Source: a virus | DNA length: 32,921 nt | Virus record (IMG/VR): IMGVR_UViG_3300042448_000241 | Span: 1 to 32,921 of that record | Direction: 5' to 3' (one strand) | Shown: piece by piece, positions 1 to 32,921 of the stretch | Position numbering within the stretch: position 1 is the first letter of the stretch | Layout: each line of letters starts with the position of its first letter | Notes under the pieces: generated by a model | What the model was told of the DNA's origin: nothing | The model's input: only the letters and a program-made list of their open reading frames with translations | Database searches by the model: none | Translations under genes and position numbers: made by a program

Positions 1-20
1 CCAACAAACGAAGGTTAGTC

Positions 21-311
21 ATGGCATCTGAATTAACTCCAAACATTGGACTATTTAAGCCTATCCCTGGAACCGCTGAGCCATTTAGGTCTGAAGACAT
101 TAACGGCAACTGGGATATCCTAGACGGTAGCTACGCCACGATCGTAGAGCTACAAGCTGACCTTGCTGCAGAGTTTGATGACATCGTTGAGGCAGCTCAG
201 GCTGACATCGATGCCGCTGTTGCGGATCTAGAAGCTGCAACCATCGAAGCTTCAGGTGACATTCTTGGATACTTAGCCGCTGGGACCATTATTAGCGGTG
301 GCACTGCATAA
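21..311 (+). CDS. Small tail/virion-associated protein, function unknown
   Basis: This 96-residue acidic protein begins with a segment (about residues 5-35: TPNIGLFKP, then EPFRSEDINGNWDILD) of a kind often seen at the N-termini of small phage tail or baseplate-associated proteins. The rest is an alanine- and aspartate-rich, probably helical stretch (residues 42-80). The end is glycine/threonine rich. A GAAGG ribosome-binding site sits about six bases before the ATG. The first 18 bases of the window are open in another frame and end in TAG, so a preceding plus-strand gene probably ends just upstream. The stop overlaps the next ATG (TAATG), implying translational coupling with the membrane protein that follows. 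No catalytic motif is seen. A structural or fibre-adaptor role is only a guess from composition. Confidence 0.7.
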   Translation: MASELTPNIGLFKPIPGTAEPFRSEDINGNWDILDGSYATIVELQADLAAEFDDIVEAAQADIDAAVADLEAATIEASGDILGYLAAGTIISGGTA

Positions 312-562
312 TGTCCTCGGACGCTACTCAAGGCGCCCACGTAAAGGTCACGATAAACGACCTATACAAGGAACAGCAGGAAACCAACAAACTTCTTATT
401 CAGCTTGCTAGCGAGCTCAAGGGCCTATCTGACATCCCTGACAGAGTACGAAGCGTAGAGATCCAGATTGCCAAGATGCAGTGGATCGATGTAATCGCTA
501 AGACGGCTCTGGGTGGCGCTGTAGTGTCATTTTTAGCCACTTTATTCACGCTTCTGCGGTAG
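311..562 (+). CDS. XhlA-like membrane protein (possible holin accessory)
   Basis: This 83-residue protein has a predicted amphipathic/coiled-coil N-terminal half (residues 13-58, heptad-like L/I spacing) and a single C-terminal hydrophobic segment (about residues 62-81) ending in LLR. A soluble coiled coil followed by one membrane helix near the C-terminus is the architecture of the XhlA/hemolysin family and of other small phage membrane proteins placed near lysis genes. The gene starts inside the stop of the preceding gene (TAATG), and its own TAG stop overlaps a candidate -10 box. It lies far from the endolysin at 25858, which weakens a lysis assignment. It could equally be an anchor for a phage component at the host membrane. 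Confidence 0.6.
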   Translation: MSSDATQGAHVKVTINDLYKEQQETNKLLIQLASELKGLSDIPDRVRSVEIQIAKMQWIDVIAKTALGGAVVSFLATLFTLLR

Positions 563-565
563 AAT
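560..565 (+). promoter_or_regulatory. Candidate -10 box (TAGAAT) before the small basic genes
   Basis: TAGAAT fits the actinobacterial TAnnnT -10 consensus and overlaps the stop codon of the upstream gene. Transcription would start near 572, about 20 bases before the next ATG, with a GAAGGA ribosome-binding site between them. No good -35 hexamer is visible at 16-18 bases. The heptamer TAGAATA also occurs in the two other promoter-like regions, at 13142-13148 and, on the opposite strand, 18908-18914. Confidence 0.3.
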
Positions 566-591
566 ATAGCCATACTTACAGAAGGATTATA

Positions 592-840
592 ATGGACGAC
601 GAGTACAAAGGCGAAGACCGCAAAGGTCGCGTTACTTACGACAAGTTTAAGAAAGCCAAAAAGGCTCTTAAAGGCGACGACACCAAGAACTTGCTACAGC
701 AGTTTATGGACATGCTCCAAGGTCCTGCTAAAAAAGGCGTATCTGGATCGTACCCAAAAACCAGAAGAGGCGCTGCAAGAAAGACTGCAGCTGCCAGCAT
801 GAGAAAAAAATCTCAAATCCCAGCAAGCCCAACTAACTAA
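592..840 (+). CDS. Small basic protein, function unknown
   Basis: This 82-residue protein has a mixed-charge N-terminus (many D, E and K in residues 1-35), a short hydrophobic patch near residues 34-43 and a strongly basic, alanine/serine-rich C-terminal tail with RR, RK and RKK clusters (residues 47-75). The composition is that of a nucleic-acid-binding or internal virion protein, but no known domain is recognised. The start is supported by AGAAGGA six bases upstream. It is the first of three consecutive short lysine-rich genes that seem to share one promoter-like element. Confidence 0.7.
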   Translation: MDDEYKGEDRKGRVTYDKFKKAKKALKGDDTKNLLQQFMDMLQGPAKKGVSGSYPKTRRGAARKTAAASMRKKSQIPASPTN

Positions 841-850
841 GGAAAACAAA

Positions 851-991
851 ATGCCAATGGTAAACGGAATGAAGTTCCCATACGACAAAGAAGGCAAGAA
901 AGCTGCTAAGAAGGCTGCTGTTGCCAAGAAGACTGGATCAAAGAAGAAGAGTAACTTTTCTGGCGTAAGATCCCAGATCTACGGCGGCTAA
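851..991 (+). CDS. 46-residue lysine-rich protein
   Basis: This short gene has an ATG preceded by AAGGA at seven bases, and a TAA stop. The product has 11 lysines and one arginine against two acidic residues, with a KKAAKKAAVAKK-type stretch in the middle resembling histone-H1-like or packaging-associated tails. The C-terminus (SGVRSQIYGG) is less charged. It lies ten bases after the preceding stop and three bases before the next start. The function is unknown; DNA or RNA binding is inferred from charge alone. Confidence 0.6.
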   Translation: MPMVNGMKFPYDKEGKKAAKKAAVAKKTGSKKKSNFSGVRSQIYGG

Positions 992-994
992 CTA

Positions 995-1102
995 ATGCCC
1001 TACGACTTCAAGGGTAAATGGGCCTACAAGAAAGACGCTGGTAAGCGTTTACCTAAAAAGCAAGCTATTGCTATTCTGATTGCGGAGAAGAAGAAGAAGT
1101 AG
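995..1102 (+). CDS. 35-residue lysine-rich protein
   Basis: A 35-codon gene starts at an ATG three bases after the stop of the preceding small gene. No strong ribosome-binding site is visible, so translation would depend on coupling. The product begins MPYDFKGKWAYKK and ends in four lysines. It has 11 lysines and one arginine against three acidic residues. A short hydrophobic segment (AIAILIA) precedes the tail. Its last 32 bases overlap, tail to tail, the 3' end of the minus-strand gene at 1071-1319. No function is recognised, and the small size means it could be non-coding, though the run of similar neighbours favours a real gene. Confidence 0.5.
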   Translation: MPYDFKGKWAYKKDAGKRLPKKQAIAILIAEKKKK

Positions 1103-1319
1103 CTTCCGCTTCTTTGACAGCAGTCATTGCGTTTGCAATGTGCGCTAGTCCATTCATAATTGTGTCTGCAGTGTCGCAAGGAAACGCAACTTCACAGTGA
1201 ACACAGTTACCTGGATCGTTATCGTCTTCTGGCTTCTCTGGCGCATGTATTGAATACACGGCGTCTAGCGTGCCAAATGTCAGCGCTAGCACGTCATCAA
1301 ATGTAGGGTTTAAGCTCAT
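1071..1319 (-). CDS. Small protein with a CVHC motif, last gene of the structural operon
   Basis: This 82-residue protein starts at the ATG ending at 1319 (MSLNPTFDDV), chosen because CAGGAATAATA supplies an AGGA ribosome-binding site there. A longer reading from 1373 would overlap the preceding gene by more than 50 bases. It is acidic in the middle (EKPEDDNDP), then carries NCVHCEVAFPCD, three cysteines that could bind a metal, and ends in a serine-rich tail. It begins two bases after the stop of the giant virion protein, so it belongs to the same transcript. The role is unknown. Confidence 0.6.
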   Translation of the reverse strand: MSLNPTFDDVLALTFGTLDAVYSIHAPEKPEDDNDPGNCVHCEVAFPCDTADTIMNGLAHIANAMTAVKEAEATSSSSPQSE

Positions 1320-1321
1320 TA

Positions 1322-4300
1322 TTATTCCTGTCCCGATAATCTCTGTATCATTGCTCGTTGATCGTTGCTCCATTGCCTCAGGCTCTGATCAGTGGTGTAA
1401 TCCTGTAGCTTCTGACCTAAGAACCAGTTGATTAATAGTCTAGTCTTCTTTTCAGCTTCTTCAGTAACGTTGGCATTAGGGTCAACTTCTCGACCAATGC
1501 CAGTTATCTTAGATAGCGTGTTTAGACCACCAACCTGATCAATAGCGTACTCTATTGGGTTCCTAATATCGCCTCCAACACCCACTCTGTTGCCTGTAGT
1601 GAGCTCAGCAAACCACTTAGGTAGCGGTGACAAGTTCTGCCCTGCAAGGCTCTGTGAGCCTCTTGTGAGCACATCTAGACCTGATTGACCAGGCTGCACG
1701 GTGTAGCCACCAAACAAGCTGTTTAGGATATCTAGCTGAGGGATAGCAGGCCCAAAGCCCCATGCGTCTCCCTTGCCACCAGGTCCTTGGAACTGTGGAC
1801 CAAACGTAGATCCAGTGTTCCAAGACGCATAGACACCATTAGGGTCCCAAGGATCTCCGAATGACTCAGGGTTGAATCCGTTAGCTTCAGCAAATGCGTA
1901 CTGAATCTTAGATGGCACAATAACAGCACCAGGCTTTTCGATCATAAGTTGGAATATCTTGGTTGCAGCAATACGCTGCCAAGTGTAGAAGAACACTGCA
2001 CGACGCATGTACTTACGCTCGAATGCAGATAGACCACCAATTGTTGGGTGGTAAGTAGTCACTTCTTTAGCAGCAGCAATTGCAGCTTCTTCAAATGACT
2101 GGTGAACGCCGCCCTTTTCTAGTTCTTTGATGAAGTGAGCCATGCGGAAAAAGTTATCGCGGTGTGAGCTGAAGTTAGCTAGCTTTCCGTTGATGCGGCT
2201 AGTAGCGCCGACAAGGCCGCTGCTAAAGTCAGCCATGCCCTTTAGGTCTAAGTCTTCTACTGTCGATGCACCACCACGGGTTAGAACACCTAGACGCTCA
2301 GCTGCGTAGTAAACGGCTTCAGTGGAGACTAAGGTGCGCTTACCAGTAGCTGCGTTTACGTAAGAAATGGTGTCAAAGTCACCTTCGTTAAGCTGCATAC
2401 CCTTTGGAGACGATGCCTGCTTGTACTGCTTAAACAAGTCTGCATCGCTCTTGTACATGCTTGGATCAAACTTCTTCAAGATCTGTAATGCGTTGTGGTA
2501 GTTCTTAGTGCCTACGCCAGCAAGGCTGTTCATAATTGCTTCACCAACGATAGATGTAACGTGGTGGCCTACTCGCCAAGTTGTATGTGAGGCTTTTAGA
2601 ACAGTAGTGATCAAGTCAGATGTCTCTACGATGCCCTTCATGGCACCAGAGAATGATCTTTCGTAAGTGATGTACTTCTTTAGATAAGCTAGACGCTCTA
2701 GTTCGCTAGCGTCGTAAAGCTTGTCTTGGTCGATGTACTTAGCAAACTCGTCATCTGGATCGACTTTCTTGAATAGGTTTAGATCTAGCCCTTCATCCTG
2801 GATCTCCTTTAGAGTTCTACCAAAGAAGCTACTGAATGATTGGCCTACACCGATGCGAGTCTGTACGGCGTGCAGAGCGCTAACGTAGTTACTCATAAAG
2901 CTAAGTGCGTTAAAGTTCTTTTGCTTGCTAGTGCTTGCCATTTGATCAATGTCTGCTCTAGCCCATGAATATTTAATGCCTTCTGGGCCTAGACCATCTG
3001 GAAGCTTGAACGCTTGCTCTTCACCGATCTCCCAGAAGCCTCGCATACCGAACATGTTGTTTAGTTCATCTGCAAAGTATGGCTGCGTAATGGACCCTGT
3101 TATATTGCCTTTGCTGTCAAACTGTCCCACCACACCACTTGTACCAAATATGCCATCGATAGCTTCTACAAAGTCATCTGCCGCATCCATGTTTACGCCA
3201 GTAGTGTTAGCTGTTTCTGCCCACTCTCTGAATGGTATTTCAGCAACACCTAGGTCAGCATTCTGCGCCATAGCCTTACCCCACTGCTGCACTAACTTGA
3301 ACGCTGAGTTTAATTCTTCGTTGTTCTTGTTGTACTTCAAGTACATGCTACGAAGACCGTTGTTGAACCAACCAGTCTTACTTAGGTTGAAGTATTCAAT
3401 ACCACCAATAACAACCTTAAGGCCCAGTCCCATTCCGACTCGACCGCTGAACGCAACCATGAATCTTTCGTTTAGTTTTAGATCAGTAAGGGTGTCAAGT
3501 TTAGCTTTTGCAATGTTTTCAGCACTAGCAGATTGTGGGTCTACGTTTCCTGCAGCTAGGTCTGATGGAATAGTGGACTGATCTGCTGGGCCATCTTTAG
3601 CAGCATCAGAGGCAGCCTGCATTGCTTCATCCTGACCCTTTACAGCTGGACCAGTAAGCGCTGCTACCTCTTCACCCTTTATCTCTGCTGATTGCCTACG
3701 AGCATTTTTTCCATCCGCAGCTTGCTTTGGAGTTACTTTAGTAGAAGGCCTAGTTGCACCCATTGCGTCAACAAGGTTTAGCTCAGTGCGCACTGAGTCT
3801 CTAACCTCACTCATGTGACGCACTAAATAGCTTCTTAACTGTTGAGCTCTTACTGGATCTAGTTCATCAAGAGGACCGCGCATAGTTCCGCCAGTAAAGC
3901 TCTTCATAAACATGTTCATGATCATCTCGGTAACTTCTTTAGCTATGTCTGGGTCTTTAAAGGCCCTAGCGCTTTTACCTGAGTAAAGAATTAGATCCTT
4001 CATCAAAGACTTAACTCTGTTCATGCCAGGGATGTTTTCGCTACGGATACCGACATCAAGAGCAAGCTGTCCGTTTACTGGAGGAGTCTGAGCAAGCCTG
4101 ATCATGTTAGCTGTAAATCTTTCACGTGCAGACCAGAAGCTGAGCATGTCTGAGAAGAATAGCCTTACATCTGGCATTACCTCTGCAACTGTGTCTGCAG
4201 TTCTAGCAGCAGCGCGTACTGAGTGGATCGAAGCCAGCTCATCAGAGTTTTTAACCATAACTGCGATAGCGGCATCAAGCTTTGCATCTAGATCCACAAT

Positions 4301-6835
4301 CTTCTTTAGCTTGACTTTCTTGCCCTTGCTATTTGTGTAGTAGCCAGGCTCAAGATGTGGAGCTGGCACAAAGTATTCGTCAACTGCTTTTTCAGATTTC
4401 TTTACGTCACCGAGTGTTTGGTAGTTCTGGTTCAAGGCTTTCTTTACTTCGTCCCAAGCATTAGTGCCAGGTGCAATCTCTTCGCCGAGTTCCTTGTATC
4501 TGTTGATTGTCAAGAATGCGTACTCAAAGTTGCTAGGCATTACGTTCTGTGTTGTATTACCTGGGAAACGCAGTGCTCCAAATACCTCAGCGTCACCACT
4601 CTTTATTGCAGCCATCAAGATGTCAGACAAAGCTATGTTCATTTCGGCTGGCTTAAAGTTTTTGCTTAGCGCTTCTCCGACCTTAGATCTGCCGTCGCGC
4701 TTTAGCTGCATCAAAATGTTTTCTGCAGTTCTTACGGGGATACCAAACATGCGAAGTAGGTTTTCGCCAGCCCTAAGAAGCCTTGCTTCTTCTTCAACTG
4801 AGTCTCCTAGAGTACGCCCACTCTTGCCTAGGTTAGCCCTTACAGCGGCAACTACCTTGTTGTAGGTGTCAAAACGAGCTTCAGTATTTAGCATGTCTAG
4901 ACGGATAGCATTCTTTGACAATGTGAACGCAGGGTTGTTCAAGATAGCTGTGTCGCCGTCTAGCATTCTTTGTAGAAGATCATCTACGGTCGTACCTAGG
5001 TCGTCAGCCAGTTTCTTTACTGGGCCAAATGCGCTGCCAATTAGGTTCTGTAGCAAGATTGTCAAGTTGCCTTTTAGGCTGCTGTACTTACCAGAGTTTA
5101 GGTAATCGACATCATCTACAAGCTGCTCTGCTGGCAACGCACGCAAGCTAGTAGCATCAGCGGTAAGTTCTTCAGCTGTCTTAGCGGTTGTTGCTGGGTT
5201 GTCTAGCAGCTCGTTGTTTACAAGATCAGTTACCTCGTCGACTACGGTGGTTTCAAGATCTAAAGCGTCTTCTAGGTTTTTGCCAGCTTCAAGTGTGTTG
5301 GTTGAACCAGTTACGGCAACAACGTTTTCTGAATTTCCCTTAGCGAAGTTGTCGCTTAGCGCACGCGCTAGCTGAGATGCTTGCTCAAGTATCTCTTCTT
5401 TGCTAGCTAGCTTGCTATAAGCCTTGCTCATAAGAAGTGTCTTGTTGATCAGATCAATCTTTGTTTGCTGCGGGTCGCTTGAAACGCCAAGTGCTCTAGC
5501 AAACCTTGCTGTGCGGTCAGCTGTCAGGTTTAGCTTTCCTTCAGACAATCCTCTAGCGATGTATTCAAACAGATCCGCATCCGTGTCAGCGGAGTTTATG
5601 AGTCTCTTACCAGTTGCTGGATCAGTTGCTTTTGCAGCATAGTCCTTCATTTCAGCGGCGACTTTACCGAAAGAGCTCTGTACTTTAGCTGCAGCCGTGG
5701 TTAGCGAGCGCCTTGCAGACTTTTCAGCTTTCAAAGCTTCAGCAAGTTTTTCAGCAAGCTCTACGTTACTTCTTACAATAGCGTTTTCTATTTCTGGGAC
5801 AGTGTTGACAACCTCAGGTGCTACTGGAGTTTCAACCTCCATAACCTTCTCAGCCTGACCCACCTTGGCTGCATTGGCAGCTTCTGGAGCGGAAACTTTT
5901 GCGGCAGTCTTAGGATCAACAAACTTAGTCTCAGCTGCTTTAGTTGCTTGTGCCTGGGCCTTGCCCAAACGCTTAGCAAACTTAGCTTGCAATACATCGC
6001 TTCCAGCAACTGCCTTCATGAATAGTTCCCTATTTAGGACTGCCCTATCATCGGCAAGAGCGCCAGCTACACCCTTTCTAGCACCCTCAACGCTGTTTAG
6101 AAATTCTTTTGCAAATTCAGGCTCATCCTTCGCAACCATCTTGGCTAGTTTTCTGTTGCCGATTTCAGCGGCACGGTTACTACGGCTGTACTCAGCTCCA
6201 CGAAGCACACCTGTCAAGAAGTTTCCGAGCTTCTGTCCTTGAGTAAGCGGAGCATCTGAAACTATGTAAGGCTTAGCGGTAGTAGGAATGTTTTCGGCAG
6301 CTGCATCGGCAGCGCTCTTTACTACTTCATTGCGCTTTTGAACAATAGCGTTTGCTTTATTAGCAGCGGATGCTAAGCGAGTACCTGCAGCGGCACCCTT
6401 TACACCTGCAATAGTTCCGCCAGTAATGTAAGTTGTTGGGTCTAGACCAATGTCAAGTGCAAGGCCTAACCAAGTTGAAACGTTTTTGTCTACGCCTAGG
6501 TCACGTAGGTTTTCACTATAAGTTCTACGCTCAGCGACACCTTTTGCACCCGCAGGGATTACCGAGAGCGGATTAAGTAGATCAAGAAGGCCACCAAGAT
6601 CGCCACGCTGGATAGCGGCAACATTTTCTCCCACCTTTCTAGTAACTCCAGCTGATGCATAACCACCAGTTGAGAGTATGTCAATTATAGATTGGCCTAG
6701 GTTCCAAGCGCCTGGCTGATTCTTTTTTGCCGCGTTCCAATCAATGCCAGTTGAACTACCCGCTGCAGTTGTAGCTTTAGCGCCAGTAGACGCGCCACTT
6801 ACGAGGGCTGCGATTGCGTTTGGGTCAAGAGCCAT
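1322..6835 (-). CDS. Giant internal virion / DNA-ejection protein (1837 residues)
   Basis: This very long protein sits at the end of the head-tail block, after the nozzle and two other glutamine/alanine-rich proteins, the usual place for the largest internal (ejection) protein of podoviruses. It is rich in A, K, E, D and N with long helical, coiled-coil-like stretches (about residues 200-560). Hydrophobic glycine-rich segments near the N-terminus (GLALDIGLDPTTYITGG, about residues 123-140) could insert in a membrane. An aromatic segment near residue 1650 (MRRAVFFYTWQRIAA) may be membrane-active. No lysozyme, transglycosylase or protease motif was recognised by eye. The ATG is preceded by AGTAGGAT. 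The ejection role is inferred from size, composition and position. Confidence 0.75.
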   Translation of the reverse strand: MALDPNAIAALVSGASTGAKATTAAGSSTGIDWNAAKKNQPGAWNLGQSIIDILSTGGYASAGVTRKVGENVAAIQRGDLGGLLDLLNPLSVIPAGAKGVAERRTYSENLRDLGVDKNVSTWLGLALDIGLDPTTYITGGTIAGVKGAAAGTRLASAANKANAIVQKRNEVVKSAADAAAENIPTTAKPYIVSDAPLTQGQKLGNFLTGVLRGAEYSRSNRAAEIGNRKLAKMVAKDEPEFAKEFLNSVEGARKGVAGALADDRAVLNRELFMKAVAGSDVLQAKFAKRLGKAQAQATKAAETKFVDPKTAAKVSAPEAANAAKVGQAEKVMEVETPVAPEVVNTVPEIENAIVRSNVELAEKLAEALKAEKSARRSLTTAAAKVQSSFGKVAAEMKDYAAKATDPATGKRLINSADTDADLFEYIARGLSEGKLNLTADRTARFARALGVSSDPQQTKIDLINKTLLMSKAYSKLASKEEILEQASQLARALSDNFAKGNSENVVAVTGSTNTLEAGKNLEDALDLETTVVDEVTDLVNNELLDNPATTAKTAEELTADATSLRALPAEQLVDDVDYLNSGKYSSLKGNLTILLQNLIGSAFGPVKKLADDLGTTVDDLLQRMLDGDTAILNNPAFTLSKNAIRLDMLNTEARFDTYNKVVAAVRANLGKSGRTLGDSVEEEARLLRAGENLLRMFGIPVRTAENILMQLKRDGRSKVGEALSKNFKPAEMNIALSDILMAAIKSGDAEVFGALRFPGNTTQNVMPSNFEYAFLTINRYKELGEEIAPGTNAWDEVKKALNQNYQTLGDVKKSEKAVDEYFVPAPHLEPGYYTNSKGKKVKLKKIVDLDAKLDAAIAVMVKNSDELASIHSVRAAARTADTVAEVMPDVRLFFSDMLSFWSARERFTANMIRLAQTPPVNGQLALDVGIRSENIPGMNRVKSLMKDLILYSGKSARAFKDPDIAKEVTEMIMNMFMKSFTGGTMRGPLDELDPVRAQQLRSYLVRHMSEVRDSVRTELNLVDAMGATRPSTKVTPKQAADGKNARRQSAEIKGEEVAALTGPAVKGQDEAMQAASDAAKDGPADQSTIPSDLAAGNVDPQSASAENIAKAKLDTLTDLKLNERFMVAFSGRVGMGLGLKVVIGGIEYFNLSKTGWFNNGLRSMYLKYNKNNEELNSAFKLVQQWGKAMAQNADLGVAEIPFREWAETANTTGVNMDAADDFVEAIDGIFGTSGVVGQFDSKGNITGSITQPYFADELNNMFGMRGFWEIGEEQAFKLPDGLGPEGIKYSWARADIDQMASTSKQKNFNALSFMSNYVSALHAVQTRIGVGQSFSSFFGRTLKEIQDEGLDLNLFKKVDPDDEFAKYIDQDKLYDASELERLAYLKKYITYERSFSGAMKGIVETSDLITTVLKASHTTWRVGHHVTSIVGEAIMNSLAGVGTKNYHNALQILKKFDPSMYKSDADLFKQYKQASSPKGMQLNEGDFDTISYVNAATGKRTLVSTEAVYYAAERLGVLTRGGASTVEDLDLKGMADFSSGLVGATSRINGKLANFSSHRDNFFRMAHFIKELEKGGVHQSFEEAAIAAAKEVTTYHPTIGGLSAFERKYMRRAVFFYTWQRIAATKIFQLMIEKPGAVIVPSKIQYAFAEANGFNPESFGDPWDPNGVYASWNTGSTFGPQFQGPGGKGDAWGFGPAIPQLDILNSLFGGYTVQPGQSGLDVLTRGSQSLAGQNLSPLPKWFAELTTGNRVGVGGDIRNPIEYAIDQVGGLNTLSKITGIGREVDPNANVTEEAEKKTRLLINWFLGQKLQDYTTDQSLRQWSNDQRAMIQRLSGQE

Positions 6836-6863
6836 AGCTAAATCCTACTAGGTTTTAGGGTAA

Positions 6864-8108
6864 TTACCCTTGAGGGAACATTTGGCCTGTTACGGCTACA
6901 ATTGCTTGCCTTTCGGCAGGGCTAAGGTTAGCACCTGCAGCAGCAAGAATAGAGTTAGCAGCAGTGCTTGCCTTCCAACCTTGATTACCTGTAGACGGAA
7001 CGTTTTGAGTCCATTCAGTAATTACGTTCATTACGTTTGCACCTTGAGCAGCGTTTAGTGCACCTGCTTGAGTTAATTGGCTAACTGTGTATAGCAGTGG
7101 ACCAGACGCCTTTAGCGCTTCTGCGAATTGTTTGCTAGCTGCATCGGCGCTGTCTTGAGCTGCCTTCTGAGCAGCAGCGGCAGATGCGGCAGCAGCTCTT
7201 TGCTGAGCTTGCTGGAAGTCAAATGTAGCCTGAGCTTGCTGGCTAACTAGGTTAGTGCGCTCTTGTCCGAGTTGCTGAGCAAATTCTTCACGTGCGCCAC
7301 GTAGTCTGCCTAGATCTTCACCCATTCTGTAGTTGAAGCCCGTGACGTCTGATCTAGCAATGTCTTGTGCGTTAGCGCCCATCGCTGTAAGTAGGTTATT
7401 CCAGTTTTCAGCGTTTAGTTGGTTAGTGTTCTTAGCCATCGCTGCACCCTGAGATGCAATGTCACCCTGAGAAGTTGACAGCGCACCCAGACCCATACTC
7501 TCTAGAACTGCTTGGTTGTTGCGAAGCCTCGTGGCCTCAGACTCATCGATCTGAGTGTTTACGGCAGCACTGCGTGTGCTAGCAGCGTCGATTAATCTCT
7601 GGTAAGCAGTGCCAGTAGTTGCAATGTCAGCGCTTCTAGCGTTAGTGATTTGTCCGTAGATGTTTGTAACCTGGTTCTTGTTTGCCTCGTAACGCTGGTT
7701 AGCCATCTGCTCACGCTGATTTAAAGACTCAAATTGTGGGTTAAAGATAGCCGCTAATGGGTTTACTGCAGGTGCAGCAGGTCCTGTAGGTCCAGTAGGG
7801 TTAGGGTTTCTGTTTACGGTAGGCATAACCTCACCTGCTCTTCTTGCGGCAGCATCAGCGGTCTGCGCGTTAGAGGCTCTAGGTGTAGTTGTAGCAGGTT
7901 TAGATCCTACTGGCGAAAAGTCAAGTGGCTTGCCCTCTTGACTTGCAAAATAACGAAGAACGTTATCTATGGCCTGGTCAGCACCTCTTTTAAAACCTGC
8001 TTCTCTGTTTAGAAGGTCTTGGTTTAAGTTGATAACATTTCGGACTACATCGTTACCAAAGTTGCCTAGATCTCTAAGCGTTCTACTTATACCTTGTGGT
8101 TCAGCCAT
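6864..8108 (-). CDS. Internal virion protein, coiled-coil Q/A-rich
   Basis: This 414-residue protein has a proline/threonine/asparagine linker at about residues 70-115 (PTTTPRAS, NPNPTGPTGP). A long helical region rich in Q, A, N and R follows (about 120-330), including an AAAASAAAAQ tract. The composition fits the internal core proteins (T7 gp14/gp15-type) stored in the head and injected with the DNA. Its ATG overlaps the previous stop (TAATG), so it is translationally coupled to the 228-residue protein. It is followed within 30 bases by the giant protein. No enzymatic motif is seen. The assignment rests on composition and gene order. Confidence 0.65.
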   Translation of the reverse strand: MAEPQGISRTLRDLGNFGNDVVRNVINLNQDLLNREAGFKRGADQAIDNVLRYFASQEGKPLDFSPVGSKPATTTPRASNAQTADAAARRAGEVMPTVNRNPNPTGPTGPAAPAVNPLAAIFNPQFESLNQREQMANQRYEANKNQVTNIYGQITNARSADIATTGTAYQRLIDAASTRSAAVNTQIDESEATRLRNNQAVLESMGLGALSTSQGDIASQGAAMAKNTNQLNAENWNNLLTAMGANAQDIARSDVTGFNYRMGEDLGRLRGAREEFAQQLGQERTNLVSQQAQATFDFQQAQQRAAAASAAAAQKAAQDSADAASKQFAEALKASGPLLYTVSQLTQAGALNAAQGANVMNVITEWTQNVPSTGNQGWKASTAANSILAAAGANLSPAERQAIVAVTGQMFPQG

Positions 8109-8794
8109 TAGACCGCGTACCTCCTGTTTAGGCCTGTTCCTGCAGTTCTCGCAGCAGTGGCAGCTCTTCTTGGCGCAGTAGTTGCTCTAGGCTGAGTTGT
8201 TGGTGCAGGTGCAGCAGCTGGAGCCTGTGGGAGTAATGAAGCAATTGTAACTGGCTGTGGAGCTGGGGCCTCAGCTTGCATAGGAGCTTCAGCCATTGGA
8301 GCTGTGCTTGGTCCGACGCCTAGCAATCCATATTGCTCTGGGAGGCTCTGCAGTCCACTTAGCGCAGAGCGACGAGCACCTGCACCAATTGATCCAAACA
8401 ATGCTGGGTTGTTCATAAAGGTCTCGCCGCTCTGAGCGCCAGTTCCGTAAAGAACATCGCGCTGGTTCTGTAGCTCTTGGATTGCAGCACGCTCTTGACG
8501 GCTTAGGTTAGCAAACTGGTCTTGAACCTGAGAGCGATCCCTGTTGATAGCGCCTGGGGTACGCATACCACGTGATGCGTAATCGCCAGCAATTCTTCTT
8601 ACTGCTTCGCCACGCTGTCTAGTCCTAGTTCCTTCGTTAGCCTGAAATGCGTTTTCAGCAGCGTTGATTCCGAAAGTTGCCTGAGTCAGACCAGGAGCAT
8701 AAGTAGATAGGTAGTAGTCCTGTAGCTCACGGCTGTACTGTGGGCTGTTTAAAACGTTCTCAATTGAACCCGCCTGGGATAGCGTAGTTGCCAT
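8108..8794 (-). CDS. Internal virion protein with Pro/Ala-rich tail
   Basis: This 228-residue protein has a helical N-terminal two thirds containing repeated R/Q-rich segments (residues 50-115, such as RQRGEAVRRIAG and LSRQERAAIQELQNQ). The tail is low-complexity proline/alanine/threonine (about residues 165-220). Such small alanine/glutamine-rich proteins between nozzle and large ejection proteins are typical of podovirus internal virion proteins. The gene is joined by TAATG overlaps to its neighbours on both sides. Family membership cannot be decided by reading alone. Confidence 0.6.
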   Translation of the reverse strand: MATTLSQAGSIENVLNSPQYSRELQDYYLSTYAPGLTQATFGINAAENAFQANEGTRTRQRGEAVRRIAGDYASRGMRTPGAINRDRSQVQDQFANLSRQERAAIQELQNQRDVLYGTGAQSGETFMNNPALFGSIGAGARRSALSGLQSLPEQYGLLGVGPSTAPMAEAPMQAEAPAPQPVTIASLLPQAPAAAPAPTTQPRATTAPRRAATAARTAGTGLNRRYAV

Positions 8795-9021
8795 TACTCA
8801 AACCTCGCATAGTTAGGACTTGCATACTGCTTCTTTTGCCCAGCCTTCATCCGAGCTTGGAGAGCGTTAAGGCGAACCTTACGCTTCCTGTCTCTCTCCG
8901 AGTATCCAGCTTTGTCAACTGGACCCATCGTAGGGTTGGATCTACCAGATCCGTAAACTTTAGCGCCAGCTGCGTAAGGGTTAAATCCTGGCTTTGACGC
9001 GTTTCTTGCTGCCTTAGCCAT
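8794..9021 (-). CDS. Small basic virion-module protein, unknown
   Basis: This 75-residue protein is strongly basic (many K and R; RDRKRKVRLNALQARMKAGQKK at residues 43-64) with a glycine/proline-rich N-terminal half (KPGFNPYAAGAKVYGSGRSNP). It is held between the nozzle gene and an internal virion protein by TAATG overlaps on both sides, so it is almost certainly translated. It may bind DNA in the capsid or act as an assembly factor. No domain is recognised. Confidence 0.65.
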   Translation of the reverse strand: MAKAARNASKPGFNPYAAGAKVYGSGRSNPTMGPVDKAGYSERDRKRKVRLNALQARMKAGQKKQYASPNYARFE

Positions 9022-10664
9022 TAAGTAATCCTGTCCGAAGTCTTAGCCTTCATACCGATCATTGGCGTGATGCTAAAAATCTGAGCTGGTGATGTATCTA
9101 TTGTGCCATCGCACTCAAGGTACAGTTCAAAGTATACCCTACGGAAACGGACTCCGTTGTCTAGTTTTAGGCTATTGCGCTGCCTATAGCTGAAACCGTT
9201 ATCTATCTCGGTAGTCACGCCCTGAAACTCTTGGTCTGTAGGGTTATCCCAGTTAGCGTTTGGGGCATCCCAAGCTACGAACCTTTGGTCTCCTACAAAG
9301 TCTAGGCTAACGTCTTCCCAAGTGGGGTCGCCGTAGAACACCGAGGCAGGAATAACCCTTGCGGTAATTGCGCCAGCAGCCATGACATCGGCAGCCCACC
9401 AGTACAATCTTTTCCATTCGTTAGGTGTCTCAAAGTCAAAGATTCTTGTCCGCAAGATACACTCCATTGGCTCAGCACCAGTAGACGTGTGGGTGTGATC
9501 TACGATACTGTAGACCTTCCATTTAGCAGAGCTAGCACTAGCAGACACAGCGAGCGCAGTTTTAGTTTCACCGATGTTGTTTGCAGGCGTAGGCACTTCA
9601 ACGCATCTACCAAAAGCTGTTGTAGACTCCCAAATTGACCAAGTTCCTGTTTTGATCTGGAATACATAAATACTGCCACCAAAGTTGACAATAGCCCTCG
9701 ACCCGAGAATAGATACTGAGTATCTAATTTTTAGGTTTGCTGAGAACGACTGCTCCTCGAACCTAACTTTCTGGTCATTTAGTGAGGTGAAGTTTCCGTT
9801 ATAGTAAGCGAATAGCTGATCTCCGCTAAGCACAAGCAATCCATTTTCGTAGTTAGCGATGCAGTTCTGGTTCTCAGCACCAATGCCTTCTTGGATCTTA
9901 GCCATTGTGCCGTCCTCAGGCAGACCAGAGAAAGTAAAGCGGTAGGTCGATGCGTTTCTAAATACGGTAACTTCGTTGTAACCAGATACTAGGCCAGTGA
10001 TCCATTGACCATCTCCACTGTTTACTGAAGTAAAGCTGTTGTTAGTGTCCCACCAACGCCAGTCTTGGCCTGGGAATGACTCTACTTCGCCAGCAATGTT
10101 TGACCAGTACATTACGGACTGGGTTGGCGAGTTGATTGGGCCAAACAAGAATAGGCGTTCTTGGTGAAGCTCGATACCTCGACCTGCAGGCATGGTTGCG
10201 ATGGTTGAAGTGTTTGATCCAGTTACAGTCCATAGGCCAGTTCCAGCATTGTAGCCTGGAGCTCCGTTAGGTCCCCAGTATGCGCCTGCTCCGTTGGTGC
10301 GGCACATGATTAGGTAGCCTTGGTATTGAACAAAGTCAGCAGCTGGGAATGTCCAGATCTGTGTCCATGTCTCAGCAGCTATGTTGAATACGTAAGTCTT
10401 TGTAGGTGAAGTGTATACAGCAAATCTGTCGCCGTCTTCTTCGATGTAGTAGCCAAGCAAGTTGAAGAACACGCCAGTTTCAGGAAACGCTACTTGCAAA
10501 TCAGAGATAGGTGGGCGAGAAGATAGTGCACCAGTAGGTGAAAACTCTAGGTTCTGAAGAAACGGAACTTCATTCTGAGCAATAGAAGACGGGTCCCAGT
10601 AGTTGTTCAAACCACCTGAGAAGTCTTTTATCTGCGCTGAACGCTCTCTTACTAGATCAGACAT
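9021..10664 (-). CDS. Tail nozzle/hub protein (T7 gp12 / P22 gp10-like role)
   Basis: This 547-residue protein is rich in beta strands and aromatic residues. The N-terminus (RSAQIKDFSGGLNNYWDPSS, then QNLEFSPTGALSSRPPI) is the pattern seen at the start of many podovirus nozzle or stabilisation proteins, where a 'gGlN' segment is followed by 'N.....G.l..RpG'. Short repeated strand units with YFVF/W motifs (residues 60-380) suggest a beta-propeller-like platform. The gene follows the adaptor (8-base overlap) and precedes internal virion genes, as expected for the distal tail tube. The product would sit under the portal/adaptor and gate the DNA channel. Which model-phage homologue fits best is uncertain. 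Confidence 0.7.
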   Translation of the reverse strand: MSDLVRERSAQIKDFSGGLNNYWDPSSIAQNEVPFLQNLEFSPTGALSSRPPISDLQVAFPETGVFFNLLGYYIEEDGDRFAVYTSPTKTYVFNIAAETWTQIWTFPAADFVQYQGYLIMCRTNGAGAYWGPNGAPGYNAGTGLWTVTGSNTSTIATMPAGRGIELHQERLFLFGPINSPTQSVMYWSNIAGEVESFPGQDWRWWDTNNSFTSVNSGDGQWITGLVSGYNEVTVFRNASTYRFTFSGLPEDGTMAKIQEGIGAENQNCIANYENGLLVLSGDQLFAYYNGNFTSLNDQKVRFEEQSFSANLKIRYSVSILGSRAIVNFGGSIYVFQIKTGTWSIWESTTAFGRCVEVPTPANNIGETKTALAVSASASSAKWKVYSIVDHTHTSTGAEPMECILRTRIFDFETPNEWKRLYWWAADVMAAGAITARVIPASVFYGDPTWEDVSLDFVGDQRFVAWDAPNANWDNPTDQEFQGVTTEIDNGFSYRQRNSLKLDNGVRFRRVYFELYLECDGTIDTSPAQIFSITPMIGMKAKTSDRIT

Positions 10665-11319
10665 AATCAGCTGGGTCAGGTGAGACTACAGGGTAAAGGT
10701 CAGACTGGGAGATGTTCTCCTTGTAGTGAAGTCTGTCTAGCCCGTCTCTGAACTGACCTAGCTTTAATTGCGCTGCTGAGTAGTTTTCGTCGTACTCTAA
10801 AGCCTGAACCATGCAGTAATTTACCAATTGGTTTACGTACCTGTCAGGGATGCTTAGTGTGTCGTTGAAGCCAGATACCTGAGCAGGCATCTTTACGTAT
10901 TCCATTTTTAGACCGTTTGGAAAGCTCTTTTGTGGAACTGGGTAAAGTGTGATTACTCCGCCACGCTCGTACCATAGCTCAGGGTAATCTCCACGAGCCG
11001 CAAGGGTTGGGTCTGTAGCAAGGATAAAGTCTCTAGCACCCTGAGGAGATAGGTTCTTGATCGGGCGACCTTCTACGTACAAAGCCTCGATGTATTGAAC
11101 CTTGTCAAGTGGGAAAGTGTACTCAGCCTGGTTGGCAACAATGCTGCCAAGCTTGGTGTCCTTTAGGATCGAGTTGTTGTTTACAATTTCTTGCTGTCCG
11201 TCGTTGATCCAGCGAATGATAGTTTCATCGTTGATCTGAGCTCCAGAAGTGTCTCCAAATTGAGTCTTTACGCGAGTGATTACGTCGCTTACTTTTTTAG
11301 TAAATAGCTCTGCTGGCAT
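10657..11319 (-). CDS. Head-tail adaptor protein (SU10/T7 gp11-like)
   Basis: This 220-residue protein has an N-terminal helical pattern typical of podovirus adaptors: KVSDVITRVKTQFGD, then the D-E-x-I-I-R-W-I-N-D-G-Q-Q-E-I-V motif (residues 32-47). A beta-rich middle follows (residues 58-135, with the YTFPLDKVQYIEALYVEGRPI region), and then a C-terminal helix with MVQALEYDENYSAAQLKLGQF. Such proteins ring the portal and connect it to the tail nozzle, whose gene follows directly. Its ATG overlaps the previous stop (TAATG). This is the clearest of the connector genes. Confidence 0.8.
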   Translation of the reverse strand: MPAELFTKKVSDVITRVKTQFGDTSGAQINDETIIRWINDGQQEIVNNNSILKDTKLGSIVANQAEYTFPLDKVQYIEALYVEGRPIKNLSPQGARDFILATDPTLAARGDYPELWYERGGVITLYPVPQKSFPNGLKMEYVKMPAQVSGFNDTLSIPDRYVNQLVNYCMVQALEYDENYSAAQLKLGQFRDGLDRLHYKENISQSDLYPVVSPDPADYV

Positions 11320-11741
11320 TACTTCCTAAGTACCTTTCCATCGTGGCGGTATTCATTCTTACGAGAACTCATGACGGACTTCATCATATCCTTCTTTTCC
11401 TCCATCCATTCTAGCTCACGCTTGGCCTTCATGGCGGCTTCTGCCATCTCTAAAATTCTGAGCTTGTTCACCTTTGAGTCCTTGTCGTGCATGTTGTTTT
11501 CTACAAGCCAAGCAACAAGTCTCTGGTCAACCTCTGTCTCTTTCATGTACCTAATAACGTATGGCGGCAACATGTGCGGCTCATCTATTAGGGCAAATGG
11601 TCGTTCTGGGTCAAAGGACGGATGAAGCGAGTCAACCCTGATCAGCCTAACTGTAGGGAAAAGATCGCTAATTACCTCAGCCACTCTGCGGTGGTCCGTT
11701 GAGTATAGCCCGTCTATCTTGTCAAATTCTATGTAGCTCAT
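11319..11741 (-). CDS. Hypothetical protein between coat and adaptor genes
   Basis: The start at 11741 (MSYIEFDKIDG) is chosen over the upstream ATG at 11759 because the sequence GGAG-ATGAC lies just before it and the upstream ATG has no ribosome-binding site. The 140-residue product has an N-terminal mixed alpha/beta half (residues 1-60). A C-terminal charged helix rich in K, E and M follows (residues 95-130, RELEWMEEKKDMMKSVM). The gene follows the coat-protein terminator and a TATAAT box, so it may be the first gene of a separately started tail transcript. Proteins in this position may assist head completion, but no family is recognised. Confidence 0.65.
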   Translation of the reverse strand: MSYIEFDKIDGLYSTDHRRVAEVISDLFPTVRLIRVDSLHPSFDPERPFALIDEPHMLPPYVIRYMKETEVDQRLVAWLVENNMHDKDSKVNKLRILEMAEAAMKAKRELEWMEEKKDMMKSVMSSRKNEYRHDGKVLRK

Positions 11742-11757
11742 GTCATCTCCTGTCTCC

Positions 11758-11763
11758 ATTATA
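11758..11763 (-). promoter_or_regulatory. Candidate -10 box (TATAAT) after the coat terminator
   Basis: On the minus strand a perfect TATAAT lies between the terminator hairpin and the GGAG ribosome-binding site of the 140-residue gene. Transcription would start near 11751, leaving a leader of about ten bases. The -35 region would fall inside the hairpin and is not recognisable. The box could restart transcription of the tail genes. Confidence 0.35.
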
Positions 11764-11771
11764 AAGTAAAA

Positions 11772-11808
11772 CCCGTGGGGATAGATGAGACGGGTCTATC
11801 CCCACGGG
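11772..11808 (-). terminator. Intrinsic terminator after the coat protein gene
   Basis: A perfect 14-bp inverted repeat (CCCGTGGGGATAGA at 11772-11785 and its complement at 11795-11808) encloses a 9-base loop. On the minus strand the stem is followed by TTTTACTTTAT. It lies 14 bases after the coat stop codon, so it should end most coat transcripts or limit read-through into the tail genes. Confidence 0.85.
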
Positions 11809-11822
11809 CAATTATTTACTGA

Positions 11823-13055
11823 TTACTTCTCTGCGATACCAGTCATTACTGCGTGAGCGTTACGACGGTAGGTACCTAGCTGAGAGTACTGGAAGTAGCG
11901 AGCTTCGTATGCATCAGTGTCAGCGACACGTGACCACATAGAACCATCGCGGTCCATCCATGCCCAGTCGCGCTTGCGGTTAACCACAATCTCTTTCGAG
12001 CTTAGCGCGTACAAGGTGTTAGCTGGGGCAGCGTAGTCTGATACGAACTTGATTGGCTTGCCAACCGCGTCGAATGAGAATGCACGCTGTCCACCTTCAA
12101 GGGTTGCGCCGTTGGTGAACTGGCGTAGTCCTTGTAGTAGATCCCAGTAAGCGTTGAATACACCAGGGGATGCCAACATTACGTCAACGTCACCGCCCTG
12201 CTTGTCAACCTTCTGTACTAGGTTAATCAGAGCCAACTCAGTTAGTGTTCCTGGAGCTCCACCGCCGCCAGCAATGCTGACCTCGGTAGCCTTCCATACT
12301 GGGTAGTCATCTGGGTCGATCTCGTGTAGTTCGCCAGTAGCCTTAACGATAGCGCCTAGACCAGTCCATTCCTTACCGAAGGAGTTTACTCCGTTGGAAG
12401 AACGTACTAGGAAGTCACCAGCACTAATGTTTGTGTTGAATGTACCGAGTGTACCAGTTACAGTGATTACGTCGGTGTCCTCGTTGATCGCAACGATCTC
12501 GATAGAGGATGCCGCACCTGACTGCTGCTTCACACCTGAAGTTGGGTCTACCACGTCAATGGTCATACCTACCTGTAGGAAGTGAGTTGAGTCAACTGTA
12601 AGGGTGGTGGAAGAAGGCTGAGCAGTTACAACCGCTAGCTTTCCGCTTCCGTTTCCGTAAACCTGACGGTTTAGGTCGTTAGCAAGGTCCTTCTTCAAGC
12701 CGTTGATTTCGTTGTCAACAACGTTGATGAATGCCTGGTAGTCTTCGACTGCCTGCTCGAATAGCTGTCCGTCTACCTCAATCGAACCGTATAGGTTGGT
12801 TAGGTATAGGTGAGCTTGCTTGTACTTCTGTGCGCCAGCTACTGGTAGCTTCTCACGAACTCCACGGGCACCAATTCCTTGGTTGCGTCCGATGTGAGTG
12901 TCGAAGATAACTTCCTTGCCGTTGCGGGTGATGTTTGCAGACGATGCTTCGATGAGCTGTAGCGCAGGGTTCTTGTCCCTTAGCTGCTCGTGAAGGTCGC
13001 CGTACACCAGCTTGATAGCTTCTGACGCAAAGGTCAGAATTGACTGTCCTGCCAT
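11823..13055 (-). CDS. Major capsid (coat) protein
   Basis: The start at 13055 (MAGQSILTFASEAIKLV) is chosen because TTTAGGAGTC lies before it; the longer reading to 13154 would run through a promoter-like leader and adds a cysteine/arginine-rich segment of unlikely type. The 410-residue product has the features of P22/HK97-fold coat proteins. It has an N-terminal helical arm, then a region like RNGKEVIFDTHIGRNQGIGARGV (residues 42-64), then the long spine helix (about residues 85-125: EQAVEDYQAFINVVDNEINGLKK). A beta-rich insertion of about 90 residues follows (140-230). The C-terminal part carries short aromatic segments (WAWMDRDGSMW). It is downstream of portal and scaffold and flanked by two intrinsic terminators. 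Confidence 0.88.
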   Translation of the reverse strand: MAGQSILTFASEAIKLVYGDLHEQLRDKNPALQLIEASSANITRNGKEVIFDTHIGRNQGIGARGVREKLPVAGAQKYKQAHLYLTNLYGSIEVDGQLFEQAVEDYQAFINVVDNEINGLKKDLANDLNRQVYGNGSGKLAVVTAQPSSTTLTVDSTHFLQVGMTIDVVDPTSGVKQQSGAASSIEIVAINEDTDVITVTGTLGTFNTNISAGDFLVRSSNGVNSFGKEWTGLGAIVKATGELHEIDPDDYPVWKATEVSIAGGGGAPGTLTELALINLVQKVDKQGGDVDVMLASPGVFNAYWDLLQGLRQFTNGATLEGGQRAFSFDAVGKPIKFVSDYAAPANTLYALSSKEIVVNRKRDWAWMDRDGSMWSRVADTDAYEARYFQYSQLGTYRRNAHAVMTGIAEK

Positions 13056-13081
13056 GTATATGACTCCTAAATAAATTAAGT

Positions 13082-13089
13082 GGGGGGGG
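13082..13089 (-). other. C8 homopolymer tract in the coat leader
   Basis: Eight consecutive guanines on the plus strand, read as C8 in the mRNA leader, lie 26-34 bases before the coat start codon. Such a run is unusual in this window. It could bind proteins, form RNA structure by pairing with the AGGAG region, or vary in length by slippage. Confidence 0.4.
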
Positions 13090-13142
13090 AATTGTTTGCA
13101 TCGTCTGGCCCTGACTCGAATGGCTGTACCAAAGACTCTTAT

Positions 13143-13148
13143 AGAATA
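13143..13148 (-). promoter_or_regulatory. Candidate coat-gene promoter -10 (TATTCT)
   Basis: On the minus strand TATTCT fits the TAnnnT -10 consensus and lies in the 197-base gap upstream of the coat gene, after the scaffold terminator. The surrounding 11-mer TGGTATTCTAT is identical to one in the divergent promoter region at 18905-18915. No good -35 is visible. The expected leader is about 80 bases long. Confidence 0.5.
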
Positions 13149-13149
13149 C

Positions 13150-13159
13150 CACAATTGTG
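13150..13159. promoter_or_regulatory. Palindrome CACAATTGTG beside the coat -10 box
   Basis: A perfect 10-bp palindrome abuts the upstream side of the TATTCT box and lies where a -10/-35 spacer would be. A symmetric site in a promoter spacer is a reasonable operator candidate, but no second copy was noticed. Confidence 0.35.
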
Positions 13160-13209
13160 CTAGTATCTAGATGGTAGTTAGCCATGCATGTAAACGCCCT
13201 GCTAGCTAC

Positions 13210-13243
13210 AAAAAAAACCCGCCGAGTAATCGACGGGTTTTTT
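13210..13243 (-). terminator. Intrinsic terminator after the scaffold gene
   Basis: An 8-bp stem (CCCGCCGA at 13218-13225, TCGACGGG at 13230-13237) with a four-base loop is flanked by A8 on one side and T6 on the other. Read on the minus strand the one imperfect pair becomes U-G and the stem is followed by T8, so the terminator fits the scaffold-gene direction best. It begins ten bases after the scaffold stop codon. It may also work weakly on the plus strand. Confidence 0.88.
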
Positions 13244-13252
13244 GCTTATAAG

Positions 13253-14131
13253 CTATAGCGAATTTGCTCCGCTGCTAGTCTGCCTCTTGAACATCTCATA
13301 AAGCATTTCCTTCTTGGCCTTGCTGTCCTTAGGTACTTCTAGCGGCTGAGACGGGATGCCTGCTCCGCCACCACTGCCGATTACCATTGGGGCATCTGCC
13401 TTAGGAGCTCCGCCTTTTACTGCATAACGGATACCAGTTAGCTCAGCTAGTTCCCTAGCTGCAGTGTATACGGATGCGTTTTCGTCGGTCTCAAGCTGAA
13501 CCTCTAGGATCTTTAGGATCCTGTTCATCTGAACATCTGAGATTTCATACTTTGAAGATAGATCCTCAATCTCAGACTCAAGCTGCTGCTGCTCAAGCTT
13601 TACGTCTGCCTCGAACTGAATGGACTCGATGTACTCAGCCTGCTCTTTGAGCTTTGCGTCTCTAGCTGCAAACTCTTTTTGTAGAGCTGGGCTTAGTTCG
13701 TAGTCTTCGCCCTGTTCTTCAATCTTGTCTGCTTCTTCTTCAACAACTTCAGCTTCGTCAAGTAGTCCTTGAGATCTGAGCTGATCAGCTAGCGTGCGGT
13801 AAAGGTAAACTGGGTCTGACACGGCGACTTCTGCTAGACGCAGGCTGTCACGGATGATGTCAGGGCTAATGTCTACGTCAACAAACTCCTTGAACGGAGT
13901 GTACTTCTCTAGTTGCTGCTGGAAATACTTGTCTTGTTCTTGTAGATGCGGAACGATCTTTGCGTGCCACGCCTCTGGTAGCTCAGACAAAACTTTGTCA
14001 TAAGCTGGGTGAACCTTGAACTCTGGTTCGCTTGGTGCCTCTACCGCTGGCGCTTCTGGAGCTGCAGGAGCCTCTGGGGCTTCGCTTACTTCAGGTGCTT
14101 CAGGCGGGTTTATCTCAATTGCCTCAGACAT
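13253..14131 (-). CDS. Capsid scaffolding protein
   Basis: This 292-residue, very acidic protein lies between portal and coat, the normal scaffold position. The N-terminus is low complexity P/E/A (residues 8-36). The centre is glutamate-rich, coiled-coil-like helix (about residues 125-215). The C-terminus is short and basic/polar (SKAKKEMLYEMFKRQTSS), resembling the coat-binding helix of P22-type scaffolds. It starts seven bases before the portal stop codon boundary, with GGAG before the ATG, and is followed by a strong terminator. The scaffold would be lost from the mature head. No protease gene is seen nearby, so release is probably without cleavage. Confidence 0.8.
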   Translation of the reverse strand: MSEAIEINPPEAPEVSEAPEAPAAPEAPAVEAPSEPEFKVHPAYDKVLSELPEAWHAKIVPHLQEQDKYFQQQLEKYTPFKEFVDVDISPDIIRDSLRLAEVAVSDPVYLYRTLADQLRSQGLLDEAEVVEEEADKIEEQGEDYELSPALQKEFAARDAKLKEQAEYIESIQFEADVKLEQQQLESEIEDLSSKYEISDVQMNRILKILEVQLETDENASVYTAARELAELTGIRYAVKGGAPKADAPMVIGSGGGAGIPSQPLEVPKDSKAKKEMLYEMFKRQTSSGANSL

Positions 14132-14138
14132 ACGTCTC

Positions 14139-16292
14139 CTATCCTAGTTGTTCTTCTGTCATCCCAGTTTGCTCTGGAACTTGTCCCTGTGATCGACCGT
14201 CAATCGCAGGAGCCTGTGGTGCTCCGCCTTGCATCATCATCTGTAACTCAGCTTGCTTCTGCAAGATCATTTCGTGTATAGATACGTGCTTCTGGAACTC
14301 TGCTTTCGCTGCATCTGGCAGACCTTGGTAGGCCTGAGACTTGCGGAACCTGTTGTGTACTTCGATGTGAACGGCGTGGTTGTCCCAGTCGTTTACGTTG
14401 ACTACTGGCGGAACCTGTAGAGGCTGACCAGTGTTAGGGTCAAGCTTATCAATGTCGCCAGCTTGTGCGCCTTGGTTCCATTGGTCTTCGTACTGCTGAG
14501 CCATCTCTTCAGTGATCTTCTTCATCATCAAGTTTTCGCGCTGTGCAGCGTTTTCGTCAATCTTGATTGTGTTGTAGTACTGCTTTAGCATTCCCATCTC
14601 TAGGACGCGTAGACCATCTTCAGGCTGGATGAAGCCCATCTTCATCCATTCGGTAACTAGAGCCTGTCTTGCAGCCTTGCTTGTTGGAAGTGCAGAGCCA
14701 GACTCAACACGGATGTCAGTACCAGAAGCAATGTCTGCTCCAGATAGCATCATCGCATCGAATGAGCCGTCATCGCCAGTGATCTTGACCAAGCGCTTGT
14801 CGTCTACATACTGAACGAACAAGCTAAGAGCCTGTCTAGCCATCTTCTCTACGCCAGCTTCGATGCTGTTATAGATAGTAGTTAGGTAAGCATCGTCACG
14901 CTCACCAAGGTAGGCCATAGCAGTTGCAGCCGTAATACCTGCTCCAGCTTCACCGCGGGAGATTTGGTGCTGACCAGATACGTCTTCAAAGTCACCCTGT
15001 AGTTGCTGGATTTCCTGAATAACGTAGTTAGGCAATGGCTGAATAGGCACTGGTGTTGGGTATTGGAAACCTGGACGTACTGGGATCCAAACACCTGCGC
15101 GGGCTGTTACTTTACGGGAGTCAACTGAGCCTTCTTGGAACATCATCTGAGGCTTAGCCATCAAGTTCTTAGCGTGGATGATCTGAGAGCGAGTCCTGTT
15201 GTATTCGCGCTGTAGCGGAATAAGTGACTTCACTACGGATCTACGGTAGAACTTGCCGTTTTGAATGCCGTGTAAGTGAGCAAATGGGTACTGTCCGTGG
15301 TGGTAAGGGATACCAGAATCTGAGTACTGTACGATTTCGTTGTCAACAATGGTAATCAAACCACCCTTTGGTAGCCAAGGAGTCTGGTCAGGCTTTACCC
15401 ATACTTCGATAATCAATACGGAATCAGGCTTAGCGTTGTCTACTCCACGTAGATCAAGTAGCGCAGCATCCTGAATTTCGCTAGATGTAACCTTGGTTGG
15501 CTTGAAGTCCTTTGGTAGCACGTTAGCAAAGTTGGACTTTACCCAAGCTTCAGTCTTGGTGTAGACGTTGAAAATGTATGGCTGTCTTTCTAGGTCTTCT
15601 TCAGAAAGGTCAGGCACGAATAAATGAAACGGCGAAACGACTTCGTATTTTACATCACCGTTACCAGAAGGTACTCGGATGATCTTTTTTTCGCCGCTTA
15701 GTGGGTCCTCTATTTTTTGTGTGTCGAAGTGCTTGACACTTGAATCCCAGAAACACTTGATAAAGCCGTTACCAGTAATGGCTCTCCAGAACTCAGCCTT
15801 CTGTAGGATCTCTGTTTGGAAGTGGTTGCCGTCATAGATAGACTGCCAAACCTGCTCGCCAGCGGTGGCTGATAGCAAGTCTTCTTCATCGTTAGATGCT
15901 GGAACCACGGAAGCAGATGGCTGCTGAGAAGTTGTTTTTGCAATCTCTGTACGGATGATTGGCTCGATACGGTTTACAGTAATGCGAGGCAGTAGAGATG
16001 GGTTTGGCTCTTCGACTAGACCTTGACGGCCTGCTACAGTGCGCCAGTCGTGGTACTGGTATCCGTTGTAGAAAGCTAGCTGTAGGTACCAGTCGTTTTC
16101 TTCGACCTTGCGAGCAGACTTGCACTTCTCGTACTCAGACTTAGCCCAGGCAACTAGCTTCTTGGCCTCTTCTTGCTTTTTGAATTTCTTGAGAATGTCA
16201 TCTTCAACAAGTTCGCCTTCAACCACGGGTGATGGTTCAAGCATAGTTCTGTCAAGCGCAGCCATCTCCTGCTCTAGATCGTTAATCGCCAT
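14139..16292 (-). CDS. Portal protein
   Basis: This 717-residue protein follows the terminase group and precedes the scaffold. Its N-terminal helical region includes ENDWYLQLAFYNGYQYHDW (residues about 63-81), followed by NRIEPIIRTEIAKTTSQQPS (about 107-126), a pattern characteristic of large podovirus (P22/SU10-type) portals. Central beta segments (WIPVRPGFQYP) precede a loop and helix with the QLQGDFEDVSGQHQISRGE motif around residues 433-451. The C-terminal 90 residues are Q/M-rich helix, as in portal barrels. It would form the dodecameric ring for DNA entry and exit. Its ATG overlaps the end of the membrane-protein gene by 11 bases and has GGAAG upstream. Confidence 0.88.
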   Translation of the reverse strand: MAINDLEQEMAALDRTMLEPSPVVEGELVEDDILKKFKKQEEAKKLVAWAKSEYEKCKSARKVEENDWYLQLAFYNGYQYHDWRTVAGRQGLVEEPNPSLLPRITVNRIEPIIRTEIAKTTSQQPSASVVPASNDEEDLLSATAGEQVWQSIYDGNHFQTEILQKAEFWRAITGNGFIKCFWDSSVKHFDTQKIEDPLSGEKKIIRVPSGNGDVKYEVVSPFHLFVPDLSEEDLERQPYIFNVYTKTEAWVKSNFANVLPKDFKPTKVTSSEIQDAALLDLRGVDNAKPDSVLIIEVWVKPDQTPWLPKGGLITIVDNEIVQYSDSGIPYHHGQYPFAHLHGIQNGKFYRRSVVKSLIPLQREYNRTRSQIIHAKNLMAKPQMMFQEGSVDSRKVTARAGVWIPVRPGFQYPTPVPIQPLPNYVIQEIQQLQGDFEDVSGQHQISRGEAGAGITAATAMAYLGERDDAYLTTIYNSIEAGVEKMARQALSLFVQYVDDKRLVKITGDDGSFDAMMLSGADIASGTDIRVESGSALPTSKAARQALVTEWMKMGFIQPEDGLRVLEMGMLKQYYNTIKIDENAAQRENLMMKKITEEMAQQYEDQWNQGAQAGDIDKLDPNTGQPLQVPPVVNVNDWDNHAVHIEVHNRFRKSQAYQGLPDAAKAEFQKHVSIHEMILQKQAELQMMMQGGAPQAPAIDGRSQGQVPEQTGMTEEQLG

Positions 16293-16638
16293 AGTCTACT
16301 TCCAAGTCTTTCCATTGTTCATCCATACGACGTTGATCTTGAACCATTAGCTCATACTCTTCACCCGTTAGATACGGTCCATTATACACCCCTTGAGCCG
16401 TTGGTTCAGGCGTTGCGGCTTGTATCATTTGGTAAGCGATCGGGTCTTTACTACTTAGAAGATTTAGAGCTTGGCTTAGTAACTTCTGCTGCTGCTTCGC
16501 CGTCTCCTCTTGACTCTTCAGCGATCTCTCCAGAGTCTCCAGTGTTGGCTTTAGCACCTTTAGGTTGTACAGACTTATTAGAGCTAGGGACGCTAGCAAG
16601 ATTAGAGACAAACTCACCGAGAATAGAAGTGATGTCAT
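16282..16638 (-). CDS. Membrane-anchored coiled-coil protein overlapping its neighbour
   Basis: This 118-residue protein has an N-terminal hydrophobic segment (residues 4-24, rich in L, S, I and A) followed by a helical, probably coiled-coil stretch (26-65) and an acidic C-terminus. Its first 188 bases lie inside the 3' end of the zinc-ribbon gene in another frame. The start is strongly supported by AAGGAG seven bases upstream. The last 11 bases overlap the portal start. One N-terminal membrane helix plus a soluble coil suggests an anchored lysis or host-interaction factor. The usual Rz/Rz1 spanin role is unlikely if the host lacks an outer membrane. It may also be a false ORF, but the ribosome-binding site argues against that. 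Confidence 0.6.
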   Translation of the reverse strand: MTSLLFSVSLSLILLASLALISLYNLKVLKPTLETLERSLKSQEETAKQQQKLLSQALNLLSSKDPIAYQMIQAATPEPTAQGVYNGPYLTGEEYELMVQDQRRMDEQWKDLEVDYGD

Positions 16639-16924
16639 GCGTTAACTCCTTGATTAATTTCGGCGCAGCCTCTAGCTGAGCCTTGGTCTTGTTTAGATCT
16701 TCTTGGATTTTATCTACTGTTTCAGCAAACAGTTGTTTCTGGACCATACCTGCATAGCTAGCTAATTCAACTAGGCAATCGTCGCAGTAGTATGCTCCCA
16801 TGTTGGTCCCAGCAATGTTGCGGCCTAGGTCCCATAGCCTTGATCCTGAGCTGCACTTTAGGCAAATTCCAGGGTAAGGTGCTCCTCGCTCGTAAAAACG
16901 AAACGATGCTTTAAACTTGTCCAT
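16451..16924 (-). CDS. Zinc-ribbon protein of the packaging region
   Basis: The start at 16924 (MDKFKASFRFYERG) lies two bases after the terminase stop and has GGAAGGA before it, so it is preferred over the ATG at 16978, which lies inside the terminase. The 157-residue protein has two CxxC pairs, CLKC (about residues 20-23) and CDDC (about 47-50), spaced as in a zinc ribbon. A helical segment follows (62-100). The tail is low complexity, rich in S, E, G and K, from about residue 110. That tail is encoded where the overlapping membrane-protein gene begins. The function is unknown; its place after the large terminase could fit a packaging accessory or nucleic-acid-binding role. Confidence 0.7.
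   Translation of the reverse strand: MDKFKASFRFYERGAPYPGICLKCSSGSRLWDLGRNIAGTNMGAYYCDDCLVELASYAGMVQKQLFAETVDKIQEDLNKTKAQLEAAPKLIKELTHDITSILGEFVSNLASVPSSNKSVQPKGAKANTGDSGEIAEESRGDGEAAAEVTKPSSKSSK
16646..16651 (-). promoter_or_regulatory. Internal ribosome-binding site AAGGAG
   Basis: Within the zinc-ribbon gene the minus strand reads AAGGAG, then seven bases, then the ATG ending at 16638. It is among the best ribosome-binding sites in the window and is the main evidence that the out-of-frame membrane protein is expressed. Confidence 0.7.
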
Positions 16925-16926
16925 CT

Positions 16927-18462
16927 CTATCCTTCCAGTGATTGTATTTGAGAGGCGCCTCGCCAACCTGGGCCCCAAGAATCGCTATCATCGACATCGC
17001 TTAGTGGGGTTACTGGGTTGAATCGCTCACCAAAACTGGTGTGGAATCTCTCATGTGTTGCTTTACCGCTTAGTTGCTCTGGCGTTAGGTCATCCATAAA
17101 CGTCATTGCGTACTTAAGAGCATCATAGCAGTGATTGTTCACGTCTCTAATGTCTTCTTGTTTATTGTGTTGCTCTGCTACTTTTACGCTGGCCCACTTT
17201 TTCCATTTGAGTTTAGGTAACTCAGCGATCAGGTGGGGGCATTCATCCGTAATCATAAGAAACGGTTTCTTAGTCTTCGGATTAATCTTGAAATATTGCT
17301 GTATCTTTTGTAGCCCAATACGGCGATCGGTAGGGATGGAGTCCACTGAGATGTAGATGCCCGCTTTTTGATATTCCTGAAGAATCGACGTTCCCGTGTG
17401 TTCTTTAGTTTGCTTAATAGCTGGGTCGCCAGTGGTAAGCCATACTTCGCAGTCATATTCCGTCTCAATTTCCCTCGTGATCTTATTAACTATACTGGCA
17501 TGTTCTGCTACTGTCAGCTTAGCTTGGTAGTGTTCCCTAAATACTGTGATTGTGCCGTCCTGTGCTACGGCAATCCATAGCCAAACTGTAGGATTTGTGT
17601 AGCCTGAGTCCATTGTGCGGATGATACGGTCTCCAGGCTTAGGCCTAAACTCGCCTCTAGGGATACAATGCGTAGTGGGTACAAAATCTGGGAATACAGC
17701 GCCTCCAAGGTGGACATACTGACCCTTAGATCTAACCTCGCGCTCTTCTTCAGGCAGCATATCTAGGAACTTGGCAATAGCATCCGTAGATAGCGAAGGG
17801 TTATCGTGGATCTGGGCCTCTACTACGCCTATCTTCTTAGTGCCCTCCTTGGCTGGGATGTAGATATCGTCAAATATCCACTCCATACCCTGCACTGGAG
17901 TCTGAGACATCCACCAAACACCGTTAGTATCCACCAATCGAGCCAAACATTCACGGAAAATGGACTGTGGGCACTCTTCGTCGAAGTGAATAAAGTGCCT
18001 AGATGAACCAGCGAACTTGTCTAGATCCTGATCCTGTGACATGAACTCAACAAAGTTGCCGTTATTGAGGGTAAGTACGTGGCGCTCTTTGGAATAACTC
18101 TGCTCCCATGATCCGTTTATCAAGAATGACTTAGGTAGCCACTGCTTATAAAGCGGCAGGATGATCTTGTCCACACCGTTCAAGAAGTCAACAGCGACCA
18201 CACGGCCTCTGATTGGCTCATCTGGCACATCTCTATATGGGTGTGAATTGGTTAGCCACCAGATAGCTTCGATAGTAGATCCAAGGGACTTACCAGATCG
18301 GTTTCCTCCAATGTATAGCCTGTCTGGCATTTCGTGCTTGTGGAATAGTAGCTGCTTCTCGCTAGGTACGTAGTCATACAGGTTAGGCTGCCGAGAAGCC
18401 TCGGTTAGCCCTTCTCCTAGCTGGAGTAAGACTGACTGTAGATCGTAGCTTTCTTTAGCCAT
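16927..18462 (-). CDS. terL: Terminase large subunit
   Basis: This 511-residue packaging motor has an N-terminal ATPase with Walker A GGNRSGKS (residues 52-59), a Walker B FIHFDEE (157-163, with D161 and E162) and a coupling-motif-like SQTP (186-189). The C-terminal RNase-H-like nuclease shows the acidic positions D285 (MDSGY), D346 (GDPA) and D447 (CYDALKYA). It cuts concatemeric DNA and drives it into the procapsid through the portal. No small terminase gene is identified beside it; the small genes at either side do not look like one, though the 74-residue HTH protein at 26957 is a remote candidate. The start overlaps the resolvase stop by eight bases without a clear ribosome-binding site, so translation is probably coupled. 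Confidence 0.95.
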   Translation of the reverse strand: MAKESYDLQSVLLQLGEGLTEASRQPNLYDYVPSEKQLLFHKHEMPDRLYIGGNRSGKSLGSTIEAIWWLTNSHPYRDVPDEPIRGRVVAVDFLNGVDKIILPLYKQWLPKSFLINGSWEQSYSKERHVLTLNNGNFVEFMSQDQDLDKFAGSSRHFIHFDEECPQSIFRECLARLVDTNGVWWMSQTPVQGMEWIFDDIYIPAKEGTKKIGVVEAQIHDNPSLSTDAIAKFLDMLPEEEREVRSKGQYVHLGGAVFPDFVPTTHCIPRGEFRPKPGDRIIRTMDSGYTNPTVWLWIAVAQDGTITVFREHYQAKLTVAEHASIVNKITREIETEYDCEVWLTTGDPAIKQTKEHTGTSILQEYQKAGIYISVDSIPTDRRIGLQKIQQYFKINPKTKKPFLMITDECPHLIAELPKLKWKKWASVKVAEQHNKQEDIRDVNNHCYDALKYAMTFMDDLTPEQLSGKATHERFHTSFGERFNPVTPLSDVDDSDSWGPGWRGASQIQSLEG

Positions 18463-18886
18463 GTATCAATTTTACTAGCTCAGCTAGTGTTATTCTGACC
18501 AGAGTCTTGTCAGTAAGCTCAAGGTTAGTACGCAGATTGATAAGATCTCCCAGAGTTGCGTAAGCCCACCACTCACCAGCGCGGGGATAGCCAACCCCAG
18601 GACGCTGAGTAACAAGGAAACCAAAACGCCCAGCTGCATTTTTGCATTCAACTTCAGCTTCTTCGTACCATTTGGCGACTTGCTGGAATGAGGCATCTTT
18701 GGCGGATTTCCCGCCCTTGACCTCGAATACAATGAGGCCGCCTTCTTCGCGTAGCCAAACATCTCCCTCATCGTCCTTGCCCTTCAATACATTGCGGTGT
18801 GCATCAAGCGGGTTATAGCCCACAGATAGCAGATAGTTTCTTACAGCCGTCTCAGCACGGGTGCCGATACTCTTTGATTTACTCAC
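18455..18886 (-). CDS. Hjc-like Holliday junction resolvase / PD-(D/E)xK nuclease
   Basis: This 143-residue protein opens with SIGTRAETAVRNYL, the conserved N-terminal helix with E12 seen in archaeal Hjc-type and phage resolvases. Next come GDVW with D42 and FEVKGG with E55 and K57, giving the E-D-ExK active site of the PD-(D/E)xK fold. It would resolve branched replication intermediates before packaging, which fits its place as the first gene of the packaging and morphogenesis operon. The start codon is GTG, with TAGGAG nine bases upstream. VRR-NUC-type nucleases are an alternative reading. Confidence 0.8.
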   Translation of the reverse strand: MSKSKSIGTRAETAVRNYLLSVGYNPLDAHRNVLKGKDDEGDVWLREEGGLIVFEVKGGKSAKDASFQQVAKWYEEAEVECKNAAGRFGFLVTQRPGVGYPRAGEWWAYATLGDLINLRTNLELTDKTLVRITLAELVKLIHG

Positions 18887-18907
18887 GTCTCGTGTCTCCT
18901 AGTCTGG

Positions 18908-18918
18908 TATTCTATTAT
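18908..18918 (+). promoter_or_regulatory. Candidate plus-strand promoter, leaderless start
   Basis: TATTCT (18908-18913) overlaps TATTAT (18913-18918); either fits TAnnnT. With TATTAT, transcription would begin at or next to the ATG at 18921, giving a leaderless mRNA. No ribosome-binding site precedes that ATG. No good -35 is seen. The same bases read backwards form the opposing TAGAAT box. Confidence 0.45.
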
Positions 18919-18937
18919 GCATGGGCTTATTCGGCAA
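18909..18937 (-). promoter_or_regulatory. Candidate promoter of the structural operon
   Basis: On the minus strand TTGCCG (18932-18937, 4 of 6 with TTGACA) is separated by 17 bases from TAGAAT (18909-18914). Transcription would start near 18902, just before the TAGGAG of the resolvase gene. The -35 lies inside the first codons of the divergent gene. Confidence 0.5.
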
Positions 18938-19186
18938 TGACCAATCAACTTACCAACAGGTAAAAGATTTTCACGTTAATTCCGATGTTGACGAAAACCC
19001 GCTTGCTTACCACCATACACTAGGTACGCTTGCGGGACAGGCAAGCCCTGGAGATCACACGCATGATGGTAAAACATCTAAGCGAATAAAGTTTGAAGAC
19101 ATAGAAGGTGTCGCCTGGAACATTGATGGCGGTATCCCTAGTACAATTTATACACCTATCCCAGCTTGGGATGGTGGAGGAGTCTA

Positions 19187-19187
<1 letters not shown>
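18921..19187 (+). CDS. Small histidine-containing tail-cassette protein
   Basis: This 88-residue protein is the first gene of the plus-strand tail-fibre cassette. It contains the motif [23 protein letters not shown] (residues about 28-50, written here as [10 protein letters not shown] and SPGDHTHDG), a pattern met in actinophage tail-associated proteins. The histidines could bind metal in a trimeric fibre tip or adaptor. The ATG lacks a ribosome-binding site and lies directly after a -10-like sequence, suggesting a leaderless message. Its stop overlaps the ATG of the collagen-like fibre (TAATG). It probably forms a connector for that fibre, but this is inferred from position. Confidence 0.65.
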
Positions 19188-21897
<2,710 letters not shown>

Positions 21898-21898
<1 letters not shown>

Positions 21899-22068
21899 TG
21901 ATTTACAAAATAAGAAAAGTTGAAATTATGTCCAATGTAGTTGAGCAACTTGTAAAAGTTGAAGACAATGATGCAGAGTGGCTGATCCCAACTGACCCAG
22001 CTAATAGTGACTACCAGGCATATCTTGCTTGGGTTGCCGAGGGTAACGAAGCAGAGGAGACTGACTAA
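21898..22068 (+). CDS. Small tail-fibre accessory protein
   Basis: This 56-residue protein overlaps the fibre stop (TAATG) at its start and the next fibre start (TAATG) at its end. The C-terminal part reads WLIPTDPANSDYQAYLAWVAEGN, abbreviated here to DPANSDYQAYLAW plus AEGN. That pattern is common in short proteins encoded next to phage tail fibres and in the tails of fibre-assembly proteins. An assembly-chaperone or fibre-cap role is possible. It was found by reading the gap between the two fibre genes. Confidence 0.65.
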
Positions 22069-23318
22069 TGCCAATTGATTTTCCTACTGGCCCAGCCGAA
22101 GGGCAAATATATACTTACCAAGGCAGGTCCTGGGTTTGGAATGGCACTGCTTGGGACACAGCAACACCAACTGTTGGCGATGCTTTCTTGCCAGCGGGTT
22201 CTATTATTCAGTGGACCTCTAGCACCTTACCAGCTAACTGGCTACTTTGTGACGGCTCTGCAATATCAAGAAATACTTATTCATCTTTGTTTGCTGCAAT
22301 TGGTACAACTTACGGTGCGGGTAACGGAACAACCACGTTCAATTTGCCAGATGTTCCCAACGGCGACTCTGCTGGAATTGTTGCTGGAATAAAGCTCAGC
22401 TCATCTGTCACCGTGACAACAACAGCGACTGACTTACCTGGCGTCACACTTTCAGCAAACCTAAAGGGCGGAAGAACGTACAGGATTTCTTTTTATTGTG
22501 CAAACCTAAACGCTTCAGCAAGCACAAGGGCTAGGTTTGACCTCTATGCGAATAGCGTGATAATTGCCAGAGATTACGTCGGTATCCCACAGCCTAGCGG
22601 TGGTGCAAACGTAAACGTCCAGACAACTTATACGGCACCAGCTGATGGCGCTTACACGATAAAGGTGAATGGTTTAGTAGACGTTGGTACAGCAACAATG
22701 ACACTGTATGCAGACACCACATCTTTAATCGGTTTAGATGTTGAGGATATGGGTGAGGCTGCTAACTCAGCACTACGTACTCGCAGCATTATCAAGGCAA
22801 GTGCTGGCACCACTTCTGGTGATAGCGAACTTGCTGCTAGGTTAGGTGTTGTAGAGCTTGGTAAAGCTAATTTAGTTGGTGGTAACACTTTCACTGGTAA
22901 CCAAACTTTCAACTCTGGAGCTATGCGAGTTTCTGCTCAACCAGGGTTTATGTGCTTTGGGAATATCAATGCAACAACATCTGGTGTGGTCATCTATAAC
23001 TTAACGCCAACCTATAATCAAGGTAATCACTATAACAACAGCACTGGGCTTTTTACTGCTCCAGTTGCTGGGCAGTATTTTATTAGCGCTTCTTTTTGGT
23101 CTCCAGTAAACCTTAGCGGAGCTATGGGCTTTAGAGTAAATGGTGGCGGTTTTTTTGCTGTGTCAGGTAGAGATGGCACGGACAACTATTGGAACTCAAG
23201 CACAATAAGCGGAGTAGTGTACCTAAACGCTAATGACACAGTGGGATGCTATGTTTACGCTGGGACAGTTCATTTAAATGGTTCACTTAACACATTCTCG
23301 GGTAGATTATTAGGATAG
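22068..23318 (+). CDS. Tail fibre with collar domain and C1q-like tip
   Basis: This 416-residue protein has three parts. The N-terminal module (residues 1-32, FPTGPAEGQIYTYQGRSWVWNGTAW) is shared with the gene at 23587. A phage tail-collar domain follows (about 38-97: PAGSIIQWT, PANWLLCDGSAISR, YSSLFAAIGTTYG, FNLPDV). The C-terminal region from about residue 292 resembles a C1q/TNF-like beta sandwich (FTAPVAGQYFISASFW, then GFRVNGGGFF and VYLNANDTVGCYV). Collar domains cap short fibres, and C1q-like domains form trimeric sugar- or protein-binding tips. The region between, with TTTATDLPGVTLSANLKGGRTYRI-type strands, may be another beta sandwich. It is probably a second receptor-binding fibre. 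Confidence 0.8.
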   Translation: MPIDFPTGPAEGQIYTYQGRSWVWNGTAWDTATPTVGDAFLPAGSIIQWTSSTLPANWLLCDGSAISRNTYSSLFAAIGTTYGAGNGTTTFNLPDVPNGDSAGIVAGIKLSSSVTVTTTATDLPGVTLSANLKGGRTYRISFYCANLNASASTRARFDLYANSVIIARDYVGIPQPSGGANVNVQTTYTAPADGAYTIKVNGLVDVGTATMTLYADTTSLIGLDVEDMGEAANSALRTRSIIKASAGTTSGDSELAARLGVVELGKANLVGGNTFTGNQTFNSGAMRVSAQPGFMCFGNINATTSGVVIYNLTPTYNQGNHYNNSTGLFTAPVAGQYFISASFWSPVNLSGAMGFRVNGGGFFAVSGRDGTDNYWNSSTISGVVYLNANDTVGCYVYAGTVHLNGSLNTFSGRLLG

Positions 23319-23325
23319 GAATAAA

Positions 23326-23583
23326 ATGAAAATTACAATTACACTTACAAATGCAGAAGCTAAAGCTCTTGCTTACGTTGCAGCAGACCCAGCCGAATGG
23401 GCAAACAATGCAGTAAAAGAACGAGCACGCATTGCGATGGATGAAATATTTCAAATCGAGGTAGCCCGAATGTTAGCTGACCCTGACACAACTGAAATAC
23501 CAGCAGACCGTGAGGCTGTAGTTTTGGCTGCTGAGTTACCCAGTGCAGCTGAGCGCAATGAAATAACACTGGAAGCGATATAA
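23326..23583 (+). CDS. Conserved small protein of tail-fibre cassettes
   Basis: This 85-residue helical protein starts MKITITLTNAEAKALAYVAADP and contains WANNAVKERARIAMDEIFQIEV (residues 24-45). Similar short proteins are often encoded between fibre genes in aquatic phages, including cyanophages; this is recalled, not searched. The tail is acidic and alanine-rich. A TAGGAAT ribosome-binding site precedes the ATG. It may be a fibre-assembly chaperone. Confidence 0.7.
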   Translation: MKITITLTNAEAKALAYVAADPAEWANNAVKERARIAMDEIFQIEVARMLADPDTTEIPADREAVVLAAELPSAAERNEITLEAI

Positions 23584-23586
23584 CTA

Positions 23587-24180
23587 ATGCCAATGGTATT
23601 TCCAACTAGCCCAACAACAGGGCAGGTATTTACAAGCGGTGGTAGATCATGGGTTTGGAGTGGTGCTACTTGGGACGCTCCTGCTGGTCAGCCCTCTATT
23701 ATTCCTGGAATGGTGCTTATAAGAACAGAAGTAGTCCCACCTTCAACAAGCAACGTCTCGCTAAATAATATCTTTTCAAGTGAATTTAGGAACTATCAAA
23801 TTGTCTCGAACATTTTAGCCGATACAACAGCTTTTTCAATGGGCGTTAGATTGAGATTAAATGGCGCAGACAATACCGCCAGCAGCTACGGCTATCAGTT
23901 GTTTATCTCCGCTGGCACTGGGAGCTCCAATTCAAGAGCAGAAAGCCAAACTAGTGCGCGAATTGCTGGAGTATCCAACCTAGCTTGGCAATCAATAGTC
24001 ATGTCCGTGAATAATCCAGCTATTGCACAGCCAACAACTGGATTTGTGCAAAGCCAATACTATATTCCGATGGAGCAAGAATTGACGGCATACAGACATC
24101 TAGTTTCAACAGCTTATGATGGAATAACCTTTATAGGTGGGCCTTTTAGGGGTACTATCTCTGTTTATGGAATGAGGTAA
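23587..24180 (+). CDS. Short tail fibre / beta-sandwich receptor-binding protein
   Basis: This 197-residue protein has the same N-terminal module as the collar fibre (residues 1-32: FPTSPTTGQVFTSGGRSWVW-GATW), marking them as products of module sharing. From about residue 45 it appears to be a beta sandwich (strands around VSLNNIFSSEFRNYQIVSNI, MGVRLRLNGADNT, YGYQLFIS, YRHLVSTAYDGITF, GTISVYGMR). Such folds are common in phage fibre tips. It lies three bases after the 85-residue accessory gene and ends three bases before the next start. It probably attaches through the N-terminal module to the tail and presents an alternative tip. Confidence 0.7.
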   Translation: MPMVFPTSPTTGQVFTSGGRSWVWSGATWDAPAGQPSIIPGMVLIRTEVVPPSTSNVSLNNIFSSEFRNYQIVSNILADTTAFSMGVRLRLNGADNTASSYGYQLFISAGTGSSNSRAESQTSARIAGVSNLAWQSIVMSVNNPAIAQPTTGFVQSQYYIPMEQELTAYRHLVSTAYDGITFIGGPFRGTISVYGMR

Positions 24181-24182
24181 TA

Positions 24183-24392
24183 GTGTCAGATAAACTTTAT
24201 ACGCAAGAAGACGGTGAGCGCAGAGAAGTCACTGGTGAAGATGCTGTAAAAATACAGCAAGAAATTACTGAAATGCAGGCACTTGAGGAAGCATTAAAAG
24301 CTGAACGAGAGGCAAAAGCAGCAGCACGCCAATCAGCACTAGCTAAACTTGCTGCACTTGGCTTGACTGAAGAAGAAATCGGAGCACTGTAA
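24183..24392 (+). CDS. Small coiled-coil accessory protein
   Basis: This 69-residue protein starts at GTG (24183) two bases after the previous stop, with GAGG upstream. It has a short polar N-terminus and then a charged, alanine-rich helix (residues 20-60: EALKAEREAKAAARQ) with coiled-coil spacing. The end, LAALGLTEEEIGAL, resembles motifs at the ends of tail-fibre assembly proteins. It is the last gene before a TATAAT-type promoter. Alternation of fibre genes with short helical genes recurs three times in this cassette. Confidence 0.65.
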   Translation: MSDKLYTQEDGERREVTGEDAVKIQQEITEMQALEEALKAEREAKAAARQSALAKLAALGLTEEEIGAL

Positions 24393-24408
24393 TGCACGTC
24401 AGATACGC

Positions 24409-24414
24409 TATAAT
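24409..24414 (+). promoter_or_regulatory. Candidate internal promoter -10 (TATAAT)
   Basis: A consensus TATAAT lies in the 51-base gap between the coiled-coil gene and the next fibre gene. The expected start is near 24421, with AGGAG nine bases before the next ATG. The -35 region is poor (ACTGTA or CACTGT). It could give extra transcription of the distal fibre and lysis genes. Confidence 0.4.
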
Positions 24415-24443
24415 TAAGGCAACGCCTAACACAGGAGCATCTA

Positions 24444-24782
24444 ATGCCTAGAGTAAACCAAATACAGCTTCGTAGAGATACCGCTGCTAACTGGACTAGC
24501 GTTAACCCTGTCCTTGCTGCTGGCGAGATCGGCTTTGAGACCAACACCCGTCTAATGAAGGCAGGTGATGGCACTACCGCTTGGGCAACTTTGCCATACC
24601 TACCGATCCCAGATGGCAGTGTTACTACCGCCAAGATCGGTGATGCGCAGGTTACTACCGCTAAGTTTGCCCCCACTGCCTCTACTACCTTTATTGGCGG
24701 TAAGCGTGTCATTGTACAGACAACCACACCAACAGCGCCTGCAGGCGGATTTGGTGTAGGCGATGTCTGGATCTCCTACTAA
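24444..24782 (+). CDS. Mtd-N-like small tail protein
   Basis: This 112-residue protein is largely one domain matching the N-terminal segment of the collagen-like fibre (IQLRRDTAANWTSVNPVLAAGEIGFETNT, split here as IQLRRDTAANW and NPVLAAGEIGFET). The domain is known from the N-terminal part of major tropism determinants and many fibres, where it attaches to the tail. The remainder (residues 50-112) is a short TTAKIGDAQVTTAKF repeat and a conserved-looking C-terminal GVGDVWISY. Ribosome-binding site AGGAG precedes the ATG. It may be a truncated or split fibre whose tip is supplied by the following gene. Confidence 0.75.
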   Translation: MPRVNQIQLRRDTAANWTSVNPVLAAGEIGFETNTRLMKAGDGTTAWATLPYLPIPDGSVTTAKIGDAQVTTAKFAPTASTTFIGGKRVIVQTTTPTAPAGGFGVGDVWISY

Positions 24783-24795
24783 GGGGGTATAGCAC

Positions 24796-25845
24796 ATGGC
24801 GCAAAACTTTAGCGGTAGACCGCTAATTATTCTTGAGCTCTTAATAACTGGAAATACACCTTCAGGCAATAGCTCTATTATTTCTTGGCAACTTCAAGCT
24901 AGAGAAACCGCGAGCCAACCAAGCTACGGAACAGATCCCACTAGAACCGCGAGCGTAAACTTTATTGTTAGCGGTGGAGGGTCAATAACTTCAACGAGTT
25001 ACAGTTTTGGAACAAATATTCCCTGGTCTTATGACTTCAGACCTACTGGATTACAAACCAAGGTCATTGGAACTGGAAACTTTACTGTAACCCACAATGG
25101 TGCTGGCACAGGTGGGACGGTTTCAGGAAGCGCTTCAGCTAACGACCCTACTGGAAACCTAGGTTCTGCTGATCACTCTATTGCCTTTGGTTTACCTGAT
25201 TACGATTACAACCCAGTTTGGCAATCTATTAGCATTCCTTCTTCAGTAATAAGAGGCGACGGCTACTACGGGCAGGTAGTTGCAAGCAACACTGGAAGCT
25301 ATGGCTTGATCAGCGGAACACGAGTACCGTTTGGGTTGACTTTCAACAGCAACGGAACAATAACTGGAACGCCTAACACTGTTGAATCAGTAAGCTTTAC
25401 TTTTAGGGCATATGGATCCGCTGAGGGTAGTACTGACTCAAGCGCTACAATAACCGTAAACCCTAGATCTCCTGTATTCTCAGATGCTTCCGTAAACTCC
25501 TCAGCTAGGGTAGGCATAGCCTATTCTGATGGCGTATCTGCCAGCGAAACAGCTAGCTACTCGCTATTCTCAGGCACTATACCTAACGGGCTTAGTTTAA
25601 ATACCTCAACGGGTGCGATTACTGGCACGCCCACCACACCTGGCACGTTTAACTTTGTTATTAGGGCTACTAACGTAACTGACTCGACCAACACTGGTAC
25701 CCTAACAATCACCGTGATCAGCTCAGCTAGGGTTTGGAATGGGTCAGCTTTTGTTGTAGCACAAGCCAGAGTTTGGAACGGATCTAGCTTTGTTACTGGT
25801 ACAATTAGAGTTTGGGACGGTTCAGCTTGGGTAAACACCAAATAA
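24796..25845 (+). CDS. Ig-like adhesin / tail tip protein
   Basis: This 349-residue protein has an N-terminal beta-rich domain (residues 1-135) with serine/glycine-rich strands and a VTHNGAG motif. Two Ig-like domains of the putative-Ig (He_PIG) kind follow (about 138-222 and 225-305), each with a P-x-G-L-x-x-N-x-x-G-x-I-x-G-T-P signature (PFGLTFNSNGTITGTP and PNGLSLNTSTGAITGTP). The last 38 residues are three 13-residue copies starting RVWNGS or RVWDGS. Such proteins bind carbohydrate at the host surface. The gene has GGGGG upstream of its ATG and comes just before the endolysin. Confidence 0.75.
   Translation: MAQNFSGRPLIILELLITGNTPSGNSSIISWQLQARETASQPSYGTDPTRTASVNFIVSGGGSITSTSYSFGTNIPWSYDFRPTGLQTKVIGTGNFTVTHNGAGTGGTVSGSASANDPTGNLGSADHSIAFGLPDYDYNPVWQSISIPSSVIRGDGYYGQVVASNTGSYGLISGTRVPFGLTFNSNGTITGTPNTVESVSFTFRAYGSAEGSTDSSATITVNPRSPVFSDASVNSSARVGIAYSDGVSASETASYSLFSGTIPNGLSLNTSTGAITGTPTTPGTFNFVIRATNVTDSTNTGTLTITVISSARVWNGSAFVVAQARVWNGSSFVTGTIRVWDGSAWVNTK
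25729..25842 (+). repeat. Three 13-residue RVWNGS repeats at the adhesin C-terminus
   Basis: The repeat begins with RVWNGSAFV, RVWNGSSFV and RVWDGSAWV at a spacing of exactly 39 bases. The same VW(N/D)GSAW core occurs once in the collagen-like fibre insert and in altered form in two other fibre proteins. Confidence 0.85.
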
Positions 25846-25857
25846 CTAGGAGTCTCA

Positions 25858-26586
25858 ATGTCAAAAGCACAGCAACCAATTGATGGCGTACAAGGTAAGG
25901 ACTGGAAAGTCACTAGCCTTATGGGTAACAGGATTCACCCTGTAACCAAGCAACCTAAACATCACAACGGAACCGATATCTGGTCCCCTAACGAGCCTTG
26001 CTGGATTGAAGCACCTTTTGACGGCACTGTAGTAGAAGCCCGTAAGTCAACCGCTCCTGGCGGTGGCTTTGGTAACTTTGTCACCCTATCTCACAAGATC
26101 AACGGTGAAGACTACGTGACTGTTTACGCTCACATGCTTGATGACTCAATCAAGGTAACTCCAGGACAGAAGATTACCGCTGGAACCCCACTAGGCAAGA
26201 TGGGTTCAACTGGTATGTCAACTGGCAAGCACCTTCACTGGGAGCTTCAGAAAGCTAAGAAATACGCTTGGAATGCAACTGGCCTAAACTTTATTGAGCC
26301 TGTTGCTTTCTTTGACGCACTGATCAAATTAGAAGCCGTCAAGGGAACAGCCAAGATTGAAACCGCACCAGATGCACCTGCTGCTCCAGCTCCAGTACAC
26401 AGCGCAGCAGCACCTGCTCCTAAGCCAGCACCTGCTACACCTGCTGGAACCTACACCGTTGTTAGAGGCGACAACCTGACTAGAATTGCTGCTCGCTTTG
26501 GCACTACAGTTGCCAAGCTTGTAGAAATAAACGGGATAAAAAACGCTAACTTGATCAATGTTGGTCAAGTACTCAAACTAGGTTAA
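25858..26586 (+). CDS. Endolysin: M23 peptidase with LysM domain
   Basis: This 242-residue protein has an N-terminal LytM/M23 zinc metallopeptidase (about residues 15-135). Its zinc ligands are in HHNGTD (H36 and D40) and HLHWE (H127), with H125 as catalytic partner, and it has YAHM at 90-93. A proline/alanine-rich linker (about 165-197) leads to a single LysM domain (198-242: TYTVVRGDNLTRIAARFGTT). M23 enzymes cut peptide cross-bridges in peptidoglycan, and LysM binds the glycan. No signal peptide is seen, so release needs a holin. AGGAG precedes the ATG. A virion-bound wall hydrolase is possible, but its place before a holin-like gene favours lysis. Confidence 0.88.
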   Translation: MSKAQQPIDGVQGKDWKVTSLMGNRIHPVTKQPKHHNGTDIWSPNEPCWIEAPFDGTVVEARKSTAPGGGFGNFVTLSHKINGEDYVTVYAHMLDDSIKVTPGQKITAGTPLGKMGSTGMSTGKHLHWELQKAKKYAWNATGLNFIEPVAFFDALIKLEAVKGTAKIETAPDAPAAPAPVHSAAAPAPKPAPATPAGTYTVVRGDNLTRIAARFGTTVAKLVEINGIKNANLINVGQVLKLG

Positions 26587-26594
26587 GGATAAAT

Positions 26595-26876
26595 ATGATT
26601 TGGTTAGACATCGCTAGAAGAACCGTAGCTGTTATCATTTTGAAGGTCACTGGTATCTTCGTTGGTGGAGCTGTTATTGGCCTAGAGGTTATGGATGCTG
26701 TAGCTATGGCAGCCTTCGCAGGTCTTATGGACGTTGGACAAGAGCTATCACGCTCTTACCTATCCGACGGCAGACTAGACCCTGAAGAGATCAACAAGAG
26801 CTTCGGTAAGATTGCTGACGCCTCAAACAAGGGCAGGGCAACTGAAGAGGCTCCTAAGGACCCTGAAGGCCTGTAA
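26595..26876 (+). CDS. Putative holin
   Basis: This 93-residue protein lies eight bases after the endolysin stop. It has one long or two short hydrophobic segments (about residues 8-48: VAVIILKVTGIFVGGAVIGLE and VAMAAFAGLMDV), then a polar, charged C-terminus (RLDPEEINKSF, EEAPKDPEGL). Size, membrane segment, hydrophilic tail and position after the endolysin fit a holin that would open the membrane to the cytoplasmic M23 enzyme. Holin families vary so much that the call rests on context. Confidence 0.6.
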   Translation: MIWLDIARRTVAVIILKVTGIFVGGAVIGLEVMDAVAMAAFAGLMDVGQELSRSYLSDGRLDPEEINKSFGKIADASNKGRATEEAPKDPEGL

Positions 26877-26896
26877 ACACGCTGCTTTTTAGGTAC

Positions 26897-26924
26897 TTGA
26901 CACGCCTGCTCAGCAGGCTAGGCT
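26897..26924 (+). promoter_or_regulatory. Promoter of the HTH-phosphoesterase pair
   Basis: A perfect TTGACA (26897-26902), a 16-base spacer and TAGGCT (26919-26924, fitting TAnnnT) form the best promoter in the window. Transcription would start near 26931, leaving about 25 bases before the ATG at 26957, with AAGGAG in between. It lies in the 80-base gap after the putative holin gene. Confidence 0.7.
26904..26918. promoter_or_regulatory. Inverted repeat in the promoter spacer (operator candidate)
   Basis: GCCTGC-TCA-GCAGGC is a perfect 6-bp inverted repeat filling almost the whole 16-base spacer. With no T-run after it, it is not an intrinsic terminator. A dimeric protein bound here would block the promoter. 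Confidence 0.55.
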
Positions 26925-26956
26925 AAACCTTGAAGTAATACATGAAGGAGACGATC

Positions 26957-27181
26957 ATGCTAAAAGGCCTTACCCCGCCTGAAAAAGAATACATCTGCGC
27001 GTTCATTAGATCTGCCGTAGATAAGCTAGACAAGGACGACTACAAGATCCTTGAGCAGAACCTTGCTGACAGTAGATGGAACCATGCCAAGTTAGCCGAA
27101 GCGCTAAATGAGCGTGGCTTTAAGTGCTACGCTGATCAAGTGAGACTACACAGAACGGGCAGGTGTGTTTGTGCTAAGTGA
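26957..27181 (+). CDS. Small HTH-like DNA-binding protein
   Basis: The start at 26957 (MLKGLTPPEKEY) is chosen for AAGGAG eight bases upstream; a start 15 bases earlier would lose it. The 74-residue product ends with a helix-turn-helix-like segment (RWNHAKLAEALNERGFKCYADQVRLHRTGRCVC, about residues 40-72, written as NHAKLAEALNERGF and QVRLHRTGRC). This 'LAxALxERGF...HRxGxC' pattern is familiar in actinophage HTH proteins. It overlaps the phosphoesterase gene by 17 bases, which suggests coupling. It might repress its own promoter, act as a small terminase-like protein or regulate late genes. No test separates these here. Confidence 0.65.
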   Translation: MLKGLTPPEKEYICAFIRSAVDKLDKDDYKILEQNLADSRWNHAKLAEALNERGFKCYADQVRLHRTGRCVCAK

Positions 27182-28136
27182 TCTAACTCCAAAGCCTAAG
27201 TGGGATCTGGTTCAGCCAGCTAAGCCTGTTTATATAAACAATCCTAAAGAGCCCAAGAAGCTAAAGACTAAGCACAAGGTATGGTCAATACTTCCTGACC
27301 CGCAGATCGGCTATCGCCATATCGACGGACAGTGGCTACCATTCCATGACGAAGCAGCTATGGATGTAGCGCTTCAGATTACTAACTGGCTTTACCATAA
27401 CGATCGCGTCGATGGCGTAATAAACCTAGGGGACTTTTTGGATCTACCAAGCCAAGGTCGCTTTGAGCAAGAGGCAGCATTCGCTGGCACTACTCAAGCA
27501 GCATTCGACAGAGGCCATAAATTTTTACAAGAGCAGCGAGCTGCAGCTGGACCGCAGGCTGAGATTGTTCTCATCGAAGGTAATCATGACCGCCGTATGG
27601 AGAAGTTTGTTATGATTAACGCAGCTAGCGCATGGGGCCTGAAGCGTGCAAACATTGATGAGCTTCCCGTGATGAGCATTCCTTATTTGCTGAGACTTGA
27701 TGAAATTGGAGTTGAGTACATCGATGCCTATCCAGCAGGAGCCTACTGGCTTACCGAAAACCTCAGAGCTATCCATGGTAACAAAGTTAGATCAGGTGGA
27801 TCTACCGCAGCCGCTTACACCAACGCAGACCCACACATCTCTACAATCTTTGGACATGTCCACAGACAAGAGCTTCAGTCCAAGACCGTCTTTAACCGTG
27901 ACGGATCTATTAAGTCTGTCGCCGTCAGTCCAGGCTGCCTTTGCCGAGTCGATGGAGCAGTGCCTAGCGTTAATGGATCAACGCACATTGACGGCAAATC
28001 AGCGCAATACTTTGAAAACTGGCAACAAGGAGTCACGGTCGTAACGATCGAGGATAACCAAGCATTCTTTGAGCTAGTGCAGATCAATAACGGCGTGGCT
28101 TACTTCAGAGGACAGAAGTTTAAATCTACTTTGTAG
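27165..28136 (+). CDS. Calcineurin-like metallophosphoesterase
   Basis: This 323-residue protein has the two-metal motifs of the calcineurin-like superfamily: D45-P-Q47 with H52, GD-F-L-D at 89-93, GNHD at 139-142, H204 and GHVH at 230-233. The start is GTG at 27165 or more likely GTG at 27171, which has AGG at seven bases. The family cleaves phosphomono- or diesters, including RNA, DNA ends and cyclic nucleotides, so the substrate is unknown. It is co-transcribed with the HTH protein. It could be an anti-defence enzyme or a DNA-metabolism factor. Its end overlaps the convergent HNH gene by 11 bases. Confidence 0.85.
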   Translation: MFVLSDLTPKPKWDLVQPAKPVYINNPKEPKKLKTKHKVWSILPDPQIGYRHIDGQWLPFHDEAAMDVALQITNWLYHNDRVDGVINLGDFLDLPSQGRFEQEAAFAGTTQAAFDRGHKFLQEQRAAAGPQAEIVLIEGNHDRRMEKFVMINAASAWGLKRANIDELPVMSIPYLLRLDEIGVEYIDAYPAGAYWLTENLRAIHGNKVRSGGSTAAAYTNADPHISTIFGHVHRQELQSKTVFNRDGSIKSVAVSPGCLCRVDGAVPSVNGSTHIDGKSAQYFENWQQGVTVVTIEDNQAFFELVQINNGVAYFRGQKFKSTL

Positions 28137-28743
28137 CATCCTCTACACGGCGCTTCTCAGCCTCTAGCAGCTCTTGAGTAGTAGCCTTCGTAACGGCGTC
28201 ATGCGACTCGTACGGGCCGTCAGGGACAAATGGTAGTGTCTGGTTAGGTCTATCACCGTAATGCGGGTCATTAGCCCCGTGCCAAGTATTGTGGCAGTAG
28301 GAGCAGATCCTATGAACATTACCAGGAGCGTTGTTCATTGTGTTCTTATCTGGGCCGTGATGCCTATCGGTAGCAGCTCTACCAATACATCCAACGATTG
28401 GCACTACGCCACCGCCAGCAAACTTTAGATTAGCCCACTCGCAAATCATTCCAACTTCGATTGGATACATTTCTGCAGCACGCTTACGGCCTGTTGAGAT
28501 TGGATCTTTGTAGCTACCAATATCCTTGGTGCCACCATAACCATCTTCTATGTAGCCAGTGTCGGTCGAGGAGGCTGAGTCGGAAAGGGGGACGACACCA
28601 GCCTCCTTGACCTCGCCTGTAGGGGTGAATACAAGTTTGCCACCGCAGCAGCAATCTTGAGTGAAGCTATCAGCCCAAGCCTGTTCGCATTCATTACAGT
28701 GCCCTGCGCGGCAGAGAAAGCAGTACTCACTTCCAGTACTCAT
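28126..28743 (-). CDS. HNH endonuclease with N-terminal zinc ribbon
   Basis: This 205-residue protein has an N-terminal cysteine-rich zinc-binding segment (C8, C11, C16, C19, then CCC at 31-33). A linker follows (about 45-85). The C-terminal HNH domain has DRHH at 126-129, N142, H144, the zinc pair C147 and C150, and H151. HNH nucleases are common in phage replication modules and act in DNA nicking, packaging or homing; the extra zinc ribbon may recognise DNA. The ATG overlaps the primase stop by 17 bases. It is the last gene of the replication operon. Its end overlaps the phosphoesterase tail to tail. Confidence 0.8.
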   Translation of the reverse strand: MSTGSEYCFLCRAGHCNECEQAWADSFTQDCCCGGKLVFTPTGEVKEAGVVPLSDSASSTDTGYIEDGYGGTKDIGSYKDPISTGRKRAAEMYPIEVGMICEWANLKFAGGGVVPIVGCIGRAATDRHHGPDKNTMNNAPGNVHRICSYCHNTWHGANDPHYGDRPNQTLPFVPDGPYESHDAVTKATTQELLEAEKRRVEDATK

Positions 28744-31213
28744 CTTTTTCTTCCTTGTCTACCATTGACTCTGTATTGATGCCAAGATCTACTAATTCGA
28801 TACCTGTAAACATTCTAATGCCTGCACCATCTGTTTCTCCCACGTTTAGACGTGAGCGGATCTCTCTGGCGAGCGCGTTCTGGGTAATGTACTTCTCACC
28901 GTTGTCGATACACCAGTTGCGGTATGCGTTGAAGACACTGGTCTTTGTTGCTGTACCAGTAGCTGCAACCACGATGCGCTCATCAACGAACTTAGCAATG
29001 TGGTCTTCTTCGTGACGGTAAGTAAGTGTTGCTGCCTTAACGGAGTCAGGCTCGCTAAAGCCTTGAGTAGTTACTCTTACAGCGCCTTCAATCATCCACT
29101 GCAAGATGCCTGGGCCTTCAGTTTCAATCATTAGCTGAGCTAAGTTTTCTTTACGCTTCTCAGGCGCAATGGTGATGTTGAAGTCAATCTTACGAAGTCT
29201 TCTCCAGAAACCATCACCACCAGACTTTACGGCAGGGAGGTGATTAAGGGCTAAGAATAAGGTATGCGTGGGCTTGAAATCAAAGAAGTTCTGGTTCATG
29301 AAGCGAGCGCTAAGGGTGTCGCCACCAGTAAGCATCTTTACTCTCGACTCATTAAACTTTCCATCTGGTCTGGTCTCGCTAGCCATAGCAAAGCGAACTC
29401 CACGAAGCCTAGCAATTTCTGTAGGGTGAGCTGCACCGTTTGCATCAAGCAAGAAGTTCTCAGGCATTGTTGCAGCGTAGTCACCCAATACTCCAGCAAC
29501 TACATCTAGGAGTGTTGACTTACCGTTCGCGCCCGATCCGACAAGCACTGGTAGCACGTGGAACCGCGAGTCTCCAAATAAAGAAGATCCGAGCAGTTCT
29601 TGCAGATACGCAATTCTCTCTTCATCTTGGAGGACATCTTTAAGGAAACCACTCCAGAGAGGAGTGCTAATTTTGTTCGGAGATACTGTCGTCTGACGCG
29701 TTGAAAGATCAATGCGACGATCTGGCGCACGTATCTCGCCCGTCTGTAGATTGACAATCCCCTGCGGTGTACAAAGGTCGTTCGGTTGGGCATCCATTTC
29801 GAGAGCTTGTACCTGGACTTCTGGATCTGTGCCTGCGATCGTAATGGCATTGACTATCCTATCTCTGTTGATTGAAGACTGTGCCCATTTTACTTGAGCA
29901 TCGTTAGCTGGTGTTTGTACTACGAACTCTGCAGCATCGATTGCTGCTTGGAATAGCATCTTCTCTTTATCTAATACGAAACGATTGTTCTCCCAGCGGA
30001 ACCATCCTAGATCTGGTACGAACTTGTAGTGTCCTTGATTGAAGTAAACCAAGCGACGTGCGTTAGCTGCATCGGTGCGTCCATAAGTGCCAAAGCTTTT
30101 CATGTAGATGTCTACAAGCTCGTGAAAGCTGTGGTCTTGATTAGCTGATGGCTCCCCAAGGACGCTGGTTGGGTCGCCTAAGAAAAAATCTGAGTGTTGG
30201 TGTCTACGTAGCTCATTCTCTAACTTCTCTGGTGAGAAGGTCTCAACCCTCGCAATGGCCCATTTATTAGCCCCTTGGACCTCTCCTTGGTGCATGTCTC
30301 GCTGAGGAGCTTGGGTCAAGAAGAACTTGAAACGCTCTGCTACTAGGTCTACTAACTCTTCTTTGGTTGGCTGTGAGATACATCCGTTGCGGTGAGCAGC
30401 GTTGATCAATACCATCTGCTGTAATAGCCAGCCGTGTCTTGACTTAGGTGCGCCGTTAGTTGGCCTTACACCTGCATAAAGTGTTGGAGTGAACTGGCAG
30501 TCGTGCGATGCGTATTCCCAATCGCTTGCCGAGCTGACTAATTCATACTCATCTGGCAGTGACATCTCACTTGTGATGCCGTGTGCGATAAGTACGTCAT
30601 TGATCTCGTCAATAGTTATTGGTCGCCAGTTCTTGTGAAGCATAGTCATCACTGTTACTGGGTTGCTGGCATCCTTGAAGTTTCTAGATCCTGGAGCTCT
30701 AAATATGCGAGGCAGGTCAAACACGCTATCAAGCTGGATGCCTTGTGATGCGCCTAAGAAGCGACAGAATGCTCCCCAGCGGTTTAGTACACCAGTGGCT
30801 AGCGCATTGTCCATGTGGTCATCTTCGATGGCCCAGTAAGGCTGAATGCCGTGTCCTGAATAAACTGTTGCTGTTGGTCCTACACCAATAAGTTCTGAGA
30901 TAAGTTCGACGAACTCTCTAGCAGCCTTTACGGATCCTGCACCTGAGTCTTTGTAGTCGATGTCGATGTATACCGCAGCAAGTTTGTCAATGTCCCTGGC
31001 GGTAGCTCTGCCGTTCACGCTGGATGGATTGATCTCAAACCAGATGTTATTTTCTAATGCGTCGAGTGCTGATACCACGCTGTCTGCTAGTTCAACCTTG
31101 ATGCTCTTTGATGTGAACTTTTGCTTGGCTGATTGATAGCAGATCGTAACTAGGTCATCGTCATTGCGACCCAGCCTGCTAAGCAGCTCTCTAAATTCGG
31201 ATGGTGAGTCCAT
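28727..31213 (-). CDS. PrimPol-D5/SF3 primase-helicase
   Basis: This 828-residue protein has an N-terminal archaeo-eukaryotic primase/PrimPol region, with DID at 84-86 (YIDIDYK), SGH at 119-121 and the third acidic D166 in FDLPRIFRAPG. A D5-N-like region follows (about 365-520). The SF3 helicase C-terminus has Walker A GSGANGKS (559-566), an acidic Walker B in RFAMASE (607-613), sensor N657 (ALNHLP) and an arginine finger R671-R672 (WRRLRKIDF). This combination primes and unwinds DNA in many viruses and plasmids. The start has AAAGGAC before the ATG. It follows an SSB-like gene behind a hairpin and T-rich tract. Confidence 0.93.
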   Translation of the reverse strand: MDSPSEFRELLSRLGRNDDDLVTICYQSAKQKFTSKSIKVELADSVVSALDALENNIWFEINPSSVNGRATARDIDKLAAVYIDIDYKDSGAGSVKAAREFVELISELIGVGPTATVYSGHGIQPYWAIEDDHMDNALATGVLNRWGAFCRFLGASQGIQLDSVFDLPRIFRAPGSRNFKDASNPVTVMTMLHKNWRPITIDEINDVLIAHGITSEMSLPDEYELVSSASDWEYASHDCQFTPTLYAGVRPTNGAPKSRHGWLLQQMVLINAAHRNGCISQPTKEELVDLVAERFKFFLTQAPQRDMHQGEVQGANKWAIARVETFSPEKLENELRRHQHSDFFLGDPTSVLGEPSANQDHSFHELVDIYMKSFGTYGRTDAANARRLVYFNQGHYKFVPDLGWFRWENNRFVLDKEKMLFQAAIDAAEFVVQTPANDAQVKWAQSSINRDRIVNAITIAGTDPEVQVQALEMDAQPNDLCTPQGIVNLQTGEIRAPDRRIDLSTRQTTVSPNKISTPLWSGFLKDVLQDEERIAYLQELLGSSLFGDSRFHVLPVLVGSGANGKSTLLDVVAGVLGDYAATMPENFLLDANGAAHPTEIARLRGVRFAMASETRPDGKFNESRVKMLTGGDTLSARFMNQNFFDFKPTHTLFLALNHLPAVKSGGDGFWRRLRKIDFNITIAPEKRKENLAQLMIETEGPGILQWMIEGAVRVTTQGFSEPDSVKAATLTYRHEEDHIAKFVDERIVVAATGTATKTSVFNAYRNWCIDNGEKYITQNALAREIRSRLNVGETDGAGIRMFTGIELVDLGINTESMVDKEEKDEYWK

Positions 31214-31233
31214 GATGTCCTTTCGTAAAAAAT

Positions 31234-31278
31234 AGGGTGTGGGTGCCGATCAAGGAGGGAGGTAGATCGGCACCCACT
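31234..31278 (-). terminator. Intrinsic terminator or attenuator before the primase gene
   Basis: A perfect 13-bp stem (GTGGGTGCCGATC at 31240-31252 and its complement at 31266-31278) encloses a 13-base loop. On the minus strand it is followed by ACCCTATTTTTTACG, a T-run five bases beyond the stem. It lies 28 bases after the SSB-like stop codon and before the primase ATG, so it would reduce primase expression relative to SSB. The loop on the minus strand reads TACCTCCCTCCTT. Confidence 0.7.
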
Positions 31279-31306
31279 TATCTTGCGCTTCTAGAAAGAG
31301 GAGGAA

Positions 31307-31936
31307 CTAGAAGGTCAAGACACTTTCGACTGCAGATACTGATACGCCAAGTTGCTCAGCGATCTCTGCTGCAGTGAAGCCGTTAGACTGTAGGGTCTCA
31401 GCGACTTTAGTCTGCTTAGCGTCTAGGGCTTCAATCTTAGCACTTTTTACTTCAGTGGCCCCTGCTGACAATAGTGCGTCAACAGCTGGGTTAGAAGTGC
31501 TTGGCTTTAGTTCGATGCCATATAGCTTTACGTCATTGTAACGAGGGTTCTTAGCTGGCTTGGTGCCAGTAAGAGTGATCGTGAACTCCGATCCAATCTC
31601 AAGCTTCGCCATACCCTTGCGCTTCATTTCTTCTTTCGCAGCGGTTAGCTTCTGACCAAACAAGAATACACGGCGCTCGCCAGTGTCCTCATCGTCAGTG
31701 GCGTCCTTGTAGTCGGTGTCAAGCGTTACTTCAATCTGAAGCTTTGGCTTGCCATCGTCCCAGAACTCTAGCTTGGTTGGGTCATCGTAGTTGCGAACCT
31801 GTACGGTGCGCAGACCAGAGATAACTCCAGTGTATGAGTCGCCGACCTTGAAGTCTTTGAATGATAGCGACTTTGATCCGCCACCAGCCAATAGGTCATC
31901 GACGCTTGGTAGTACTTCGTTGTTGATTTCAGTCAT
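31307..31936 (-). CDS. SSB-like protein with C-terminal HTH
   Basis: This 209-residue protein resembles actinophage single-stranded-DNA-binding proteins. An acidic N-terminus precedes an OB-fold-like middle (about residues 28-140: KVGDSYTGVISGLR, LQIEVTLDTDYKD, RRVFLFGQKLTAAKEEM, GSEFTITLTGTKP, NDVKLYGIEL). From about residue 165 a second small domain follows whose end (GFTAAEIAEQLGVSVSAVESVL) reads as a complete helix-turn-helix. SSB proteins usually end in an acidic tail, so this ending is unusual. The start is supported by AAGGA within a tandem repeat. The protein would coat DNA during replication; the HTH might recruit or regulate. The SSB call is moderate, the HTH is a reading by eye. 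Confidence 0.7.
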   Translation of the reverse strand: MTEINNEVLPSVDDLLAGGGSKSLSFKDFKVGDSYTGVISGLRTVQVRNYDDPTKLEFWDDGKPKLQIEVTLDTDYKDATDDEDTGERRVFLFGQKLTAAKEEMKRKGMAKLEIGSEFTITLTGTKPAKNPRYNDVKLYGIELKPSTSNPAVDALLSAGATEVKSAKIEALDAKQTKVAETLQSNGFTAAEIAEQLGVSVSAVESVLTF

Positions 31937-31938
31937 GA

Positions 31939-31974
31939 TAGTTTCCTTAGTTTTTCTAGTTTTCTTAGTTTGTT
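31939..31974. repeat. Four tandem 9-bp repeats in the SSB-like gene leader
   Basis: The plus strand carries TAGTTT at 31939, 31948, 31957 and 31966, exactly nine bases apart (consensus TAGTTTTCT). The minus-strand copies (AGAAAACTA consensus) fill the whole intergenic gap. The copy nearest the SSB start includes the AAGGA ribosome-binding site. Confidence 0.8.
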
Positions 31975-32734
31975 AGATCATCGATTCGACATCAGAATGA
32001 TCTGTTGCCTCATAGCGTCGGCAACTAAAGCAAAAGCTTGCCTTAGGTGCTTTGTCTATAACTTTGTCCCATCCGACTAACTCAGCAGCATCGATCATTG
32101 ATTCGAGTACTGCGAGTGATTCGAGTGCGACTTGAGCATCGTAGCGTAGTAAGACTACAACTGCGTTCTCAAGCTTGTCCTCCCTTGGTAAGAAGGTCAA
32201 GGATACATGGCTAACGTTGTAGCCCTTTTGCGCCCAGCCATAGCCGTACAGCATTGCCTGGATGCGATACTGCTGCTTGATTTTGCCCTTGCGAGCATCC
32301 TCCAGTGCAGTTTTGCCAACAACTTTCCAATCGTTGACAATACCGTTCCATCCGTTGTTGCCAGTAAAGGCAAACATGTCGCATGAACCAGTAAGCTTCA
32401 AATCTTTGTATTCGTGTACGAATAATCTTTCTTCAAGTTTGTAATCAAGCGGGAACTTTGAATTGAAACCCTCTTCAAGTGAATTGTGTACAGCAGTTCC
32501 GATGTATGGATACCACGCGCCATCAATGTTGCGTGGAGTCTTTGCTAACTTGCGAGCGATACACTTGCGGCAATCCATTCCGACTTCGCTGATACCGATC
32601 TCTATTTGTTTAGATCGTTCAGTAATAAATAGTTCGGGGATGCGAGCCATCCAAGTCTGCGCTGATGCTATTGCAACATTGTCTGCTTGGTTATACTCAT
32701 CGACGCTTGTGTCAAGAATTTTGATCTGTGTCAT
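31973..32734 (-). CDS. Cas4/RecB-like PD-(D/E)xK exonuclease
   Basis: The start at 32734 (MTQIKILDTS) follows GAGGAG; an upstream ATG at 32761 is poorly supported. The 253-residue protein shows the RecB/Cas4 nuclease core: GTAVHNSLEE with H83, GSCDMF with D119, NDWKVVGK with D135 and K137, and a QQYRIQA motif at 154-160. Cysteines C55 and C58 near the N-terminus and C235 and C238 near the C-terminus could bind an iron-sulphur cluster, as in Cas4 and AddB. The enzyme would resect or repair DNA ends during phage replication. No CRISPR array or Cas1/2 gene accompanies it. It lies directly after a partial SNF2-like helicase. Confidence 0.82.
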   Translation of the reverse strand: MTQIKILDTSVDEYNQADNVAIASAQTWMARIPELFITERSKQIEIGISEVGMDCRKCIARKLAKTPRNIDGAWYPYIGTAVHNSLEEGFNSKFPLDYKLEERLFVHEYKDLKLTGSCDMFAFTGNNGWNGIVNDWKVVGKTALEDARKGKIKQQYRIQAMLYGYGWAQKGYNVSHVSLTFLPREDKLENAVVVLLRYDAQVALESLAVLESMIDAAELVGWDKVIDKAPKASFCFSCRRYEATDHSDVESMI

Positions 32735-32921
32735 TTGTCTCCTCTTTTTGTCCTGTGACATGCTGGACTACCTTGCGGCTAAAGTCTACCCCTCTTGAGC
32801 CATCAAGCAAAGATCGGGTGATTAGTCGGCGTGTCGTTGATACTTCTGCGATAGCCATGTCAATAGAATTGCGCGACAGCAGGTGCCAGATCGATACCTT
32901 GTGCATGTTGCTAGCGCGGTG
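32712..32921 (-). CDS. SNF2-type DNA helicase, C-terminal end (partial)
   Basis: Sixty-nine residues of a protein running off the right edge are visible. The first residues include HRASN followed by MHKVSIWHLLSRNSIDMAIAEV, shown here as HKVSIWHLL and SIDMAIAEV. This matches the last helicase motif and following helix of SNF2-family ATPases (HR-x-GQ, then V-x-x-x-L-x-x-x-xTID-x-x-I). The tail is charged and polar. The stop overlaps the start region of the next gene by 23 bases, so the two are coupled. The catalytic half is outside the window; the assignment is by this C-terminal pattern only. Confidence 0.7.
   Translation of the reverse strand, partial: HRASNMHKVSIWHLLSRNSIDMAIAEVSTTRRLITRSLLDGSRGVDFSRKVVQHVTGQKEETNDTDQNS

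What the first reader, a model, noticed from the sequence alone, without database searches (positions are those of the whole stretch)
26897..26956. Near-consensus promoter whose spacer is an inverted repeat, driving an HTH-phosphoesterase pair
TTGACA-N16-TAGGCT is the best promoter seen, and GCCTGC-TCA-GCAGGC fills the spacer. The first gene encodes an HTH-like protein. This fits a self-regulated or host-repressed two-gene unit placed after lysis genes, possibly an early-expressed accessory or anti-defence cassette transcribed separately from its late neighbours.
Basis: partly seen in the sequence, partly recalled or inferred. Interest (0 to 1): 0.55.

Follow-up and report, generated by a model that had tools for sequence, protein, structure and literature searches.

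The report
Promoter for phage HTH-phosphoesterase gene pair
An uncultured phage, probably of actinobacteria, has a conserved promoter driving two linked genes, a small DNA-binding-type protein and a nuclease-like phosphoesterase that travel together in many phages, but the inverted repeat in that promoter is not a conserved binding site for the small protein.

Summary
In detail: TTGACA (26897-26902), a 16-nt spacer holding GCCTGCT-C-AGCAGGC (26904-26918), TAGGCT (26919-26924). In 11 close phages TTGACA is kept 11/11 and the block from TAGGCT to the start codon is 94% identical against 65% at third codon positions, so the promoter is credible. The spacer drifts like neutral DNA (61%), yet such promoters are enriched for inverted repeats of differing sequence and axis (0 of 1000 shuffles). 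The small protein's recognition segment stays QVRLHR while the repeat changes, so autorepression through this repeat is unlikely. The pair itself is widespread: an HTH gene lies just upstream of the phosphoesterase in 77 of 80 phage loci examined, and C14/H65/C70/C72 are present in every full-length member of 100 distinct HTH sequences. The same HTH family also precedes a second, MRE11-like protein family. Best reading: a DNA-binding partner plus an Mre11/PolD-DP1-like phosphoesterase, with its own promoter. A fused form in other phages is only suggested.

The parts
26897..26902 (+). -35 hexamer TTGACA
   Evidence: Sequence; identical in 11 of 11 close phages incl. the window; TTGACA-N14..20-TAGGCT in 10 of 18 records, once each except one record with two
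26904..26918 (.). Spacer inverted repeat GCCTGCT-C-AGCAGGC, 7-nt arms
   Evidence: sequence not conserved; inverted repeats as a class enriched in 17 representative promoters, 0 of 1000 shuffles
26919..26924 (+). -10 hexamer TAGGCT
   Evidence: 10 of 11 close phages; L014 has TAGAGT
26919..26956 (+). Conserved -10/leader block up to the start codon
   Evidence: Mean pairwise identity 94.2% against 64.6% at third codon positions in 11 phages
26945..26950 (+). Shine-Dalgarno AAGGAG, 6 nt before the ATG at 26957
   Evidence: Sequence; identical in the 11 leaders printed
26957..27181 (+). 74-aa HTH-type protein with candidate metal site C14, H65, C70, C72
27165..28136 (+). Calcineurin-like metallophosphoesterase, Mre11/PolD-DP1-type fold; overlaps the HTH gene, likely start GTG at 27171
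   Evidence: phrog_20266 E 1.4e-96; five motifs invariant in 22 of 22; PDB matches Z 13-16
26876..26883 (+). RACACGCY octamer upstream of -35, role unknown
   Evidence: 17 of 69 unique upstream regions of this type hold it, 0.31 expected by shuffle; motif chosen after seeing the data, and many of the 17 are close relatives

Best explanation
A sigma-A-type promoter (TTGACA-N16-TAGGCT) starts a dedicated two-gene transcript at the junction between the late/lysis block and the convergent replication block. The first gene makes a small HTH protein with a Cys-His-Cys-Cys site, probably for zinc; the second, translated from an overlapping start, makes an Mre11/PolD-DP1-like metallophosphoesterase. 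The two work as one unit: the HTH protein is the nucleic-acid-binding partner of the phosphoesterase and brings it to phage or host DNA, most likely for replication, recombination or host-DNA processing. The spacer repeat is a lineage-specific dyad that may tune promoter access through some factor other than the HTH protein. Shown: promoter conservation, gene pairing, conservation of the active site and of the Cys/His site, fold of the enzyme. Inferred: physical complex, DNA binding, metal binding, nuclease activity, timing, role of the dyad.
For: Promoter and leader conserved. HTH gene within 600 nt upstream of the phosphoesterase in 77 of 80 loci fetched with the phosphoesterase alone (the 80 are the best of 133 found). 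Conversely, of 89 loci fetched with two HTH queries, 21 have this phosphoesterase and 64 the phrog_284 MRE11-like protein next; 2 had no room and 2 no HTH-profile hit (not de-duplicated by contig). Constant HTH with two enzyme families that barely match in sequence. C14 in 100 of 100 and H65, C70, C72 in 99 of 100 distinct HTH sequences; the one miss is L166, cut by its contig end. Motifs DPQ, GDxxD, GNHD, HG and GHxH invariant in 22 of 22. VIA-align Z 16.4 to PolD DP1 and 14.6 to Mre11. Suggestive only: CxxC/SIRRH N-termini on the phosphoesterases of CN1A, Necrophoxinus, ISF9 and on OlinDD gp29.
Against: No binding, complex or activity data. The HTH model has no PDB match at E<=0.001, so DNA binding rests on the helical pattern and weak profile hits. 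That the N-termini of CN1A-type enzymes are the same domain is not borne out: HTH-profile E-values 0.0055 (Necrophoxinus) to 0.69 (CN1A) in a 5-sequence search, and hhalign probability 30% over 28 columns. Three of 80 loci lack the upstream HTH gene (L057, L058, L061). The HTH profiles were built from members of these loci, so the 77 of 80 is not an independent test; an earlier profile with one member (L060) of the distant group already found the gene in that group. Read-through from the lysis genes is not excluded: no plus-strand terminator-like site was listed between them and the promoter.
Confidence: 0.55

Rival explanations
1. One reading: the 74-aa protein binds the spacer repeat and represses its own promoter.
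For: HTH first gene next to a promoter dyad; inverted repeats recur in this promoter more than shuffles give.
Against: Recognition segment QVRLHR identical in 11 of 11 while spacers are 61% identical; repeats change sequence, arm length and axis; 6 of 17 representatives have only 4-nt arms, at chance level; other near-copies of the repeat in the window are at chance level (4 found in all, 2.66 expected).
Confidence: 0.1
2. The dyad is an operator for another, fast-changing regulator (phage repressor or host factor), each phage having its own specificity.
For: Enrichment of dyads with lineage-specific sequence; AGCCT, an inverted copy of the -10, in 5 of 17 spacers, 0.4 expected, 0 of 3000 shuffles (motif picked after seeing the data). 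Precedent: cluster K ESAS inverted repeats whose consensus differs by subcluster (PMC3203893, passages).
Against: Distances between half-sites vary (gaps of about 2 to 14 nt, read), unlike one dimer site; usually one such promoter per record; no integrase in 18 records, so no sign of lysogenic immunity.
Confidence: 0.25
3. Counter-defence/host takeover: an early nuclease pair that damages host DNA or blocks defence, like A10ZJ24 Gp48.
For: Gp48 is early, degrades DNA and is counter-defensive (PMC12287305: abstract, passages, section 11); host-type promoter; MRE11-type proteins of Amelie, Waterfoul and Hammy toxic on over-expression (PMC11797047, passages); [quoted passage not shown]).
Against: P0002 is only distantly related to cluster A phosphoesterases (26.5%, E 1e-8), and Altman gp54 has no such HTH gene directly before it by eye, only an annotated DNA-binding protein two genes on; Bxb1 gp47 of the same cluster is described as lacking phosphoesterase activity.
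Confidence: 0.25
4. Recombination directionality factor for a serine integrase (Bxb1 gp47 type).
For: Distant homology; record H37 is annotated as an RDF.
Against: No PF00239 or PF00589 match in any of 18 records, 12 of them 42-46 kb long, with controls ringing in 10 and 14 of 14 genomes.
Confidence: 0.03
5. The window's repeat is chance within a GC-rich spacer next to a fixed AGGCTAGGCT.
For: Single-site p 0.016-0.021; spacer evolves like neutral sites.
Against: Class enrichment, 0 of 1000 for both shuffle types; arms of 7 nt or more in 7 of 17 against 1.3% of random 34-mers. The 17 are related phages and the test was framed after seeing the repeats.
Confidence: 0.25

Closest known systems
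phrog_20266 metallo-phosphoesterases (Clavibacter phage CN1A gp33; Microbacterium phages)
   Same: P0002 matches phrog_20266 at E 1.4e-96, and these phage proteins at 43-52% identity; in CN1A also right after holin genes
   Different: There a CxxC/SIRRH N-terminal region is in the same polypeptide (homology to P0001 not established); here the HTH protein is a separate upstream gene
Small gene + MRE11/phrog_284 gene pairs (Pontimonas phage phiPsal1 052/053, TM4 gp35/gp36, Propionibacterium phage PHL152M00 gp27/gp26)
   Same: Small HTH-type gene overlapping a phosphoesterase gene
   Different: Different phosphoesterase family; HTH match strong only for phiPsal1 (E 1.5e-17), weak for the others in a 15-protein search. 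A different, larger HTH gene lies downstream in TM4 (gp38) and SqueakyClean (gp45)
Cluster A phosphoesterases (Bxb1 gp47 RDF, A10ZJ24 Gp48)
   Same: Same phosphoesterase superfamily, tblastn E 1e-8 to Altman and Kanely
   Different: 255 aa in Altman, no adjacent HTH partner seen there; no integrase here
Cluster K extended start-associated sequences (ESAS)
   Same: Inverted repeats just upstream of phage genes with lineage-specific sequence (PMC3203893, passages)
   Different: ESAS are 17-bp imperfect repeats in many copies and tied to a 13-bp start sequence; here usually one promoter per record, repeat inside its spacer

Membership tests
Calcineurin-like metallophosphoesterase | Five metal-binding motifs (D-x-H/Q, GDxxD, GNHD/E, H, GHxH) | tested here: met
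   D45-P-Q47, G89D90xxD93, G139NHD, H204, G230HxH invariant in 22 of 22 (motif names recalled); motif I has Q instead of H
Calcineurin-like metallophosphoesterase | Pfam gathering score for PF00149/PF12850 | tested here: not met
   17.0 of 21.5 and 19.7 of 27 bits; the motif, PHROG and fold evidence carry the assignment instead
Mre11/SbcD nuclease | Mre11-type fold | tested here: inconclusive
   Z 13-14.6 to Mre11/SbcD, 16.4 to PolD DP1, about 13 to LpxH; Foldseek itself ranks purple acid phosphatases and Vps29 first: superfamily level only
Mre11/SbcD nuclease | Partner ATPase Rad50/SbcC | not tested
   No search for an SbcC/Rad50 gene was made in these records
Serine-integrase RDF (Bxb1 gp47 type) | Cognate serine integrase in the phage | tested here: not met
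   0 of 18 records for PF00239; control positive in 10 of 14 genomes; records may be fragments
Autorepressor-operator pair | Operator conserved with the recognition helix | tested here: not met
   Segment QVRLHR 11 of 11; spacer 61%
Autorepressor-operator pair | Protein binds the repeat | not testable with these tools
   Needs a gel-shift
Sigma-A promoter | -35/-10 hexamers at usual spacing, under constraint | tested here: met
   TTGACA 11/11, TAGGCT 10/11; spacer 16 nt in 9 of 11, 15 nt in L002 and L006. The simple sigma-70 consensus scan did not list it
Zinc-binding HTH | Four conserved Cys/His residues | tested here: met
   C 100/100; H, C, C 99/100, the miss being a sequence cut by its contig end
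Zinc-binding HTH | Bound metal | not testable with these tools
   Needs metal analysis or a structure
Cluster K ESAS | 13-bp start-associated sequence and multiple copies | tested here: not met
   Leader reads TGAAGGAGACGATC; other near-copies of the repeat in the window are at chance level

The most novel reading that the evidence does not exclude
A Cys/His-site HTH protein is an obligate targeting subunit shared by two phosphoesterase nucleases, hardly alike in sequence, across phages of actinobacteria: an undescribed two-part phage nuclease used for host takeover or counter-defence, with expression set by rapidly re-invented dyads in its control region.
Probability: 0.3. Interest if true: 0.7.

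Novelty: new variant of a known kind. Interest (0 to 1): 0.48.

Why it matters
Relatives of the two phosphoesterase families were found in 471 and 805 phage records (overlap not checked), and one related group has a member reported as counter-defensive. A constant small HTH partner with a near-invariant Cys/His site gives a concrete, testable binding partner. The promoter adds a case in which hexamers and leader are fixed while the spacer changes sequence yet shows inverted repeats more often than shuffles do.

Tried and rejected
Autorepression through the spacer repeat: rejected on recognition-segment/spacer conservation. Intrinsic terminator: no T run after the repeat; RNA folds z -1.0, -1.2 and -0.8 for three stretches; the 11 close-group 70-nt upstream regions have mean z -0.3. 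Known RNA element: no Rfam hit at gathering score. RDF role: no integrase. Similar phage in the phage collection: none for 26500-28500 by distant blastn; P0001 none by tblastn. P0002 in bacterial genomes: 22 stretches matched a pattern, none encodes a relative, so the host is not identified. Sequence search of the PDB: best P0001-family hit RpoN, E 0.046; P0002 nothing credible. Fold of P0001: no PDB match at E<=0.001; in BFVD one match at E<=0.001, an uncharacterised phage protein. Literature for the HTH-phosphoesterase pairing: searches listed nothing that names it; I saw listings, passages of PMC12287305, PMC3706429, PMC3203893, PMC11797047 and PMC13148394, and one section of the first.

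Rows dropped: L016 left out of the 11-phage comparison (partial gene, spacer nearly the window's); L003 and L007-L009 (duplicates of L002 and L006) left out; 25 TAGGCT promoters collapsed to 17 by similarity, where L014 was aligned on an upstream TAGGCT because its own -10 is TAGAGT; A3 used 25 of 29 distal leaders. The first shuffle test used boundaries set by eye; one search repeats it by rule.

Full report
What is there. The window is a 32,921-base IMG/VR virus record. The first ORF is 74 aa; the second overlaps it (27165-28136; the GTG at 27171 recurs in the close relatives printed) and is a calcineurin-like phosphoesterase (phrog_20266, E 1.4e-96). Upstream lie an M23/LysM endolysin and a 93-aa protein; downstream, convergent, lie a 205-aa protein, a primase/helicase-like protein and, further on, a phrog_1674 exonuclease. 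The host is probably an actinobacterium: the phosphoesterase's relatives among deposited phages are in Mycobacterium, Streptomyces, Microbacterium, Clavibacter and Thermobifida phages, and the best portal matches are in Cellulosimicrobium and Arthrobacter phages, though 13 of 26 portal matches are Bacillus phages. This is not proven; no bacterial genome encoded a relative of P0002.

Is the promoter real? A consensus scan gives no excess of promoters in the right part of the window and misses this one because TAGGCT shares only 3 of 6 bases with TATAAT. Comparison is decisive instead. Fifteen loci carry a relative of the 74-aa gene. In 11 non-redundant close phages, window included, TTGACA is identical in 11 and TAGGCT in 10; the 38 nt from TAGGCT to the start codon average 94.2% identity, while third codon positions of the gene average 64.6% and the spacer 61.2% (37 equal-length pairs). 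TTGACA-N14..20-TAGGCT is found in 10 of 18 records, once each except one with two; the eight without it are records of more distant relatives. Upstream genes differ between relatives (for example L015, L038 and L050) while the pair stays (8 loci), so the promoter belongs to the pair.

Is the repeat meaningful? Alone it is modest (p about 0.02). As a class, inverted repeats are enriched: 17 representatives of 25 TAGGCT-type promoters sum to 97 arm bases against 66.8 (sd 3.6, base shuffles) and 71.3 (sd 3.5, dinucleotide shuffles), 0 of 1000 each; arms of 7 nt or more occur in 7 of 17 against 1.3% of random 34-mers. The test was framed after the repeats had been seen and treats related phages as independent. 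In 5 of 17 the left arm is AGCCT, an inverted copy of the -10 (0.4 expected; 0 of 3000; motif also picked afterwards). But sequence, arm length and axis differ even between phages with 86-92% identical HTH proteins, gaps vary, and 6 of the 17 have only 4-nt arms, at chance level. One shared operator for the HTH protein does not fit: its recognition segment is QVRLHR in 11 of 11. A more distant group (L062-L095) has instead a TATAAT-like box followed directly by a strong hairpin before the HTH gene: 29 of 29 leaders fold with z below -2, and in 25 aligned leaders 8 of 10 predicted pairs show changes on both sides that keep the pair. A middle group is mixed (4 of 11 below -2, mean -2.0), the close group is not structured as RNA (0 of 11, mean -0.3), and leaders of the phrog_284-type loci show no excess (1 of 39, mean 0.05). 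So dyads recur in the control regions of the phrog_20266-type pairs in different positions; why is not explained.

What are the genes? An AlphaFold2 model of the 74-aa protein is confident (pLDDT 91; four helices) but has no PDB fold match at E<=0.001. Across 100 distinct family sequences, themselves gathered by profile at E<1e-8, C14 is present in 100 and H65, C70 and C72 in 99 each; the one miss is L166, cut by its contig end. This suggests a metal site; metal is inferred. Of 80 loci fetched with the phosphoesterase alone (the best of 133), 77 have this HTH gene within 600 nt upstream (exceptions L057, L058, L061). Of 89 loci fetched with HTH queries, 64 are followed by a phrog_284 'exonuclease'/MRE11-like protein, 21 by the window's family, 2 run off the contig and 2 had no HTH-profile hit (not de-duplicated by contig). 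Nine representatives of the second family match phrog_284 (E 2e-31 to 5e-62); Pfam sees only sub-threshold phosphoesterase matches in 3 of 7 and none in the other 4, but deposited relatives are annotated metallophosphoesterase, exonuclease or MRE11, among other labels. The two families match each other only weakly (hhalign probability 22%, E 9.5e-4).

Is there a fused form? In Clavibacter CN1A, Microbacterium Necrophoxinus, ISF9 and OlinDD the phosphoesterase begins with a CxxC...SIRRH region. It looks HTH-like by eye, but the HTH profile gives E 0.0055 for Necrophoxinus, 0.12 OlinDD, 0.16 ISF9 and 0.69 CN1A in a 5-sequence search, and hhalign 30% probability over 28 columns. The fusion is therefore suggestive only. 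Among small genes just before a phosphoesterase in other cultured phages, phiPsal1_052 matches the HTH profile at E 1.5e-17, PHL152 gp27 at 7e-7, Footloose gp64, TM4 gp35 and SqueakyClean gp42 at 1e-4 to 3e-3, and Minerva gp166 at 0.047 (15 proteins searched, so these are lenient).

The phosphoesterase keeps all five motifs in 22 of 22 sequences, with Q in place of H in motif I. Its model (pLDDT 81.5, pTM 0.83) is nearest to PolD DP1 (Z 16.4) and Mre11 (14.6), with LpxH at about 13; Foldseek alone ranks purple acid phosphatases first, at low TM-scores. Superfamily membership is firm and the substrate open. It misses the Pfam gathering scores.

How it most likely works. A host-type RNA polymerase starts just after TAGGCT and makes a short two-gene message; the HTH protein is made first and the phosphoesterase from an overlapping start. 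Constant partnership and partner swapping suggest one functional unit in which the HTH protein guides the enzyme to DNA. Candidate outcomes are phage DNA processing, host DNA breakdown or counter-defence. The last has a published precedent in a distantly related group: A10ZJ24 Gp48 is early, degrades DNA and offsets host defence (PMC12287305: abstract, passages and section 11), while Bxb1 gp47 is described there as an RDF without phosphoesterase activity. An RDF role here is disfavoured: no integrase in 18 records.

Verdict. Observation confirmed; interpretation partly supported. The spacer repeat is not the HTH protein's conserved operator. The durable finding is the widespread HTH-phosphoesterase pair with, in this group, its own conserved promoter; I found no paper that names the pairing (searches; open-licence library only).

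Noticed in passing
L062-L095 upstream of the HTH gene (e.g. L064:3369-3433): A TATAAT-like box followed at once by a strong hairpin: 29 of 29 leaders fold with z below -2; 8 of 10 pairs show compensatory changes in 25 aligned leaders. Possibly a 5'-UTR stem-loop or terminator.
   Followed up: partly
26876-26883 and relatives: RACACGCY octamer in 17 of 69 upstream regions (0.31 expected), starting 19-24 nt before TTGACA in the close phages that have it there (in L014 it only overlaps TTGACA); GACACGCC also upstream of the HTH gene in Pontimonas phage phiPsal1. Eight copies in the window, 3.2 expected.
   Followed up: partly
31239-31277, minus strand: A 13-bp perfect inverted repeat followed by a T run between the 209-aa gene and the primase gene, a good intrinsic terminator candidate.
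   Followed up: no
26595-26876: 93-aa protein matching a PHROG labelled 'nuclease' (phrog_26427, E 1.6e-12) but sitting between endolysin and promoter with a hydrophobic stretch; holin-like by impression, so the label may be wrong.
   Followed up: no
L059 and L062-L096: Phosphoesterases of this distant group carry an extra N-terminal segment (in most read: SI(D/E)KLLKANGLTP...) although a separate HTH gene also lies upstream.
   Followed up: no
L097 (CN1A), L099 (CN77), L196 (TM4): The phosphoesterase follows holin genes directly in CN1A and CN77, and TM4 gp35/gp36 lie a few genes after the holin gp31.
   Followed up: partly
window, both strands: TTGACA is over-represented: 32 copies against 20.8 expected, 0 of 100 shuffles reach it.
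   Followed up: no
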